Assembly (NCBI RefSeq): GCF_003172895.1
Contig: NZ_QGKL01000029.1
Location: 1 to 64,000 of the forward strand
Direction of reading: 5' to 3'
Length of the DNA stretch: 64,000 bases
Origin: Leucothrix arctica
GTDB lineage: Bacteria; Pseudomonadota; Gammaproteobacteria; Thiotrichales; Thiotrichaceae
Positions 1 to 64,000 of this stretch are shown one piece after another. Within the stretch, counting starts at the first letter, position 1, and each line of letters begins with the position of its first letter. A program made the translations under genes and the position numbers. The notes below the pieces were generated by a model. The model worked only from the letters and a program-made list of their open reading frames with translations. It made no database searches and was not told the origin of the DNA.

Positions 1-580
1 CGAGTGTGACTAAGTATGCTGATTGGCCATGGATCGTATCGCCTTCCCAATCACCGAGTCGCGTGCGTTTATCAACAATAGCTGGGCGCTCTGATATATC
101 TTTTCGATTAGGAATGAGGTTTACACCCGCTTTTCTATTACGTTTCCCACCTTTCCAGCGCGTCTTTCCATAGCAGGGTAATGCTTGGTAAAGCACCCCT
201 CCTTGATGTTTATCCCTCTTTATTCGATGGTAAATCGTGCTGTGACTTAAACGCTCTTTTTGTGGGACTCCCTCTCGCTTCATTCGCTGGCTGATCGACT
301 CTGGAGACCAGCCTAAGCAAAGTCCTTTCCTAATAAAGTCATCCGTTTTATCACTGACTTTATGATGCTTTGCAGCCTCTTTCTGTCGGCCAATACTCTG
401 GAGATGAGCGGAAGCGGCTTCATAACCGTTGGCAGACTTATTCCGTCTCAACTCACGGCTAACTGTTGAATAGTGAACGCCTACTTTGCACCCTATTTGA
501 CGTAAATTATGTTTAGTTTCTCGCAAGCTCCAAATTTGGTATCGTTGTGCCTGAGTTAGCTGGCGATAATGTGTGCTCAT
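1..580 (-). CDS. IS30-family transposase, N-terminal part (cut by window edge)
   Basis: This would catalyse transposition of an IS30-family element. About 193 residues are visible, starting MSTHYRQLTQAQRYQIW at the ATG at 578-580 on the minus strand. The N-terminal half has the helix-turn-helix typical of IS30 (HYSTVSRELRRN, then GWSPESISQRM). The first acidic residue of the DDE core is in GDWEGDTIHG near residue 183. No stop or frameshift is seen, so the gene may be intact beyond position 1. The right end of the element probably lies near 650-672, in the stretch around GTTGCACTTATTCTATTAC, but it cannot be fixed without the left end. Confidence 0.92.
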   Translation of the reverse strand, partial: MSTHYRQLTQAQRYQIWSLRETKHNLRQIGCKVGVHYSTVSRELRRNKSANGYEAASAHLQSIGRQKEAAKHHKVSDKTDDFIRKGLCLGWSPESISQRMKREGVPQKERLSHSTIYHRIKRDKHQGGVLYQALPCYGKTRWKGGKRNRKAGVNLIPNRKDISERPAIVDKRTRLGDWEGDTIHGQSAYLVTL

Positions 581-755
581 AGCAGACCTGTTTTTTGTGT
601 GAGAACTGAAACGGTAACGTCAGTTAACTCACTTTTCAATCAGGTGCGTGTTGCACTTATTCTATTACTCCAGCCTTAACTCAAACCAAACTATCGACAA
701 TAATTTACCGCACACACTCTGATATGCGTGCGGTAAATCGTTTAAAACAGGACAA
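581..755. mobile_element. Presumed right-end non-coding region of the IS30 element
   Basis: The stretch between the transposase start and the next gene contains GTGTTGCACTTATTCTATTA at about 649-668, which resembles IS30-family terminal sequences. The matching left inverted repeat is outside the window, so the boundary is an inference. A CGCACAC/GTGTGCG-like inverted repeat near 710-735 could serve as terminator for the minus-strand gene ending at 756 only if read leftward; it has no clear T run. Confidence 0.4.
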
Positions 756-1493
756 TTAACGAACCAAAGGAACACTTCTGAATTCAACGTAAGTTGAAGA
801 GCTTAAAGCAACCCTGAAAAGAGGGACTATATCACCACTTGAAATCACATCTGAAAATGTCATCTCAGATCTAACTAAAACTCCTTTAACTAATAGTTTG
901 ATTGGATATTTTTCATTAATTATTCTTCCATATTTAATTTTGTCGACATTGTATTGATCACCTTCAGCATCAATCAAAAAGCTTCTAGCATCTAAAGTGA
1001 TTTTTTTATCACTGGAGGTGTTTTTGACTGTAAATTTACACTTAATGGATTTTGCTTTTTGGGTACATGACTTCACTGTAAACTCAACTTCATTATACAC
1101 AACACGGCTTTGAGACCCTTCGGGAAGGTCAATGTCATCATTTTCAGTGAATAATTTCCGGATGGCATTCAGCTTATCTAAGTCGCTTAAAGAATCACTA
1201 CCTTCTATTACTCTGCAATATAAATATATCAGCTTAGCTTTAATTACTGTTTTATTTGCATCTTTATGCTTTTCAAAAATATTTGTTGTTTCTTTATCTA
1301 AAGACAGCTTTACATTACCATCAATTGCACCAAGTTTAAAAAGTGTTGAGGCTGATCCTGCTACTTCTGCTGCGATTTTTTCACTTACTTTTGCTTGTGG
1401 ATTAAGAACCTCGCAAGCACCGATCTCACTGGCATATAAGCTATTAGAAAAAGATAAAACAAACAAAAAGATCAAAAAACTAATTACTTTCAC
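756..1493 (-). CDS. Hypothetical secreted protein, 245 aa
   Basis: I do not recognise this family. The first 22 residues are a signal peptide ending SNSLYA-S, so the protein is probably periplasmic or exported. The first half is helical and charged. The second half (from about residue 130) is beta-rich, with a Cys pair (SCTQKAKSIKC) and the look of an immunoglobulin-like DUF4352-type domain (FTVKNTSSDKKITLDAR). Translation starts at GTG 1493, preceded by AGGGG seven bases upstream. The gene is more AT-rich than its neighbours and sits between an IS30 transposase and hipBA, which suggests acquired accessory DNA. Confidence 0.7.
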   Translation of the reverse strand: MKVISFLIFLFVLSFSNSLYASEIGACEVLNPQAKVSEKIAAEVAGSASTLFKLGAIDGNVKLSLDKETTNIFEKHKDANKTVIKAKLIYLYCRVIEGSDSLSDLDKLNAIRKLFTENDDIDLPEGSQSRVVYNEVEFTVKSCTQKAKSIKCKFTVKNTSSDKKITLDARSFLIDAEGDQYNVDKIKYGRIINEKYPIKLLVKGVLVRSEMTFSDVISSGDIVPLFRVALSSSTYVEFRSVPLVR

Positions 1494-1743
1494 AAAAATA
1501 CCCCTATATTTAAAATATAATAACTTTGCCTCACGGACTGTAGTACATTTAGCCAGTAAAGTTAAGTATCAGTAAATAGCATTAGTAATTCAATTTACCT
1601 ATCTGGAAAAACACCATTAATATCCAAGGTAGCATCATCACACAAAACTTTGTACGTTTTCGAAAAAACCAAGTGAATGAAACTTCACATTTGACACTTC
1701 TGGGTTACATATAAGATACTTATGAAATACACAGGTATCAAAA
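1494..1743. promoter_or_regulatory. Divergent intergenic region with hipBA promoter and possible operator
   Basis: A sigma70-like promoter for hipBA reads TTGACA (1691-1696), an 18-bp spacer, then GATACT (1715-1720). An inverted repeat GATAC (1715-1719) / GTATC (1735-1739) with a 15-bp spacer overlaps the -10 box and lies just before the hipB start. It is a plausible autoregulatory operator, because HipB-type antitoxins usually bind palindromes at their own promoter. The operator assignment is inference from position and symmetry only. Confidence 0.45.
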
Positions 1744-2073
1744 ATGAAAATCGACACATACTCTGCTCCGTCTAAAAACGCAGTACTTCTACTCGGTCAA
1801 CTCATAGAAGTAGCTCGCAAAGAAAAAAAGTTAACGGCCACCGAAGTTGCAGAACGAGCGGGAATATCCCGTCCCTTTCTACAACGTATCGAAAACGGCG
1901 ACCCCAAATGCAATATCGGTGCATTCTTCGAGGTAGCCACTATCGTTGGCGTAAAGCTGTTTGACGCTGACGAAACCAGTCTAAGCAAGCACATCCGCCA
2001 AGTAGAAGATAAGCTCACCCTTCTCCCAAAATCCATTCGTAAAAAGCAACGCAAGGTAGACGATGACTTCTAA
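1744..2073 (+). CDS. hipB: HipB-like antitoxin, XRE-family DNA-binding protein
   Basis: This is the antitoxin and autorepressor of a type II HipBA toxin-antitoxin module. The 109-residue protein has a Cro/CI-type helix-turn-helix at about residues 20-75 (LTATEVAERAGISRPFLQRIENGDPKCNIGAFFEVATIVGV). Its lysine/arginine-rich C-terminal tail (KSIRKKQRKVDDDF) is of the kind that contacts HipA or is degraded to release it. The hipA start lies inside the end of this gene (11-bp overlap), so the two are translationally coupled. In known systems HipB neutralises HipA and represses the operon. Confidence 0.88.
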   Translation: MKIDTYSAPSKNAVLLLGQLIEVARKEKKLTATEVAERAGISRPFLQRIENGDPKCNIGAFFEVATIVGVKLFDADETSLSKHIRQVEDKLTLLPKSIRKKQRKVDDDF

Positions 2074-3331
2074 CAACTATACCGAGGCCTATGTCTGGAT
2101 TTGGCTCCCCGAAGCAACCGAACCTGTTGTTGCTGGCAAGTTGGAAATGGATGGTAAAGAGCTACTCTTTAATTATGGTAAAAGCTATTTGGCGCGAGTG
2201 GATGGCGCTAACCCTGCCATTGCTATTTATGATAAAGAGTTGCCACTACAATCAGGCTCTATTCCCTTGTTAGATGGTTTGGACATGCCAAGCTGTATAC
2301 GTGATGCAGCGCCTGATGCGTGGGGGCGACGCGTCATTATTAACCGAACTCTTGGGTTAAAAGGCGCGAATGCCGATACCGCACAACTTGACGAGTTGAC
2401 CTACTTGCTTGAATCAGGTTCGGACAGGATTGGCGCGCTCGACTTTCAGACTTCACCGACTGAGTATGTACCTCGCTCTCCTCTTAACCCCTCGCTAGAT
2501 GAGTTAATCGAGTCTGTAGGGCGTGTTCAACAAGGCATCCCGTTAACGCCTGAGCTCGACCAAGCGCTATTTCATGGTAGTTCGATTGGTGGCGCTCGCC
2601 CAAAGGCTTTAATTGAGCAGGACAATAAAAAGTATGTTGCTAAGTTTTCTGCTAGCTCAGATCTTTATAGTGTGGTGAAAGCGGAATACATAGCGATGCG
2701 TTTGGCTGCTATCGCAGGTCTAAACGTTGCACCTGTTCGACTAGTTAAAGCACTGCACAAAGATGTACTTTTGATTGAGCGCTTTGATCGCATTCACACC
2801 AAAAACGGCTGGCAACGTAAAGCCATGTTATCTGCTCTGACCTTATTTGGGCTGGACGACATGATGGCAAGGTATGCTAGCTATGAGGTACTGGCTGAAT
2901 TAATCCGACACCGTTTTTCTAATCCTAAAAATACGCTTCGTGAGTTGTTTTCTCGACTGGTGTTTAACATCCTTTCAGGAAACACCGATGACCACGCCAG
3001 AAACCATGCTGCTTTTTGGGATGGTAGTCAGTTAACACTTACGCCAGCGTATGATATTTGCCCTCAAGGCCGTGCAGGTAATACGGCTTCTCAAGCAATG
3101 TTAATTCATGGAAATAATAACCTTAGCCAACTTCAAAACTGTTTAGAGGCGGCGCACAACTTTCATTTGTCAGAAGCAGAAGCTAAGGAAATAATTGAAC
3201 ACCAGATAAGTGTGATTAAAGGTCACTGGGCTGGTGTTTGTGATGAAGTGGAACTTAGCGAGGTAGATAGAAACTTACTCTGGGATCGACAATTTCTGAA
3301 CCCGTTTGCGTTTGAGGATTATGCACGTTGA
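2063..3331 (+). CDS. hipA: HipA-like serine/threonine kinase toxin
   Basis: The 422-residue protein is a full-length HipA-family kinase. In E. coli HipA phosphorylates glutamyl-tRNA synthetase and causes growth arrest and persistence; the target here is unknown. Visible features are the N-terminal subdomain (residues 1-110), the Ser-containing P-loop GSSIGGARPKALI near 172-184 with the ATP-binding Lys in KYVAKFS, the catalytic loop NTDDHARN near 307-314, and the metal-binding YDICPQG near 329-335. All key residues are present, so it is probably active. It overlaps hipB by 11 bp. A strong hairpin follows at 3355-3390. Confidence 0.92.
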   Translation: MTSNNYTEAYVWIWLPEATEPVVAGKLEMDGKELLFNYGKSYLARVDGANPAIAIYDKELPLQSGSIPLLDGLDMPSCIRDAAPDAWGRRVIINRTLGLKGANADTAQLDELTYLLESGSDRIGALDFQTSPTEYVPRSPLNPSLDELIESVGRVQQGIPLTPELDQALFHGSSIGGARPKALIEQDNKKYVAKFSASSDLYSVVKAEYIAMRLAAIAGLNVAPVRLVKALHKDVLLIERFDRIHTKNGWQRKAMLSALTLFGLDDMMARYASYEVLAELIRHRFSNPKNTLRELFSRLVFNILSGNTDDHARNHAAFWDGSQLTLTPAYDICPQGRAGNTASQAMLIHGNNNLSQLQNCLEAAHNFHLSEAEAKEIIEHQISVIKGHWAGVCDEVELSEVDRNLLWDRQFLNPFAFEDYAR

Positions 3332-3354
3332 AGTAACTCCTGAAGATATCACCA

Positions 3355-3390
3355 ATCAGCATGGTAAGCCTCTACGCTTACCATGCTGAT
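3355..3390 (+). terminator. Perfect 15-bp inverted repeat downstream of hipA
   Basis: ATCAGCATGGTAAGC (3355-3369) pairs perfectly with its complement at 3376-3390 across a 6-base loop. It begins 23 bases after the hipA stop. There is no T run on the plus strand, so it may act as an mRNA 3' stabiliser or weak terminator rather than a canonical intrinsic terminator. The rest of 3332-3696 is AT-rich with no gene that I can support. Confidence 0.55.
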
Positions 3391-3696
3391 GTCTAATTAT
3401 GAGTGTATTCCGGCAAGTACAAAAATTGGTAGTGAGATACCTTTAAAACCTGTTACCTGTAATAGTTCCGATTTCATCTAGCACTAACTGAGAAAAATCC
3501 TTTATATCAGAAACACCCATAGTTTTTGACATAAGAAATTTTATAACTCAAGTAATATCAATAAAACACTTACTCAGAGATATGTAACACTTACAGCGCT
3601 TTCTCAAGTAAGTGGCGAAACCATTTAAAACAGGAAGGTGCACGCTATATCGGCGGAGTTTTATTACAACATCCGCCATTAAACCAGCTTTAGTCG

Positions 3697-4266
3697 CTAC
3701 TTTTTTGCAAGGGTTTCTTCATTCAATAAGTACTGAATGCCACCTTCAATCTTAAGCGCCTGCTTGTCACCTTTGTGAGTTTCGCCAAGGTATTTAGCGC
3801 GTAATTTTCCCTGCTTATCAATCAGGTAAAACGTCGGCCAATACTGATTGCCTAAGGCATTCCAGTAGCTAAAGTCATTATCGATCATAATTGGCTGGTG
3901 CAATTTAAACTGCTTCGCCTTAGCTACGACATTGTTACTATCACGCTCACTGTCAAACTCAGACGCATGAACGCCAATAATCACAAAGTCCTCATCCTCT
4001 AATCGTTTCTCTAAATCATTAGCCCAAGGAAAAGAGCGGTAGCAATTCCAGCAGCCATAAGACCAAATATCCAGTAGTACTACCTTACCTTTTAAGTCAG
4101 CAAGCTTGAGTAGCTTACCGTTTATCCATTCAGATGCTTTGGAGTGTGTGAATTCGGGTGCAGGGGTGAGTTTTTTCTGACTGTCATTAGCATAGGTATT
4201 AGCAGTAAAAAGTAACAATAGCGTACCCAAGTATATTTTTATTTGAGTTGAGAAATAGGGTTTCAC
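3697..4266 (-). CDS. TlpA/DipZ-like thioredoxin-fold protein
   Basis: This 189-residue exported thiol-disulfide protein has a signal peptide (cleavage near ANTYA-N). A redoxin domain spans about residues 35-180. The redox motif CWNC sits in DIWSYGCWNCYRSFPW (about residues 67-82), and the cis-Pro region is near WPTFYLIDKQGKLRAKYLGE. The domain resembles the periplasmic C-terminal domain of DipZ/CcdA fusions (FWTYxCxNC), but no CcdA-like membrane part is next to it, so its electron donor must be elsewhere. It is probably a periplasmic disulfide reductase; the substrate is unknown. Confidence 0.82.
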   Translation of the reverse strand: MKPYFSTQIKIYLGTLLLLFTANTYANDSQKKLTPAPEFTHSKASEWINGKLLKLADLKGKVVLLDIWSYGCWNCYRSFPWANDLEKRLEDEDFVIIGVHASEFDSERDSNNVVAKAKQFKLHQPIMIDNDFSYWNALGNQYWPTFYLIDKQGKLRAKYLGETHKGDKQALKIEGGIQYLLNEETLAKK

Positions 4267-4402
4267 GATAGGTTCCTTTGTTAAGAGCTCTTCTATCTAT
4301 ACGTGAGAGTTAACAAAACCGATGGACTTAGATATTATTTATACATCTAGAAAAGCTTTGCAAAGTTACCAAAGCTTATGACCATAAAATGGAAAAAATA
4401 AT

Positions 4403-4777
4403 ATGAGTACCAGCACTTTCTTCGCCCTTGGCCTAGTCATTGCCATAGGCGTTATAATCGAAGCATTAAGCCTCCAAAAAAACGAAGGTCGTTTCACAAA
4501 ACTGTTTATTTTCACGACTATCTTTGAGTTTGTCTGGGTGCTGGTGTGCGTCTACGCCCTGTTTACGATTAGTTTTCCGTCATGGAGCATCATCATCCCT
4601 GCCGGTTACATATCATACTTTGTCGTCGCTACTTGGCATACGCGCGGAATGACCGAAGGCATAGAGTCAATAGATGATCTAAAGACAATTCAAGCACCTA
4701 CTGGAATGGTTAAAATCTCGCTACTAGCAGGTGTTATACTTTTTATACTTAATTGCATGGCCTTAACACTGATATAA
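4403..4777 (+). CDS. Small four-helix membrane protein, 124 aa
   Basis: I do not recognise the family. Four hydrophobic segments are visible, at about residues 4-22, 33-56, 59-76 and 103-123, so it is an inner-membrane protein. The loop between helices 3 and 4 is polar (TRGMTEGIESIDDLKTIQAPTGM). A 33-bp sequence starting 23 bases after the stop is repeated downstream of the bufferin operon. No neighbouring gene suggests a function. Confidence 0.65.
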   Translation: MSTSTFFALGLVIAIGVIIEALSLQKNEGRFTKLFIFTTIFEFVWVLVCVYALFTISFPSWSIIIPAGYISYFVVATWHTRGMTEGIESIDDLKTIQAPTGMVKISLLAGVILFILNCMALTLI

Positions 4778-4800
4778 AACTCTCTACCCCCTCCCATCAC

Positions 4801-4833
4801 CCCCGTTACTCATTGTTGATAATTCCCAGCAAC
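4801..4833. repeat. 33-bp dispersed repeat, copy 1
   Basis: This stretch (starting CCCCGTTACTCATTGTTGAT) matches 29 of 33 bases at 7003-7035. Both copies lie 18-23 bases after a stop codon on the same strand, on either side of the bufferin operon. There is no obvious inverted repeat or terminator. It may be a small intergenic repeat family of this genome. Confidence 0.5.
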
Positions 4834-5087
4834 CACTTGCAACGATGTCTAATCCAAGCATTAACTGGGTGAACTGTTATCTGACATCGCTTTAGCAAGC
4901 AACTGTAAGCCTCGGCCAGTCTTCCCATTACCACGCTTAGCTCTAACCTTGAAACGTGTTTCAGCATCGAAGTCTGCTAACAATCATGAGAACGAGTTAG
5001 TAGAGGCATAAGCCGCCTTCACTTTCAGCATAAAATAATTATTCAAAAAATAATGCAGTTAAATAGCTCACTCATTCGTTATTTCTA
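4834..5087. other. Intergenic region with a possible gene relic
   Basis: On the minus strand, 4861-4983 is open for 41 codons (reading LLADFDAETRFKVRAKRG and on to LLAKAMSDNSSPS-stop). It has a protein-like composition but no start codon, and an in-frame TGA at 4984-4986 closes it. It may be the 3' end of a decayed gene. I cannot name the family. The rest is AT-rich and probably contains the promoter of the bufferin operon, which I could not place with confidence. Confidence 0.25.
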
Positions 5088-5088
5088 G

Positions 5089-5124
5089 GACGGTGTTTTT
5101 TAAAACACTCCGTCACATTTTTTT
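5089..5124 (+). terminator. Leader hairpin with T tract upstream of the DUF2282 gene (possible attenuator)
   Basis: GACGG-TGTTTT (5089-5099) pairs with AAAACA (5102-5107) and CCGTC (5110-5114), leaving a CT bulge. A tract of eight Ts follows from 5118. This is a canonical intrinsic terminator only 45 bases before the start codon at 5160, with the Shine-Dalgarno AGGA at 5148-5151. No plus-strand gene ends nearby for it to terminate, and there is little room for a promoter after it. A conditional terminator (attenuator) for the metal-related operon is therefore plausible; this is inference. Confidence 0.55.
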
Positions 5125-5159
5125 TACACTTTAAAATTAATAAATATAGGAATACATTT

Positions 5160-5531
5160 ATGAGCACGAAACAAATCTTGACTGCAGGTTTACTCTCTTT
5201 GGTTGCTGTTGGCGCACACGCTGCAGACGTTAAAAGCATCTCTAAATCAGGTGATGAGCGCTCTCAAGTAAAAGCATATGACGAAGGTCAATATGTTGTG
5301 AAATGTGTCGGTGCTGCTAAAGGTGGCGAGAATGACTGTGGCGCACTTGATGGTTCTCACGACTGCGCTGGTTTAAGCCCTAAGTCAATAGACAACAGCT
5401 TAAATGAGTGGGTTTACACAACACTTAAAGAGTGTGCTGAGCACGAAAACGGCCACTTCATGATGAAGGGTAAAGACGGCGCTGTCGCACTAGGAAAAAC
5501 TGAGTTCCAAGTTAAGAAAGTCGTTAAATAA
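5160..5531 (+). CDS. DUF2282 bufferin-type precursor protein
   Basis: This small exported protein (123 aa) belongs to DUF2282, whose characterised members are bufferins. These are ribosomally made peptides whose cysteines are modified by a DUF692 (MNIO) enzyme and which bind copper in the periplasm. A signal peptide ends AHA-A near residue 21. Four Cys are present in the family context: KCVGAAKGGENDCGALDG, HDCAGLSP and KECAEHENGH. The central NDC and HDCAG cysteines are those expected to be modified. The C-terminus is about 25-30 residues longer than typical bufferins. The DUF692 gene starts at the very next base, so modification enzyme and precursor are tightly co-expressed. Confidence 0.85.
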   Translation: MSTKQILTAGLLSLVAVGAHAADVKSISKSGDERSQVKAYDEGQYVVKCVGAAKGGENDCGALDGSHDCAGLSPKSIDNSLNEWVYTTLKECAEHENGHFMMKGKDGAVALGKTEFQVKKVVK

Positions 5532-6377
5532 GTGAAGGATTTGCTTCCGGCTGGAATCGGACTTGGTTTCCGATTCCAGCATGCACCGATCATCCTTCGT
5601 GATAAGCCCCAAACACCGTGGTTTGAGTTAATCGCTGATGATTTACTCTTATCCAGTGGCCGGCAGCGCGTCGTTGAAAAACTGCGAGAGCATTACCCCA
5701 TTGCACTGCATTCGGTAGGCTTAAACATCGCCGGCCCTGACCCGCTAGATACCGATTATTTGAATGCCTTGGTGTCGGTATACCAGCAAACAGAAGCTGC
5801 TTGGTTATCCGACCACCTGTGCTGGTCTGCTGCGGGTAAACGCCAACATTTTGACTTACTGCCCTTTGCCTTTACACGGGGTATGTTGGACTACTTATGC
5901 CCTCGTATTGACCAAGTACAGCAACGCTTGAAACGTCCACTAGTGCTGGAAAACATTAGTTACTATCAACGTTTTCAACAAGACGAAATGGGCGAATGGG
6001 AGTTTACCGCTGAGTTGATGAAGCGGACAGGCTGTAAGATGTTGTTAGACCTCAACAACCTATGGACCAATGCGACCAACTTTGACCTCAAACCGACGGC
6101 TGAACTGAGTACATTACTGCAACTCATCCCTGCTGATGGCATTGTGCAGATTCATGTCGCGGGTTCTAAGTTTCATGCGACTGATGACAGCGCTGACAAT
6201 GGTTACTGGGTTGATACCCATGGCGAGCAAGTGCCTCAGGCGGTATGCGATTTGCTAAAAGCCACCTATGCAACCTGTGGTGAAATTCCTACTATCATCG
6301 AGCGAGATAATAATTTGCCAAGCTTTGATGAGTTAGAGTCTGAGCGACAAACACTGGTAGATACAATTAATGAATAA
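5532..6377 (+). CDS. DUF692 multinuclear non-heme iron oxidative enzyme (MNIO, BufB/MbnB-like)
   Basis: The 281-residue TIM-barrel enzyme is of the MNIO family, which uses two or three iron ions and oxygen to convert peptide cysteines to oxazolone or thiooxazole groups. Metal-ligand and core motifs are visible in order: ALHSVGLNIAG (near 54-64), WLSDHLCWSA (near 91-100), VLENISYY, LLDLNNLWTN, QIHVAGSK, WVDTHGEQVP and IIERDNNLPSFDEL. It starts at GTG 5532, directly after the TAA of the DUF2282 gene, and overlaps the DUF2063 start by 8 bp. The likely substrate is the adjacent DUF2282 precursor. Confidence 0.93.
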   Translation: MKDLLPAGIGLGFRFQHAPIILRDKPQTPWFELIADDLLLSSGRQRVVEKLREHYPIALHSVGLNIAGPDPLDTDYLNALVSVYQQTEAAWLSDHLCWSAAGKRQHFDLLPFAFTRGMLDYLCPRIDQVQQRLKRPLVLENISYYQRFQQDEMGEWEFTAELMKRTGCKMLLDLNNLWTNATNFDLKPTAELSTLLQLIPADGIVQIHVAGSKFHATDDSADNGYWVDTHGEQVPQAVCDLLKATYATCGEIPTIIERDNNLPSFDELESERQTLVDTINE

Positions 6378-6984
6378 GCACTCAATCTCACCATTTTCGT
6401 TAGCACAGCAGGAAATGTCAGCACAAATTTACGCAGGAGATGAAGCTTACAAGCTTGATGATTGGCGTTGCAGTGACCGCATTCCTAAGGCGCTAGCGCT
6501 CGATATATACCAACGCAATTTGCATGGTGGGGTTGCTCAACACTTACAAGCACACTTCCCTGTTACCAATGCTTATATTGGCACTCAGGGGTATCAATTT
6601 ATTTGTGCCGAGTACCTTAAAGAGTCACCACCAGAACGACCTCTGTTTACCTTATACGCGGCTCACTTTCCTGGCTTTTTACTAGAGTATGGTGAGCAAC
6701 GTCCACAGCAGGCTATTTGGTCCGTCAGCGCGCGCTTGGCTCAGATCGACTTTTTTCACCATAACGCGTTTTGTGAAGATCAGCGTATTCAAGTGGAAGC
6801 GTGTTATTACCAACTTTGGATAACCTTAAAAGCACTCATGGATAGCGGGGCCGAAGCAACTGAGTTGGGACTATACCAGCGCCTTGATTTGCACCCTGAG
6901 CTTTACCAAGATGAAAGTGAGTACATCACGCTGGTGACTTTCTGGAAAGATGACGAGTTGTTTTTTATGAAAGAGGCGTTCTGA
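6370..6984 (+). CDS. DUF2063 DNA-binding-domain-like partner protein (BufC/MbnC-like)
   Basis: This 204-residue protein belongs to DUF2063. Members partner MNIO enzymes and are thought to present the precursor peptide to the active site. The N-terminal part carries the family pattern (LAQQEMSAQIY ... ALDIYQRNLHGGVAQHLQAHFPVTNAYIG), followed by a HFPGFLLEYG segment near residue 99. It overlaps the DUF692 gene by 8 bp, so the three genes form one operon. A DoxX-like gene, often the fourth member in other genomes, is absent here. Confidence 0.88.
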   Translation: MNKHSISPFSLAQQEMSAQIYAGDEAYKLDDWRCSDRIPKALALDIYQRNLHGGVAQHLQAHFPVTNAYIGTQGYQFICAEYLKESPPERPLFTLYAAHFPGFLLEYGEQRPQQAIWSVSARLAQIDFFHHNAFCEDQRIQVEACYYQLWITLKALMDSGAEATELGLYQRLDLHPELYQDESEYITLVTFWKDDELFFMKEAF

Positions 6985-7002
6985 AAGTACTGATGCCATT
7001 GA

Positions 7003-7035
7003 CCCCGTTACCCATTGTTAATATTCCCCAGCAAC
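7003..7035. repeat. 33-bp dispersed repeat, copy 2
   Basis: This is the second copy (starting CCCCGTTACCCATTGTTAAT) of the element at 4801-4833, with four mismatches. It begins 18 bases after the DUF2063 stop codon. Confidence 0.5.
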
Positions 7036-7099
7036 TCTGTATTTAAATTAACCAACCATGCTAAATTAAATCCCCCGCTATCTTCATAAGGCCGCTCAT

Positions 7100-9133
7100 A
7101 TGACTCAGATACCCGACTTAGATTCGCACCTCTACCTAGAAGAAGTACTTGGTGACAAAGCGCTCACCAAAGTAAGAGCATGGAACGAAACCGCCAAGCA
7201 GCGACTAGAAAGCGACCCGCGCTTTAAAGCCATGGAAGCGGACGCCAACGAGATCGCTAACTCCAAAGATAAGATCCCTTTTGTCAGCTACCGTAACGGT
7301 AAACTGTTCAACTTCTGGCAAGACGAGGACCACGTAAGAGGCATCTTGCGCTCGACTAATTTAGACAGCTACATGACCAATGAGCCAGTGTGGGAAACCA
7401 TTCTCGACATTGACGCACTAGCCAAAGAAGAAGACAAAAACTGGGTTTTCGCAGGCACCACAACCCTTAGTACCGACGAGTCAAAGTGCTTAGTAAACCT
7501 GTCCGATGGCGGCAAAGATGCAAGCTTGACTCGCGAGTTTGATGCCGTTAAAAAGTGTTTCGTCGAAGATGGTTTTATCACAGAAGAGTCAAAAGGTAAC
7601 GCCTCATGGCTTGACGAAAACACACTATTGATTGCCGTTGATTTTGGCAAAGGCAGCATGACTGACTCGGGCTACCCGATGATCTCAAAGCTGTGGAAAC
7701 GTGGCACTGATCTGGCCGATGCGACTGAGCTTATGCGAGGCGAGCAAACGGATGTTTACGTTTATACGTACTGCATGGAGCTTAGTAATGGCCAGCGCGA
7801 GATTATGGTACATCGTGCAGTGACATTCTTCACCTCAGAAACTTATTGGCTACCAGCGGATACACTGGAGCCTGTTAAGCTCCCTATCCCTGAAAAGTCG
7901 AGCCTCAACTCAGAGTTTAAAGGTCAGTTACTACTCACACTAAATGAAGACTGGCGCGATTTTAAAAGCGGCGATCTGTTGTCATTCTCTGTAGAAGACT
8001 TCATGAAAACAGGTGAAATTGCCGAGCTAAACTTGGTGTATTCACCCAATGAACGCACCTCTATCGGTTCAATCTCAGCCACACGCTCCAAGCTACTGAT
8101 TAGCTTATTTGAAAACGTTGCTGGTCAAGCGTACTCCTTTGATTGGGACGGTAAAGCGTGGTCTTCAGGAGCTATTGAGTTACCCGGTATTGGCTCTGTT
8201 TATATCACTGCGTCGAACGATAAAGAGGACAAAGCATTCCTTGTGACCGATGGCTTTTTAGCGCCTAGTTCGCTTTGGTTATATGACACACTCTCCAAAG
8301 AATTAGAGCTGGCTAAGTCACTACCTTCTTGGTTTGACGCGTCATCCATGGTCGTCGAGCAGTTCGAAGCCGCATCTACCGATGGCACGCTTATCCCCTA
8401 CTTTGTTGTGCGTCATAAAGACTGCAAGTTAGACGGCAAAAACCCAACCTTATTGTACGGCTATGGTGGCTTTGAAGTCTCACTCACACCCAGCTACGGC
8501 GCTGTTCGTGGCAAGCTTTGGTTAGAGCAAGGCGGGGTTTACGTCCAAGCGAATATTCGTGGTGGCGGTGAGTTTGGCCCTAAGTGGCATCAAGCAGGCC
8601 TTAAAACTAAGCGCCAAGTGGTGTTTGATGACTTCATTGCGGTCGCAGAAGACCTAATTGAAAAGAAAATCACCTCGCCTAAACACTTAGGTGTACAAGG
8701 TGGTTCAAATGGCGGATTGCTAGTTGGGGTGATGTTTACCCAGCGCCCTGACCTATTCAATGCCGTGATTTGTGCTGTGCCACTACTGGATATGATGCGT
8801 TACCACACACTCCTCGCCGGTGCGTCATGGGTGGGCGAATACGGTAATCCTGAAGATGCCGTTGAAGGTGATTTTTTACGCTCCATTTCGCCTTATCACA
8901 ACGTTAAAGCCGACATGGATTACCCTGAAATATTCTTCGTCACATCAACCAAAGATGACCGTGTTCACCCTGGCCATGCGCGTAAAATGGCGGCACGTTT
9001 AGAAGACATGAGTTATAGCTTTCTGTATTACGAAAACATCGATGGTGGGCACAGTGCAGCGGCTAACCTAAAAGAGTCATCCAAACAACGCGCGCTAGAG
9101 TTCACGTATCTATTGCAAAAACTCAGTGGCTAA
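7100..9133 (+). CDS. Prolyl oligopeptidase family (S9A) serine peptidase
   Basis: This 677-residue cytosolic-type peptidase (no signal peptide) cleaves short peptides after proline. The N-terminal half is a beta-propeller that limits access to small peptides, and the C-terminal alpha/beta-hydrolase domain begins near residue 430. The catalytic triad is visible: Ser in GGSNGGLLVG (near 535), Asp in TKDDRVHPGH (near 618) and His in DGGHSAAA (near 650). Length is normal for the family. It stands alone, with no co-directional partner closely linked. The exact specificity (prolyl versus broader) cannot be read from the sequence. Confidence 0.92.
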   Translation: MTQIPDLDSHLYLEEVLGDKALTKVRAWNETAKQRLESDPRFKAMEADANEIANSKDKIPFVSYRNGKLFNFWQDEDHVRGILRSTNLDSYMTNEPVWETILDIDALAKEEDKNWVFAGTTTLSTDESKCLVNLSDGGKDASLTREFDAVKKCFVEDGFITEESKGNASWLDENTLLIAVDFGKGSMTDSGYPMISKLWKRGTDLADATELMRGEQTDVYVYTYCMELSNGQREIMVHRAVTFFTSETYWLPADTLEPVKLPIPEKSSLNSEFKGQLLLTLNEDWRDFKSGDLLSFSVEDFMKTGEIAELNLVYSPNERTSIGSISATRSKLLISLFENVAGQAYSFDWDGKAWSSGAIELPGIGSVYITASNDKEDKAFLVTDGFLAPSSLWLYDTLSKELELAKSLPSWFDASSMVVEQFEAASTDGTLIPYFVVRHKDCKLDGKNPTLLYGYGGFEVSLTPSYGAVRGKLWLEQGGVYVQANIRGGGEFGPKWHQAGLKTKRQVVFDDFIAVAEDLIEKKITSPKHLGVQGGSNGGLLVGVMFTQRPDLFNAVICAVPLLDMMRYHTLLAGASWVGEYGNPEDAVEGDFLRSISPYHNVKADMDYPEIFFVTSTKDDRVHPGHARKMAARLEDMSYSFLYYENIDGGHSAAANLKESSKQRALEFTYLLQKLSG

Positions 9134-9357
9134 TCAATCTGTCATTTAACGGTTTTGACTTCGTAGGGCTTACGCCCATACGGAGTCATTGCTTAGTATA
9201 AACGCATCATAACAGTGCATTCTTATATAAAGTCGCGGCTACAGATGCTGCGGTTAGCATGACAATAGCCATTCAGTACAAAGAGTTAGCAATACCCCGC
9301 AAATGGCATGTTTTTTGCTCCATATTAAATATAGATTAATCAATATGGGCTATATAC
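9134..9357. promoter_or_regulatory. Intergenic region upstream of the nitrite/sulfite reductase operon
   Basis: An imperfect hairpin near 9155-9187 (TGACT...CGTA...GGC paired with GCC...TACG...AGTCA) may terminate the peptidase transcript. An inverted repeat CCATATT (9320-9326) / AATATGG (9342-9348), 10 bp before the next start codon, is a candidate regulator site or leader structure. Neither assignment is proven. Confidence 0.3.
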
Positions 9358-11121
9358 ATGACCGCACCTCAGCAAAAAGCAGTGCCGCTCCAACAGCTCA
9401 AATCAAAAAACGCCTTTACCCCTGATCAAAAAAAATTCCTCGCAAACAGTTTAATGGCGCTCAATATGCACTTACTCAAAGGCAAAAGTGCCGGTGAGCA
9501 AGCGGACATCGACAAAACATTTTGGGGAACGCCTCTCGATGACTTGTGCAAGCAAGAGCTAGCCAAGCATGACAATAACATTCTCGATATCTGGTCGCGC
9601 TTAGTCGAGCACGACAAGCAAGGTCAAATCGCCGAAGGTATTGACGACTTTATGTTCCGTCACTACGGCATGTTTAACGTCGAACCGAATAGCCCCGGTT
9701 ATATGTGCCGCATGCGCCTCCCCTCTTGTAAAATTCGTGGCGACCAGTTGCGTGTGCTCGGTGATATGGCAGAGAACATTGCAGGTGGTTATGCGCACCT
9801 CACAACGCGTGGCAATTTCCAGTTTCGTGAGATCATGCCTAACCGCTTGATTGAATGGCTGACAGCACTCAATGACTACGGTTTAACCTGTCATGGTACG
9901 GGCGCAGATAGTGCACGAAATATCACAGCGACCCCGACTGCAGGCTTTGACCCTGTTGAGCTAATCGACTTACACCACTACGGTATTGAGTTAGGCCAGC
10001 GCATTTTACGCACACGTGACCTGCAAGGCTTACCGCGTAAGTTTAACTTCTCGTTTGATAATGGCGGCTCAATTTCTTGCGTGTCAGACACCAACGACGT
10101 TGGCTTTGTCGCGACAGAGACCTTAGATAATGACCAAGGCATTGAGCCGGGCATTTATTGTCGTTTGATTTTAGGGGGCATCACTGGGCACAAAGACTTC
10201 GCTCGTGATACTGGCGTTATCTGCCGACCTGAAGATACGCCTGAGATTTCTGAAGCGATTTTACGTGTTTTCTTGGAGCATGGTGACCGCACAAACCGTA
10301 ACAAAGCACGCTTAAAGTATGTACTCGATGAACACGGTTTTGACTGGACGATTGAGCGTATACAAGAGTCACTTGATAGCGTCGGTAATGGTGTGCAACT
10401 ACTCAAGCTTGACACCAAATTTGATGCACCTCATGCGCCCATCAACCGACAAGGTCACATCGGTATCCACCCACAGTCGCAAGAAGGCCTCAAGTATATT
10501 GGCATCACGTTAAACGTGGGTCACATGACGCCTGAACAGATGCGTCGTGTCGGTGACTTGGCTATGCGCTATGGCAAAAACGATGTGCGCTTAACCGTGT
10601 GGCAGAACGTTATTATTCCCCATATTCCAGATGCTGACGTCGCAGCCGTTGTTGCAGAAATCGAAGCAATGGGCTTAAGCACTTCAGCAACTTCATTTGC
10701 AGCAGGCGCAATCTCTTGTACTGGCCGCTGGGGCTGCAAGTTGGCTAACGCTTACACCAAGCAAGACACCGAAAACCTAGTTAAACACCTTCAAGCACGC
10801 TTTGAGTTAGACCAGCCCATCAATATTCACACGACTGGCTGTAAAAACTCCTGCGCGCAGCACTACATTGGTGACATCGGTTTGATTGGTGCATCGGCAC
10901 CTGACGGCGGCGAAGGCTACATTATTTTTGTTGGTGGCGGTTGTGACCAAGACCAAGGCTTAGCACGTGAACTACACGGCCCTATCGCAGCCAGTGAACT
11001 GCCTGAGTGGTGTGAGAAAATTATCGGTAATTACCTAGCCTCACGCCAAGACAGTGAGTCTTTCTTAGACTTCACTCGACGTCACGAACAAGCTGATTTG
11101 CAAGCTATCCTGCTACGCTAA
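9358..11121 (+). CDS. Siroheme nitrite/sulfite reductase hemoprotein (NirA-like)
   Basis: The enzyme carries out six-electron reduction of nitrite (or sulfite) at a coupled siroheme/4Fe-4S centre. It has 587 residues with two ferredoxin-like half domains. The cluster and heme ligands are in CTGRWGC (near 455-461) and TGCKNSC (near 492-498), with C-X5-C then C-X3-C spacing. At the anion site the motif is LPRKFN (225-230). Sulfite reductases usually have Lys at the last position, nitrite reductases Asn, so nitrite is favoured. The downstream gene starts 20 bp later and encodes a CysJ-like diflavin reductase, which suggests NADPH rather than ferredoxin as donor. Confidence 0.88.
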   Translation: MTAPQQKAVPLQQLKSKNAFTPDQKKFLANSLMALNMHLLKGKSAGEQADIDKTFWGTPLDDLCKQELAKHDNNILDIWSRLVEHDKQGQIAEGIDDFMFRHYGMFNVEPNSPGYMCRMRLPSCKIRGDQLRVLGDMAENIAGGYAHLTTRGNFQFREIMPNRLIEWLTALNDYGLTCHGTGADSARNITATPTAGFDPVELIDLHHYGIELGQRILRTRDLQGLPRKFNFSFDNGGSISCVSDTNDVGFVATETLDNDQGIEPGIYCRLILGGITGHKDFARDTGVICRPEDTPEISEAILRVFLEHGDRTNRNKARLKYVLDEHGFDWTIERIQESLDSVGNGVQLLKLDTKFDAPHAPINRQGHIGIHPQSQEGLKYIGITLNVGHMTPEQMRRVGDLAMRYGKNDVRLTVWQNVIIPHIPDADVAAVVAEIEAMGLSTSATSFAAGAISCTGRWGCKLANAYTKQDTENLVKHLQARFELDQPINIHTTGCKNSCAQHYIGDIGLIGASAPDGGEGYIIFVGGGCDQDQGLARELHGPIAASELPEWCEKIIGNYLASRQDSESFLDFTRRHEQADLQAILLR

Positions 11122-11141
11122 CCAACCTATACGGCACACTT

Positions 11142-12893
11142 ATGAATAACGATTTCATCAATCAACTCGCCACTATTATTGACACGCAGGCTAATGATCC
11201 CACTGTTGTTGAACTGCCAGAGGACGCGCCTTTCGAAGCCGAACAGCGTGAATGGCTTAGCGGATTATTAACAGCTTATCGCACCATTGCACAGGCCGCT
11301 GCTAGCGCCAATGAAGATGTAGTTGGCACGCCCATGCAGATCTACTACGGCTCACAGTCGGGTAACGCTGAAGTACTTGTTAAAGACCTCAAAAAATATG
11401 CAGCGACTCAAGGCTTTGAAGCCAGCATCGATGAGCTAGACTCGATTACACCAGCAGAGCTTGCCGCACACTCTCACATACTGATTGTCTGCTCGACATT
11501 TGGTGAGGGTGAGCCGCCTGATAACGCAAAGCACTTCTACACATCACTTATGGAAGACGAAGCGCTAGCACTACCTGACACGCTTAACTTTAGCGTGTGT
11601 GGCTTAGGTGACTCGAGCTACGCATTCTTTAATAAGTGCGGTGAAGACATCAGTCAGAAGCTCAGTGCTGCAGGCGCAGTCAACTGCCAAGATTTCATCG
11701 CCTGTGACGTCGACTTTGACGATAGCTATGGAGAATGGAAAGGCTCGGTCTTTGAAACAGAAGTGTTTAAGTCTGCGGCGGGTGCTGCCAACACATCGGT
11801 TGCAGCTAATGACGATGACATTCCTGCCTATGACAAAAACCGTCCGTTTATTGGTAACCTAATTAGCGGGCAAAACTTAAGTGCCGAGCAGTCTGCTAAG
11901 CGAGTAAATCACATCGAAATCTCACTAGCCGGTGGCGGTGAAGATATGCACTATGATGTAGGTGATGCGCTGGGTGTGTGGCCACTTAACTGCCCAGCTG
12001 AAGTCGAAGAAATCTTAGCTGCAGGTGGCTTTACAGGCCGCGAAGTGGTTGAACAAAAGAATGGCTCCGCCTCGCTTCGTGTACTACTGAATACCAAACT
12101 TGATATCACCACCGTCAACGCTAAGGCGTTAGAGACCTGGGGTATTGAAAGCGTTGAAGATGACTTCCAAGTGATCGACGTACTCACTCAACTAAAGCCA
12201 GGTTTAGATGCACAGACCTTAGTGAATGGACTGCGAACGCTTCAGCCACGACTTTACTCAATCGCTTCAAGCCCGAAAAAGCACCCCAGCGAAGTTCACT
12301 TAACCATTGGTGAAGTTCACTATGACTTATTCGAGAAAGCCCGCAAAGGTGTTGCCTCAACCTTCCTTGGCAACCGCCTCACCTCAGGTGGAAACTTTGG
12401 TGTGTACATACAATCCTCAGCACACTTTCACATTCCAGTGAATGATGAAGCACCACTGATAATGATTGGACCAGGCACCGGTATTGCGCCCTTCCGCGCC
12501 TTCTTAGAAGAACGTGAAATGCGTCAGGCAATCGGTAAAAACTGGTTGTTCTTCGGTGATCAACACGAAGCGCAAGACTTCTTGTACCGTGATGAAATTG
12601 CTGCATGGCAAGACAGTGGACTACTGACTGAAACCAGCTTAGCGTGGTCGCGTGACACGGATAAAAAAGTCTACGTGCAAACGCATATTCTTGAGCAAGG
12701 AGAGCAGTTCTATGAGTGGCTAGAGTCTGGTGCTTATATCTATATTTGTGGTGATGCGTCGCGCATGGCAGCGGACGTTGATAAGGCTATTCGTCAGGTT
12801 ATTGCTGAGCATGGCGGGCTGGATGAGGCTGCTGTTGAGGCTTATATGAATAAGCTGGGTGATGAGCATCGCTACCAGAGGGATGTTTACTAG
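11142..12893 (+). CDS. CysJ-like NADPH diflavin reductase (sulfite/nitrite reductase flavoprotein subunit)
   Basis: This 583-residue electron-transfer protein passes electrons from NADPH through FAD and FMN to a hemoprotein. The flavodoxin domain is at about residues 65-205 (IYYGSQSGNAEVLVKDL, STFGEGEPPDNAKHF). The FAD-binding domain follows at about 230-430 (RLYSIASSPKKHP), and the NADPH-binding domain forms the C-terminus (GPGTGIAPFRAFLEER), ending in the CysJ-type RYQRDVY. It lies 20 bp after the NirA-like gene, so the two subunits probably form one reductase. The first 60 residues are a short extension seen in CysJ proteins. Confidence 0.9.
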   Translation: MNNDFINQLATIIDTQANDPTVVELPEDAPFEAEQREWLSGLLTAYRTIAQAAASANEDVVGTPMQIYYGSQSGNAEVLVKDLKKYAATQGFEASIDELDSITPAELAAHSHILIVCSTFGEGEPPDNAKHFYTSLMEDEALALPDTLNFSVCGLGDSSYAFFNKCGEDISQKLSAAGAVNCQDFIACDVDFDDSYGEWKGSVFETEVFKSAAGAANTSVAANDDDIPAYDKNRPFIGNLISGQNLSAEQSAKRVNHIEISLAGGGEDMHYDVGDALGVWPLNCPAEVEEILAAGGFTGREVVEQKNGSASLRVLLNTKLDITTVNAKALETWGIESVEDDFQVIDVLTQLKPGLDAQTLVNGLRTLQPRLYSIASSPKKHPSEVHLTIGEVHYDLFEKARKGVASTFLGNRLTSGGNFGVYIQSSAHFHIPVNDEAPLIMIGPGTGIAPFRAFLEEREMRQAIGKNWLFFGDQHEAQDFLYRDEIAAWQDSGLLTETSLAWSRDTDKKVYVQTHILEQGEQFYEWLESGAYIYICGDASRMAADVDKAIRQVIAEHGGLDEAAVEAYMNKLGDEHRYQRDVY

Positions 12894-12965
12894 CAACAAA
12901 ATGTATGGTCTGCCCCGTTGTTACAAGAACAATTTTTGATGACGGGAGCGGGTCTGCGTAGAAGC

Positions 12966-15332
12966 TTAGTTAGCCTCAGGCTTACCGTACATAGGTAAGT
13001 TCCATAATTGATTATTGGCTGTTCTAAAGTAACTCAACAATAGCAGCCACATAACCATCAAGACATCAAACCCTCCTCCACCTGATTCAGAGTTAGTTGC
13101 AGTAGTCGTTTCCTCAAGTTTAAACTGAGGAGTCTCTGACTGCTGAATCACTAAATACGTCACCCTTTCTGCCTCCTCTAAAGTTGTTTCATTCACAGGA
13201 ATTTCCACATCAACGGTACCCTGCCCCACCGCAATAGACACCACTCCCGTAAAGCTTTCTTCCTTAGCCACTGTAGAGGTGACTTGGTAGTTGACCACAA
13301 TTTTTTCTTTTGCCTTATTTGAGAGAAGTAGAGGATAAATTAGGGTCTGTTCACCCATTTCATTCAATCCCATTCTTGGCTTATCAATGCTTAATGTTGG
13401 CAAATCTGGAGTAATAGAGTGCTTCGTACTGCTCACAGCAAAGAAAATATTATCACTACAACTTAATTTAATATTCTCTTGGTGAACGGGATTAAATCCC
13501 TTTGGTATAAGCACAGTCTCACGGCCATCATTCGGTGTATTTCTTAAAATGGGCGTATGTTTACCTTTATCCATAATGAAACCAATATCCACAAATTCGC
13601 AATTGATCGGTGGAAGGTTGGTAGCTGCTACATTCCACTTTAGATCAAAGGTTTCGCCAGGAGCCAACTTTTCAGCAATATCATTACTCGTAATCGCAAA
13701 CGGCTCACTAGTAGCAGCGACACTCACTTTCATTTCATCAGTTCCAATACCACCCATATTATCCCGAACAATTAATGAGAAGTTCATCTCTCTAGCAGTT
13801 AAAGGTAACAACTCTCCCGCTGCTAGCTTGTTTCGGAGTAAATCTTTCAAACGAGGAATATGTCGAGTCGGATGAGGGCTGGGCTTCCATACCCTAAACA
13901 ATGGATTATCACCTAAGTCACTATGCACATCTGATGCAGTGCCTACGTCAACTTGCTCCCATGAATAGGTCAAATGCTGTTTATCAATATCGAAAGCTGA
14001 CCCTGTTAATTCAAAGGGTGTTTGCTCAGGAATAACGTAATCACTGCCAGCATCCACTTGTGGGTCATTGTTGATACTTGGCACAACAGCTCCACAACTG
14101 GCTCCATTATCTTCACGGGTAAATTTCATTACCTGCGCGATACTCATACTATGAAAATAAGGGTCTGTATTAAGTTGCAGATCATCGTCCCCACAAATAC
14201 CAGCATATCCCATAATAGTACTTCCACTGCCGGGCTCGACTGCAGAGCTTGATGCGCGACTGTAAGAGGTACAGTTTCGCTGAGTACCATTAAAGGTATG
14301 CAAAGCGCCCAACTGATGCCCTATTTCATGAGCTACATAGTCAACATTGAACGATTCTCCATGAGGTGAATTAGAGCCCGTGACACCACCTGCCTTGTAT
14401 TGGCCACACACAGAGCCAATAAAAGCCAACCCACCTATTCTTCCCGTTCCAAAAACGTGCCCAATATCATAATTTTCACTGCCTATAAGTGCATTGATAG
14501 CAATAATGTTTTCTGCCACCATATCGACGGCGTCGTGGCTACTGTAAGGATCAAAGGATGGATCTAAAAAAAGAAGTTTATCGTTATCATCAACAAGCTC
14601 TAACCTAACGTTAAAATCACGTTCAAAGATCTGATTAATACGATTAACCGTTGTTGTCATACCCGCTAACGCTAGCGCTTTTGTTCCACCAAAAAGTTGC
14701 GTATATTCACCCGTCGCTGCTAATGCAAGACGATATGTCCTCAAACCTATCGATGGTTTACGAGACAACTCTAAAGCAGAGTCATGCCTCTCCTCCTCAA
14801 CTTCTTGTGTACTGCAACTGAACGTTGAGTCACTCTGTGTATTGTTAGCACGGTTGCTAAAAACGGTGTATAGCGATGTCTGAGGTTGCCCTATTTGATA
14901 CTCTGGATCGATTGTAATGAGATTACCGTTTAGATAATAAGACCCATGAAAACCACGAGGACCTATATCTATTCGTCCATAGGCATCGCTATTGCCAACA
15001 CCCGTTATTTTCCATGTTTGTATATCTGGGTAACGTGCAGCAAGCGCTGGTGATAAGACCGAATCCAACTCAGTTCTAAACGTAAGATACTGACCATCAG
15101 GCGTTGGTAGAGAAATAAATGCCCCTAAATCCCCCCCATCTGAATAACTTGTTATGTGCTCTTTAAATGCCATCATATCAAATTGCATTCGGCGTCCAAT
15201 ATATTCATGCCTTTCGCCTGAAGGATGCGTTATTTCAAACTCATGATGAGCATCTATCTCCGACCAATAGGCCGCACTTGCAAAGACATGTTGTGACAGC
15301 AGAACAATAAAACATAAAAACAGCCTTCTCAT
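12966..15332 (-). CDS. Secreted M12B-type (reprolysin-like) zinc metalloprotease with GlyGly-CTERM-like tail
   Basis: This 788-residue exported protease has a signal peptide (FVLLSQHVFASA). A propeptide-like region is followed by a metzincin catalytic domain at about residues 195-420. The zinc motif is HEIGHQLGALH (near 329-339), and a Met-turn-like GYAGICGDD segment follows. A PKD-like domain (near 430-540) and a Calx-beta-like domain (near 660-740) come next. Near the C-terminus ESGGGGFDVLMVMWLLLLSYFR fits a GlyGly-CTERM sorting signal (Gly-rich, hydrophobic helix, Arg), though about 16 residues follow the Arg, which is unusual. It is probably surface-released by type II secretion and rhombosortase. 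Confidence 0.85.
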   Translation of the reverse strand: MRRLFLCFIVLLSQHVFASAAYWSEIDAHHEFEITHPSGERHEYIGRRMQFDMMAFKEHITSYSDGGDLGAFISLPTPDGQYLTFRTELDSVLSPALAARYPDIQTWKITGVGNSDAYGRIDIGPRGFHGSYYLNGNLITIDPEYQIGQPQTSLYTVFSNRANNTQSDSTFSCSTQEVEEERHDSALELSRKPSIGLRTYRLALAATGEYTQLFGGTKALALAGMTTTVNRINQIFERDFNVRLELVDDNDKLLFLDPSFDPYSSHDAVDMVAENIIAINALIGSENYDIGHVFGTGRIGGLAFIGSVCGQYKAGGVTGSNSPHGESFNVDYVAHEIGHQLGALHTFNGTQRNCTSYSRASSSAVEPGSGSTIMGYAGICGDDDLQLNTDPYFHSMSIAQVMKFTREDNGASCGAVVPSINNDPQVDAGSDYVIPEQTPFELTGSAFDIDKQHLTYSWEQVDVGTASDVHSDLGDNPLFRVWKPSPHPTRHIPRLKDLLRNKLAAGELLPLTAREMNFSLIVRDNMGGIGTDEMKVSVAATSEPFAITSNDIAEKLAPGETFDLKWNVAATNLPPINCEFVDIGFIMDKGKHTPILRNTPNDGRETVLIPKGFNPVHQENIKLSCSDNIFFAVSSTKHSITPDLPTLSIDKPRMGLNEMGEQTLIYPLLLSNKAKEKIVVNYQVTSTVAKEESFTGVVSIAVGQGTVDVEIPVNETTLEEAERVTYLVIQQSETPQFKLEETTTATNSESGGGGFDVLMVMWLLLLSYFRTANNQLWNLPMYGKPEAN

Positions 15333-15959
15333 TTCGACCTCCTAGACAGCTATAACATTAAAGAACGACTCACCCCTGAGGGTGATATCAAAGTTCTAAA
15401 GTTAAGCTATCACGCGGAAACTGAACCTAAAAAAACCTAGGCTGAATAGCCATTAAGTTTCATTTCAACTGGTGTCAGTTAAATCTACACAAGCATTAAA
15501 ACCAAGCAAACAAACAACAAGATAAAGTTACTTTTCAATCAATTACAACTCAAAAAAAAATGGATAATAAAATACAAAAAAAATTCGTACCCAGACAAGC
15601 GGTCGATCACAAATAACAGACTCAAGACGACATTCTCACAAAACACTACATTTGTGTGATTACTAAGCTAAATAAAAGTAAATATCAGCCTCAACTAATA
15701 TACAAGTAAGCATAGTGAAATATTTCCCATCACACATACGCACCAAAATAGAGCAACTATAAGAATTTGGTTTTTTTATGTATGTGGCAGAATTATTATC
15801 GTTATGTAGCCTGCTCCATTAGAGCCACTCCTATATCTACAAGCCATAACACTTTTAGCAAAGCGGTTAATCTTGCAATAATGTTTCAACTAAATTGCTA
15901 ACTAAGTAACCTATCGTTTAATATAAAAGGATAAAATTAAGCCAATAAGACAATACTCA
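15333..15959. other. 627-bp AT-rich intergenic region
   Basis: This divergent region between the metalloprotease and the first YD-repeat lipoprotein holds no gene that I can support on either strand. It has A/T runs (for example 15541-15590) and a short hairpin CACCCctgaGGGTG near 15370-15385 close to the protease start. Promoters for both flanking genes must lie here, but none stands out. No OmpR-type TTTAC array like those at 20222 or 22356 was found. Confidence 0.4.
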
Positions 15960-18092
15960 ATGACCAGCAAACAAAAAAGAATCTACAAATTCACTAAATA
16001 CTTAACATTTCCATTACTACTAAGCTTTAGCCTCGCTGCCTGTAACTCTAGCAACTCTTCCAGTGAAACAACCACTGACCCTGACCTGTTAACAGGTAAA
16101 ATTACGGGTGTTTCTGTTGAGGGTTTAAGCTACCAAACGGAGTCGCAATCAGGCGTAACAACAGCTGATAGTACCTTCACTTTTAAAGAAGGCGAATCAG
16201 TCTCTTTCTTTATCGGTGATATTGCCATTGGCCAAGCCAGCGCCGCGGCTGAGCTTACGCTGTTTGATTTAGTGGGTATTGCTGACCCTGACTCACTTGC
16301 CGATGGAGCAGAAACAAAGCTAAAACAAACGACAAGAAGCTCGTTTCAGTTTGAACACCTAAGTAACTTAGTTGTGCTGTTAACTGCGCTTGATGAAGAC
16401 GGTGATTTTGCTAACGGCGTTGTTATACCAGCAAGCTTAGAAAGTGTTGCGCAAGGTAAAACACTGGATATTTTAGGCAGTAAAACCAAGACATTTAAGT
16501 ACGACTTAAATGGCAGTGAGTTATTAAGCGAAGCGGTTACAGAGGGAATTTGGCAGAGTACTCCGACGATCGTTTCTCCGGGTGCAGCATTAGATGCTTT
16601 TTATGCAGCTATGGGCATAACACCTGAAGTTTACACGACCGCCAAAGAGCTCTATGACACTGATGAAGATGGCAATGCCGACTTCACAACAAGCTATGCA
16701 TTTGATGATGCAGGTAACCTTGTTAGCAAGACTAGAGAGACGGATGACTTAAGTACAAGTGAAGTCACTACGTACACTTATGATGATAGCGCAAGAAATA
16801 TAGGTATTTATCGAGAAAGTAATGAAAATGGCCGTACTTACTTCTCTCAACAAGAAAAAGCTTTTGATGCCGAGGGCAGAGAAATACTGAGTCAAACCGA
16901 CTCAGATGGTAATGGTATTTTTGAGGTTCGTAGAGTGACTGAAACAGAGTATTACGAGTCGGGCTACCCCTCATATAATAAACAAAGTGATGAACAGTTC
17001 TCTGAAACCACAGGCGAGCTACTATTCCTTTCCGCATATACTACAAAGTACGACACGCAAGGTAATCATACTTACCAAAGCAACACCTCCCAAAATAACT
17101 ACGATGGTCAGACATCCTCTCAAAGCATAACTTACACATTTGACTCAGCAGGTAATAGAACAAAGGAAGAAATAGATAACGATGGCGATGGTACTGCTGA
17201 TGTTATTCATAGCTATGGATACAACGATGAGCAAAAACAGATACTAGAAGAGTCTGATTTAAATGGTGACGGCGAGATAGATACAAGAGAAACAGCCATC
17301 TTTGACGAAAGTACCAATACAGCTACATTAAGTTATGACAGCAATGCTGATGGCGTTATAGATAACATTTCTACTGCAGTTTATGACGATAATAACAATA
17401 TAATCAGCCAGCGTATTGATGAAGGTAATGATGGCACTTTTGAGGAAGTGACTACTTGGGACTATATCTATAATTCCGAAGGCTTTGCTTTAAGTACGAA
17501 TGAAGTCAGCGAAACCTCTCCAGAAAAAAACCAACTAACGACATATACTTTTGATGATGAAGGCAGGTTATTAACTTTTTCCTATATATATGCTAATGCG
17601 CCCGAGCAAAATTACCTGCAGACTATTGCCTATGACGAGGCAGGCGAAGCTACTTTCTATTCAGTCGAACACGGTGTTATCAATACAGACTACTACTATC
17701 GTACTACGACAGTTATACATGACACTTACGGTGGACAAACAACGACTGAGTACGACTCAAATAATGAAATTAAGTCAGTTGACAGTCTACTCTATGATGA
17801 TCGAGGGAACCAAATTGAAGAGTCATCAAGTGATACATATGAAAGTGGCATATCAACCTACAAGACAACTTGGACTTACAACAGCGATGATCAAGTGATT
17901 ACTGAGTCTGTTTTTAGAGCGAGCGAAGAATACTCAAACACAACATATGCCTATGATGAGCAAGGTGAACTCATTTTAACTACCTCAACTATTTTATCCG
18001 ATCAGGGTGGCAGAGAAGGTGAGGTTACAACCATCACTTACGAGTTCGCTGATCTAGGATCATGGCAGGCGCTATATCGTCGACTAGATTGA
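15960..18092 (+). CDS. YD-repeat/calcium-loop outer-surface lipoprotein, copy 1
   Basis: I recognise the architecture, not a named family. The 710-residue protein has a lipoprotein signal with lipobox LAAC (SFSLAACNSS), so it is lipid-anchored. Residues 45-110 form a beta-rich domain (ITGVSVEGLSYQTES ... GESVSFFIGDIAIGQ). From about residue 220 the chain is made of units that alternate RHS-like YD motifs (YDDAGN, TFDSAGNRT, YDEQGE) with DxNxDGxxD calcium-binding-type loops (DTDEDGNAD, DNDGDGTAD, DLNGDGEID, DSNADGVID). It is paralogous to the next gene. An adhesive or structural surface role is inference. A strong terminator at 18133-18154 follows. Confidence 0.75.
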   Translation: MTSKQKRIYKFTKYLTFPLLLSFSLAACNSSNSSSETTTDPDLLTGKITGVSVEGLSYQTESQSGVTTADSTFTFKEGESVSFFIGDIAIGQASAAAELTLFDLVGIADPDSLADGAETKLKQTTRSSFQFEHLSNLVVLLTALDEDGDFANGVVIPASLESVAQGKTLDILGSKTKTFKYDLNGSELLSEAVTEGIWQSTPTIVSPGAALDAFYAAMGITPEVYTTAKELYDTDEDGNADFTTSYAFDDAGNLVSKTRETDDLSTSEVTTYTYDDSARNIGIYRESNENGRTYFSQQEKAFDAEGREILSQTDSDGNGIFEVRRVTETEYYESGYPSYNKQSDEQFSETTGELLFLSAYTTKYDTQGNHTYQSNTSQNNYDGQTSSQSITYTFDSAGNRTKEEIDNDGDGTADVIHSYGYNDEQKQILEESDLNGDGEIDTRETAIFDESTNTATLSYDSNADGVIDNISTAVYDDNNNIISQRIDEGNDGTFEEVTTWDYIYNSEGFALSTNEVSETSPEKNQLTTYTFDDEGRLLTFSYIYANAPEQNYLQTIAYDEAGEATFYSVEHGVINTDYYYRTTTVIHDTYGGQTTTEYDSNNEIKSVDSLLYDDRGNQIEESSSDTYESGISTYKTTWTYNSDDQVITESVFRASEEYSNTTYAYDEQGELILTTSTILSDQGGREGEVTTITYEFADLGSWQALYRRLD

Positions 18093-18132
18093 TAGTAATT
18101 TTCTACCACTCTAAAATAGGGTTAGTAACACT

Positions 18133-18162
18133 GGGCGACTCTCTTGAGTCGCCCTTTTATTT
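18133..18162 (+). terminator. Intrinsic terminator after YD-repeat lipoprotein 1
   Basis: GGGCGACTC (18133-18141) pairs with GAGTCGCCC (18146-18154) across a 4-base loop, followed by TTTTATTT. It separates the two paralogous lipoprotein genes, so the second needs its own promoter. Confidence 0.9.
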
Positions 18163-18230
18163 GTCCAAATTGTAAGTACCGAGAAACTCGATTACTATTG
18201 ATGAAACTTGGGCCAATAAAAACAATAATA

Positions 18231-20150
18231 ATGAATAAAAAAACAATAAGTCGTGCAACGAAACTTAAGCCATTACTACCTATACTACTGAGTGTGGGCC
18301 TATCTGCCTGTAACTCATCTAGCAACAAAAGTGCAACGATAGAAACACTATCGGGCAAGATTGTTGGCGTTCAGGTCGAGGGCTTAAGCTATAAAACACC
18401 ATCATTCTCTGGAGAAACAAGCGCAGACGGCAGCTTCACCTATAAAACGGGCGAAACAGTCTCCTTCTTTGTCGGTGACATCGCCGTGGGTGAAACAAAA
18501 GGCAGTACTGAGGTTACCTTCTTCGATCTTGCGGGCATTGCTAACCCTGCTGCCGTCTCGCAGGACGCACGAGCAAAACTTCAAGATAACACCACTGTTC
18601 ATGAGCACGACAAGCTAAGTAACTTAGTTGTGTTCTTCGACGCGATTGATGAAGACGGTAACTACGCAAACGGCATCACCGTTCCTAGTCAGCTAAATGA
18701 ATTAGCCCTGGGTAAAACGCTCGATATTAAAGGCACGTCATTTCAGGACTTTGAAAAGCAGTTTGGTGACAGCCAATTACTGGATGATGCAGTCGCAGCA
18801 GGCGTATGGACTCGTGCGCCAGAAACTACTCCCGCGATGACCGCATTAGACATGTTCTATAAAAATATCGGAGAGCCTGTTCAATTATCCGTGGTCACTG
18901 AAACGTTAACCGACTCGGGTAACGATGGCACTATCAATAAAAAAAACACGACAACCTACGATGAGTTCGGCAATAAGTCGGGCGAGTACAAGGACTATGA
19001 CAACGATGGCACCCCAGAGTCACAAGAGATCTGGACTTATAACGAAGCATTAACGACTTTAGAGCACAAAGCAGATAAGAACGGTAACGACATCTTTGAG
19101 TCGACAGACTCAACAACGACAGTACTTTATGATGACAGCGTCACCGCTTCAGACACTCAAGTCTATGCTTACTATAATGATGAGACGGGTACGCTTGAGT
19201 ACAAGAGTACACAAACACTCAGCTATAGCGCTGATGGTGAGCTAAGCAAGTCTGAAAACCTATATGAGTCGCCTAACTCAACCGGTAAGTCTTCTAGTAT
19301 TTATACTCGAGACGCTGATGGCCGTTTAACTAAATTAGAAATAGATGATGGCTCGGATGGCTCTATAGATAGAATAGAGACTCACCTGTTCAACGAAGTA
19401 ACGAAAGCGTCTAGCACTGAGATTGATACAAATGCTGACGGTGTTGCCGATGAGATCTCATATGCGACCTATGACGACAACTCCAACATCCTGACTTACA
19501 GTGAAGATTCAAATGCGGATGGAGTCATTGACGCACTAGAAACGAACACTTATGACGCGAATGGCAACCCTGTCAAAATGACCAGTGAAGTTAACGGAGA
19601 AGTCATTAAGGTCATTGACCGTGAGTATAATACCGCTGGAAATAAGCTAAGTGAGCAGCTTACTGACTCGACTGACTCGGACAATAACTCACTAGAAACC
19701 TATCAATATGGTGCCGATGGTAATCTGAAAATCCATACCATTTACAGTTGGTTAAATGGGGTGAAATACTTACAGTACCAAACCTTTCATGATGCAAATG
19801 GTGGACGCTCGTTAATGAAATACGATGAGTATGCGGAAGTCACTCAAACAGAATCAACGAGTTATGATGACCAAGGTAACCTGTTAGAAACAAGCTCTTT
19901 CAGCTATCAAGACGGTGTTGAAAGCTCTAGCTTAGTTAAAGTATATAGCTATGACTCAGAAAACAGACTGAGTAAAGTTACTGAGACAGCTAATGGCAGC
20001 TTGGTCGATAGTAAAAACTATGTCTATGACAGTGCGGGCAACCTGACCTCTATCGTTAATGACGCTATTTCAGAAAGTGGCAGTGTTAGCACTGAGAGTT
20101 ATGTTTACGACAATGTTGCGTCTTGGACAACGCTCTACTCCTCTTTATAG
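18231..20150 (+). CDS. YD-repeat/calcium-loop outer-surface lipoprotein, copy 2
   Basis: This is a paralogue of the preceding gene with the same plan. A lipoprotein signal with lipobox LSAC (SVGLSACNSS) comes first, then a beta-rich domain (IVGVQVEGLSYKTPS ... VSFFVGDIAVGE). Repeated YD-type units (YDEFGNK, YDDNSNI, YDANGNP, YDDQGNL, YDSAGNL) are interspersed with DNDGTPE, DTNADGVAD and DSNADGVID loops. I place the start at 18231 because an upstream in-frame start at 18144 lies inside the preceding terminator and would put residues before the signal peptide. A hairpin at 20169-20191 follows the stop. The pair looks like a tandem duplication that has since diverged. Confidence 0.75.
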   Translation: MNKKTISRATKLKPLLPILLSVGLSACNSSSNKSATIETLSGKIVGVQVEGLSYKTPSFSGETSADGSFTYKTGETVSFFVGDIAVGETKGSTEVTFFDLAGIANPAAVSQDARAKLQDNTTVHEHDKLSNLVVFFDAIDEDGNYANGITVPSQLNELALGKTLDIKGTSFQDFEKQFGDSQLLDDAVAAGVWTRAPETTPAMTALDMFYKNIGEPVQLSVVTETLTDSGNDGTINKKNTTTYDEFGNKSGEYKDYDNDGTPESQEIWTYNEALTTLEHKADKNGNDIFESTDSTTTVLYDDSVTASDTQVYAYYNDETGTLEYKSTQTLSYSADGELSKSENLYESPNSTGKSSSIYTRDADGRLTKLEIDDGSDGSIDRIETHLFNEVTKASSTEIDTNADGVADEISYATYDDNSNILTYSEDSNADGVIDALETNTYDANGNPVKMTSEVNGEVIKVIDREYNTAGNKLSEQLTDSTDSDNNSLETYQYGADGNLKIHTIYSWLNGVKYLQYQTFHDANGGRSLMKYDEYAEVTQTESTSYDDQGNLLETSSFSYQDGVESSSLVKVYSYDSENRLSKVTETANGSLVDSKNYVYDSAGNLTSIVNDAISESGSVSTESYVYDNVASWTTLYSSL

Positions 20151-20168
20151 TCGGTATTTACTCATGAG

Positions 20169-20191
20169 CTGGTAGTGTCTAACACTGCCAG
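20169..20191 (+). terminator. Probable terminator after YD-repeat lipoprotein 2
   Basis: CTGGTAGTG (20169-20177) pairs with CACTGCCAG (20183-20191) with one G-U pair and a 5-base loop. The T tract after it is weak, so termination may be partial. Confidence 0.5.
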
Positions 20192-20221
20192 TTCAGCCGT
20201 CTTTACTAACGTCCCTTCTCA

Positions 20222-20276
20222 TTTACATCTGCTTTACCCTCCCCTTACCCACATTAACAATTACCCATTGCATAAT
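20222..20276 (+). promoter_or_regulatory. OmpR/PhoB-type direct-repeat operator and promoter, copy A (no gene follows)
   Basis: Half-sites TTTAC (20222), TTTAC (20233), CTTAC (20244) and TAACA (20255) are spaced exactly 11 bp apart. CATAAT (20271-20276) follows 27 bp after the CTTAC start. The geometry is identical to copies B and C before the two Spy-like genes. There is no good -35 box, as expected for a class II activated promoter where the regulator covers that site. Downstream there is only a short stretch and a terminator. Confidence 0.7.
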
Positions 20277-20282
20277 TATCCC

Positions 20283-20359
20283 ATCGATGAGTAACACGTA
20301 TTTTCGGTAATAGATCTACAACTAGTTATATTGGGTAGCTGTCATGGGCTACCCTTTTT
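20283..20359 (+). ncRNA. Candidate small RNA (or relic leader of a lost spy-like gene)
   Basis: Transcription from the CATAAT box of copy A would begin near 20283. An intrinsic terminator ends it at about 20359: GGGTAGC (20333-20339) pairs with GCTACCC (20348-20354), followed by TTTTT. The product would be about 77 nt. The first bases (ATCGATGAGTAACACG) align with the leaders of the two Spy-like genes, but no Shine-Dalgarno or coding part follows. Either a small RNA co-regulated with the Spy-like genes or the remains of a deleted third paralogue would fit. Expression has not been shown. Confidence 0.4.
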
Positions 20360-20385
20360 ATTGGATATCACTACCGCTAATCGTG

Positions 20386-20440
20386 TTTACAGAATCTTTA
20401 CGTTCTCCTTACCCACACTAACATTTACTTATTACATAAT
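20386..20440 (+). promoter_or_regulatory. OmpR/PhoB-type direct-repeat operator and promoter, copy B (Spy-like gene 1)
   Basis: TTTAC (20386), TTTAC (20397), CTTAC (20408) and TAACA (20419) follow an 11-bp period, with a CATAAT -10 box at 20435-20440. It drives the gene at 20497 with a leader of about 50 bases. Spacing matches copies A and C base for base. Confidence 0.72.
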
Positions 20441-20496
20441 TAGTCCATAGACAAATAACACGTCACCATACAATTAAAAACAAACAGGAAATCATA

Positions 20497-21216
20497 ATGA
20501 GAAACGCAATTTTAGTAACACTTTTAGCAAGTACTTTAGGTCTAGGCGCAACAGCTGCTCAAGCGGACAACCATGATTCTGGTAAGAAAGGTCAAGGCCA
20601 CGCTAAGCACGAAGGCGGCAAGCATCAAAGTAAGAAAAGCGGCAAGCGCGGCGGCAACATGATGAAGCGCATGACTGAGAAGCTAAGCCTTACTGAGGAC
20701 CAGCAAGCACAGATCAAGACATTGCGCGAATCTCAGAAAGAGCTAAGCCAAGCACTTCGAGCTGAGAAGAAAGCGCTTTACACCGAAATCAAAGCACTAG
20801 ATACAACTAGCGCAGATTATGACAGTGAAGTAGCAGCATTGGCTGACAAGAAAGCGATGGTAGATCGCAAAGCGTTCATCCAACGCAGTACAGCACGTCA
20901 GCAGTTTGAAGCAGTACTGACCGCTGAGCAGCGTGTAACAATGAAAGAGATGAAAGAAAGCCGTAAAAATCGTACTAGTAAAGGTAAGCGTAGTGGTAAG
21001 CGCGGCATGATGAAGGGTGGTCTAGCAGAAAAGCTAAACCTAACTGACGCACAGAAAGACCAAATTACTGCGCTTCGTGCAGCAAAGAAAGGCCAGTCAA
21101 CAAGTTCTGAGTTTGAAGCAATTCTAACGGCTGAGCAGCTAGTAACACTTAACAAAATGAAGGAAAACTTCAAGAAACGTAGCGGCAAGCATGGTCAAAA
21201 GCATAATGCTAAGTAA
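20497..21216 (+). CDS. Spy/CpxP-like periplasmic LTxxQ protein with two repeats
   Basis: This 239-residue exported, very basic protein has a signal peptide ending AAQA-D near residue 23. It then has a His/Lys/Gly-rich stretch and two LTxxQ-type units: LSLTEDQQAQIKTL with LTAEQRVTMKEMKE (near 63-150), then LNLTDAQKDQITAL with LTAEQLVTLNKMKE (near 180-225). Spy and CpxP are periplasmic chaperones or stress sensors induced by envelope damage and metals. Having both units in one chain suggests an internal duplication. Its first 20 codons, last codons and promoter closely match the gene at 22464. It is monocistronic with its own terminator. Confidence 0.82.
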   Translation: MRNAILVTLLASTLGLGATAAQADNHDSGKKGQGHAKHEGGKHQSKKSGKRGGNMMKRMTEKLSLTEDQQAQIKTLRESQKELSQALRAEKKALYTEIKALDTTSADYDSEVAALADKKAMVDRKAFIQRSTARQQFEAVLTAEQRVTMKEMKESRKNRTSKGKRSGKRGMMKGGLAEKLNLTDAQKDQITALRAAKKGQSTSSEFEAILTAEQLVTLNKMKENFKKRSGKHGQKHNAK

Positions 21217-21242
21217 GATTTAAGTCGTCTCTTAGTTGTGAA

Positions 21243-21269
21243 GGGCAGCTCTTTTGAGCTGCCCTTTTT
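21243..21269 (+). terminator. Intrinsic terminator after Spy-like gene 1
   Basis: GGGCAGCTC (21243-21251) pairs with GAGCTGCCC (21256-21264), followed by TTTTT. The stem is nearly identical to the terminator after the second Spy-like gene. Confidence 0.9.
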
Positions 21270-21289
21270 ATTGCCTCGCGTTTAGAAAA

Positions 21290-22252
21290 TTACTGGTGTC
21301 CTTTAACCTTTAATTTAATGGCATAAAGATCAGCGCTTCGATTTGTTATATAAAGCGTATCCTTTTCTTTTCCGCCAAACGCACAGTTAGTGGTTCGTAT
21401 ATTGTTAGGTAAATCGATTCGTCCCCACTCCTTGCCCTCTGACGACCAGACTTTTATACCAGTACGAGTGGCAACATACAGATTACCGTCTGCATCCATT
21501 GCCATACCATCGGTGTTTTGAGCACGTGCAAACTCTCGCTCATTCGACAACTCGCCTTTAGCATCAACATCAAACGCTAAGATTGGCCCCGACTCGTCAT
21601 CTGATACCGCAAGATACATAGTACTTTGGTTAGGGCTAAAAATAATACCATTTGGGTTTTTAGTCTGAGCCATCTCTTTAATAACTTTAATATTGCCATC
21701 GGGTGTACGAACAAACACGCCATTAAAGTCTATTTCTCTTTTCGATGGATCTCGTCGCAGACCAAACGGCGGGTCAGTAAAGTACACATTGCCATTGGCA
21801 TGTACTGCCATATCATTAGGTGAGTTAAAACGATAACGCTTTCCTTCTACCTCAAATGCTTCAATGAACGGTGTAACTTCTTTGGTGGTCAAGTTCATAC
21901 GCGTAATAGAACGGTTTTTTTGTTCGGCAGCAAGTAAATAGCCTTCATTATCTAGCGACAAACCATTTGCTACGTCTGACGGTGAGCGCACCTTTTCCAA
22001 CGTTAATGTGTCACTATTTAAACCGTAAATGGTATTACCTGGAATATCGGTAAATAACAGTGTGTTTTTTTTAGAAAGCCAAACAGGCCCTTCAGTTGAT
22101 TTGAACCCGCTTGCTACAACCTTAAGTTCTCCCATTCCTTCTAAAGGGTTGGTTTTAGCCTGCTCTGTGCCTGCGTAGGCTGCTCCGAAAATAAGTAGCG
22201 TAGCGCAACTGGCTTTTGAGAAAGCGCTAATAAACGTATTCATACTCTGCAT
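21290..22252 (-). CDS. SMP-30/gluconolactonase-family exported protein
   Basis: This is a six-bladed beta-propeller of the SMP-30/gluconolaconase/LRE family, which includes metal-dependent lactonases. The protein is about 320 residues with a signal peptide (CATLLIFGAAYAG). Family motifs are STEGPVWLSKKNTLLFTDIPGN (near 50-72), the metal-ligand segment FNSPNDMAVHANGNVYFTDPPFG (near 140-162) and DGMAMDADGNLYVATRTG (near 245-262). I choose ATG 22252 because AGGAG lies seven bases upstream; a GTG one codon earlier is possible. It sits in opposite orientation between the two Spy-like paralogues, so it either interrupted a tandem pair or moved with one copy. The substrate is unknown. Confidence 0.85.
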   Translation of the reverse strand: MQSMNTFISAFSKASCATLLIFGAAYAGTEQAKTNPLEGMGELKVVASGFKSTEGPVWLSKKNTLLFTDIPGNTIYGLNSDTLTLEKVRSPSDVANGLSLDNEGYLLAAEQKNRSITRMNLTTKEVTPFIEAFEVEGKRYRFNSPNDMAVHANGNVYFTDPPFGLRRDPSKREIDFNGVFVRTPDGNIKVIKEMAQTKNPNGIIFSPNQSTMYLAVSDDESGPILAFDVDAKGELSNEREFARAQNTDGMAMDADGNLYVATRTGIKVWSSEGKEWGRIDLPNNIRTTNCAFGGKEKDTLYITNRSADLYAIKLKVKGHQ

Positions 22253-22355
22253 CACGTGTCTCCTAATAAATAATTAGCCTTGTAAGGCTTAAGTTTTAGT
22301 ACGATGGTTACCGTTAGGCCGAGTACATCATAGTTAAGCAAAAAACGATTCTGTA

Positions 22356-22410
22356 TTTACAGAATCTTTACAGCGCTCTTACCCTAATTAACATTTACCT
22401 ATTGCATAAT
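22356..22410 (+). promoter_or_regulatory. OmpR/PhoB-type direct-repeat operator and promoter, copy C (Spy-like gene 2)
   Basis: TTTAC (22356), TTTAC (22367), CTTAC (22378) and TAACA (22389) repeat every 11 bp, and CATAAT lies at 22405-22410. The CTTAC-to-CATAAT distance is 27 bp, as in copies A and B. It drives the gene at 22464. Confidence 0.72.
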
Positions 22411-22463
22411 TTATTCATCGGCGGACAACACTCCAAAAATAAAACAACCAGTAGGAAATCATA

Positions 22464-22874
22464 ATGAAAAACGTAATTTTAGTAACTCTTTTAGCAAGTA
22501 CTTTAGGTTTAGGCGCAGCGGCAGTTCACGCGAACGATACGACTGGAACACAAGGTGTAAAGACTTACGCTCAATCAGAAGACGGTAAGCACAAAGGTAA
22601 GCGTAGTGGACGTCGTGGCGGCATGATCAAGCACATGACAGAAGCGCTAAGCCTGACTGAAGCACAAGTTGCTCAAATGAAGTCACTTCGTGAAGCAAAC
22701 AAGGGTACAAAGGGCAGTAAAGACAAAGCGGCTCGTAAAGCAGGACGTGAGCAGTTCGAAACGCAGTTTAAAGCTATTTTGACACCTGAGCAGTTAGTTA
22801 AGCTTGAAGCGTTGCACAGCGAACGTGGTGGAAAGCACGGCGGTAAGCGTGGTCAGAAGCATAACGCTGAGTAA
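22464..22874 (+). CDS. Spy/CpxP-like periplasmic LTxxQ protein, single unit
   Basis: This 136-residue paralogue of the protein at 20497 has a near-identical signal peptide (ILVTLLASTLGLGA, ending VHA-N). A Lys/Arg/Gly-rich linker is followed by one LTxxQ unit: LSLTEAQVAQMKSLREA (near 65-81), then LTPEQLVKLEALH (near 112-124), ending KRGQKHNAE. It is probably a periplasmic chaperone-like stress protein. Promoter, leader, coding ends and terminator all match the first gene, so the whole transcription unit was duplicated. It lacks the second unit of its paralogue. Confidence 0.82.
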   Translation: MKNVILVTLLASTLGLGAAAVHANDTTGTQGVKTYAQSEDGKHKGKRSGRRGGMIKHMTEALSLTEAQVAQMKSLREANKGTKGSKDKAARKAGREQFETQFKAILTPEQLVKLEALHSERGGKHGGKRGQKHNAE

Positions 22875-22900
22875 GTATTACAAGTCTCTTAGTTAAACAG

Positions 22901-22926
22901 GGCAGCTCTTTGAGCTGCCTTTTTTA
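22901..22926 (+). terminator. Intrinsic terminator after Spy-like gene 2
   Basis: GGCAGCTC (22901-22908) pairs with GAGCTGCC (22912-22919), followed by seven Ts. Confidence 0.9.
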
Positions 22927-23056
22927 TTGCTTCACGGTCATTACTTCAACCATATTAAGAGGTCGTAATGGCAAAATAACGGTAAATATTAGCATTAAAA
23001 TCCATTTACACTAATAATAGAGCGGATATAAAACAGACAGAATAAGTAGGTCTCAT

Positions 23057-23800
23057 ATGCCATTTTTCATTATCAGCATCGCTATTCAGATTGCCCTAGT
23101 CGTCCACGTCATTAAAACGGGTCGTAATACTATGTGGATCTGGGCCATTATGGGTATTCCTGGTCTAGGTGCTGCTGCGTACTTTTTGGTAGAGCTATTG
23201 CCAATACTGTTGGGCACTCGTGCAGGTTGGCAAGCACGAAAAAAACTGAATAACGTGATCAATCCAAACAAAGACTTAAATCAGGCGAGCAATGACTTTG
23301 AAGTCGCTGACACTGTTCAAAACTCATCACGCCTTGCCGCTGAACATTTGGAAAAAGACCAGTTTGAAGAAGCCCGTGCGCTATATGACAAGTGCTTGTC
23401 TGGGATTCATGAGGACGACCCATACTTTTTGTTTGGGCGTGCACAAGCGGAGTTTGGTTTAGAGCAGTACCCGCAAGTGAGACAAACACTGGATGAATTG
23501 ATTCGTCTTAACCCTGACTTTAAAAACGTAGACGCTCACCTACTGTACGCCAAAAACTTAGTTGAGTTGGGCGAGACTGATCTAGCGATGAAAGAATTTG
23601 TCGTATTAAACGAAACATTCCTCGGCCCGGAAGCAAGCTACCGTTATGCTATGTTATTAAAAGACCAAGGAAAAACAGAAGATGCAGAACGTATTTTTGA
23701 TGAGATATTAAAAGCAGCAAAAGTGGCGGATAAACATTACCGAGCACGCTACAAGCATTGGATTTCTTTGACTAAGAGTGAGTTAAAAGACACCTTATAA
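23057..23800 (+). CDS. Membrane-anchored tetratricopeptide repeat protein
   Basis: The 247-residue protein begins with two hydrophobic segments (residues 1-17 and 26-50) that resemble the PLDc_N-type membrane anchor (MWIWAIMGIPGLGAAAYFLVELLP). The rest, from about residue 85, is a set of TPR helices on the cytoplasmic side (AAEHLEKDQFEEARALYDKCL, FGRAQAEFGLEQYPQVRQTL, AMLLKDQGKTEDAERIFDEIL). TPRs mediate protein contacts; the partner is unknown. It stands alone and is closed by the terminator at 23890-23926. Confidence 0.8.
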   Translation: MPFFIISIAIQIALVVHVIKTGRNTMWIWAIMGIPGLGAAAYFLVELLPILLGTRAGWQARKKLNNVINPNKDLNQASNDFEVADTVQNSSRLAAEHLEKDQFEEARALYDKCLSGIHEDDPYFLFGRAQAEFGLEQYPQVRQTLDELIRLNPDFKNVDAHLLYAKNLVELGETDLAMKEFVVLNETFLGPEASYRYAMLLKDQGKTEDAERIFDEILKAAKVADKHYRARYKHWISLTKSELKDTL

Positions 23801-23889
23801 TATCGCTAAACGTGTCGTTTCATCTTGAAGCGACTGACTGATTCAGTTAAGCGTTAGTTGACTCATTAGCACCAACACGCACAACACAA

Positions 23890-23926
23890 GCCCTCTAGTA
23901 CTTTAACGTCTAGGGGGCATTTTTTA
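23890..23926 (+). terminator. Intrinsic terminator before upp
   Basis: GCCCTCTAG (23890-23898) pairs with CTAGGGGGC (23910-23918), with one G-U pair and an 11-base loop, followed by a run of Ts at 23920-23926. Confidence 0.85.
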
Positions 23927-23998
23927 CTGTAAAAAACATGCTGAAGCTTTATCATCGGTACAACCTTATTCAAACAATGCATTGATGAAGAGATGACT

Positions 23999-24625
23999 AT
24001 GAATGTAACCATTATCGACCACCCACTTATTCAGCACAAACTAACGATTATGCGTCGCCAAGAAACATCGACGGCTTCCTTTCGGAGACTAGTTAATGAA
24101 ATAGCGATGTTGCTTTGCTACGAAGTGACTCGTGACCTACCCATGACGGCAGAACAAATCCAAACGCCAATGGAAAGAATGGATGCACCGACATTAGCGG
24201 GTAAAAAACTCTGCTTTGTTTCGGTGTTACGTGCGGGTAATGGCTTACTTGATGGGATGTTAAATCTGATTCCTTCCGCTCGTGTAGGGCATGTGGGTTT
24301 ATATCGCGATCACGACACACTGGAAGCAGTTGAATATTATTACAAAGTGCCAAGTGATATCGCAGACCGTTTGGTCATAGCAGTAGACCCAATGCTAGCA
24401 ACAGCTAACTCAGCTATTGCTGCGGTTCAACGCTTAAAAGATGGTGGTGCTGTAAATATTAAGTTCTTATGTCTACTGGCTGCTCCCGAAGGTGTTAAAG
24501 CTTTTGGTCTTGCACACCCTGATGTTGAGCTATACACCGCGGCAGTTGACAGAGAATTAAGCAAAGAAGGTTACATTCTTCCTGGCTTAGGTGACGCTGG
24601 TGACCGTATTTTCGGTACGAAGTAA
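23999..24625 (+). CDS. upp: Uracil phosphoribosyltransferase
   Basis: This is the pyrimidine salvage enzyme that converts uracil and PRPP to UMP in the cytosol. It has about 208 residues, the normal length. Motifs are [24 protein letters not shown] at the N-terminus, [17 protein letters not shown], the PRPP loop [16 protein letters not shown] (near 127-142) and the C-terminal [18 protein letters not shown]. The PRPP loop has AN where many bacterial enzymes have GG, a tolerated variation. I choose ATG 23999 because GAAGAG lies at a proper distance; the ATG at 23993 is too close. No uracil permease gene is adjacent. A terminator follows. Confidence 0.95.
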
Positions 24626-24640
24626 ACGGTAGTTACGAAG

Positions 24641-24676
24641 TGCGCTCTGAGATTATTTTTGCTCTGAGCGCATTTT
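24641..24676 (+). terminator. Intrinsic terminator after upp
   Basis: TGCGCTC (24641-24647) pairs with GAGCGCA (24666-24672), followed by TTTT. The stem may also serve the convergent gene ending at 24717. Confidence 0.75.
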
Positions 24677-24716
24677 AAGCGATAAACTTTATACAATAAC
24701 GTCACAAGACACTTAG

Positions 24717-26321
24717 TTAGTCACAGACGGTGTTCAATCTAGCGTCATTAAAGTGAATTTCAGTATCATCAACGAGTGATGTCTTACTTTTTTTCTTTGC
24801 AACGTACATCGCTTCATCTGCAATATCAATCAACCCTTCTGCTGTCTCAGCGTCGTAAGGGTATAGTGCAATCCCGATACTCGCGCCCAAGACAACTTCT
24901 TCATTTTCGACACTAATCGGTTTAACCAATAAAGTATCAACAATTTCTGCCACGTTTGTTATTTCAGAGATGTCATTAACATCCGCAATTACGATAACAA
25001 ATTCGTCCCCACCAAAGCGTGCCACAGTATCGGTCTTACGTAGACATGACACCATGCGTTCTGCCAACTTTTTAAGAATTTGGTCACCCACCAAATGACC
25101 CATGCAGTCATTAATGGGTTTAAAATTATTTAGGTCGAGAAATAACACACCTACCCTTGTTTGATTACGTCGAGACCGATCAATCGCTTGATTGAGCCGA
25201 TCCATGAGTAAGGTACGATTGGGTATATCTGTCAGCGTGTCATGGCTAGCCATATGCTTGATTTTATCCTCTAGCTTCTTGCGCCTTCGGATACTCCAGT
25301 ACGCACTAAACAAAGAGATAAACGCCAAACTAGATGCAACGAAAGTGCTTAACACCCACTGCCAATGCTGGCGAATCGCTTCGCTAATACTCACCAGACC
25401 AAAACCTTCATAAGGCCCTACTTTGAGTTCTTTCAGTAACTCATGAACAGATTGATAATTTAATGAGACGTTCCATCCTGCATACTTTCCTTTTATTGCC
25501 GCATTATCTTCTGGCTTAATGTCCATCAACACACTGGCAACGTCCTTCGCAAGCTTGTCGGTGACATTTGGAAAGATCGCTAAGGGCCACTCAGGGTAGA
25601 GCTTCGTAGAATGTTTAAAGGGGAAGCCTTCTGTTTTTCGCTCCCCAAGTACCCGAAAGGTATTGAGATCGATCTCACCTTCAGCGGCCATGCGTTCAAG
25701 CATATCGGTGCGCACTACGCCCGCATCAACCAGACCGTCACGAACCGAAAATACTATTTTTTCCTGATCACCGCCGCTAAAAGAGAGTGAGGAGAAGTCT
25801 TTATACGGGTCAATACCATACTGGGTTTTCAACTCGCCCCAAGCCACTCGCCAACCACCGAAACCACCTTCGGAAACGGCCATAAAATCTTTGCCTTTGA
25901 GGTCTTTTATATCGTGGATGTTAGCCTGATCACTACGGGTGAAAATAACCGAACCAAAACAATTGAGCGGTATATTCTGCCGCATGTTTAATAACGTTAG
26001 AATACGAGTGGCACCAAACGCCATCTCCATTTCTGTATACGATGAAGGGTTGGTTAATACAAAATCAAACTCACCACGGCCTGCAGCAGCATTTAGATCT
26101 TTAATACCCTCGTACGGCACCAAGACAAAATTATGCTCAGGAAGCTGACTATTCAAATAATCGACCGTAGGCTGCCATTTTTCTAAGCCTTTTTCAACAC
26201 CCCGATTTGCACGTAAACCTATTTTTATATCATCAGCAAAGGCCAAATCCACAGATAAGATTAGCCCTGCCAACACTAACCCTTTTACTAGGGCTTTGAA
26301 CCAATATTGCAATATATTCAT
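24717..26321 (-). CDS. PhnD-like periplasmic sensor fused to GGDEF diguanylate cyclase
   Basis: This membrane-bound signalling protein of about 534 residues has a signal segment, then a PhnD/phosphonate-binding-like periplasmic domain (about 30-300: IKIGLRANRGVEKGLEKWQPTVDYL, GEFDFVLTNPSSYTEM). One transmembrane helix (about 315-340) and a GGDEF domain (about 360-520) follow. The active-site motif GGDEF is intact in ARFGGDEFVIVIAD. An RxxD inhibitory site (RKTD) lies five residues before it, so the enzyme should make c-di-GMP under product inhibition. The ligand of the sensor domain is unknown. Start ATG 26321 has GGGGAG six bases upstream; a TTG two codons earlier is less likely. Confidence 0.9.
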   Translation of the reverse strand: MNILQYWFKALVKGLVLAGLILSVDLAFADDIKIGLRANRGVEKGLEKWQPTVDYLNSQLPEHNFVLVPYEGIKDLNAAAGRGEFDFVLTNPSSYTEMEMAFGATRILTLLNMRQNIPLNCFGSVIFTRSDQANIHDIKDLKGKDFMAVSEGGFGGWRVAWGELKTQYGIDPYKDFSSLSFSGGDQEKIVFSVRDGLVDAGVVRTDMLERMAAEGEIDLNTFRVLGERKTEGFPFKHSTKLYPEWPLAIFPNVTDKLAKDVASVLMDIKPEDNAAIKGKYAGWNVSLNYQSVHELLKELKVGPYEGFGLVSISEAIRQHWQWVLSTFVASSLAFISLFSAYWSIRRRKKLEDKIKHMASHDTLTDIPNRTLLMDRLNQAIDRSRRNQTRVGVLFLDLNNFKPINDCMGHLVGDQILKKLAERMVSCLRKTDTVARFGGDEFVIVIADVNDISEITNVAEIVDTLLVKPISVENEEVVLGASIGIALYPYDAETAEGLIDIADEAMYVAKKKSKTSLVDDTEIHFNDARLNTVCD

Positions 26322-26457
26322 TATCAACTCCCCTCCCGTTTTTAATTTCGAGGATCAGACAATGAATACAGTAAAGCAAGCTAGTTAGCGGCTAGCTGAA
26401 TACTCTTAGTATATTTCTCTTAAACGATAGATGGTTGAAACATGCTTTGTATCAGCA

Positions 26458-26655
26458 CTATTCCTCCACGTCTGCATGTTTCTGAAGGTCAAAATAATTC
26501 AGTAAAAACACACCAAGAAACTGTACAGGGGCCAATAACAGTATCCATACCATCGACTCTTTTGGCGTGCCATCGTGTACTACATAAACCACCACCATTA
26601 CGATAGCTGTGTACATCGCAGACAGGATCAATGATTTTCTTAATCGTTTAGTCAT
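26458..26655 (-). CDS. Small two-helix membrane protein, 65 aa
   Basis: I do not recognise the family. Hydrophobic segments at about residues 8-27 and 32-52 predict a helical hairpin in the inner membrane, with a positively charged N-terminus (MTKRLRKS) and an acidic tail. It begins 6 bp after the stop of the DUF2058 gene on the same strand, so the two are co-transcribed. Confidence 0.65.
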   Translation of the reverse strand: MTKRLRKSLILSAMYTAIVMVVVYVVHDGTPKESMVWILLLAPVQFLGVFLLNYFDLQKHADVEE

Positions 26656-26661
26656 GTCGCT

Positions 26662-27216
26662 TTACCACATCAAGTCGTCAGGGATTTGGAACTCAGCATA
26701 CGGATCATCTTCAACGGTCGTATCTGTGTTTTCCTTAGCATCATTAAGTAGCACGATACTGCCTTCATCACGCTCTTGAATCTTCACTGCAGCTTCAGCA
26801 GGAATCAGGTGATAAACATCCTTCAAACGTGCAATCGCAAGACGGCCACGAGACACCAAATCATGGTTTTTACTCGTTACGTAAATCGCTTTTACCTTAT
26901 TAAAATCAGTAAAGTTATAAATAACTAAATCGTCGCCTTTTCCTTTGAAAACACTATTCATTTCGATGATTTGGCGAATCTGAGCAGTGATCTCTTTTAA
27001 CTCTTTTGCCTTACGCGTTTCTTCGTTAAGCGCCTGACTCTTTAAACGCTGTGCTTCACGCGCTTCTTCGCCTAGCTTTGCCGCTTCGTTCTCAAGCTCA
27101 GTGTTAGTTTTACGGCTTTTCTTTTCCGCTTTACGCTTATTTGTTTTAATGTTTTTCGCTTTCTGATCTTTAATTAAGCCTGCGCCTAATAGCTGATCCT
27201 GTAGTGACCCTGCCAT
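26662..27216 (-). CDS. DUF2058 (YaiL-like) nucleoprotein/polynucleotide-associated protein
   Basis: The 184-residue cytosolic protein has the DUF2058 pattern. The opening is MAGSLQDQLLGAGLIKDQKAK, followed by a long basic coiled-coil-like helix (KRKAEKKSRKTNTELENEAAKLGEEARE, about residues 28-85). The C-terminal domain (YNFTDFNKVKAIYVTSKNHDLVSRGRLAIARL, ending DPYAEFQIPDDLMW) is also conserved. E. coli YaiL has been linked to nucleic-acid association, but the molecular role is poorly known. It forms a two-gene operon with the small membrane protein downstream. Confidence 0.88.
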   Translation of the reverse strand: MAGSLQDQLLGAGLIKDQKAKNIKTNKRKAEKKSRKTNTELENEAAKLGEEAREAQRLKSQALNEETRKAKELKEITAQIRQIIEMNSVFKGKGDDLVIYNFTDFNKVKAIYVTSKNHDLVSRGRLAIARLKDVYHLIPAEAAVKIQERDEGSIVLLNDAKENTDTTVEDDPYAEFQIPDDLMW

Positions 27217-27389
27217 CTCTGTCTCCTATTCGCTGTTTGCCGATCTCGGCCAAGATATTCCGCTATTTTACACCTAGAACACGAAAGCGACACTGCCCAT
27301 TGATCAATCCTTATAAAAAACATCGGTACTATTACCCGCATTATGAATTCACGTAAGCTTAAACGCCTCTTAACACTGCGACCGCTATC

Positions 27390-27989
27390 ATGACCCTAGA
27401 TCAAGTCACCCAACGTAAACTCTGGATTTTTGATATGGATGGAACGCTCTCCGAAGCCCAGCACGACTTCGATGCGATTCGCTGTACGCTTGGCTTACCG
27501 GATGACCTCCCTATCTTAGAATCCATCGCGGCACTACCGCCTGAACAAGCAAAAGCGGTCAATGAGCAGTTAGATGAGATTGAGTTAGAAATATCGAAAG
27601 CGTCAAAGCCAGCCGAAGGCGCTGCTGAGTTACTGGAAGCGTTAATCGCTAATGACTGCAAAATTGGTATTTTGACACGTAATAACTTAGTGAATATCCA
27701 AGTCACATTAGACGCTGCTGGTTTGTACCAGTACTTTGATGAGGTTGATCTAATCAGTCGTGACTGTATCGCACCAAAACCTGCACCTGATGGAATTTTT
27801 CACTTAGTCGATCGTTGGCAAGGAGACATCAGCGACGCGATAATGATTGGCGATTCAATCCATGATATTGCAGCAGGCAATAATGCGGGAGTCACCTCTG
27901 TTTACTATGACCCAGACGGCGTGTTTGAACATCGCAAGCAAGCGGACATATGCGTCCGTAGCCTGCGAGAACTTATACCGTCAGGCTAA
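27390..27989 (+). CDS. HAD-superfamily hydrolase
   Basis: This 199-residue cytosolic phosphatase of the HAD superfamily carries all four motifs: DMDGTL with nucleophile Asp (near 15-20), the Thr in GILTRN (near 93-98), the Lys in KPAPDGI (near 128-134) and the acidic pair in MIGDSIHDIAAG (near 147-158). The small alpha-helical cap between motifs 1 and 2 is typical of phosphoglycolate-phosphatase-like members. The substrate cannot be read from the sequence. It is convergent with tag. Confidence 0.88.
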   Translation: MTLDQVTQRKLWIFDMDGTLSEAQHDFDAIRCTLGLPDDLPILESIAALPPEQAKAVNEQLDEIELEISKASKPAEGAAELLEALIANDCKIGILTRNNLVNIQVTLDAAGLYQYFDEVDLISRDCIAPKPAPDGIFHLVDRWQGDISDAIMIGDSIHDIAAGNNAGVTSVYYDPDGVFEHRKQADICVRSLRELIPSG

Positions 27990-28007
27990 TCACATCATTA
28001 ACTCAAA

Positions 28008-28583
28008 TTAGTCACGGCAACAGCAGCCCAGCAAATGATCATTCACCAAACCAACCGACTGCATGTAAGCGTACATAATCGTCGGCCCAACAAATGTCAT
28101 GCCACGCTTCTTTAAGTCTTTAGATAAGGCTTCACTGATCTCGGTTGAGACCGGGACTTGCTCGCGCTCCGTCCAATGATTAACGATCTGCTGACCGTCA
28201 ACATATGCCCAAAGGTAAGCATCAAAGCTGCCAAATTCTTGTTGAATATTGATGAAAGCAAGCGCGTTTTTACGCGTGCTAAACACCTTCAGTTTATTAC
28301 GAACGATGCCAGGGTCTTGCAATCGGTCTTCTAATTCTGCATCACTCATTGTTGAGACTTTAACGACGTCAAAATCATGAAACGCAATGCGATAGCCTTC
28401 ACGTTTATTTAAGATCGTTTCCCAACTCAAGCCTGCTTGTGCGCCTTCTAAAATAAGCATTTCAAACAGCATCGTATCATCATGTTTGGGGATGCCCCAC
28501 TCTGTGTCATGGTATAGCGCGTACCGCTCTTTGCCTTTTTCACCGCCAAAGCAGCGCTTTTTCCCGTCTTCACTGACGTGCAT
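28008..28583 (-). CDS. tag: DNA-3-methyladenine glycosylase I
   Basis: This base-excision repair enzyme removes 3-methyladenine from DNA. It has 191 residues, the normal length. The zinc site of this family is complete: Cys in KRCFGG (residue 11), His in YHDTEWG (residue 25), and His and Cys in the C-terminal NDHLLGCCC. The substrate-pocket motifs LFEMLILEGAQAGLSWETIL and KKRGMTFVGPTIMYAYMQSVG match E. coli Tag closely. It appears to be a single-gene unit. Confidence 0.95.
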   Translation of the reverse strand: MHVSEDGKKRCFGGEKGKERYALYHDTEWGIPKHDDTMLFEMLILEGAQAGLSWETILNKREGYRIAFHDFDVVKVSTMSDAELEDRLQDPGIVRNKLKVFSTRKNALAFINIQQEFGSFDAYLWAYVDGQQIVNHWTEREQVPVSTEISEALSKDLKKRGMTFVGPTIMYAYMQSVGLVNDHLLGCCCRD

Positions 28584-28675
28584 ACAACCTCCTCCCTCTT
28601 ACTTATCCCTATTCAACAATGTTAGCCACCATCCCGTGGCTATTACCTTACGCTATTTTCCTTAAACTCTTTTGC

Positions 28676-29917
28676 TTAACGCCATGCACCTGCGTGGAAC
28701 TGTAACTCACCTAAACCATTCGGCATACCATTTGCCAATGGCGCATTCCAGAGGCTCACAAAACCATGATCGACACCTTTAAACACTTGATATTGATGCG
28801 GTATCTGTAAGTCCTGCAAATACTTATGAATCACAGGTGACGCTTTACGCCCAAGGTTTAATGCAAACTCATCACGGTCACCAATAGAAATGCGTAAAGG
28901 AATACCTCGCGTGCTTAAACGTGACTGATTCTGCTTCGCAATTTTCATCGTTTCGGGTAGTGCATAGTCACTCACAAACGCATTCGCCACCGAAGAAGCA
29001 AAGCTGTCAGGGAACTTCAACGCATAGTGAATAGCCGCACGTGAACCACGAGAATGACCGTGGATAGACGTCGTTTTAGCGCTCATACCCGCACGGAACT
29101 GCTGTCTGATAAAAGCACGTAACTCATTCGCACTTTCGCTGGTCATTAACGTCTCGTTACGAGGTGTTGTCCACTGCTCTTCTTCACGACCGCTGGCACC
29201 AATGCGCCCTGTTCGTAACGACACAATGACGGTTTTAGGAATCAAACCACGAGCCATCCACTGCTGTAATTGTGACGCTGGCACACTCTCAGGAAAGCTA
29301 CGCTCCCAACCTGTTTGACCGTGCAAAAAGATAACTAGAGGATAAGTCTCTTTAGACTCACGACTCCAACCTTGTGGCAAGTAAACCGTGTAATCCACCG
29401 TGCCACGTGATGGGCTAATAAATCGTGAGCGGGTATAGCCATTGGGGTTTAAGTCATTGATCAACTGCCACGTATAAACGGCCTGATTCGTCACGCCTTC
29501 ACGACCACGTTTCAACGAGTCATCTTTAATAAATAAGTGAGTTTGACCACCAACCGTTGACTTAAATCGGTCGTATTTGCCTTCATTTGAGTAAGCAAAC
29601 TCAATGCGACGACCACCGGCTAACTGAAACACTGTTGGACTGACTTGCTGAAGTGGTGAAACATTCCCACCTTTATGCACGGCCAACTTACCCGCTTGCT
29701 GACGAATCTCAAAGTTACTTTCTGAGTCTTCAAATAAGCTGTAACTACCGACTAACTCAGTCAGTACAGGTGCCTTAGTGGGCTTAACGGGTGCTTTTTG
29801 AAAAGGTGGCTGAACCACTTTCACCGTCCGAGAAGATTTAACACTCGGAGGCGTTGAACAACTAGCCAAAGTGAATGCAGTTATAAGGAGTATTGCGGAT
29901 GTTATTAGGCGGCTCAT
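28676..29917 (-). CDS. Lipoprotein alpha/beta-hydrolase (esterase, PHB-depolymerase-like)
   Basis: This lipid-anchored esterase-like protein of about 413 residues has lipobox LASC in AFTLASCSTPPS. The N-terminal 130 residues after the anchor form a beta-rich domain (VGSYSLFEDSESNFEIRQQAG). The C-terminal alpha/beta-hydrolase has YPLVIFLHGQTGWE (oxyanion HG), the nucleophile in IHGHSRGSRAAIHYA, an Asp in ISIGDRDEF and a His in GVDHGFVSLW, so the triad looks complete. I place the start at ATG 29915-29917, because a longer reading frame to 30013 would begin inside the thiB terminator and put residues before the signal peptide. The substrate is unknown. Confidence 0.82.
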   Translation of the reverse strand: MSRLITSAILLITAFTLASCSTPPSVKSSRTVKVVQPPFQKAPVKPTKAPVLTELVGSYSLFEDSESNFEIRQQAGKLAVHKGGNVSPLQQVSPTVFQLAGGRRIEFAYSNEGKYDRFKSTVGGQTHLFIKDDSLKRGREGVTNQAVYTWQLINDLNPNGYTRSRFISPSRGTVDYTVYLPQGWSRESKETYPLVIFLHGQTGWERSFPESVPASQLQQWMARGLIPKTVIVSLRTGRIGASGREEEQWTTPRNETLMTSESANELRAFIRQQFRAGMSAKTTSIHGHSRGSRAAIHYALKFPDSFASSVANAFVSDYALPETMKIAKQNQSRLSTRGIPLRISIGDRDEFALNLGRKASPVIHKYLQDLQIPHQYQVFKGVDHGFVSLWNAPLANGMPNGLGELQFHAGAWR

Positions 29918-29995
29918 TTCTTTTATTATTCCGTCTTTAAAGAGGCTAAAGCTTAGCACATTTTTATAAAAACCAAAGGTGTACAATTTTGAGAC

Positions 29996-30036
29996 ATGAA
30001 AAAGCCCGAACAATGTGATAACACGACTCGGGCTTG
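29996..30036 (-). terminator. Intrinsic terminator after thiB
   Basis: Read on the minus strand, AAGCCCGA pairs with TCGGGCTT (plus coordinates about 30003-30010 and 30028-30035), followed by a T run. Confidence 0.85.
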
Positions 30037-30071
30037 ATCAAACAGCGAGGTATTTAAACGACTATAAGCGC

Positions 30072-31049
30072 TTACTTAGCTGCTGATGTACGCCATTCTT
30101 TAACCCAGTCTCTACGACCTTCTGCAACTTCTGCAGGTGTAAAACCAATGCGCTTAGGTTGAATAAGTGTACCGAATGCTTCTGGTAACTCGATGCCTGC
30201 ACGAGTAGGCAACATCCAGTTTGTAACCGGGAGAATTTTCTGTGCTTCTTCTGACAGTAGGAAACCAACAAACTTTTTCCCTAGTGCCTGATTTTTACTA
30301 TTTTTAAGTACTGCTGCTACTTCTACTTGAGTCGTATGACCTTCGCTAAACTTAGCCGCTTTATACTGTGTCTTTTCTTCTGCAACGATGTGGTAAGCAG
30401 GTGATGTACTGTAACTCAACACGTAGTCAGACTCACCTTTTAAGAACATGCTGTACGCTTCAGACCAACCTTTAGTCACAGTAACTGTGTTTTGTGCCAA
30501 CTGCTTCCAAGCCTCGTCTGCTTTGTCACCGTAAACTGACTTCATCCAAAGTAGTAAACCTTGACCAACCGTACTTGTGCGAGGGTCTTGGTAGATCACT
30601 TTTGCGTCTGACTCAACCAGCTCTTTCAGTGACGTCACTGGCGTCTCGATTTTGCTGCTGTCATACACAAATGAGAAGAAACCGTAGTCAACCGGTGCAA
30701 ACTCAGTATCCGTCCAGTTTAGTGATGGCTCTAAGTCATCTAATGATTGACCGTGCTCTGCAACCAAACCCATGTCGCGGGTAATTTCCATTAACGCATC
30801 GTCGATACCAACAATCACGTCTGCTTTACTCTTAGCACCTTCGATGCGAAGACGGTTCAAAATACTAACGCCGTCATCCACTGTTACGAATTCGATATCA
30901 CAGTCACATTGCTTCTCAAATGCTGCTTCTAACTTAGGCCCTGGACCCCAGTCTGAGTTGAATGAGTCGTAAGTGTAAACTGTCAAATCTGCTGCTTGTG
31001 CCGCAGTGCAAAGCGCTAAACTTGAAAGTAATAAGCCTAGTTTTTTCAT
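30072..31049 (-). CDS. thiB: Thiamine ABC transporter substrate-binding protein
   Basis: This periplasmic protein captures thiamine or its phosphates for the ThiPQ importer. It has 325 residues with signal peptide cleavage at AQA-A. The sequence follows E. coli ThiB closely: LTVYTYDSFNSDWGPGP, DGVSILNRLRIEGAKSKADV, VIYQDPRTSTVGQGLLLWM, TVTKGWSEAYSMFLKGESDYVLSYSTSPAYH, and the C-terminal FTPAEVAEGRRDWVKEW. A Cys pair CDC is conserved. thiP and thiQ are not in the window, so the binding protein is separated from its permease. I looked for a TPP riboswitch upstream and found none. Confidence 0.93.
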   Translation of the reverse strand: MKKLGLLLSSLALCTAAQAADLTVYTYDSFNSDWGPGPKLEAAFEKQCDCDIEFVTVDDGVSILNRLRIEGAKSKADVIVGIDDALMEITRDMGLVAEHGQSLDDLEPSLNWTDTEFAPVDYGFFSFVYDSSKIETPVTSLKELVESDAKVIYQDPRTSTVGQGLLLWMKSVYGDKADEAWKQLAQNTVTVTKGWSEAYSMFLKGESDYVLSYSTSPAYHIVAEEKTQYKAAKFSEGHTTQVEVAAVLKNSKNQALGKKFVGFLLSEEAQKILPVTNWMLPTRAGIELPEAFGTLIQPKRIGFTPAEVAEGRRDWVKEWRTSAAK

Positions 31050-31230
31050 GGTCGTTATACCCTGTCTATGGATTTAGCTCAGATGAGCAAGTGGCGGGTA
31101 GGTTATCATTTATTTTGCGCCGCAATAACCAATAGTGGTTATAAACTCCTAGCTATATTCATATTTAGTACTTATCACATAAGCTATGCATAACTCGCAC
31201 TCTCCGCGACTTAAACCACCAAGGGCAGCC

Positions 31231-31959
31231 ATGGATCTCTCAACCACGATCATTATTATTTCCCTTGTAAGTATCTGTACCTCAGCGATTACCGCTGTCA
31301 CAGGCATGGGCGGCGGCATACTGTTGTTAGCTATTCTACCAAGCCTATTGCCAGCTAAAGCAGTTATTCCTATTCATGGGGCTGCTCAGTTATCCAGTAA
31401 CTTGAGTCGATTCGTTTTGGATATCAAAGAGACCTGCGTAAAGCCTGTGCTGCTGTTTACAGCGGGGTCGTTGTTTGGGGCGTATTTTGGGACGTTCTTT
31501 CTGGCAAAAGTTAACCTTGAGATAATTCCGTTGCTGATGAGTCTTTTCATCATTGGCATCATCTGGCTCCCCATTAACAAGCTACTCAATTTGATACCGG
31601 GGAAGTACTTTTCTTTAGGAGTCGTGCAAACAGCTTTGTCATTATACGTAGGTGCAACGGGCCCACTCAGTACCTCAGTGCTGATTAGTGACAAATACAG
31701 CAGTAGCCAAGTGATTGTTTCGAATGCGGCAATCAACACCGTTTTAAACATCATGAAGCTGATAGTTTTCTTTAGCTTAGGCTTTGCGTTTGCGGATTAC
31801 TATTTGCATATTTCAGCACTGATAGTTTGCACGACCTTAGGCTCTTATCTGGGCTCTAAGGTACGAAAGCGCTTTAACGAACAGCTAGTCAGAACGCTCT
31901 TGAAAACGGTCATCACTCTATTCTGTATCAAAAATATTGCTGTGTATTTCTATAACTAA
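31231..31959 (+). CDS. TauE/SafE-family (DUF81) membrane exporter
   Basis: This integral inner-membrane protein of about 242 residues has seven to eight hydrophobic helices. The family motif VTGMGGGILLLAILPSLLPAKAVIPIHGAAQLSSNLSR appears in pieces near residues 22-60, and a second related repeat (GVVQTALSLYVGATGPLSTSVL) near 130-150. Members move sulfite, sulfoacetate or related organosulfur anions; the substrate here is not known. I choose ATG 31231 with AAGGG upstream over the ATG at 31186. Its last four bases overlap the end of the convergent MFS gene. Confidence 0.85.
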   Translation: MDLSTTIIIISLVSICTSAITAVTGMGGGILLLAILPSLLPAKAVIPIHGAAQLSSNLSRFVLDIKETCVKPVLLFTAGSLFGAYFGTFFLAKVNLEIIPLLMSLFIIGIIWLPINKLLNLIPGKYFSLGVVQTALSLYVGATGPLSTSVLISDKYSSSQVIVSNAAINTVLNIMKLIVFFSLGFAFADYYLHISALIVCTTLGSYLGSKVRKRFNEQLVRTLLKTVITLFCIKNIAVYFYN

Positions 31960-33170
31960 CTTACCACTGATTTTTGATTCGCCCAAAACTTCAAACTCAG
32001 CGCAATAACCGCACAAATAGCAAAGCCAAGCACTAATGGCAGTACTGATTGCTCATAAAAACCACCAATAAATACCCCTACAGGCACTGAAATAATGGTT
32101 GATAAAGAACCAATCACAGCAGCACCTGTCCCTGCATTTTTTCCCAATGGCTCCATCGCTATCGCGTTCATATTACTGAATAGAATACTCAAGCAACAAA
32201 GCGCGCAGGCAAGATAAAGTAAGTACGTCCATAATGGTGGCTGGCCGTTACTTAGTAACACCGGGATTGTATACAGTACCGATGAGACGGCCATGATGAT
32301 TAGCGCATATTGGGATAACAAACGCATACCGTGCTTGCCCACTAATCTTGAGTTAACAAAGGATGCAACACCCATAAAAAAGGCCAGTGCCGCAAAGCAA
32401 AGTGCAAACTTTATACCTAGCTGGTATTGGTCTTGTAAGATTGCTTGAGCAGTACTTAAGTAAGCTAACAGTGGCCCACTAACGACTCCGATAGCAATGG
32501 TATAACCTAACGTTACTCGGTTACTGCACACTGTAATGAAGCCATTTTTGATGCTGTCATAGCTAAACTTTTGACGGTCTTCAACGCTCAATGTTTCTGG
32601 TTGTCGAGTGGCAAACCAAACTGACAGGATTACTGCTACTACTAATAAGGCTACAAAAATACCGTGCCAGTCACTGATGTAAATCACTAATTCACCCAGC
32701 AATGGCGCGATCATTGGGACGGCTAAAAAGACCATCATGGTCAATGACATCACTCTCGCCATACCCCTACCTTCGTACTCATCTCGGATAAGTGCCATGG
32801 TGGATATGCGTGGCCCTGACGCGCCAACACCTTGTAAAAACCGTCCTAGTAACATGGTATTGAAGTCGGTGGTGACAAGACATATGAGCGTGCCAACAAT
32901 GAACGTTGCCATGCCGATATACAGTGAATTCTTTCGACCAAAGCTGTCGCAGATAGGGCCAAAAATCAACTGACCAACCCCCATGCCTAAAAAGACCGAG
33001 CTGATGATGAGTTGGGTGTCGTTTGGATCTTGGACTGATAGATACTCACCAATCATGGGTAACGCTGGCAGCATCATATCGATAGCGAGAGCAATGAGTG
33101 AGGTGATTAGCGCCATGAGGGCAATGAATTCTACGAATGGGAGGCGCGCGGTAGGGTTGAATATTTTCAC
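31956..33170 (-). CDS. Bcr/CflA-family MFS multidrug efflux transporter
   Basis: This 404-residue protein has twelve transmembrane helices of the major facilitator superfamily. The DHA1/Bcr signature is seen: DMMLPALPMIGEYL in helix 1, GMGVGQLIFGPICDSFGRK between helices 2 and 3, and LGRFLQGVGASGPRISTMALIRD in helix 4. Such proteins export drugs, such as bicyclomycin or chloramphenicol, by proton antiport; the substrate is unassigned. The gene ends inside the last codons of the convergent TauE/SafE gene. Confidence 0.9.
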   Translation of the reverse strand: MKIFNPTARLPFVEFIALMALITSLIALAIDMMLPALPMIGEYLSVQDPNDTQLIISSVFLGMGVGQLIFGPICDSFGRKNSLYIGMATFIVGTLICLVTTDFNTMLLGRFLQGVGASGPRISTMALIRDEYEGRGMARVMSLTMMVFLAVPMIAPLLGELVIYISDWHGIFVALLVVAVILSVWFATRQPETLSVEDRQKFSYDSIKNGFITVCSNRVTLGYTIAIGVVSGPLLAYLSTAQAILQDQYQLGIKFALCFAALAFFMGVASFVNSRLVGKHGMRLLSQYALIIMAVSSVLYTIPVLLSNGQPPLWTYLLYLACALCCLSILFSNMNAIAMEPLGKNAGTGAAVIGSLSTIISVPVGVFIGGFYEQSVLPLVLGFAICAVIALSLKFWANQKSVVS

Positions 33171-33325
33171 GGTGGTTCTACTTTTTATAGGGAGAAGTGT
33201 CGGTGGGACTTTACTCGCTTATGAGCTTGGCGTCATACAAAATCAGCTTCATATTCTTTCTATCATTTGAGAATGTATATTCTTCAACACACAACCATCG
33301 AAGATGCTTAGCACTTGCGGCCCAT

Positions 33326-33793
33326 CTAACTAGTGCCTAGTTTCTTTGACATATTGTAGCCCGAAATAGAGAAACCAACTTCTTGATATAGTTTTAACGC
33401 TCTTTGGTTTTGATATGCAACTCGTAATTTTATTTGCTCAATACCAATCGATTTCAATTGTGATTCAAGAGCACTAATTGCCGACTTCCCGTAGCCATGA
33501 TTACGACTGCTTGAGAAAATGAAGAAGTCATAAATAAACGTCGATTTATCACTTGTGTTAATCGAGTGCCACAAATAGCCAATCAACTCTGAATCCGATT
33601 CGATGCACAACAGTTCATGGTCGTTAGTTTCCAAACCATTAGGAAAACTACGAAGAAGATCCTGATTAGCTAACTCGATCGCCCTATCCATTGAGTGACC
33701 ATAATTCTCAGCTATTTCACGGCTGTAATCATCAATGAAATAGTCACAGTACGCTGGATATTCACTTGAGGTCATTGGTCTGAGTTGAATCAT
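33326..33793 (-). CDS. GNAT-family N-acetyltransferase
   Basis: This 155-residue cytosolic acetyltransferase has the acetyl-CoA loop in SSRNHGYGKSAISALESQL (near 93-111) and the C-terminal LRVAYQNQRALKLYQEVGFSISGYNMSKKL typical of GNAT folds. The acceptor could be a small molecule or a protein N-terminus and cannot be read from sequence. It appears to be a lone gene. Confidence 0.85.
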   Translation of the reverse strand: MIQLRPMTSSEYPAYCDYFIDDYSREIAENYGHSMDRAIELANQDLLRSFPNGLETNDHELLCIESDSELIGYLWHSINTSDKSTFIYDFFIFSSSRNHGYGKSAISALESQLKSIGIEQIKLRVAYQNQRALKLYQEVGFSISGYNMSKKLGTS

Positions 33794-34147
33794 GTCTAAT
33801 CCCTAAAATTTAACAGTTCATTAAGAAGAGCCAAGAGTTTCTAATGTACTATCAGGTCTTAAACCTTTGTTTTCTCATGGCACCTTAGCTTCAGCTTAAG
33901 TCATTAAACTCTAACATATTCCCTCCCAGTGGCGAAAAATCAAACGCCTACTCGTAAGGGTTTCAATCACTTCTTTGCGTGCTTACTAGCTCAAGTAGTT
34001 AGCGATCACTCTTACTCATAGAGCCAGTAAATAGGCTCTCTGATACCCCATTGAGTCTCCTTCATCAAACTAAAATGATTTTTTAACAAACATCTATTAG
34101 TATGGTCCTTCGCCCTAAAATCTAATACCAATAAGGAATATGCACGG
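33794..34147. other. 354-bp intergenic region upstream of ppnN
   Basis: No gene is supported here. One hairpin, AGAGCC (34020-34025) / GGCTCT (34034-34039), has an 8-base loop and no T run. A promoter for ppnN is expected after it but no clear consensus was found. Confidence 0.35.
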
Positions 34148-35518
34148 ATGACTAAAACTACTATCGATGCACAAGTCTCGCCAACTCGCCATTTAGGCGT
34201 TTTGTCTAAAATGGAAGTGAACCGGCTGCTCGACCAAAGTCGCGGTAGTGTGTTCCGTTTATACCGTCAGTGTTCGCTTGCTGTTTTAAACTACGGTGAC
34301 ACCTCGGACAACGCTCAAGAAGTAATGGATCGTTATGAGAAATTCGATATCCAAGTGACGTCAAAAGAGCGTGGTATCAAGCTAAATGTGACTAATGCAC
34401 CAGCGACGGCATTCGTTGACGGTACGATGATTAAGGGTGTCAATGAGCACTTGTTTTCGGTGTTGCGTGACATCGTATTTAGCCATGACTCAATCATCGA
34501 AAACCCTAAGTTTGACCTATCTAAGTCAGATGATACGACAGATGCAGTCTTCCATATTTTAAGAAATGCGGATGTATTACACCCAGAAACAAACCCACAG
34601 CTAATCGTTTGCTGGGGTGGACACTCCATTTCTCGTCTGGAGTATGACTATACAAAGCGTGTTGGTTATGAGCTAGGTTTGCGTGCGCTCGACATTTGCA
34701 CGGGTTGCGGCCCAGGTGCTATGAAAGGCCCAATGAAAGGTGCGAGTGTTGGCCACTCAAAGCAACGCATTACTACAGGTCAATACCTTGGTTTAACTGA
34801 ACCGGGCATCATCGCTGCTGAGTCACCAAACCCTATCGTAAACGAATTAGTTATCATGCCCGATATCGAAAAGCGCCTAGAAGCGTTTGTTCGTACAGGT
34901 CACGGTATTATCGTATTCCCAGGTGGTGTGGGTACTGCTGAAGAGATTTTATATATCTTGGGTATTTTGTTGCACCCAGAGAACAAAGGTATTCCTTACC
35001 CATTAGTCTTTACTGCGCCAGAGACATCAAAAGATTACTTCACGCAGATTGATGAGTTCATTGGTGCGACATTAGGTGCTAAAGCTCAGGCATTGTATGA
35101 GATCGTTGTTGATGATCCGGCACATGTTGCAACAATCATGCAGGAAGGCATGACGAAGGTGCGTAAGTACCGTAAAGAGCACAGTGACGCGTATTACTAT
35201 AACTGGTTGCTAAAGATTGATCGTGAATTCCAGGAGCCATTCATGCCTACGCACGAAAACATGCGTAACCTTCCTATTCATAAAGACCAAGAAAATCACA
35301 AGCTAGCGGCTACGCTACGTAAAATGTTCTCGGGTATTGTGGCGGGTAACGTGAAGGAAGAAGGTCTCAAAGCGATTGCTGAGCATGGTAACTTTGAAAT
35401 CAAAGGTGACAAAGAGATCATGGATCGCATGGATAAAATGTTAGCCTCTTTTGTAGACCAAAAGCGCATGAAAATCGAAGCGGATACTTATGTACCTTGC
35501 TACACTTTAGTTAAGTAA
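34148..35518 (+). CDS. ppnN: Pyrimidine/purine 5'-monophosphate nucleosidase
   Basis: This nucleotide-catabolic enzyme cleaves NMPs to base and ribose 5-phosphate. In E. coli PpnN (YgdH) is activated by (p)ppGpp during the stringent response. At 456 residues it matches the E. coli length (454). It has an N-terminal domain (residues 1-140), a central LOG-like Rossmann domain with GCGPGAMKGPMKGA and the nucleotide-site motif PGGVGTAEEILYILGILLHPEN (near 257-278), and a C-terminal regulatory domain. A convergent terminator hairpin follows. Confidence 0.93.
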   Translation: MTKTTIDAQVSPTRHLGVLSKMEVNRLLDQSRGSVFRLYRQCSLAVLNYGDTSDNAQEVMDRYEKFDIQVTSKERGIKLNVTNAPATAFVDGTMIKGVNEHLFSVLRDIVFSHDSIIENPKFDLSKSDDTTDAVFHILRNADVLHPETNPQLIVCWGGHSISRLEYDYTKRVGYELGLRALDICTGCGPGAMKGPMKGASVGHSKQRITTGQYLGLTEPGIIAAESPNPIVNELVIMPDIEKRLEAFVRTGHGIIVFPGGVGTAEEILYILGILLHPENKGIPYPLVFTAPETSKDYFTQIDEFIGATLGAKAQALYEIVVDDPAHVATIMQEGMTKVRKYRKEHSDAYYYNWLLKIDREFQEPFMPTHENMRNLPIHKDQENHKLAATLRKMFSGIVAGNVKEEGLKAIAEHGNFEIKGDKEIMDRMDKMLASFVDQKRMKIEADTYVPCYTLVK

Positions 35519-35541
35519 AGCCCCTTCAGTAAGCTAAATAA

Positions 35542-35584
35542 CTTAATAGTCTCTAGCGACTCCCTCACTACAGAGACTATTAAG
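35542..35584. terminator. Convergent (bidirectional) terminator hairpin
   Basis: CTTAATAGTCTCT (35542-35554) pairs perfectly with its complement at 35572-35584 across a 17-base loop. It sits between ppnN (plus) and the small zinc-ribbon gene (minus), so it can end transcripts from both sides, although T runs are short. Confidence 0.65.
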
Positions 35585-35595
35585 CGTTCTTCGAG

Positions 35596-35802
35596 CTAAC
35601 TAATAAACTGCGGTACTTTCTTAATTTCATTTTCATCAAGATTAGTTTCTGTCAGAACTGATGAACAGCCTCTACATTCGTACCTAACCGGAAGTTTTAA
35701 AAGCTTCTTTCTGATGAACCCTCTATGAGTTCGCTTTAAGTTGAAGCTTCCGCACTTTGGACAATAGTGTTTAGAGGTTAGATTACTAAGTACCTTATCC
35801 AC
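35596..35802 (-). CDS. Small zinc-ribbon protein, 68 aa
   Basis: I do not recognise a named family. Two Cys pairs, CPKCGS (residues 14-18) and CRGCSS (near 44-48), form a classic zinc ribbon around a basic stretch (KRTHRGFIRKKLLKLPVRYE). It is probably a small cytosolic nucleic-acid or protein-binding factor. It is monocistronic. Confidence 0.65.
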   Translation of the reverse strand: MDKVLSNLTSKHYCPKCGSFNLKRTHRGFIRKKLLKLPVRYECRGCSSVLTETNLDENEIKKVPQFIS

Positions 35803-36052
35803 AAACCGACTCCTTTATTTTTCTCATTAAATAGAGACCACCAAAAGCGGTGCCTCTAGAAGTCATTCTAGTCTTTTATTGTCCACAGCAATTAGAATCC
35901 TAGGACATAAATGGTTAAAATAAGGACTTTATGTGCCTAAAAACAACCTCATATACTCATAAAAATTACCACCAATAGCTCATTATTGTCGATTACAATA
36001 TGTATCAAAACCTACCTATAACTATACTTTGGCAGATATTGCCTAAACCTCA

Positions 36053-36694
36053 TTACAACCAACTAGGCCCTGCTAGGGTCTTTGTAATAAAACGAGTAAA
36101 CAAATCAAAGTTCATCGCACATGTAAACGCGAAACCCCACGCTGCACCCGTCAAATGCGCCATGTGACCGATGTTATCGGAGGCTGCTTTGTCCTTGTAC
36201 CAAGAGTAGGCAACGTAAGCCACACCTGCGAGAATTTGCGGTATCGCGATGATTCCGTATAAATAAAGGTTTTGCCAAGGATCAAATACAATCACCGCAA
36301 ACACAACGGCTGATACGCCACCAGAAGCACCAAGCGCAGCATAACTAGGGTCAGATTTGTGGCGTAAAAAGCTAGGAATAGACGCGACGATAATTCCACC
36401 GAAATACAAAATCAGGAAATTAGTCGCTGCCGCGTCACCGAATACCGCTGGGTAATAGTATTTTTCGATAGCACTACCAAATGACCATAAGACGAACATG
36501 TTCACACCCAAGTGCAATACATCTGCGTGTATAAAACCGGAGCTTAAAAAGCGATACCATTGGCCGTGCTTTTGAATCGTGACAGGATGAAACAATAGCT
36601 TTGATTTAGCGGCTGAGTTGTTCATCAGTGCGAACGAAATCAAACACGTAATCGCGACAATAATATTCGTCAGCGTAAAAACATCGGGGTTCAT
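36053..36694 (-). CDS. Rhomboid-family intramembrane serine protease
   Basis: This 213-residue protein has six hydrophobic helices. The rhomboid core is complete: the L1 loop WYRFLSSGFIHADVLHLGVNMFVLW (near 46-70), nucleophile Ser124 in GASGG and catalytic His180 in HMAHLTGAAWG. Rhomboids cleave membrane proteins within the bilayer. It is a general rhomboid rather than an obvious rhombosortase, so I do not claim it processes the GlyGly-CTERM protease at 12966. The SLC13 permease gene lies 35 bp upstream of its start region on the same strand. Confidence 0.92.
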   Translation of the reverse strand: MNPDVFTLTNIIVAITCLISFALMNNSAAKSKLLFHPVTIQKHGQWYRFLSSGFIHADVLHLGVNMFVLWSFGSAIEKYYYPAVFGDAAATNFLILYFGGIIVASIPSFLRHKSDPSYAALGASGGVSAVVFAVIVFDPWQNLYLYGIIAIPQILAGVAYVAYSWYKDKAASDNIGHMAHLTGAAWGFAFTCAMNFDLFTRFITKTLAGPSWL

Positions 36695-36729
36695 AATTTA
36701 GCTCAGCGGTTTGTTGGGTTAGCGGGATA

Positions 36730-38556
36730 TTATAGAGTGTACATCAGGGGTAAGATAATACTGTAAGTGAGCCACATAATAACCGACAACGGGACACCTA
36801 CACGCAGGAAGTCGCCAAAGGTGTAATTACCCGCACTCATGATCAATAAATTCGTTTTGTAAGCCATTGGTGTGGCGTAACTCATGTTCGCGCCAAATAG
36901 CACAGCCAATACAAATGGCTCAGGGTTGAGCTGCAATGTCGTTGCGATACTTACGGCAATCGGTGTGCCTATAACAGCAGCTGCATTGTTAGAGACCACG
37001 TTAGTAAAAATAGCCATAAGCAATATAAGACCGCTCAGAATAATGGGCGCTGGCGCTCCAGCAGTAGCCGCTACAAAGCCATTAGCAATAAGTTCACTGG
37101 CTCCAGTGACAGTCATCGCACTACCCAGCGCTAAGCTCGATACCACGATCATGATCACTGGAACATTCATCGCTCGGCTAACGTCACTCCAACTCATGCA
37201 CTTGCTTAATAGCATAAAAAGAACACCAATAACCGCACTGACTGCGATAGGCATAATCCCAACGGCCGCCGATGCAATTACCGCAAACATGATCATAATC
37301 GTCAATGGCGCTTTCTTTGATTGTGGTAACTCAATACGACTGTCTAACACCAAAAACTCGTGCTGTGACTTAAGCGTATCGATATCTTCACGACTACCTT
37401 GAGCCAACAAAATATCGCCTAACTGCAGGTTTAGATTGCCTAAGCCTGACGGCATTTCATGTATTTTTTCTCCACCACGATGCACCGCTAAAGCGATCAT
37501 TTTGTAGTTTTCGATAAAGCGTGATGCTTGTAGCGTTGTTCCTAACAATGGCGAGCGCTGATCAATAATTATCTCGATAACGGTTTGATCACCTTCCGTT
37601 AATGGGTGTTCCTCATCGACACGGTGGTCCTTCGCGTAAAGCACTGTATCCGTCATTTTCTCTAACGTTTTAAGTTGCTCAGGTGTGTCATGTACTAATA
37701 TTTTATCGCCTGCTCGAATAATAACGTCAGGTAAGGGAATAATAAACGAGGTAGCAGAGCGTCGGATTTTCCCAACTTTTAACTGGCCTTTAGTCGCTTT
37801 AATCAGCGCTTCAAGTGTTTTGCCAACAGCGCTACTTTCCTCTGTTACAAGTAACTGTGCGGTATAAACACGGCTACTCGCATCGGTTAATGGTAAGTCA
37901 CGCTCAGGTAACATCTTAGGTGCAATTAACCACAGAAAGCCGATCCCCACTACCGAGCCACATAAGGCCGGTAAGAAAAAGTCAAAGACGCCCATGGCTG
38001 GCAAGCCTAGGTCATTTGCTACACTGACCACTAACAAGTTAGTCGAGGTACCTATAGTTGTCCCCATGCCGCCAATCAAGCTGGCGAAGCCCATTGGCAT
38101 AAGCAGCGCCGCAGGATTTGATTTTGTTTTTAGCGCGACACTGACGAGGATAGGAATAAGCAACACAACAATCGGTGTGTTATTGATGAAAGCACTCAAC
38201 CCTGCAGCAATTAATAGTGTGGTTAGTAATGATATCGATGGACTGACTGCCCACATTTTTGAGAGCAACTGCCCCACTGGTTCTAAAGCACCGGTCTTAA
38301 CCAGCCCTGTCCCCAACACCATTAAGGCACAAACAGACACCAATGCTTCATGACCAAAGCCATAGAAAAACGACACCGTTTTAAAAGGTGTCATTACGCC
38401 ATCTACTTCATACTCATAAGGGAATATTGAAAACCCAAGGGCTAACAGGCACAGCACAATGAGTGCGGAGGTTTGTAGCGGGAGCTCTTTACGAGTAAAA
38501 AGTACTAAAGCAAAAAAGGTCAGTACCAGTACGGCCAGGGCATGAGTATCGGGCAT
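36730..38556 (-). CDS. SLC13/DASS-family permease with two RCK_C (TrkA_C) domains
   Basis: This 608-residue inner-membrane anion transporter has two groups of hydrophobic helices: residues 5-215 (with LSAFINNTPIVVLLIPILVSVA) and 400-608 (with FTNVVSNNAAAVIGTPIAVSIA). They flank a soluble insert of about 200 residues with two TrkA_C-like domains (AQLLVTEESSAVGKTLEALI, VIEIIIDQRSPLLGTTLQASRF). The two SNNxPxV/SNNAAAV-type motifs are the substrate and sodium sites of the family. Substrates include sulfate, dicarboxylates and related anions; this one is unknown. TrkA_C insertions are typical of putative sulfate or anion permeases. Confidence 0.9.
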   Translation of the reverse strand: MPDTHALAVLVLTFFALVLFTRKELPLQTSALIVLCLLALGFSIFPYEYEVDGVMTPFKTVSFFYGFGHEALVSVCALMVLGTGLVKTGALEPVGQLLSKMWAVSPSISLLTTLLIAAGLSAFINNTPIVVLLIPILVSVALKTKSNPAALLMPMGFASLIGGMGTTIGTSTNLLVVSVANDLGLPAMGVFDFFLPALCGSVVGIGFLWLIAPKMLPERDLPLTDASSRVYTAQLLVTEESSAVGKTLEALIKATKGQLKVGKIRRSATSFIIPLPDVIIRAGDKILVHDTPEQLKTLEKMTDTVLYAKDHRVDEEHPLTEGDQTVIEIIIDQRSPLLGTTLQASRFIENYKMIALAVHRGGEKIHEMPSGLGNLNLQLGDILLAQGSREDIDTLKSQHEFLVLDSRIELPQSKKAPLTIMIMFAVIASAAVGIMPIAVSAVIGVLFMLLSKCMSWSDVSRAMNVPVIMIVVSSLALGSAMTVTGASELIANGFVAATAGAPAPIILSGLILLMAIFTNVVSNNAAAVIGTPIAVSIATTLQLNPEPFVLAVLFGANMSYATPMAYKTNLLIMSAGNYTFGDFLRVGVPLSVIMWLTYSIILPLMYTL

Positions 38557-38705
38557 GTAGACGAGAGTTTCCTTTTAAACACACTTTAAAAATGAATGCT
38601 GCGAATCACTAGCAAGTCTAATGACTCATCAACGCTGCTATTTTTCCGCAGTATATAACAGTGAGCCTTTAGGTACACGGCTGTTTAGCTTATATACAAG
38701 CTTGG

Positions 38706-39128
38706 CTATAACATCGTCTTATCGTGAGTCATCGGCGAGGCTAGCAAACGCTTATGCTCGCTAACCTGAACACGGCTAGGGGCAAATGCCCTTTCTAAGG
38801 CGGGCAAACAAAGGTAAGGATCTAAGCCTGCACAAAAGAACACATCAATCGCAATCATCTGCTCTTCGTACCATGTGTTGATGCAAATGTGTGACTCGGC
38901 CAAAATCGCAAATGCAGTGACACCCGCATGTTCACCAAACGTTGACAGCTCAAGCTTAAGCAGCGTTGCGCCACTCTCCTCAACAGCCGCTAATATCGCT
39001 GAACGAACAACCGCTTCATCATCCGTATGTTGCGCTCCCCACATATCAACAAACAGGTGTGTTCCCGCATATTGAATGCCATCGGGGCGGCGACGTAGTG
39101 CGCCTTTGGTTGATTCTGTTTTACTCAA
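38706..39128 (-). CDS. speD: S-adenosylmethionine decarboxylase-like proenzyme with altered active site
   Basis: SpeD proteins self-cleave at an internal Ser to create a pyruvoyl group and decarboxylate AdoMet for spermidine synthesis. The 140-residue protein has the fold and the cleavage motif AESH with Ser79. Compared with the Thermotoga enzyme, the residue equivalent to His68 is Asn84 (ICINTW instead of xxIHTW) and that equivalent to Ser55 is Thr71. The catalytic Cys is kept (Cys99 in VFFCAG). These residues matter for processing and decarboxylation, so activity or substrate may differ from true AdoMetDC. No classic speE lies beside it; a SpeE-like membrane protein is 20 kb away. Confidence 0.82.
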   Translation of the reverse strand: MSKTESTKGALRRRPDGIQYAGTHLFVDMWGAQHTDDEAVVRSAILAAVEESGATLLKLELSTFGEHAGVTAFAILAESHICINTWYEEQMIAIDVFFCAGLDPYLCLPALERAFAPSRVQVSEHKRLLASPMTHDKTML

Positions 39129-39199
39129 GAGCTAAACATTCCGATCAGTTTATTGAGTGGCTAAGTTGAGGTTTACACTCAATAAAGTCAAGCAGTGCA

Positions 39200-41902
39200 T
39201 TAGCCGTTCGTTAAGACTTTGCAATTCAACGCATCACTCGCGGCATCTACACTCTTAGGCACCAAACGAACATTGCCTAAATCAAACTGAGCCTTGCCCG
39301 CAGTAAATAACAAAAATGGCGTATTCATCTTTTGGTACTCCATGCCATTATCTGCAAAACACGATAACGGTATTTTCAGCGTTGACCACTTGTTTGAAAC
39401 TGCTGGCAGGAAGTCATTTATTTTGATTTGTGCCATACATGGATACACACAGTGCTGCGCTAGCATCATGCTAGACGTTGGCAATTGGTGCATTCTAATA
39501 TCAAACTGCAAGGTTGCATCAGCATTTAAATAACGCTGTTGGTTCTGCCCTAACTCATCCGCGTACTGTGTATAAATCTGCGCAGGACTCTTTCCATTAA
39601 ACGTCACTGACACAGCGTCATACTGACTTTGATAATTAATCGGCTTTGTGGACACAGCACCTTGGTTTGTCGCCTGCTGAAGCGATACATCTAACCCTTT
39701 CCAATCATTCGCTTCGCCAGAGATATTGAGCACAAAGTCGTTACCCGATGCTTTTCCATAAATATCTAATGGAATCGTCGCGACAGCCGTGTCAGCTTCC
39801 GTTTGGCCACAACCGTAATCACGCGTATCCAATGGAAGCTGATCTAAATCTAACAGCGCTGTTGTCCCTTTGGCATATGACAAACCATAGCCGTAAGCAA
39901 ATAGTGGCTTGTGCTCTCCTGTAAGCCCTTGCTCCCACTCTGGTGTCACGTAGTTCTTAATATGCTGAGGTTCGCGGTTAATAGCCGTTGAACATGACGT
40001 ATTTGGCCAGCTGTATGACAAACGCCCAGTAAAGTCAGCACCATTCACACTATACAATGCATCGGTGATACCACCTGCTTCTGTTCCCGGTAACCATGCT
40101 GCGATGAATGCATCTGAGTGATTGATCTCCTCATTGACATACATCGGACGGCCCGACAAAAAGAGAGTGACCACTTTCATACCGCGTGCTTTTAGCGACT
40201 TAACCGTTTCCAAATCTGCCGCATAAGCCGCTTTTAACTTTGCAAAACCAATAGTTTGATGGTCTTTAATATCACCCACCACTTCAGCGTAAGGGTCTTC
40301 ACCTATCGCGACTACCGCAATCGTGTCATTAGTTATTTTATTAACATCCGTAATAACATTCGACGCGCCAATCTGTGCTTCCAACGCCATTTTTAACGTC
40401 GTTGCACCCGGGAAGTCCGCAATCGTGTTTTCCGTACCTTGCCACGTCAGCGACCAACCACCGGTTTGTTTTGGCAGATTCTCTGCCGCACTTCCTGCGA
40501 GATACACTCGTTGAGTTGCTTTAAGCGGTAATACATTATCTTTGTTTTTCAATAAGACGAGAGATTTAGTCACGGCTTCACGCGCTAATTGGCGGTGTGC
40601 TTTTGAGCCTAAAACACCCTCTTTAGCCGCTAATGAGCGCCCTGAAGGCTTAGCCTTTTCCCATAACCCTGCTCGCATTTTTACTCTTAAAATACGCGTC
40701 ACCGCATCATCAATCCGCGAGGTCGCTATCGTGCCGTCATTTACCTGAGCGACCACGTTTTTGTAAAACGCCTTCCAGTCGGAGCGAGCCGTGACCATTA
40801 TAATGTCATTACCCGCATTCACTGCAGCAGGACAGTTCGACGACTTACAGCCGTTAACTTCGTTATGACCATTCCAATCGGTCACTACGACACCGTCAAA
40901 GCCCAACTTACCCTTAAGCACATCTGTAATTAAGTACTTACTTCCATGGAGCTTTTTATTGTATTTCCCCGTGCCAGTTTGGTCGTAGTTCGCATCGTTA
41001 TGCCATGAATTAAATGAGCTCATCACCACTTGCGCACCAGCCGTCAAGCCTGAGAAATAACCTGCGGCATGTAGATTGATTAAATTCGCTTCTGACGAAT
41101 AGTTTTCACCTCGATCAACCCCATTTTTAGTGCCGCCATCACCTACCCAATGCTTCACAGTAGAGATAACTTTTGAGTCTGATTTCAAGCTTGCGCTGTC
41201 GCCCTGTAAACCTTCAACCATTTTACCTGCATAGTTAAAGATGATTTCTGGGTCTTCTGAGTAACCTTCGTAAACGCGCCCCCAACGATAGTCGCGCGGT
41301 GCGGCAACAGTTGGTGCAAACGTCCAATCTAAACCCGTTGCAGCCACTTCTTTTGCTGTCGCCTGCCCTATGCGTAAAATCAGTTCAGGGTCATTTGCGG
41401 CACCTAAGCCGATGTTATGCGGAAAAACTGTCGCACCGAACACATTATTATGACCATGCACTGCGTCAGTCGCCCACATGAATGGAACTTTAAAATCACG
41501 GTCTGCATAAGCGCTATCTAACGCTGCCCAATATTTATCGGCGAGTAACACCCAATCTTTTGCGCTAGCGTGCTTATCGCCATTTGGCCAAGAACCGCCG
41601 CCATTGAGTAGCGATCCTAGTTTGTATTGTTTGGCTTCTTCTGGGGTAACATCGTTTAAGTTAGGCTGAATCATCTGCCCCACTTTTTCATTCAATGTCA
41701 TCTTCGCGACAATGGCGCTAACTTTAGATTCGATCATTGGGTCTTTACCGATACTGCTTTTAATCGCAGGCCATTCGACGTGCTCCATATTCGCAACTAG
41801 TGCTTTGCGGTTTGCTTGTTGTAAGCTTGGGAAAAGCAGGCAACCCGGTAACAGAATGGTTATTAAAAAAACCGGTGATAATTTAATTAGCGTCTTATTC
41901 AT
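39200..41902 (-). CDS. GH3 exo-beta-glucosidase/glucan glucohydrolase lipoprotein with ExoP-type C-terminal domain
   Basis: This 900-residue secreted or surface beta-glucosidase removes terminal glucose from beta-1,3/1,4-glucans. It has a lipoprotein signal with lipobox LPGC. The GH3 N-domain (about 50-400) has the nucleophile Asp in VVTDWNGH (near 340). The GH3 C-domain (about 430-680) contains GGWSLTWQGTENT. A C-terminal ExoP/galactose-binding-like beta domain (about 720-890) follows. It is closely similar throughout to the product of 42281-45552. A GH16 remnant separates the two, so this gene is probably a tandem duplicate. No promoter was identified in the short space upstream. Confidence 0.9.
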   Translation of the reverse strand: MNKTLIKLSPVFLITILLPGCLLFPSLQQANRKALVANMEHVEWPAIKSSIGKDPMIESKVSAIVAKMTLNEKVGQMIQPNLNDVTPEEAKQYKLGSLLNGGGSWPNGDKHASAKDWVLLADKYWAALDSAYADRDFKVPFMWATDAVHGHNNVFGATVFPHNIGLGAANDPELILRIGQATAKEVAATGLDWTFAPTVAAPRDYRWGRVYEGYSEDPEIIFNYAGKMVEGLQGDSASLKSDSKVISTVKHWVGDGGTKNGVDRGENYSSEANLINLHAAGYFSGLTAGAQVVMSSFNSWHNDANYDQTGTGKYNKKLHGSKYLITDVLKGKLGFDGVVVTDWNGHNEVNGCKSSNCPAAVNAGNDIIMVTARSDWKAFYKNVVAQVNDGTIATSRIDDAVTRILRVKMRAGLWEKAKPSGRSLAAKEGVLGSKAHRQLAREAVTKSLVLLKNKDNVLPLKATQRVYLAGSAAENLPKQTGGWSLTWQGTENTIADFPGATTLKMALEAQIGASNVITDVNKITNDTIAVVAIGEDPYAEVVGDIKDHQTIGFAKLKAAYAADLETVKSLKARGMKVVTLFLSGRPMYVNEEINHSDAFIAAWLPGTEAGGITDALYSVNGADFTGRLSYSWPNTSCSTAINREPQHIKNYVTPEWEQGLTGEHKPLFAYGYGLSYAKGTTALLDLDQLPLDTRDYGCGQTEADTAVATIPLDIYGKASGNDFVLNISGEANDWKGLDVSLQQATNQGAVSTKPINYQSQYDAVSVTFNGKSPAQIYTQYADELGQNQQRYLNADATLQFDIRMHQLPTSSMMLAQHCVYPCMAQIKINDFLPAVSNKWSTLKIPLSCFADNGMEYQKMNTPFLLFTAGKAQFDLGNVRLVPKSVDAASDALNCKVLTNG

Positions 41903-41958
41903 GTATCACTCACGACAGTAGAGGTTTGATGACTAATAAAATTGCATATTAACGAGCG

Positions 41959-42216
41959 CTACTGGTAGAACCTCACGTAGTCCACCATCAAGTATTGAGG
42001 AAATACCGTACTTGAGTCTGGAGCCCCCGCCCAATTGCTACCGATCGCTAAATTAATAATTAAATAGAAGTCTTGATTGAATGGGTAAATATTACCGCCC
42101 ACATCCTCTTCACCGACTGAATGAAATAAAATATTGTCGATATACCAACGAATAACATTTTCATCCCACTCGACACTACAGCCAAGCCTAAACAATATCT
42201 TTTCATCATTTCCCAA
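41959..42216 (-). pseudogene. C-terminal remnant of a GH16 beta-glucanase
   Basis: The 85 residues match only the end of GH16 laminarinase/licheninase-type enzymes: WDENVIRWYIDNILFHSV, then PFNQDFYLIINLAIGSNWAGAPD, ending FPQYLMVDYVRFYQ. The catalytic ExDxxE region, normally about 100 residues upstream, is absent. A terminator (42233-42258) lies directly in front, so the fragment is probably not expressed. It suggests the locus once held a complete endo-glucanase between two GH3 genes, lost in a deletion. Confidence 0.8.
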
Positions 42217-42226
42217 ATTTCACTCA

Positions 42227-42260
42227 TAAAAAAACCACCGTTTTTAGGCGGTGGTTTTTT
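42227..42260 (-). terminator. Intrinsic terminator after the GH3 operon gene
   Basis: AACCACCG (42233-42240) pairs with CGGTGGTT (42249-42256) across an 8-base loop, with A and T runs on both sides, so it can work in either direction. It closes the transcript of the 42281-45552 gene. Confidence 0.9.
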
Positions 42261-42280
42261 AGCTAACTATCTGCAGTTAC

Positions 42281-43303
42281 TTATAAAGATGCGTCCTGCA
42301 CGACCCTCACGTTCTTGAAGGTAAACTCAACACCACCCTGTGGATTCGCCCAAGCTGGGAGAATTGCCAAAGGTTTAGCAATATCTTCAATCAAGTTACT
42401 CTCAGTCAGACCTAAGTCAGCAATAGGCACGCTAATACTATGCCACTGGCCCGCAGGTAACTCTGAAGCCGAACCGATAAAGTAGTCTGGCCCAGCAGTC
42501 GTTGCACCTTCCATTTTCACTACCATGCCGTCGGTATTAGCCGCATAGTCAGTCACATAAAGGTCAAACTGAAGCGCACCTGCCGCTAAGTAGTTTGAAA
42601 GGTTTTGTGAATCACCCTCGATAAACACGATACCTTTGTCAGTATCAGGCTTATCCGTGCTGTAAACCACATTCACTTCCGTAGCAACGCCTTCACCACT
42701 AACAGTAGTTGTCACAAGCCCTTCAGAAGGACTCCAATCACCAGCTGTTTGCGCTGTCCACGTCGTCACTTCAGCATTCCATGTTTCACTACCGAATACA
42801 TTCGACACTGCTTCGTCCAATGCAGGCTCAGCAACCCCAGCTAACTGAGCACAAGTTAGACCATCATCAGCCGCATCGACACTCTTAGGTACAATACGAA
42901 CATTACCCAAATCAAACTGCGCCTCACCACCTGTAAACAACAAGAATGCAGTGTTCATGTTCTGATAGTCCATACCGTTTTCAGCAAAACACGCCAATGG
43001 CACTTTTAAAGTTGACCACTCACTAGACACTGCTGGAAGGAAGTCATTGATCTTAACTTCTGCCAAACATGGGTGAATACAGTGTTGTGATAGCATCATG
43101 CTTTCCGTCGGTAGTTGACGCATTTTGATATCAAACTGCAACGTCGACTCAGCGTTTAAGTAGCTATAACTATCCTGACCTAAGTCATCATGGTATTGCG
43201 TATAAATCTGCGCCGCACTATCACCAGTAAACGTTACTGTCACCGCGTCATACTGACCTTCGTAGTTAATTGGACTTGTTGAAACACTACCTTGGTCTGT
43301 CAC
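42281..43303 (-). pseudogene. C-terminal part of frameshifted GH3 glucosidase: two ExoP/CBM-like domains
   Basis: This 340-residue frame carries the ExoP-type beta domain (matching the end of the 39200 gene: VTDQGSVSTSPINYEGQYDAVTV against its paralogue). It is followed by a second, different galactose-binding-like domain (SETWNAEVTTWTAQTAGDWSPSEG ... QGGVEFTFKNVRVVQDASL) that the paralogue lacks. The start codon is internal to what should be one long protein. Alignment to the paralogue shows the frame switch at about 43393-43395, where one base is missing. It would not be made unless the shift is a sequencing error or is bypassed. Confidence 0.8.
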
Positions 43304-45552
43304 TACCTGAGTAGATACATCAATACCCTGCCAGCCGTTTGCCGCGCCAGAAACACGTAATGCAAACTCACCGCCAGACGCTTTACCGTAGACTCCATAG
43401 GAATTGTCGCTAAACCATCATCAGGCTGATCTTGTCCACAACCATAGTCACGTGAATCTAGTGTTAGGTTATCTAGATCAACATCTGACTCTTCACCAAT
43501 CGCATAAGACAGACCATAACCATAGGCAAATAATGGCATGTGCTCACCACTAATATCCTGCTCCCACTCTGGCGTTACATAGCCTTCAATGTTCATAGGC
43601 ACACGGTTAATTGTTGTAGAACATAGCGTGTTAGGCCAGCTATATGAGAGACGACCAGTGAAGTCAGTACCACTCACCTGATAAAGCGCATCGGTGATAC
43701 CACCCGCTTCTGTACCCGGCAACCAAGCTGCGATGAATGCATCAGAATTATTGATTTCTTCATTCACATACATTGGACGACCTGAGAAGAAGATCGTAAC
43801 CACTTTCATGCCACGTGCTTTTAACTCTTTAACTGTCGCTAAATCAGCCGCATAAGCCGTTTTCAAGTCAGCAAAACCAATCGTTTGATGATCTTTAATA
43901 TCACCGACAAACTCAGCATAAGGGTCTTCACCAATCGCAACAACCGCAATAGTATCCTCTGTCACGTCATTGATATCGGTAAACACATTTTCAGCACCTA
44001 CTTGTGCTTCCAGTGCCATCTTCAATGTTGTCGCGCCAGGGAAGTCATCGATAGTGTTTTCAGTACCCTGCCACGTCAGTGACCAACCACCTGTTTGCTT
44101 CTGCAAATCATCAGCTGCACTACCCGCAAGATAAATCTGCTGATTTGCTTGGAGTGGTAACACACTGTCTTTGTTCTTTAGTAGCACCAAAGACTTAGTC
44201 GCCGCTTCACGTGCTAATGCACGATGCTCATCAGAACCTAATATTGCATCATTACCTGCTAAAGAACGATCAGATGGCTTTGGCTTATTCCACAAATTTG
44301 CACGCATTTTTACACGTAAAATACGTGTTACCGCATCATCAATACGTGACATTTCAATGGTGCCGTCATTCACTTGTGCGATGACGTTTTCATAGAATGG
44401 CTGCCAATCTGTTCGCGCCGTCACCATGAAAATGTCGTTACCCGCGTTAACTGCTTCTGGGCAATTTGAAGAGGTACAACCATTGATTTCATTCTGACCG
44501 TTCCAGTCAGTAACGACTAAACCGTCAAAGCCCAGCTTACCTTTCAGAACATCCGTAATCAGGTATTTACTACCATGGACTTTCTTGTTGTATTCACCCG
44601 TACCTGTTTGGTCGTAATTCGCATCATCATGCCATGAGTTAAACGAGCTCATAACCACCTGAGCACCCGCTTTCAAACCAGAGAAGTAACCCGCAGCGTG
44701 GATGTTCATCATATACTCTTCTGAGTAATGGTTTTCACCACGATCAACACCGTCCTGCGTACCACCGTCACCTACCCAATGCTTCACATTAGAGATAACC
44801 TGAGAGTCTGATTTTAAGCCTTCATTACCACCTTGAAGGCCATCAACCATTTGACCTGCGTAGTTAAAGATAATCTCAGGATCTTCTGAGTAACCTTCAT
44901 AAACACGGCCCCAACGATAATCGCGTGGCGCTGCAACTGTTGGTGCAAATGTCCAATCCAAACCAGTCGCTGCAACCTCTTTCGCAGTCGCCTTACCGAT
45001 ACGGTTGATCATTTCAGGATCATTCGCGGCACCTAGACCAATGTTGTGAGGAAATACAGTCGCCCCGAAAACATTGTTATGTCCATGTACTGCGTCTGTT
45101 GCCCACATGAAAGGCACTTTAAAGCCACGATCAGCATAGGCTTCATCCAACGCAGTCCAATACTCATCTGCTTTCGCAGCCCAGTCAGCAGCACTTGCAT
45201 GCTTGTCGCCATCAGGCCAAGAGCCACCACCGTTTAGCAGTGACCCTAGCTTGTATTGCTTTGCTTCCTCAGGGGTTACATCGTCCAAGTTAGGTTGAAT
45301 CATTTGCCCGACTTTTTCTTCCAAGGTCATTTGACCTAAAATAACGCTGATTTGAGATTCAATATCAGTATCGACAGTCACCTTGCTTTCAATCGTAGGC
45401 CACTCTGCGTAATACGCGAGTGAGTCGCTAACGATGATTGTGTTGTCACTACTTTGACTTGACGAATCATCATCGTCATCAAAAAATGGGCAACCGGTTA
45501 ACAGCAGTGTGGATAATAAAATCGGGGTAAATTTGATTGGAGTATTATTCAT
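43303..45552 (-). CDS. GH3 exo-beta-glucosidase lipoprotein, truncated by a frameshift
   Basis: The 749-residue product has lipobox LTGC and both GH3 domains. The nucleophile Asp lies in VVTDWNGQNE near residue 355, so the catalytic part is intact. After ATIPM near residue 713 the frame is lost and the last 30 or so residues are out of register with the 39200 paralogue, which continues IYGKASG there. In the +1 frame the expected VYGKASG appears. The truncated protein loses both C-terminal beta domains. The gene has a good sigma70 promoter (45671-45699) overlapped by LacI-type operators, and the Shine-Dalgarno AGGAGAG lies before the start. Confidence 0.85.
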   Translation of the reverse strand: MNNTPIKFTPILLSTLLLTGCPFFDDDDDSSSQSSDNTIIVSDSLAYYAEWPTIESKVTVDTDIESQISVILGQMTLEEKVGQMIQPNLDDVTPEEAKQYKLGSLLNGGGSWPDGDKHASAADWAAKADEYWTALDEAYADRGFKVPFMWATDAVHGHNNVFGATVFPHNIGLGAANDPEMINRIGKATAKEVAATGLDWTFAPTVAAPRDYRWGRVYEGYSEDPEIIFNYAGQMVDGLQGGNEGLKSDSQVISNVKHWVGDGGTQDGVDRGENHYSEEYMMNIHAAGYFSGLKAGAQVVMSSFNSWHDDANYDQTGTGEYNKKVHGSKYLITDVLKGKLGFDGLVVTDWNGQNEINGCTSSNCPEAVNAGNDIFMVTARTDWQPFYENVIAQVNDGTIEMSRIDDAVTRILRVKMRANLWNKPKPSDRSLAGNDAILGSDEHRALAREAATKSLVLLKNKDSVLPLQANQQIYLAGSAADDLQKQTGGWSLTWQGTENTIDDFPGATTLKMALEAQVGAENVFTDINDVTEDTIAVVAIGEDPYAEFVGDIKDHQTIGFADLKTAYAADLATVKELKARGMKVVTIFFSGRPMYVNEEINNSDAFIAAWLPGTEAGGITDALYQVSGTDFTGRLSYSWPNTLCSTTINRVPMNIEGYVTPEWEQDISGEHMPLFAYGYGLSYAIGEESDVDLDNLTLDSRDYGCGQDQPDDGLATIPMESTVKRLAVSLHYVFLARQTAGRVLMYLLR

Positions 45553-45630
45553 AAATACTCTCTCCTAATAAGCTCATGGCTCCTCCTTAAATCATAAACT
45601 CCAGACAACTAAACAGTTAGCTGGAAAAGC

Positions 45631-45670
45631 TATGCAATCGATTACATCTAATAATGTAATCGATTGCATA
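45631..45670. promoter_or_regulatory. Double LacI-family operator between GH3 and lacI-type genes
   Basis: A perfect 17-bp inverted repeat (arms 45631-45647 and 45654-45670, 6-bp spacer) contains two 14-bp LacI-type sites, TGCAATCGATTACA (45633-45646) and TGTAATCGATTGCA (45655-45668). Their centres are 22 bp apart, about two helical turns, on the same DNA face. It overlaps the expected start site of the GH3 promoter and the -35 region of the regulator promoter, so binding should repress both. Confidence 0.8.
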
Positions 45671-45699
45671 ATATTAGAATGCTAATATAACTCTGTCAA
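45671..45699 (-). promoter_or_regulatory. Sigma70 promoter for the GH3 gene
   Basis: On the minus strand TTGACA (plus 45694-45699) is followed by a 17-bp spacer and TAATAT (plus 45671-45676). The start site would fall near 45664, inside the right LacI-type operator. In the opposite direction TTGCAT (45664-45669), 16 bp, TATAAC could serve the regulator gene. Confidence 0.7.
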
Positions 45700-45755
45700 T
45701 CAACATCACTTATAAAGTTAAGGAGTTAATTAACCCATGCAGCGCAGACAACCAC

Positions 45756-46763
45756 ATGAGTAAAACAGTTACTGTTCAAGATATTGCCGCATTGGCCAAA
45801 GTGTCGACGGCTACTGTCAGCCGCACCCTCTCGCATCCAGAGAAAGTCTCTGAAAAAACCCGCGAACTTGTTATGAAAGCGGTTGAAGAAACGGGCTACA
45901 CCGTCAACGAAGCAGCAAGAAATCTTCGAAAAAAACAAACGGATAGCATCGTTGTAATGCTACCAAATATAGGTAATGAAATATTCTCTAGCATCGTCGA
46001 AGCGATTGAAACTGTTTGCGCTAAAAACGGCATTAATGTACTCATTGCCGACACAGAAAAAGCCTCTATGTCACACGGTAGAGCGCGTGCTTATTTCAGT
46101 AAAAATCGCGTCGATGGCATTATCATACTTGACGGAAAACTACCGCTAGATACCATCCCGACAGGTGATAAAACGCCCCCTGTTGTCTATGCTGGCGAAT
46201 GGAATATTGACGCTAATTATCCCATTGCAAGCATTGACGATGCACTCGGCATACAACTGGCGATAAAACACCTTAGCGAATTAGGCCACACCGATATTGG
46301 CCACATCGCTGGCCCTTATGAAACTACCCCTGGAAAAGTCCGTACCGATAGCTTTTACCAAGTACTTAAACAAACCCCAAACAGCCCAAAAAAACCTTGG
46401 GTATTTGACGGAGACTTCTCTTTAAAATCAGGAAAGTCTGCCGCTCATGCATGGTTTCAACTCCCTAAAAACGAACGCCCTACTGCGGTGATGTGTGCCA
46501 GTGATGCAATGGCATTTGGTTTCATCTCAACACTCACAAAACTCGGCATTCATACTCCTAGGGATGTTTCAGTTATTGGCTTTGATAATCTACCCGTCGC
46601 TGAGTACTACTCACCCGCACTAACGACCGTTCACCAACCCAGAGATTCACTCGGCATTTTAGCGGCTCACACTTTGTTATCGTTAATCAATGGCAGTAGC
46701 ATTAAAACACTAAAGCCAATTGAACCTTGGCTAGTAGAGCGTGACTCTACCGCCAAGATATAA
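45756..46763 (+). CDS. LacI-family transcriptional regulator of the beta-glucan locus
   Basis: The 335-residue repressor has a LacI helix-turn-helix at residues 1-50 (TVQDIAALAKVSTATVSRTLSHPEKVSEKTRELV), the hinge YTVNEAARNLRKKQT, then a periplasmic-binding-like sugar domain (IVVMLPNIGNEIFSSIVEAIE, VDGIIIL, ASDAMAFGFI). Divergent position and the double operator at 45631-45670 point to control of the GH3 gene and itself, with a glucan-derived sugar as likely inducer. A short upstream frame at 45737-45763 (MQRRQPHE), with AAGGAG before it, overlaps the start and may couple translation. Confidence 0.92.
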   Translation: MSKTVTVQDIAALAKVSTATVSRTLSHPEKVSEKTRELVMKAVEETGYTVNEAARNLRKKQTDSIVVMLPNIGNEIFSSIVEAIETVCAKNGINVLIADTEKASMSHGRARAYFSKNRVDGIIILDGKLPLDTIPTGDKTPPVVYAGEWNIDANYPIASIDDALGIQLAIKHLSELGHTDIGHIAGPYETTPGKVRTDSFYQVLKQTPNSPKKPWVFDGDFSLKSGKSAAHAWFQLPKNERPTAVMCASDAMAFGFISTLTKLGIHTPRDVSVIGFDNLPVAEYYSPALTTVHQPRDSLGILAAHTLLSLINGSSIKTLKPIEPWLVERDSTAKI

Positions 46764-46779
46764 CCATTGCTAAGTACAA

Positions 46780-47739
46780 TTAACTTAACGAGAACGCTTC
46801 ACCAATACCATAAAGCGCAGGGTTCTCAGCATTGATAACAAATACCGGCACTTCTGCTAAATGCTGTTGAAAACGCCCTTTCGCTTCAAAGCGTTTTCTA
46901 AAGCTAGATTGCTCAAAGTAACTACCCAGTTGCGGCACTATGCCTCCACCTATGTAGACACCTCGGTAAGCACCGAGTGTTAACGCTAAGTCACCTGCAA
47001 CTGACCCTAGTAGTCCACAGAACGTATCAAGTGCTTCAGCGCAGTGAGGATTAGCATTACTGATCCCAAGCACTGATATTTCACGCGGCGATAAACATTC
47101 TGGCTCAACATTTTCTAGCTCACAAATAGCGCTGTAGAGGTTTTGCAACCCCATCCCTGACACTAGTCGCTCTGCCGATACATGCGGATACTGTTTCCAG
47201 CAAACCTTAATGATATCAACTTCTCGTTCGTTAGAAGGACTCACTGTAGAATGACCACCCTCACCTTCAAGTGGTATCCAAATATCACCATATGGAATCA
47301 AACCAGACACACCTAAACCTGTGCCTGCGCCCACAATCCCTAATGGCGTTATCAACTGACTGTCAGTATTACCACCTACCTGTACAAAATCACTCTTTGA
47401 CAGCTTAGGAATGGACATTGCCAATGCAGTAAAGTCATTTTTCACAATCAACTTATCAAAAGCCATTTGCTGCTTAAGCGTTTCGATTGAAAACGACCAA
47501 TGATGATTGGTCATTTTCACGCTGTCACCCACAACAGCCGTGGCTATTGCTATTGCTGCTTCCTTTACAACAGGGTCACCGACCATGCCTAAATAAGCCT
47601 TCATAGCCACTACGATCTCGTCGTAGTCAGCACAAGGGAGGACAATTTGGCGATGAACACCCTGCTCTAAAGAAAGTAAAGCGAACCGCGCATTCGTACC
47701 ACCTATATCAGCAATCAGACGCACATCATCACTTGTCAT
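46780..47739 (-). CDS. glk: Glucokinase (E. coli Glk type)
   Basis: This enzyme phosphorylates glucose to glucose 6-phosphate with ATP in the cytosol. At 319 residues it has the length of E. coli Glk. Motifs are the phosphate-binding LIADIGGTNARFALL at the N-terminus, the glucose site LIVKNDFTALAMSIP with catalytic Asp (near 100), GIVGAGTGLGVSGLI and PLEGEGGHSTVSPSNERE. Its start overlaps the last base of the ABC ATPase gene stop, so it is the last gene of the sugar transporter operon. Imported glucose can thus enter metabolism at once. Confidence 0.95.
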   Translation of the reverse strand: MTSDDVRLIADIGGTNARFALLSLEQGVHRQIVLPCADYDEIVVAMKAYLGMVGDPVVKEAAIAIATAVVGDSVKMTNHHWSFSIETLKQQMAFDKLIVKNDFTALAMSIPKLSKSDFVQVGGNTDSQLITPLGIVGAGTGLGVSGLIPYGDIWIPLEGEGGHSTVSPSNEREVDIIKVCWKQYPHVSAERLVSGMGLQNLYSAICELENVEPECLSPREISVLGISNANPHCAEALDTFCGLLGSVAGDLALTLGAYRGVYIGGGIVPQLGSYFEQSSFRKRFEAKGRFQQHLAEVPVFVINAENPALYGIGEAFSLS

Positions 47740-48842
47740 TATCTTATTCTCAGCTCAGTTTCTGGGTCAAAAAAGACAGCTTTAGTCACGTCAAACTGAA
47801 GAAACATTGGCTCGCCTGGGCTACAAATCGCTGTTGGATGAACACGGCAAACCGTCTTTACACCATTCAAACGAATCGTCACCATCGTGTCTGGGCCAGT
47901 TGGTTCAACAATCTCGACGGCACAAGGCATGACCATGCTATCTGGCTTATCCTCACTGACTTGAGTAATTTGCTCAGGACGAACACCCAGCACAACTGAG
48001 CGCCCCACATACTGCGCTAGACCAGGAATATCCTGATTAACCAATAAACGAGTCACTTTGCCTGCACTTTCCATCAGTAGCTCATAACCGTCATCTGACT
48101 TACTTAACTCGCACGGTACAAAGTTCATTGATGGGCTACCCATGAAGCCAGCAATAAACTGATTTTCAGGGTTATCATATATTTCTTGAGGCGTTCCAAA
48201 CTGCTGCACTTCACCGTCTTTCATCACCGCAATCACATCAGCCAACGTCATTGCTTCAATCTGATCATGTGTTACATAAACGATTGTCGTTTTTTCACGC
48301 TGGTGTAGCTCTTTGATCTCACTACGCATTTCAACACGTAACTTCGCATCAAGGTTTGAAAGTGGCTCATCAAACAAGTAAATCGACGGATCACGTGCCA
48401 ATGCACGACCCATTGCCACACGCTGACGTTGTCCACCCGATAACGCTTTAGGCTTACGGTTTAGCAGCGGTTCGATTTGCAGCATCTTAGCAACACGATC
48501 AACCACCACCTTCTGCTCTGGCTTCGGCATTTTAGCAATGTCCAAACCGAATGAGATGTTTTGGCTCACGGTCATGTTTGGATACAAGGCATACGACTGA
48601 AATACCATCGCGATATCACGGTCTTTAGGGTCAAGATGAGTCACGGTACGATCACCAATAACGATGTCGCCCTTACTCACCGTCTCCAAACCAGCAATCA
48701 TGTTCAATAGCGTTGACTTACCGCAACCTGATGGCCCAACCAAGATCAAAAACTGACCCGGCTCGATTTCTATATTAATTCCTTTTAGTACTTTGATCGC
48801 ACCAAAACTCTTTTCAACATTTTGTATTTTTAAAGCTTGCAT
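47739..48842 (-). CDS. Sugar ABC transporter ATP-binding protein (MalK/UgpC/GtsD-like)
   Basis: This 367-residue ATPase powers the sugar importer. Walker A is GPSGCGKST (near 36-44), the signature is LSGGQRQRVAMGRALARDP (near 135-153), Walker B is IYLFDEPLSNLDAKLR, and the switch His is in YVTHDQIEAM. The C-terminal 130 residues form the regulatory TOBE/OB domain (VVLGVRPEQI). It lies between the permease genes and glk in one operon, with 10 bp to the upstream permease gene. Confidence 0.93.
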   Translation of the reverse strand: MQALKIQNVEKSFGAIKVLKGINIEIEPGQFLILVGPSGCGKSTLLNMIAGLETVSKGDIVIGDRTVTHLDPKDRDIAMVFQSYALYPNMTVSQNISFGLDIAKMPKPEQKVVVDRVAKMLQIEPLLNRKPKALSGGQRQRVAMGRALARDPSIYLFDEPLSNLDAKLRVEMRSEIKELHQREKTTIVYVTHDQIEAMTLADVIAVMKDGEVQQFGTPQEIYDNPENQFIAGFMGSPSMNFVPCELSKSDDGYELLMESAGKVTRLLVNQDIPGLAQYVGRSVVLGVRPEQITQVSEDKPDSMVMPCAVEIVEPTGPDTMVTIRLNGVKTVCRVHPTAICSPGEPMFLQFDVTKAVFFDPETELRIR

Positions 48843-48852
48843 GATGTGTTCC

Positions 48853-49698
48853 TTAACCTTTAACAGCGCCTGCAGTCAGGCCTCGCACGAAGTATTTACC
48901 CGCTACGATGTAAACAAATAGCGTAGGCAGTGCAGCGATAATGGCAGCGGCCATATCGACGTTATATTCTTTGACACCGGTACTGGTGTTAACCAAGTTA
49001 TTTAGTGCAACCGTAATCGGTTGATAGTCTCCCGAGGAGTAAACGACACCGAACAGAAAGTCATTCCAGATTTGGGTAAACTGCCAAATAATCGATACCA
49101 CCAAAATTGGTGTAGAGATTGGCAAAATAATACGGTAGAAAATCATCCAGAAACCAGCACCATCAATACGTGCAGCGTTCACTAACTCGCTCGGCACACT
49201 GATGTAGTAGTTACGGAAAAACAACGTTGTAAAGGCAAGTCCATAAATAATATGAACGAGTATTAACCCCCAAGTAGTTCCCGCTATTCCTAGGAAGCCT
49301 AGCGTACGCGCCATCGGTAACAAGATAACTTGGAATGGGATCATGGTACCGATCAACAACAAACCAAAGAACAAGTTACTTCCACGGAAGCGCCATTTTG
49401 TCAGTACGTAACCGTTTAACGCACCTAAAATAGTTGATACCAAAACTGCTGGTACAACGATCAGTACCGAGTTCCAGAAGTAGCCTTTTAGGCCTTCACA
49501 ACTTACACCAGTACAGGCTGTGCTCCACGCTTTATCCCATGCCGTAAAGTTCAACGACTGAGGTAATGTCAGCATCGTACCGTTACGGATTTCTTCCAAA
49601 TCTTTAAGTGAGGTAATCACCATCACTAACAGTGGTAGCAAGTAAAACATGGCCGCGAGTGTTAGCACGCCATAGATCAATATACGATTTAAACTCAT
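48853..49698 (-). CDS. Sugar ABC transporter permease (MalG-like)
   Basis: This 281-residue inner-membrane subunit has six helices. The ATPase-contacting EAA-like loop is seen as VNAARIDGAGFWMIFYRIILPISTPIL (near 187-213). The length and the FNSV/GALNGYVLTKWRF region are typical of MalG-type subunits. It overlaps the upstream permease gene by 4 bp, so the two permeases are translationally coupled. Together with the MalF-like subunit it forms the glucose/mannose-type channel. Confidence 0.92.
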   Translation of the reverse strand: MSLNRILIYGVLTLAAMFYLLPLLVMVITSLKDLEEIRNGTMLTLPQSLNFTAWDKAWSTACTGVSCEGLKGYFWNSVLIVVPAVLVSTILGALNGYVLTKWRFRGSNLFFGLLLIGTMIPFQVILLPMARTLGFLGIAGTTWGLILVHIIYGLAFTTLFFRNYYISVPSELVNAARIDGAGFWMIFYRIILPISTPILVVSIIWQFTQIWNDFLFGVVYSSGDYQPITVALNNLVNTSTGVKEYNVDMAAAIIAALPTLFVYIVAGKYFVRGLTAGAVKG

Positions 49699-50585
49699 TG
49701 TTTCTTCTCCCTAAGCTCTGAGTAGAGATAAGGCACGATAATCGCCACTACGGCCATTAACATCATCATTGACGCTGCCGAACCCACACCGATCTGACCA
49801 CGTGTAAACGCATAGGTGTACATAAAGGTTGCAGGTACGTCAGTTGCATAACCTGGCCCACCGCCCGTTAGTGCCACAATCAAATCAAAACTCTTGATAG
49901 CGATGTGCGTCAGTACGATCAGCGCACTGAAAAATACTGGGCCTAAACCCGGAATAATAATGCGACGGTAAATCGCTGGCATTGATGCCCCATCAACACG
50001 CGCTGCTTTGACGATATTCTCATCCACACCACGTAAGCCCGCTAAACATAACGCCATTACGAAGCCTGATGACTGCCAAACACCGGCAATAACCACGGTG
50101 TAAATCGCCATATCACTATTCACTAGCCAGTCGAATGAAAACGACTCCCAGCCCATCTCTCGAAACATGCGCTGGATGCCCAACTCAGGGTTAAGTATCC
50201 ACTTCCAAGCCGTACCCGTTACGATGAACGATAGCGCCATTGGGTAAAGATAGATGGTACGAATAGCACCTTCGGCGCGTACTTTTTGGTCTAGGAAGAT
50301 TGCTAAAAACAGTCCAATCACCAAACAAGTCACGATGAATAACACACCGAATATTAATAAATTTTCTGCGGCAACCCACCAACGGTCATTGGCAAATAAG
50401 CGCTCATATTGTTTCAAGCCTACCCAATCGTATTTAGGCAACATACGAGAGGAGCTAAAAGATAACCATGCATTCCACAGCATAAAGCCGTAGATAAAAA
50501 TCAATGTTGCAACAAAGGTCGGAGCAACCACTATTTTGGGAAGATACTCCCCAAAGGATAACTTGGGTTTACTGGATGCGTTCAT
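49695..50585 (-). CDS. Sugar ABC transporter permease (MalF-like)
   Basis: This 296-residue inner-membrane subunit has six helices. The EAA-like loop is VKAARVDGASMPAIYRRIIIPGLGPVF (near 191-217). The upstream binding-protein gene is 90 bp away, with a stem-loop between them. It pairs with the MalG-like subunit to form the transmembrane path. Confidence 0.92.
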   Translation of the reverse strand: MNASSKPKLSFGEYLPKIVVAPTFVATLIFIYGFMLWNAWLSFSSSRMLPKYDWVGLKQYERLFANDRWWVAAENLLIFGVLFIVTCLVIGLFLAIFLDQKVRAEGAIRTIYLYPMALSFIVTGTAWKWILNPELGIQRMFREMGWESFSFDWLVNSDMAIYTVVIAGVWQSSGFVMALCLAGLRGVDENIVKAARVDGASMPAIYRRIIIPGLGPVFFSALIVLTHIAIKSFDLIVALTGGGPGYATDVPATFMYTYAFTRGQIGVGSAASMMMLMAVVAIIVPYLYSELREKKQ

Positions 50586-50625
50586 GGGAAAACGAACTCT
50601 CCTGATAAAGCGGGTGGTAAGGACA

Positions 50626-50655
50626 TTGAGACCCAGCCGAACGACCGGGTCTCAA
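50626..50655 (-). terminator. Intercistronic stem-loop between binding-protein and permease genes
   Basis: TTGAGACCC (50626-50634) pairs perfectly with GGGTCTCAA (50647-50655) across a 12-base loop, with no T run. Such stem-loops commonly raise binding-protein mRNA over permease mRNA by blocking 3' decay or ending part of the transcripts. Confidence 0.65.
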
Positions 50656-50675
50656 CAAAGCGGTCTAACTAGTAA

Positions 50676-51935
50676 TTATAAATCTGCAGTTGCTGAAGCT
50701 ACGGCTTTAGCCATCTTCGCAGCAGCATCTTTAGCCGTTACTTTATCGTTGTTGTAGAACTCAGTCACAGTGTCATAAATAGCACCCTGTGTAGACGAGA
50801 ACGTAGACATACCGTGCGCCATACTTGGCACTAGCGTGTCAAACTTAGCTGATTCTACGAAGTCTTTTGAAGACAACTTCGCGCAGTCATCAAACTTTTC
50901 CATAGATGAGCCTAGACGCGCAGGGATAGAACCTTTGTTCAAGTTAAATACTTCTTGGAACTCAGGACTTAGGACTGTACTAGCTAGGTCATTTTGGCCC
51001 GCCGCTAAATCCTTGTTATCCAAATCGAACATAACAAAACTGTCGATATTGAACGTGAAGCCTTTTGACGTTCCCGGTGCTGCTGCACAGATGTAATCAA
51101 CGCCCGGCTTCTTGCCCGCTGCAGTGAATTCACCTTTTGCCCAGTCGCCCATGAACTGCATACCGGCTTCGCCTTTGATGATCATTGACGTTGCAAGATT
51201 CCAATCACGACCTGGTGCGCCTTCATCCGTGTACTGCTTGATCTTACGGAATGTTTCAAGTGCTTCAACCATTTGCGCGCTGTCTAGCGACTTAGGATCT
51301 AGCTCTACGAATGCTTTGTTATAGAAAACTGGACCTTGAGTACCAAGAACAACTGATTCAAATGTCGTTGCGTCCTGCCAAGGTTGTCCACCATGAGCAA
51401 CGGCTGTCATGCCTGCTGCTTTGATTTTGTCTGCCGCAACAAAGAACTCATCCCAAGTTGTTGGAACCGTTGCGTCAGCTTTTTTGAATACTTCTGGGTT
51501 GGCCCACATCCAGTTAACGCGATGTACGTTAACCGGTACTGCAACATACTTACCGTCATGCTTCATTACGTCTGAAACAACTTTTGGTAGTAACTTATCC
51601 CAGCCTTCTTTTGTTGCAACGCCGTCGATGTTTGCTAGTACGCCTTCTTCACCCCATTCTTGGATGCTAGGGCCTTTGATTTGTGCAGCAGCTGGTGGGT
51701 TGCCAGATACAACACGAGACTTAAGTACTGTCATTGCGCTCTCACCACCACCACCGGCAACAGCGAAGTCTTTCCATGTGTGACCTTTGGCTTCAAGCAT
51801 CTTCTTTAGCTCAGCCACTGATTTCGCTTCACCACCAGAAGTCCAATAGTGCAGAACTTCAACTTCAGCTGCCTGTGCAGACATTGATAAACCCAATGCC
51901 AATGCGATACCCAAACCAATTTTAGACAATTTCAT
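50676..51935 (-). CDS. Sugar ABC transporter substrate-binding protein (glucose/mannose GtsA-like)
   Basis: This 419-residue periplasmic binding protein has signal peptide cleavage at AQA-A. The opening VEVLHYWTSGGEAKSVAELKKMLEAKGHTWKDFAVAGGGGESAMTVLKSR (residues 23-72) is typical of glucose/mannose binding proteins of pseudomonads and related bacteria, and RVNWMWANPEVFKKA and AGMQFMGDWAKGEF follow. With the two permeases, ATPase and glucokinase it forms a glucose-uptake operon. The promoter is at 51958-51987. Confidence 0.93.
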   Translation of the reverse strand: MKLSKIGLGIALALGLSMSAQAAEVEVLHYWTSGGEAKSVAELKKMLEAKGHTWKDFAVAGGGGESAMTVLKSRVVSGNPPAAAQIKGPSIQEWGEEGVLANIDGVATKEGWDKLLPKVVSDVMKHDGKYVAVPVNVHRVNWMWANPEVFKKADATVPTTWDEFFVAADKIKAAGMTAVAHGGQPWQDATTFESVVLGTQGPVFYNKAFVELDPKSLDSAQMVEALETFRKIKQYTDEGAPGRDWNLATSMIIKGEAGMQFMGDWAKGEFTAAGKKPGVDYICAAAPGTSKGFTFNIDSFVMFDLDNKDLAAGQNDLASTVLSPEFQEVFNLNKGSIPARLGSSMEKFDDCAKLSSKDFVESAKFDTLVPSMAHGMSTFSSTQGAIYDTVTEFYNNDKVTAKDAAAKMAKAVASATADL

Positions 51936-51957
51936 AATTTCTCCTCAATGAAAATTA

Positions 51958-51987
51958 CTTATAGACCCCTCTTAAGAGGCTGAGCAA
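51958..51987 (-). promoter_or_regulatory. Promoter of the sugar ABC operon with palindrome in the spacer
   Basis: On the minus strand TTGCTC (plus 51982-51987) and TATAAG (plus 51958-51963) are separated by 18 bp. The spacer contains a perfect 12-bp palindrome CCTCTTAAGAGG (51968-51979), a position where a bound repressor would block RNA polymerase. Confidence 0.5.
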
Positions 51988-51991
51988 AGAC

Positions 51992-52028
51992 TAAATTAAT
52001 TAATTCACAAAGTAAACTAATTAATTTA
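51992..52028. promoter_or_regulatory. AT-rich inverted repeat, candidate ROK regulator operator
   Basis: TAAATTAATTA (51992-52002) and TAATTAATTTA (52018-52028) form a perfect 11-bp inverted repeat with a 15-bp spacer. ROK repressors such as NagC and Mlc bind AT-rich dyads of this general kind, and the divergent ROK gene starts at 52126. The link is inference. Confidence 0.45.
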
Positions 52029-52125
52029 CTTTCAATAATAAATTAAATATTTTCTCCGATAGATGGACGTTTACGCTATATTGTCCTACTTAGAGAGAGA
52101 ATCATTAATTACATAGGAAGCTTCA

Positions 52126-53268
52126 ATGTCCTCAGCAGGCCCGACGAGAATACGCCAACTTAACCGTAGAGCAGTACTGTCACACATACGTTACGAAGGC
52201 GCGCAATCTCGCTCAGCACTTGGCCCTGCACTCTCTCTCTCTCCTGCCGCGGTCTCTTCTGTTGTCAATGACCTACTCGAAGAAAAGCTACTGTGTGAGT
52301 CAGAAAGCACTAAAAAGGATGGCAGAAAAGGTCGCCCTATTTCGTTACTTGAGTTAAATGCTGATGCGGCTTATGCGCTAGGGATAGTACTGCGCCCAAC
52401 AAAAACAGAGACGGAGCTTGGGCTGGCTTGGGTTGATTACACGGGAAAGGCCACTGCTATTCCCGATGTGCCTGTGAGTAAACACCAAGACATAGATACG
52501 CTGATCCGCTGCATAAAAGCAGCCATCGAAAAACTTGAGAAAGAAGTGCCTGATGCAAAGCGAATCTTTGGTGTCACTATCGCTATTCCGGGTGTTATTG
52601 AAGGCGACACAATCCCAATGGCACCTAAACTACCGTGCATTGAAGGCGGTGAGTTTATTGAGCGCCTTCAAGAAGTCATTGAATACCCGCTGAGTTTTCA
52701 CAATGACGTTAACTTAGCCGCTATGTCAGAGCTTCACCAACAGCCACGGTTACGTGATTTATCCTTTGCGTATTTGTATCTCTATACAGGTGTTGGATCG
52801 GGTTTGTCTATCGAAGGTAAAATACTGAATGGTTGGGCGGGTGAAATTGGTCAGCTACACGTCAACAGAAACATCCCGAATACCACATCATTTGAGCACT
52901 CGTTAACGACTGATGGTTGTCTTGCGGACTTGCTGGAGAGCTTAGGTCACCCGCGCCAAGCTTTAGATGAGCTTGCCAAGTATATCGATCAACGTGACCC
53001 TCAAACATTGGCGGTTATTGACCTTTATTGTGAGCACATTTGTGACGCTATTAATGTTCTTAACAGTGTGTTGGCGCTAGATGAGGTGTTGATTGATTTT
53101 AGGTCGGATAAATTATTTCAGCGACTTCGTCCGAGGTTAGAAGTTTTGCTGCAAGCATCTCGTCGTCCACCCGTTATTTCTACGCCCGTTATGGGAAATG
53201 AGGCTACTTTGAATGGGGCGGCTTTGTCGGCGTTGACTGAGGCGCTTGAGGTTATTGAGACCAACTAA
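52126..53268 (+). CDS. ROK-family transcriptional regulator (NagC/Mlc-like)
   Basis: The 380-residue protein has an N-terminal winged helix (IRQLNRRAVLSHIRYEGAQSRSALGPALSLSPAAVSSVVNDLLEEKLL) and a C-terminal ROK sugar-sensing domain (FGVTIAIPGVIEGD, SFHNDVNLAAMSE, YTGVGSGLSIEGKILNGWAGEIGQLHVN). The zinc motif CxCGxxGC found after GEIGH in most ROK proteins is missing; only DGC remains. It is divergent from the glucose ABC operon, so it probably controls that operon in response to a sugar. RBS AGGAAG precedes the ATG. Confidence 0.9.
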   Translation: MSSAGPTRIRQLNRRAVLSHIRYEGAQSRSALGPALSLSPAAVSSVVNDLLEEKLLCESESTKKDGRKGRPISLLELNADAAYALGIVLRPTKTETELGLAWVDYTGKATAIPDVPVSKHQDIDTLIRCIKAAIEKLEKEVPDAKRIFGVTIAIPGVIEGDTIPMAPKLPCIEGGEFIERLQEVIEYPLSFHNDVNLAAMSELHQQPRLRDLSFAYLYLYTGVGSGLSIEGKILNGWAGEIGQLHVNRNIPNTTSFEHSLTTDGCLADLLESLGHPRQALDELAKYIDQRDPQTLAVIDLYCEHICDAINVLNSVLALDEVLIDFRSDKLFQRLRPRLEVLLQASRRPPVISTPVMGNEATLNGAALSALTEALEVIETN

Positions 53269-53759
53269 GTTTGACACATAAGAAAAGTTGTACCTGGCTT
53301 ATAGCTTGCACGTACCTTGATCCTATAATCCTTTTTAGATAACTCTTTAGGTTTGATGAGATACAGATAAATAGTTTTATAATTTTTCTTACAAAAACTG
53401 ACCTTGTAGAACCTCTTACCTTCGTCAAAGCCCTCCCTTGAAAGGCCACAGTGGATATCGTTATAGACACCAGAGACTTTACTAGCATACCAATCTTCTT
53501 GCTCTTGAAAGAAAGAACAATAGTGATTATAAGCATCAAATAGACCATCTTCATCACTGGTTTTATAAGTCTGCGTCACACCAGCTGCAAATAAATTCGT
53601 TGTCGTTTGTTCAACAAGCTCACCTTTAGGAAATTGCGACCTTTTAAGAAGCTCACCGAACTCAGCATTAACTTTCCTTGCCTCAACTATTAAGTACATT
53701 ATAGAAGGTATGCAAAAGAAAAAACTATGAATATGGCTACTTTTTGTTTCAATGAGCAT
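53265..53759 (-). CDS. Hypothetical protein, 164 aa
   Basis: I do not recognise this protein. The first 24 residues include a short hydrophobic stretch (HSFFFCIPSIMYLIV), so it may be anchored in the membrane. The rest is mixed alpha/beta with many aromatic residues and scattered Cys (YNDIHCGLS, KVSFCKKNYK). A strong Shine-Dalgarno (GGAGGGG, 8 bases before the ATG at 53759) supports the start. It overlaps the ROK gene end by 4 bp on the opposite strand. Its low GC compared with neighbours suggests foreign origin or weak constraint. Confidence 0.6.
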   Translation of the reverse strand: MLIETKSSHIHSFFFCIPSIMYLIVEARKVNAEFGELLKRSQFPKGELVEQTTTNLFAAGVTQTYKTSDEDGLFDAYNHYCSFFQEQEDWYASKVSGVYNDIHCGLSREGFDEGKRFYKVSFCKKNYKTIYLYLIKPKELSKKDYRIKVRASYKPGTTFLMCQT

Positions 53760-53854
53760 GCAAACAGCCCCTCCCTTCTCTTAGACATACCAACTCCAAA
53801 TGAAAAACTTACTTCCACACATCATAAAAATTTTCAAGTCTATCCAAGTTAAAT

Positions 53855-54289
53855 TCATAAGTTATTTTTTACCCAACTAGCTATCTGCCCAGCCGACATC
53901 GCCCCAGACTGACGAGCAACTTCACGTCCCTTATGGAAAATAATCATCGTTGGAATACTACGAATCGCATACTTTCCAGCAACCGACTGTGCCGTTTCAG
54001 TATTTAACTTTGCCAAAATCGCCTGCGACTGTAATTGACCAGCAGCTTCATTATAAGCTGGTGCCATTTGCTTGCATGGGCCACACCACTCTGCCCAAAA
54101 GTCGACGACTACTGGCAGGTCATTACTCCCAATAAACTTGGCAAAGTTCTGATCGTTTAAGTCAGTAGGCGTCGCTGGTAACAAGGTGTGTTTACACTTT
54201 CCACACACAGGGCTTTGCTGCAAACGGTCTTGTGGTACTCGATTAGTCGCACCGCAAGAAGGACATACAATATGTTTAGAATCACTCAT
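53855..54289 (-). CDS. trxC: Thioredoxin 2
   Basis: This cytosolic disulfide reductase of 144 residues has the N-terminal zinc-binding extension unique to thioredoxin 2: Cys9/Cys12 (CPSC) and Cys29/Cys32 (CGKC). The thioredoxin domain follows with redox site WCGPC (Cys69, Cys72) and cis-Pro in RSIPTMIIFHKG. In E. coli trxC is part of the OxyR oxidative-stress response. No OxyR site was recognised here. Confidence 0.95.
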   Translation of the reverse strand: MSDSKHIVCPSCGATNRVPQDRLQQSPVCGKCKHTLLPATPTDLNDQNFAKFIGSNDLPVVVDFWAEWCGPCKQMAPAYNEAAGQLQSQAILAKLNTETAQSVAGKYAIRSIPTMIIFHKGREVARQSGAMSAGQIASWVKNNL

Positions 54290-54465
54290 TAGGTTTTCTC
54301 CAATACCGTCAACAATGTAGTAACGATTACATTACAAATATACTCTCAATATTGGGTTATGGTGCGACCAATCAAGCTCTGCATAATTATTTTTGATATT
54401 CATCAATGCCAACCATAAAGCGACAGCGTATGATCCTGTTTTTTAACATTCACAGGTGCAGTCTC

Positions 54466-55443
54466 ATGCATACTACTAGTAAAGAATTTAAAAGTAGCCT
54501 TGCGCACATGCCGATTTCATTCTTTTCCATGGTGATGGGATTATCAGGAATGACAATCGCTTGGGAAAAAGCCCAGCATATAGCCGGCCTCGATCTTGGA
54601 ATTATTAGCCCCCTACTCGTTGCGTTGACTTCATTGGTATTTATTGCACTTAGTGCCATGTATATCCATAAAATCATCAACTTTCCAGATAACGTCAGTG
54701 CTGAGCTGAATCACCCCGTTAAGTTAAGTTTTTTCCCAACGATATCAATCAGCTTCTTATTGTTGTCCGTTGCATTTATGGCCGTCAGTCCAGCGATTGG
54801 GAAAGTGTTATGGGCTGTAGGCACAGTCTCTCAGCTCGGGTTTGTTTTATACATTATAAGTACGTGGATGCATCAGGGGCATTTTAAAGTGCCGCACATG
54901 AGTCCTGCATGGTTTATCCCAGCGGTCGGTAATGTGATCGTACCGATTGCAGGCATTCCACTTGGTTTTGTTGAGTTATCGTGGTTCTTCTTCAGCATCG
55001 GCATGCTGTTCTGGGTAATTTTGATGACAATTGTGTTTTATCGCATCTTATTCCATGACCCTATTCCAGCAAAGTTGCTACCCACTCTATTCATTTTAAT
55101 CGCACCTCCTGCGGTTGGTTTCGTCGCTTATATCAAATTAACCGGTGAGTTAGACTCATTTGGGCGCATCTTGTATTACTCTGGGTTATTCCTAACCTTA
55201 TTGCTATTTACTCAGTTCAGACGCTTTACCAAGCTACCATTCTTCCTATCTTGGTGGGCGTACTCATTTCCCCTCGCTGCAATAACGATTGCAACTATGG
55301 TGATGTATGAGCTGACAAACAAAGTCTTCTTTCTTTGGTTAGGCGGTGGACTGCTGGCGCTAGTGACAGTAATAGTTAGCATGTTGCTAGTACGCACTGG
55401 CATGGGAATGCTAAATAATGAAATTTGTGTTGAGGAAGGATAG
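54466..55443 (+). CDS. TDT-family (TehA/SLAC1-like) membrane transporter
   Basis: This integral membrane protein of about 325 residues has ten predicted helices of the tellurite-resistance/dicarboxylate transporter family. The typical opening is seen in SLAHMPISFFSMVMGLSGMTIAWEKAQHIAG, and the central helix bend region in HMSPAWFIPAVGNVIVPIAGIPLGF. Members are anion channels or transporters for dicarboxylates, chloride, nitrate or sulfite. I choose ATG 54466 (MHTTSKEF) because the longer reading frame from 54406 adds an atypical extension. Substrate unknown. Confidence 0.85.
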   Translation: MHTTSKEFKSSLAHMPISFFSMVMGLSGMTIAWEKAQHIAGLDLGIISPLLVALTSLVFIALSAMYIHKIINFPDNVSAELNHPVKLSFFPTISISFLLLSVAFMAVSPAIGKVLWAVGTVSQLGFVLYIISTWMHQGHFKVPHMSPAWFIPAVGNVIVPIAGIPLGFVELSWFFFSIGMLFWVILMTIVFYRILFHDPIPAKLLPTLFILIAPPAVGFVAYIKLTGELDSFGRILYYSGLFLTLLLFTQFRRFTKLPFFLSWWAYSFPLAAITIATMVMYELTNKVFFLWLGGGLLALVTVIVSMLLVRTGMGMLNNEICVEEG

Positions 55444-55532
55444 TCGTCTCAAATTTTCAAAGCCTCAGTAAGCTGAAAACGCTGCTCATTTAGAGCAGCA
55501 TTTTCAGTCTATTAGCATTGACCGTTATAGAA

Positions 55533-56141
55533 TCAACCGCCGTGACCACCACGCTCTTGATCAGAGTTAATAATGTCATTCACTTCCGCAGCTGGCATTA
55601 ACTGTGCCTGATACGTTAACCCTAGGTTTTTACTATATTGTTTAGCAAAAGCCCGTAAATGATTTCGAGAGCCGCGCAATAGATTCTCATAAGTACTATC
55701 AACATCCGCTTTATCTGACTCAGCAATAGCTTTTTGAAGATCCAAAATATCCAACTCTTCAATCATGCCACCTACTTTTAAAGCCCCCTCTAAAGAAGCC
55801 AAACCCTGCGTAGTTAAGTCATTGTACATTTTAGCTAAATCTGGATTTGTAAAATGACCAACTTCACTGCTCTGAATAATAGATGGCACGCCATACTGGT
55901 CTAGTAAAACTTTTAGTTGATCTTGGTGGCGCTGCTCAGCACTCGCTATATTACTAAATGAGCGGATATTCCATTTCTCATATAGCGTTAGATAAACATC
56001 TTTAGCTAGCTTTTCTTCTTCATGCATAAACTGAAGTGTTTTCGCTTCTGCTTCTGTAAGGGTTACTGCTGCCTGCGTGGTTGCTGTAAAGCCAGCTGTT
56101 AATACCAATGCAATTGCTGCGCCTGTGAATAAATTTTTCAT
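55533..56141 (-). CDS. DUF2202 ferritin-like exported protein
   Basis: This 202-residue exported protein has signal peptide cleavage near TQA-A. The DUF2202 domain is a ferritin-like four-helix bundle with conserved Glu/His residues in FMHEEEKLAKDVYLTLYEKW (near 34-53) and SNIASAEQRHQDQLKVLLDQYG (near 58-79). These could bind a metal pair. The C-terminus is Gly/His-rich (ERGGHGG). The exact role is unknown; metal binding or storage is inference from the fold. It is divergent from the DUF4178 operon and shares its upstream region, including the OmpR-type repeats at 56244. Confidence 0.82.
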   Translation of the reverse strand: MKNLFTGAAIALVLTAGFTATTQAAVTLTEAEAKTLQFMHEEEKLAKDVYLTLYEKWNIRSFSNIASAEQRHQDQLKVLLDQYGVPSIIQSSEVGHFTNPDLAKMYNDLTTQGLASLEGALKVGGMIEELDILDLQKAIAESDKADVDSTYENLLRGSRNHLRAFAKQYSKNLGLTYQAQLMPAAEVNDIINSDQERGGHGG

Positions 56142-56220
56142 TGTGTAGTTCCTTATGAGTTATTGTTTTGACGCCTTCAGAGTACGACTAGGTCCCCACT
56201 AGAACATTGCGAAATATCAA

Positions 56221-56287
56221 TTTACATCGCTGCAAGTGCCTGTTTTACAAACCTCTTACACCAATTAACACTTTCCTTACATTTTAC
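56221..56287 (+). promoter_or_regulatory. OmpR/PhoB-type direct repeats, copy D (looser)
   Basis: TTTAC (56244), CTTAC (56255), TAACA (56266) and TTACA (56277) follow the same 11-bp period as copies A-C, and another TTTAC lies at 56221. At the position matching the CATAAT box there is only TTTTAC, so promoter activity is uncertain. The site lies between the DUF2202 gene (minus) and the DUF4178 operon (plus), and its orientation fits the latter. Confidence 0.5.
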
Positions 56288-56303
56288 TTTAACCTCTGTT
56301 TCG

Positions 56304-56335
56304 GCACCTGACTGATCCGTGGCTCAGGTGCTTTT
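56304..56335 (+). terminator. Hairpin between OmpR-type repeats and the DUF4178 operon
   Basis: GCACCTGA (56304-56311) pairs with TCAGGTGC (56324-56331), followed by TTTT. No plus-strand gene ends before it, so it could be a leader attenuator of the operon starting at 56415 or the end of a very short RNA. Confidence 0.55.
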
Positions 56336-56414
56336 AGCTATTTTAAATCCACATCGCAAAACACACCCTTCTAAGCTATGATAATGAACATCATAAAAAA
56401 GACAGGAGCAGGCG

Positions 56415-57029
56415 ATGACAACATTAAACTGCCCCAGCTGTGGCGGAGCTATCGAAGGTGTTTCACCATTAATTCGAAGCATTGATTGCAGCTATTGCAA
56501 CGCTTGGTTACGCCTAAGCAATCAGCTGTGGCAAGCAGAAGCCGGACAAAAATCACCACTCGATGCACCAAGCTACTTACGTGTAGGTTTGCGTGGCGAC
56601 GTGCCTGACGGTACTCAATACACCATTCGCGGCCGAATGCGCCTGCAATACGATCAAGGTAGCTGGGACGAATGGTGGGTCGAAAACAACCAAGGCGATG
56701 GCTTTTGGGTGGAAGAAGATGACGGCGTTTACTACCGCCATTCCATTGGTAAAGACATCAACGTCGGTAACTCAGCAAACAACGTTGGCGTCGGCGGCAT
56801 GTTGGCTTTACCAACAGGACAGAGCTTATTTGTTACCGAAAAATTCACCGCTACTATTGTGGGTCGTGAAGGCATGTTGCCTAGCGAACCTGAAGCACAA
56901 AGTACCGTGACTTATATAGATGGCGTGGATGATGGCGATGAGTACTCACTCGAAATAGAAGATGGCGTTGCGGCCGTGTCGCAAGCTGAGGTCTTTGACT
57001 TACGCGCCATCAAGTGGGATGCGCTATGA
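56415..57029 (+). CDS. DUF4178 zinc-ribbon protein 1
   Basis: The 204-residue cytosolic protein opens with a zinc ribbon (NCPSCGG and DCSYCN, residues 5-28). A DUF4178 beta domain (about 55-190) follows with the family pattern VGLRGDVPDGTQYTIRGRMRLQYDQGSWDEWWV. DUF4178 proteins occur with DUF350, PspA-like and polyamine genes and are thought to act in membrane-stress or surface systems; no reaction is known. RBS GACAGGAGC precedes the ATG. The stop overlaps the next start as ATGA, so the two genes are coupled. Confidence 0.85.
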   Translation: MTTLNCPSCGGAIEGVSPLIRSIDCSYCNAWLRLSNQLWQAEAGQKSPLDAPSYLRVGLRGDVPDGTQYTIRGRMRLQYDQGSWDEWWVENNQGDGFWVEEDDGVYYRHSIGKDINVGNSANNVGVGGMLALPTGQSLFVTEKFTATIVGREGMLPSEPEAQSTVTYIDGVDDGDEYSLEIEDGVAAVSQAEVFDLRAIKWDAL

Positions 57030-58237
57030 GTGCGGGGACTTTTGAACCCGTAAAGGTTGAACCCTGCCCGCATTGTGGCTACCCAATGAAGCAGTTCAAC
57101 CCAAACTCAATGATGATGACCTGCGAGTCGTGCGGCAGTAAAACTGGTGACACGCAACAACCAGAATACATTCCAACAGTACCTGTTAACCCACTTTTTA
57201 AGCTGCATGAGGCCTTCGATTATCGAGGCGACACATGGCAAGTAATCGGCTGTCAGAGTTACCGAGGCGTAGTGACTGAGTGGGATTCGGAAGATAATAA
57301 CTGGGAAAAAACGCCATGGAGTTACCACACATGGTGGGTGATCAATGCTGCTCGCGAGCTTGCTTGGGTCGTGCAGGATAAAACAGGTTACTTTTGGTCA
57401 CGCAAAGGCAAAATTACAAGCGGTATTCCAGAAGGTGATCGCAGTTATGAGATTGGGGATTGGACGCTAACCTCTGCGGTTGGTGAGTTCTCCTACTTCC
57501 CCGCTGAAAACGAACGCGTGAAGAGCTACGAAAAAGACGGTAAATCACTTGAGGTATTGCTTGATCAAAACGGCAATAACAAAGAGATCGAAGCGTTCAC
57601 CTCTCAATCAATCGATAATATGGACTTGTTGCGCGGCTTTGGAAAAATCGAAGCACTCAACGGCATCAAGCGTGTTGGCACGGTTTTAAAAGTCGCTATC
57701 GCCTGCATCATTTGTTTGGTCGCTGGTTTCTTCGCGATGATGTCGATGGAATCAACGCTGCTTGAAATTCCGAGTCAAAACTTCAACAACGCCTCAATTA
57801 ATAAATCCGTCGATTTAGGAACGATATCCCTCGAAGAATCTAGTTTAGTGGCGTTTTCCTTTAGGTCTTCGCGGCAAAGTAGAGACGGTATATTTGACGC
57901 TGACGTACTCATTAAAGACAGTGATAACACCGTGGTTACAGAGCTGCCAGTAGAGTTTTGGCGCGAGAGTGGCCGAGACAGCGACGGGGCTTGGACCGAA
58001 GACCAGTTCGGTGACGCACCTCGCATCAAACTACCTGCCGGTAATTTCCAGTTGAGTCTTGTGCCATCGGCCATGACTAATTGGAGTGAGTTGACGGTTA
58101 AAGGGACGGTGACTCGTAACGTGGTATCGACGCTGCCCATTATTGTTGCGGTGCTGTTCTTAGTATTATTACTCATTTTAGTGACGAGAAAGAAGTCCAA
58201 ATATATCCAAAAAAGCACTGGGCTAAGGGGCAAATAA
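57026..58237 (+). CDS. DUF4178 zinc-ribbon membrane protein 2
   Basis: This protein of about 403 residues begins at ATG 57026 (ATGA overlap; a GTG at 57014 is less likely). An N-terminal zinc ribbon (PCPHCG, TCESCG) comes first. A DUF4178 domain (about 50-190: FDYRGDTWQVIGCQSYRG, TWWVINAARELAWVVQD) follows. Then a membrane helix (near 215-240), a beta-sandwich domain outside the membrane (about 245-365) and a second helix (near 370-390) with a basic tail. It is the central, largest member of the operon and could link cytosol and periplasm. Confidence 0.85.
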   Translation: MSAGTFEPVKVEPCPHCGYPMKQFNPNSMMMTCESCGSKTGDTQQPEYIPTVPVNPLFKLHEAFDYRGDTWQVIGCQSYRGVVTEWDSEDNNWEKTPWSYHTWWVINAARELAWVVQDKTGYFWSRKGKITSGIPEGDRSYEIGDWTLTSAVGEFSYFPAENERVKSYEKDGKSLEVLLDQNGNNKEIEAFTSQSIDNMDLLRGFGKIEALNGIKRVGTVLKVAIACIICLVAGFFAMMSMESTLLEIPSQNFNNASINKSVDLGTISLEESSLVAFSFRSSRQSRDGIFDADVLIKDSDNTVVTELPVEFWRESGRDSDGAWTEDQFGDAPRIKLPAGNFQLSLVPSAMTNWSELTVKGTVTRNVVSTLPIIVAVLFLVLLLILVTRKKSKYIQKSTGLRGK

Positions 58238-58238
58238 T

Positions 58239-58424
58239 ATGAGTAAATTAACCATGATTTTGATACTCATTTTCTGTGGCGCAGTGGTGATTTTGCCGCT
58301 TTGGGCATCGTGGAAAGGTATTGGTGAGTCTAGCGTCACCACAGAAAAAGATAAAACAACGGGTCGCATACTTTATGTCGGTTCACGCGGTTGGGTCGGT
58401 GGTGGCCCTTCTAGCGGTAAATAA
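58239..58424 (+). CDS. Small single-helix membrane protein, 61 aa
   Basis: One hydrophobic segment (residues 4-24) is followed by a polar Gly/Ser-rich tail (GRILYVGSRGWVGGGPSSGK). It lies one base after the DUF4178 protein 2 stop and 22 bp before the DUF350 start, so it belongs to the operon. No family is recognised. Confidence 0.65.
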   Translation: MSKLTMILILIFCGAVVILPLWASWKGIGESSVTTEKDKTTGRILYVGSRGWVGGGPSSGK

Positions 58425-58446
58425 ATAGTTATTTTTGGAGAGTTTT

Positions 58447-58731
58447 ATGAAATTACGTTTGATGGCACTAAGCCTATTATTACTAAGCACTGGCCCTGCA
58501 CTTGCAGCAGACACAAGTATGTCTGGCCTGACCTCAGGCATTATCGCGACCGTGTTGTACTCGTTAATCGGTATCATCATGGCAACGATTGGCTTCAAAG
58601 TTGTTGACTGGTTAACACCGGGTGACCTTGCTGATGAAGTGGCAAACAAAGGCAACCGTGCCCTAGCCATCTTAGCTGGAAGTATGATTTTGGGCGTCTG
58701 TATCATTATCGCGAGTGCTGTCATTGGCTAA
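58447..58731 (+). CDS. DUF350 membrane protein (YjfL-like)
   Basis: This inner-membrane protein of about 94 residues belongs to DUF350. A signal-like first helix (MKLRLMALSLLLLSTGPALA) is followed by two helices (SGIIATVLYSLIGIIMATIGFKVVDWLTPG and NRALAILAGSMILGVCIIIASAV). I choose ATG 58447 because GGAGAG lies six bases upstream. DUF350 genes recur beside DUF4178, PspA-like and polyamine genes in many bacteria (compare yjfL in E. coli). The function is unknown. It overlaps the next gene by 17 bp. Confidence 0.87.
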   Translation: MKLRLMALSLLLLSTGPALAADTSMSGLTSGIIATVLYSLIGIIMATIGFKVVDWLTPGDLADEVANKGNRALAILAGSMILGVCIIIASAVIG

Positions 58732-60286
58732 TCCAGACCGACTGGGTGATAGCGAACCAAACACGCTATCACCTACGATTGCCGACCAGCGATTACTGTT
58801 ATTTTCAATCTTCATCATCGCTGGCTGTAGCCTCATCTACGAACTGCTAATCAGCAGTCTATCCACTTACTTACTTGGCTCTGGCGTTGTTCACTACTCC
58901 GTCACCATCGGTCTATTCCTGTTTTTTATGGGCGTAGGTGCGTGGCTTGCACAGTATGTTCGTGGTAATTTGATGGATGCTTTTGTCCGCATAGAAATTG
59001 CATTGGGTTTAATCGGTGGCTTGTCTGCCGTACTGCTCTATGCGGCTTATGCATGGACGCAGTATTACTACCCCGCGATGCTGGTGGTTATTGCCGCGAT
59101 TAGTATTTTGGTAGGTATGGAAATACCACTGCTAACCCGAGTAATTGAGCAAGGCCGAGGTATCCGCCAAGGTTTGAGTGATGTATTAGCAACAGACTAT
59201 GTCGGTGCCCTACTCGCCTCTTTATTGTTCCCGTTTATATTATTGCCTTACCTTGGACACTTACTAACAGCATTTGCGATTGGCGCAGTCAATCTCTTGG
59301 TGGCACTCGTCGTTGTCTGGCACTTTAGAAAGCACCTCATGCGACCTAAGCTGCAAATAACTCATGCAGCACTGGCCGTTGGGTTATTGCTAGTTGCCAG
59401 TCTATTTTCAAATACTTTTACCGGCATATTGGAACGCTCGCTGTACCAAGACCCTGTTATTTTCAGCACACAGTCTACTTATCAAAAGATTGTCGTTACT
59501 CAGCGTGGGCGAGATACGCGACTGTTTTTGAACGGTAGCTTGCAGTTCTCAAGCATTGACGAGTATCGCTACCACGAACCATTAGTTCACCTACCGGCAA
59601 GTCATAGTCGCACACTGGAGCGCGCGTTGATTATTGGCGGTGGAGACGGTTTAGCGGTGCGTGAGTTGCTTCATTATCCTGAGCTAAAAGATATTGTGCT
59701 AGTTGACCTTGACCCTGAAGTAACCAACTTAGGTCGCAACTTTGACAAGATCACCACACTAAATAACAACTCACTCAAAGACCCTCGTGTCACCGTCGCT
59801 AACGATGATGCATGGCGCTGGTTGGAAAAAGACGGTGACTTGTTTGATGTCATCATCATTGACTTACCTGACCCAGACACAACGGACATCGCTAGACTGT
59901 ATACGGTTGAGTTTTACAAAAAAGTAGCCCGTCGTTTAAGCGTAGGTGGGGTGATGATTACTCAAGCATCCAGCCCGTGGGTTGTACGTAATGCGTTTTG
60001 GTCGGTTGCAAGCACGCTCGACGTGGTGTTTGAAAACAGCCAAGCTGTGTATAGCCAAGTGCCATCATTTGGCCCTTGGGGGTATGTAATGGCGTCAAAC
60101 GCGCCATTTGCCAAGCAACGTAATATCCCCGCAAGTACTCGTTATATTACCAACGATAACTGGCAGTTTGTGCTGAAACACCCGACTGATCTTCCACCGA
60201 TTGAAATGCCCGCTAACTACTTGCAGACGCTTCCGCTAATGCGGTTTTATGCGGAAGGCTATCAAGCTCTGCAAAACGGTGAATAA
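58715..60286 (+). CDS. Membrane-bound polyamine aminopropyltransferase-like protein (SpeE-like)
   Basis: This 523-residue fusion has seven to eight N-terminal helices (about 28-235, including CSLIYELLISSLSTYLLGS) and a C-terminal Rossmann methyltransferase-like domain of the spermidine synthase family (about 250-515). Family motifs are LIIGGGDGLAVRELLHYPEL (near 307-326), VDLDPEVTNLGR and IIIDLPDPDTTDIARLY (near 381-397), the last matching the catalytic Asp region. Donor and acceptor are unproven and may not be putrescine. Start is GTG 58715 inside the end of the DUF350 gene, so the two are coupled. Confidence 0.9.
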   Translation: MLSLANPDRLGDSEPNTLSPTIADQRLLLFSIFIIAGCSLIYELLISSLSTYLLGSGVVHYSVTIGLFLFFMGVGAWLAQYVRGNLMDAFVRIEIALGLIGGLSAVLLYAAYAWTQYYYPAMLVVIAAISILVGMEIPLLTRVIEQGRGIRQGLSDVLATDYVGALLASLLFPFILLPYLGHLLTAFAIGAVNLLVALVVVWHFRKHLMRPKLQITHAALAVGLLLVASLFSNTFTGILERSLYQDPVIFSTQSTYQKIVVTQRGRDTRLFLNGSLQFSSIDEYRYHEPLVHLPASHSRTLERALIIGGGDGLAVRELLHYPELKDIVLVDLDPEVTNLGRNFDKITTLNNNSLKDPRVTVANDDAWRWLEKDGDLFDVIIIDLPDPDTTDIARLYTVEFYKKVARRLSVGGVMITQASSPWVVRNAFWSVASTLDVVFENSQAVYSQVPSFGPWGYVMASNAPFAKQRNIPASTRYITNDNWQFVLKHPTDLPPIEMPANYLQTLPLMRFYAEGYQALQNGE

Positions 60287-60345
60287 AGGCTAGGCATAAA
60301 AAAGCCTCCCAAATGAGAGGCCTCTTTGACACTATCAATTATGGT

Positions 60346-60639
60346 TTAACGACGTTTTAGCAGCTTCTTACCGTGAGCAATTCTACGAACATTTCTGCCC
60401 GCTCTTGGCTTACTGGCAATCAGGCTACCTCGCGCTATTCGGTTACGTCCTGACAAAGGACGAGGGAGAGTATTCATGACTATCGGCGAATCCTTGCCGT
60501 GATGCTCTACAACCGTACCAATCATTGGCACTTTAACGGTTAGAAGAGAATCTTTTCCCACTTGTAGTGTGGCATTTGATGCCCCAATTTGCGTTAACGC
60601 AAGCAATGGCAACAAGTAGAACATTCCTTTTTTCATCAT
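60346..60639 (-). CDS. Small basic secreted protein, 97 aa
   Basis: I do not recognise it. A signal peptide (MKKGMFYLLPLLALTQIGASNA) is followed by a short beta-like part (LQVGKDSLLTVKVPMIGTVVEHHGKDSP) and a strongly basic, Arg/Lys-rich tail (RPLSGRNRIARGSLIASKPRAGRNVRRIAHGKKLLKRR in pieces). A basic exported peptide could bind nucleic acid, anionic polymers or membranes. Two GAGAATTCTC-like palindromes lie just upstream. Confidence 0.6.
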   Translation of the reverse strand: MMKKGMFYLLPLLALTQIGASNATLQVGKDSLLTVKVPMIGTVVEHHGKDSPIVMNTLPRPLSGRNRIARGSLIASKPRAGRNVRRIAHGKKLLKRR

Positions 60640-61068
60640 ATTGTCCTCTTTAAGGTTTGGTAGAGAATTCTCGGGGGGATTTTTTTATAACGAAATAACG
60701 AGAGTTCTCTATACCTATAAGCGCAAGAGGCTCAAAAAAAGGCTCACTTAAATTTAAAATAAAAAAGAATTCGACTTAACCTTATAAATATGACTACAAA
60801 ACAACCATATTGTAAGACGCAGGAAGTTACTTTGCTGACTACTCACGTTACCAGAGTCAGTCTCTATAAATAATGCCACTAATATAACTGCACCACTTTT
60901 CTACACAACGAATCAGAAAAGCGACAATAAACTATAAAAAACAACCAAAGCAGTGAAACCCACTATCAATAAATCAAATAAAAGGTTGAATGGCAAAAAT
61001 AACACTATTCAAACAATAAACCCTTCACTACAATTATGAGACCCTTTTACAATCGGCAGTGGCTTATC
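60640..61068. promoter_or_regulatory. Intergenic region with paired GAGAATTCTC-type palindromes
   Basis: A perfect 10-bp palindrome GAGAATTCTC (60663-60672) and a near copy GAGAGTTCTC (60700-60709) are 37 bp apart and form a larger inverted repeat (60661-60672 with 60700-60711). They lie about 25-70 bp upstream of the small basic secreted protein gene, where a repressor or activator could act. The rest, up to the DUF1445 gene, is AT-rich with no supported gene. Confidence 0.4.
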
Positions 61069-61854
61069 ATGACAACTGAACTAACACCCGCAGCACTTCG
61101 CCAACGCATTAGAAGTGGCGAGCACACAACGAACACCTCTGGTCTTTGTAACGGCTTTGTTCAATGTAATATGGTGATATTGCCAAAAGACTGGGCAACA
61201 GACTTTCTCAAGTTTTGCCAAGCAAACCCTAAGCCCTGCCCATTACTAGGTATGTCTGAAGCTGGCAGTTGGGAAATCCCAGAGCTTGCTGCAAACCTAG
61301 ATGTCCGCAGTGACTTACCGAGTTATAAAATTTTTGAAGATGGTCAAGTGGTCAATGAAGTCACTGATATCGCTGACTATTGGCGTGATGACTTGGTGAC
61401 ATTCATGCTGGGCTGCTCCTTCTCGTTTGAAGAAGCACTCATTGCAGATGGTCTTGAAGTACGAAACATCGCAGAAGACGTCAATGTACCAATGTACCGT
61501 ACTAACATTCCTTGCCGCACAGCAGGTCGCTTTAGCGGCACAACGGTGGTCAGTATGCGTCCGTTTCAAGCTGCTGACGCGATTCGCTCAGTACAAATTT
61601 GCACACGATTCCCATCCGTACATGGCGCCCCTATTCACTTAGGCGACCCTGAGCTTATCGGTATCGAAGATATTAACAAGCCTGACTTTGGTGATGCGGT
61701 TAGCATCCATGAAGGCGAGTTACCCGTATTTTGGGCATGTGGTGTTACACCACAGGTGGCGCTTGAACACGCAAAACCACCGTTCTGTATCACTCATAGT
61801 CCAGGCTGTATGTTGGTTACCGACATTCGAAACAGTAAATTAGCCATAATGTAA
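61069..61854 (+). CDS. DUF1445 putative hydro-lyase
   Basis: This cytosolic protein of about 261 residues matches the DUF1445 family, which is related to D-glutamate cyclase: [30 protein letters not shown] at the start, [32 protein letters not shown], and the C-terminal [30 protein letters not shown]. Its place directly before pxpABC suggests a role in 5-oxoproline or glutamate-cyclisation metabolism. I place the start at 61069 (MTTELT); an ATG at 61036 is possible and neither has a clear ribosome site. Confidence 0.88.
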
Positions 61855-61890
61855 GCTGAAAAGCTCCTCTCGTTCTAACAGGATATGCAC

Positions 61891-62625
61891 ATGTCACTCA
61901 CTCTAAACTGCGATTTAGGCGAAAGCTTTGGCTCATGGAAAATGGGCATGGACGAAGCGGTAATGCCACACATTCACCAAGCCAATATTGCCTGCGGCTT
62001 TCATGCTGGCGATGCGATCATCATGCAAAGTACGCTTAAACTTGCTAAAGAGCATGGCGTCACTGTGGGTGCTCACCCGGCTTATCCTGACTTACAAGGC
62101 TTTGGCCGACGCTCAATGAAGTGTAGTCGTACCGAGATCATTGCTTATATTCAGTACCAAGTCAGCGCGATTGAAGGCATGGCAAAGAATGCAGGCATGA
62201 TTGTCGATTACGTCAAACCACATGGCGCGCTATATAACGACATGATGGCGCAAGATGAAGTGCGTGATGCGGTGATGGAAGCAGTCTCAAGCCACCACTC
62301 AAAGCCTGCGTTAGTACTACAAGCAACACCTGAACATGATCAGCACCTTGCTGAAGCAGAAAAGTACGGTTTAAAGCTATACTTTGAAGCCTTTGCTGAC
62401 CGTTGTTATGACGATGACGGCAAGCTGCTATCTCGTGCCAAAGCTGGCGCAGTACACACTAAAGAAAAAATGATCGCGCAAGTGAAGCAGTTGTGTGAAC
62501 AAGGGACAATTACTACCGTGAGCGGCAAGACGCTAACGCTACAAGTCGATACCTTATGTGTGCATGGCGATAATGATGCAGGTATCCAAGCTATATCAGA
62601 AATCAGAGCATTGGTTGACGCATGA
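61891..62625 (+). CDS. pxpA: 5-oxoprolinase subunit A (LamB/YcsF family)
   Basis: This subunit of the bacterial ATP-dependent 5-oxoprolinase PxpABC opens 5-oxo-L-proline to glutamate. It has about 244 residues with family motifs LTLNCDLGESFGSWKMGMDEAVMPHIHQANIACGFHAGD at the N-terminus, VGAHPAYPDLQGFGRR, DYVKPHGALYND and the C-terminal DTLCVHGDNDAG. I choose ATG 61891 because AGGA is seven bases upstream; the ATG at 61885 is too close to it. It overlaps pxpB by 4 bp. Confidence 0.94.
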   Translation: MSLTLNCDLGESFGSWKMGMDEAVMPHIHQANIACGFHAGDAIIMQSTLKLAKEHGVTVGAHPAYPDLQGFGRRSMKCSRTEIIAYIQYQVSAIEGMAKNAGMIVDYVKPHGALYNDMMAQDEVRDAVMEAVSSHHSKPALVLQATPEHDQHLAEAEKYGLKLYFEAFADRCYDDDGKLLSRAKAGAVHTKEKMIAQVKQLCEQGTITTVSGKTLTLQVDTLCVHGDNDAGIQAISEIRALVDA

Positions 62626-63320
62626 GAATCGAGACGGCAAGTGAAAATTCTTTAATCGTCTACCTTGGTGATAGCACCTCGCCAGAAACTTCTGAGCGCG
62701 TGCAACAGGCTTCTACAAAACTAGCGGCTGCACTTGGCGACAAGCTGATAGACCAAGTTGCCTCTTATGCTTCGTTACTGGTTATTTTTGATCCGTTACG
62801 TTGTGACCAGCTTGAAATACGCGCCATCATCAAGCAAACACTCAGCGAACTAGGCGACACTAAAAAAGCATCTGACACGCCGTCGACTATCATTGAGCTA
62901 CCTGTTTACTACAGCGAAGAGTCTGGCCCAGAGCTAAAGCTTATTAGTGAACATTCTGGTTTGAGTATTGAAGAGATAATAGCCATTCACCAAAGTATGA
63001 CCTACCGTGTTTACGCGATTGGTTTTGCCCCTGGTTTTGCCTTTTTAGGTGAAGTGGATGAGCGTATTGCGATGGCTCGTTTAACGACACCACGCTTGAA
63101 AGTACCGCGCGGTGCAGTTGGTATTGCTGACCGTCAAACCGCTGTCTACCCTGACGTTTCACCGGGCGGCTGGAACCTAATCGGTCTCTGCCCTACCCGC
63201 ATGTTTAACCCAGATGCTGACCCAACCATGCCTGTTAGCGTGGGTGACGAGGTTCGTTTTAAAGCAATCACTAAAGAGGCTTTTATTGAACTAGGTGGCG
63301 AACTAGGGGAATACAAATGA
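62622..63320 (+). CDS. pxpB: 5-oxoprolinase subunit B
   Basis: This is the second subunit of PxpABC (also called KipI-like). At 232 residues it has normal length. The conserved segment FAPGFAFLGEVDERIAMARLTTPRLKVPRGAVGIADRQTAVYPDVSPGGWNLIGLCP spans roughly residues 135-190. It overlaps both pxpA and pxpC by 4 bp (ATGA), so the three subunits are made together. Confidence 0.94.
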   Translation: MRIETASENSLIVYLGDSTSPETSERVQQASTKLAAALGDKLIDQVASYASLLVIFDPLRCDQLEIRAIIKQTLSELGDTKKASDTPSTIIELPVYYSEESGPELKLISEHSGLSIEEIIAIHQSMTYRVYAIGFAPGFAFLGEVDERIAMARLTTPRLKVPRGAVGIADRQTAVYPDVSPGGWNLIGLCPTRMFNPDADPTMPVSVGDEVRFKAITKEAFIELGGELGEYK

Positions 63321-64000
63321 GCGTAGCAACTAACAACACAAACACCAGCGGTTTCAAAGTATTGCAGCCGGGCATCCTATCGCTAATTCAAGATAGCGGT
63401 CGCTTCGGTCAACACTCGATTGGTTTAACCACAGGTGGCCCACTAGACAAGCTGTCATTTGATTGGGCAAACCGTTTATGCGGTAACACTGCCAATGCAG
63501 CTACGATAGAAACTAGCTTTGGTGGCATCAGCCTAGAAGCACAAGTTGACACGCAAATAGCCGTAACCGGTGGTGACGCACAGCTCATGATTAACAATAT
63601 CAATGTAGCTAGCTGGCGCACTCATGCCATCAAGTCTGGCGACAAGGTTGAGTTGAAGTTTAGCCAACACACGACTCGCCATTACATTGCCGTTGCTGGC
63701 GGCTTTCAAATCACGCCAATGTTTGGCAGTGCAGCAACCGTTGCGCGTGAAAAGCTCGGCGGCTTAAACGGTACGCCACTTAAGAGTGGTGACATTTTAC
63801 CGTGCAATGCCAGCCAGACCACTCAGCAGCACATGCTCGCCAAAGAGCACCAGCCAGACTATAGTGGTGATGTGGTACTTCGTGTAGTGCTAGGCTACCA
63901 AAAGGATGCCTTTAGCCCGTTACAGCAGCGTCGTTTCTTTAATAGTGACTTTACGCTAAGTGACCGTTGTGACCGTATGGGCTTTCGTTTAACCGGCCCT
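63317..64000 (+). CDS. pxpC: 5-oxoprolinase subunit C (biotin-dependent carboxyltransferase-like), 3' end outside window
   Basis: The visible 228 residues match the N-terminal two thirds of PxpC/KipA: VLQPGILSLIQDSGRFGQHSIGLTTGGPLDKLSFDWANRL, TQIAVTGGDAQLMIN, then VVLRVVLGYQKDAFSP. It starts at ATG 63317, overlapping the pxpB stop, and is open to the window end. Together with PxpA and PxpB it forms the 5-oxoprolinase complex. Confidence 0.92.
   Translation, partial: MSVATNNTNTSGFKVLQPGILSLIQDSGRFGQHSIGLTTGGPLDKLSFDWANRLCGNTANAATIETSFGGISLEAQVDTQIAVTGGDAQLMINNINVASWRTHAIKSGDKVELKFSQHTTRHYIAVAGGFQITPMFGSAATVAREKLGGLNGTPLKSGDILPCNASQTTQQHMLAKEHQPDYSGDVVLRVVLGYQKDAFSPLQQRRFFNSDFTLSDRCDRMGFRLTGP

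Follow-up and report, generated by a model that had tools for sequence, protein, structure and literature searches.

Predicted CpxR operators with tandem half-sites before Spy/CpxP-like genes, and one copy without a gene, in Leucothrix arctica

Introduction

CpxR is a well-known regulator of bacterial cell-envelope stress. A tandem arrangement of regulator half-sites is familiar from the pho boxes of PhoB, in which four half-sites stand head to tail, 11 bp apart, and replace the -35 box.

For CpxR itself, the box has been quoted as GTAAA-N5-GTAAA (PMC3127752) and the published consensus as GTAAA-N4-8-GTAAA (PMC12802237), going by the portions of these sources on which we draw. For CpxR of Pseudomonas aeruginosa, the latter describes a site with N6 spacing at cpxP and, at muxA and yceJ, overlapping sites offset by 11 bp (PMC12802237). 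The cpxP unit is also the source of a regulatory RNA, since CpxQ of Escherichia coli and Salmonella derives from the 3' UTR of the intact cpxP mRNA, according to the part of the source consulted (PMC4817254). Among the titles listed from the open-access literature, none concerns Cpx in Leucothrix.

Here we analyse 64,000 nucleotides of the Leucothrix arctica genome (G000; 4,751,432 bases in 44 contigs), corresponding to positions 1 to 64,000 of contig NZ_QGKL01000029.1 (C22) and called the window throughout, together with the rest of that genome and the genomes of relatives.

Operator arrays and promoter geometry

Three arrays of half-sites lie on the forward strand of the window, at 20222..20259 (copy 1), 20386..20423 (copy 2) and 22356..22393 (copy 3). 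A sequence-only reading of this DNA had described TTTAC, TTTAC, CTTAC and TAACA recurring every 11 bp in the three places. Direct reading and recomputation of the pattern reproduced the first three elements: the first TTTAC starts at 20222, 20386 and 22356, the second, 11 bp further on, at 20233, 20397 and 22367, and CTTAC at 20244, 20408 and 22378. As for the fourth, TAACA is present (20255, 20419 and 22389), but YTWAC, 10 bp after the third half-site, is the better reading (YTAAC in the window; TTAAC at 20254 in copy 1), because in related promoters exactly this place is taken by TTTAC or CTTAC. At this position, 17 bp before the -10 box, we observed YTAAC in the window copies, in the three promoters of G003 and in the three full promoters of G004, TTTAC in G010, G016 and G015, and CTTAC in the promoters of two LysM protein genes (see below); the promoter of the spy paralogue on contig C3 has TTAAT there, and that of a YHYH protein gene does not fit the position.

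A CATAAT -10 box follows 27 bp after the start of CTTAC in all three copies (20271..20276, 20435..20440 and 22405..22410), as had been noticed, and transcription of copy 1 would be expected to start at about 20282. The lack of a -35 box was also borne out: the hexamers at that position (17-bp spacer) are CCCACA, CCCACA and CCCTAA in copies 1 to 3, and in a scan for consensus promoters none of the three CATAAT boxes was paired with a -35 box, the pair of TTTACA at 22367 with TAACAT falling within operator 3. The earlier proposal of an OmpR-family operator, bound head to tail and overlapping the -35 region, is thus well supported by the sequence. Read on the minus strand, the sites are GTAAA-N6-GTAAA, the direct repeat of CpxR, in all three copies, and the controller of these promoters is very probably CpxR, as judged from sequence.

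The flanks of the three promoters are alike as well, and the promoters share their spacers and some of the 5' UTR, which identifies the copies as paralogous duplicates of one promoter. They are therefore not three independent observations; chance is excluded, and independence is not claimed.

In the whole genome, the exact arrangement TTTAC-N6-TTTAC-N6-CTTAC occurs three times, always in the window, with none for the reversed-pattern control and an expectation of about 0.02 (base composition, sample of seven loci). A slightly different pattern, YTTAC-N5-CYTTAC-N5-CYTTAC with at most two mismatches, gave 11 matches in the genome and 3 in the control. Seven of the 11 are promoter-like, being upstream of genes or copy 1 itself: the three window copies, the C3 spy paralogue, the LysM genes at C37:252894 and C11:112106, and the YHYH gene at C37:464275. 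Two of the remaining four lie within longer ORFs, and the other two were inspected by reading the sequence. Looser patterns behave as background, since the triple pattern with three mismatches gave 236 matches versus 219 in the control and the two half-sites GTAAA-N6-GTAAA gave 26 versus 19; as the control gives 19, most of these 26 sites are attributable to chance. Random scatter with respect to promoters, the outcome named beforehand as contrary to a regulon, does not describe the strict pattern, seven of whose 11 near matches are promoter-like; the loose patterns stay at background.

The same holds for most relatives. With at most two mismatches, the three-half-site pattern and its control gave, respectively, 10 and 10 matches in G003, 4 and 5 in G002, 8 and 9 in G010, 6 and 10 in G016, 3 and 1 in G021, 2 and 2 in G008, and 3 and 6 in G015; only G004, among these eight relatives, stands out from the background (21 versus 8). 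Because it is mostly background, the pattern alone cannot list regulons.

Spy/CpxP-like genes

Two of the copies had been said to drive Spy/CpxP-like genes, and the profile searches agree. Copy 2 precedes a gene for a periplasmic LTXXQ protein of 239 aa (20497..21216, plus strand), whose C-terminal end holds a further LTXXQ-like stretch in shortened form, and copy 3 precedes a gene for one of 136 aa (22464..22874, plus strand), in which the middle of the domain is missing. Both score above the gathering threshold of Pfam PF07813 (48.3 and 32.3 bits; threshold 24.3), and neither reaches the NCBIfam equivalog cut-off for Spy/CpxP proper (best scores 48.2 of 174 and 38.4 of 174). The two proteins are, on these scores, members of the LTXXQ family rather than established equivalents of Spy or CpxP in E. 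coli. The family seems to have changed by internal duplication (the 239-aa protein) and by deletion (the 136-aa protein). The first gene is followed by a terminator hairpin at 21243..21273 (fold z -4.94; absent from the terminator-scan list), and the second by a terminator at 22899..22926, recognised both by folding and by the terminator scan.

As for the surroundings, a gene for an SMP-30/gluconolactonase-like protein (Pfam SGL) occupies 21290-22255 on the minus strand, between the two spy genes, and two large adjoining ORFs, whose products begin like lipoproteins and contain numerous YD-type repeats, span 15960-20150 and end just before copy 1.

Two further close spy paralogues are encoded in the genome. 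The one at C3:97589 has an operator with a single mismatch (C3:98236), and the one at C34:32570, whose frame ends early, has a variant of the operator with N5 spacing. Protein searches identified four close spy loci in G000, three in G003 and four in G004, and the operator is present at 10 of these 11; only a truncated G004 copy lacks it. A fifth LTXXQ match in G000 (C37:338420; 23.7 bits, below the cut-off) is without the operator. In three spy genes of relatives (one in G003 and two in G004), a CU-rich stretch, CTCTCCTCC, stands just before the terminator and is a possible anti-Shine-Dalgarno stretch; we set it aside as a candidate small-RNA seed, as it was seen by eye in those three genes and is absent from the window units.

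An operator without a gene

Copy 1 has no gene of its own. Between copies 1 and 2 there is no ORF of at least 60 aa on either strand, and in the transcript expected from copy 1 (20283..20359, plus strand, about 75-80 nt) the longest ATG frame has 7 codons (20287). About 50 bp after the expected transcription start, the terminator scan placed an intrinsic terminator at 20333..20359 (stem 20333-20354, followed by a T run), which resembles in alignment those of both window spy genes; with that of the first gene it shares a weak local match (81% over 31 bases, E 0.67). At its other end, the region 20218-20299 is 85% identical to a spy promoter of G003 (G003:C60:2965-3046) and is less like copies 2 and 3 (79% and 77%, respectively). 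A search of the Leucothrix genomes returned no second whole copy, the 5' part matching other spy promoters, and in the six other Leucothrix genomes, three of them incomplete, no match extends over more than 82 of the 161 bases. The simplest history is that copy 1 is probably a spy unit that has lost its ORF, and stress should then induce from it an RNA of about 75-80 nt, with its 3' end at a terminator of the spy type. A role as second promoter of the first spy gene is unlikely, because the terminator lies between them, though transcription may read through it.

We find it fairly probable that copy 1 is a mere relic, an ORF-less spy unit, functionless yet with an intact promoter because the loss is recent. 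Its likeness to the G003 spy promoter and to spy terminators agrees with this, as does the occurrence of shortened spy genes elsewhere in the family (the 136-aa paralogue and the truncated frames at C34 and in G004); against it, all operator and -10 elements of copy 1 are unchanged, a state in which recent loss and selection are indistinguishable from one genome.

These intact promoter elements, with the intrinsic terminator, the presence of hfq in the genome and the regulatory RNA made from the 3' end of the E. coli cpxP unit (PMC4817254, in the part consulted), are compatible with copy 1 being a functional gene for a small RNA that would be the counterpart of CpxQ. Such a role is possible, if unlikely, given the limited match in the other Leucothrix genomes. 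The whole RNA, moreover, folds with no unusual stability (z -1.67; 13 of 200 shuffled sequences did as well), and the Rfam search of 19600-23400 returned three hits, all below gathering scores. That the loss of a chaperone ORF created a new small RNA induced by stress, by leaving a complete CpxR promoter joined to a spy terminator, is a reading of copy 1 that we regard as doubtful. Should copy 1 turn out to be transcribed, it would offer a clear example of a decayed stress gene giving rise to a small RNA.

Identity of the regulator

The sequence-only reading had expected a two-component envelope-stress or metal-stress system encoded outside the window. An envelope-stress system is well supported by sequence, whereas none of our observations suggests metal stress in particular, and the regulator can now be named as, very probably, CpxR, whose box was already known. 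No OmpR-type regulator gene is present in the window, as stated earlier; the only match to the CpxR profile on the contig, at C22:71860, is outside. The best match of the genome is the gene at C4:53651-54319, which is followed by a kinase gene whose two best models are CpxA. The scores are below the curated cut-offs for both proteins: the regulator reaches 228.9 of 341 with the CpxR model, the OmpR model being only 13 bits lower (215.6), and the kinase reaches 251.1 of 486 and 259.5 of 800 with the CpxA models.

The suggestion to look for the motif at a kinase/regulator operon gave a positive result for this CpxRA-like pair. One GTAAA-N6-GTAAA site lies between the C4 cpxR gene and a divergent gene, in an orientation relative to cpxR opposite to that of the spy sites. 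The box before cpxR is kept in G003 (N6) and G004 (N5), where the sequence beyond it differs, and is thus found in all three Leucothrix genomes that have the gene, as expected for autoregulation. We considered this box as an operator of the divergent gene, which encodes a DUF4340-like protein (below the Pfam cut-off); this is less likely, since by eye the box stays with cpxR in G003 and G004 in spite of the differing sequence beyond. A C4-type CpxR was detected, at E <= 1e-60, in two of the six other Leucothrix genomes, and no orthologue was detected at this threshold in four of the seven Leucothrix genomes, three of which are 56-69% complete and the fourth (G002) 97%.

Control by another OmpR-family regulator was weighed, as there are 42 matches to the CpxR profile in the genome, 17 of which cover most of the profile, and the half-sites of this family are alike. 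The obvious candidate is the regulator at C37:338764, directly after the LTXXQ gene at C37:338420. We consider this very unlikely. The recognition region of the C4 regulator is identical to that of E. coli CpxR at 18 of 29 positions, versus 11 of 29 for two other regulators, that of C37 included (eight regulators were also compared over a slightly different recognition stretch). The repeats upstream of the C37 LTXXQ gene are, by eye, of another kind (GTTAC-type, with no TTTAC-N5/6-TTTAC), and it is cpxR that carries the box in three species and that the box accompanies in other genera. The LTXXQ gene and OmpR-type regulator at G000:C37:338420-339453 appear as a second, separate Spy-like system.

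Regulon and conservation in relatives

The small regulon of three sites first proposed is too narrow. By their sequences, two spy paralogues (C3 and C34), two LysM proteins and cpxR also belong to the predicted regulon, and the YHYH protein probably does. The LysM genes encode basic secreted proteins and have the four-half-site array in their promoters, both with CAAACT in place of the CATAAT of the spy promoters.

Conservation was quantified on 11 spy-type promoters from three genomes, copy 1 included, with the fourth half-site taken at +33; the truncated G004 spy gene, which has no operator, and the G010, G016, G015, LysM and YHYH promoters were left out. The four half-sites hold 1.74, 1.86, 1.86 and 1.86 bits per base and the three spacers 0.83, 0.71 and 1.51, the third spacer being itself conserved, a contrast that is partly built in because the promoters were aligned on the operator. 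The -10 box holds 1.85 bits per base and the 20 upstream bases hold 0.42. The paralogous window copies, with their common spacers and partly common 5' UTR, might suggest that the periodic motif merely came along with promoter duplication and has no regulatory meaning; this is extremely improbable, given that half-sites are kept across genera while spacers and upstream flanks are not and that the same array stands at the unrelated LysM genes.

Beyond these loci, we examined 16 further Spy homologues, among them a G002 match too close to a contig end (95 bases) to be judged. A box of the form TTTAC-N5/6-(A/C/T)(T/A)(T/A)AC is present upstream of five (G010a, G016a, G015, G031 and G021), and 11 are without it. 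In G010, G016, G015 and G031, which belong to other genera, the spy gene adjoins a CpxR-type gene, and all four carry the box. A kinase gene precedes spy in G016, the coordinates in G010 fitting the same order, and in G015 and G031 spy and the regulator gene point away from each other, as they do in E. coli; the boxed homologue of G021 precedes a cytochrome-like fusion. The half-sites of G010, G016 and G015 are placed 48, 38, 27 and 17 bp before CATAAT, compared with 49, 38, 27 and 17 bp in the window, and some are degenerate (TAAAC, TATAC, ATTAC). No strict box was found before cpxR itself in G010 and G016. In Leucothrix, spy is not beside cpxRA; in the window genome cpxRA is on C4 and the spy genes are on C22, C3 and C34.

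Arrays of TTTACC/CTTACC in 11-bp steps were also observed at G004:C1:3421926-3449628 and on G003:C58, possibly a second class of operator; they precede small secreted proteins at G003:C58 and at G004:C1:1480444, the latter cupredoxin-like by eye.

We regard as highly probable the reading of the whole, in which tandem CpxR boxes under the C4 CpxR/CpxA pair serve an output of chaperones, LysM proteins and CpxR, with copy 1 as a spy promoter devoid of its ORF. The geometry of the arrays, their rarity in the genome and their conservation from one species to another are read from the DNA itself, as are the cpxR box and the linkage of spy to cpxR in relatives. We infer that phosphorylated CpxR, encoded with CpxA on C4, would occupy the four half-sites as two dimers arranged head to tail, and that this array, ending against the -35 region, would recruit RNA polymerase to a promoter with a -10 box only, activating the Spy/CpxP-type periplasmic chaperones, the LysM proteins and CpxR itself.

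Comparison with known systems

These results would place a Cpx envelope-stress circuit with a fixed four-half-site geometry in Leucothrix and in further genera of the same family, a long way from the enterobacteria that served to work it out, its target chaperone gene having multiplied to form a family of scattered members. The pho boxes of PhoB differ from the window operators in half-site sequence and in regulator. In E. coli K-12, cpxP has TTTAC-N5-TTTAC on the coding strand, in the same orientation as the window sites, and GTAAA direct repeats stand before a periplasmic LTXXQ chaperone and before cpxR, as they do here. The spacing is N5 in E. coli K-12 versus N6 at most sites here, four half-sites are recognisable here, unlike in the E. 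coli comparison, and the multiplied spy genes of Leucothrix, unlinked from cpxRA, contrast with the cpxP-cpxRA promoter region of E. coli K-12.

The CpxR sites of P. aeruginosa share with the window both the N6 spacing and the overlap shifted by 11 bp, as far as the consulted part of the source goes, whereas the target genes are different and a copy without a gene is not mentioned in that part (PMC12802237). With CpxQ, copy 1 has in common that an RNA is expected from a Cpx-driven cpxP/spy unit and would end at the terminator of that unit, in line with the part of the CpxQ source used here (PMC4817254). Copy 1, however, has no ORF and its putative RNA would start at the promoter, the sequences having been compared through Rfam only. 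If the small-RNA reading is true, copy 1 would be a free-standing regulatory RNA, whereas in E. coli CpxQ is cut from the end of the mRNA of cpxP.
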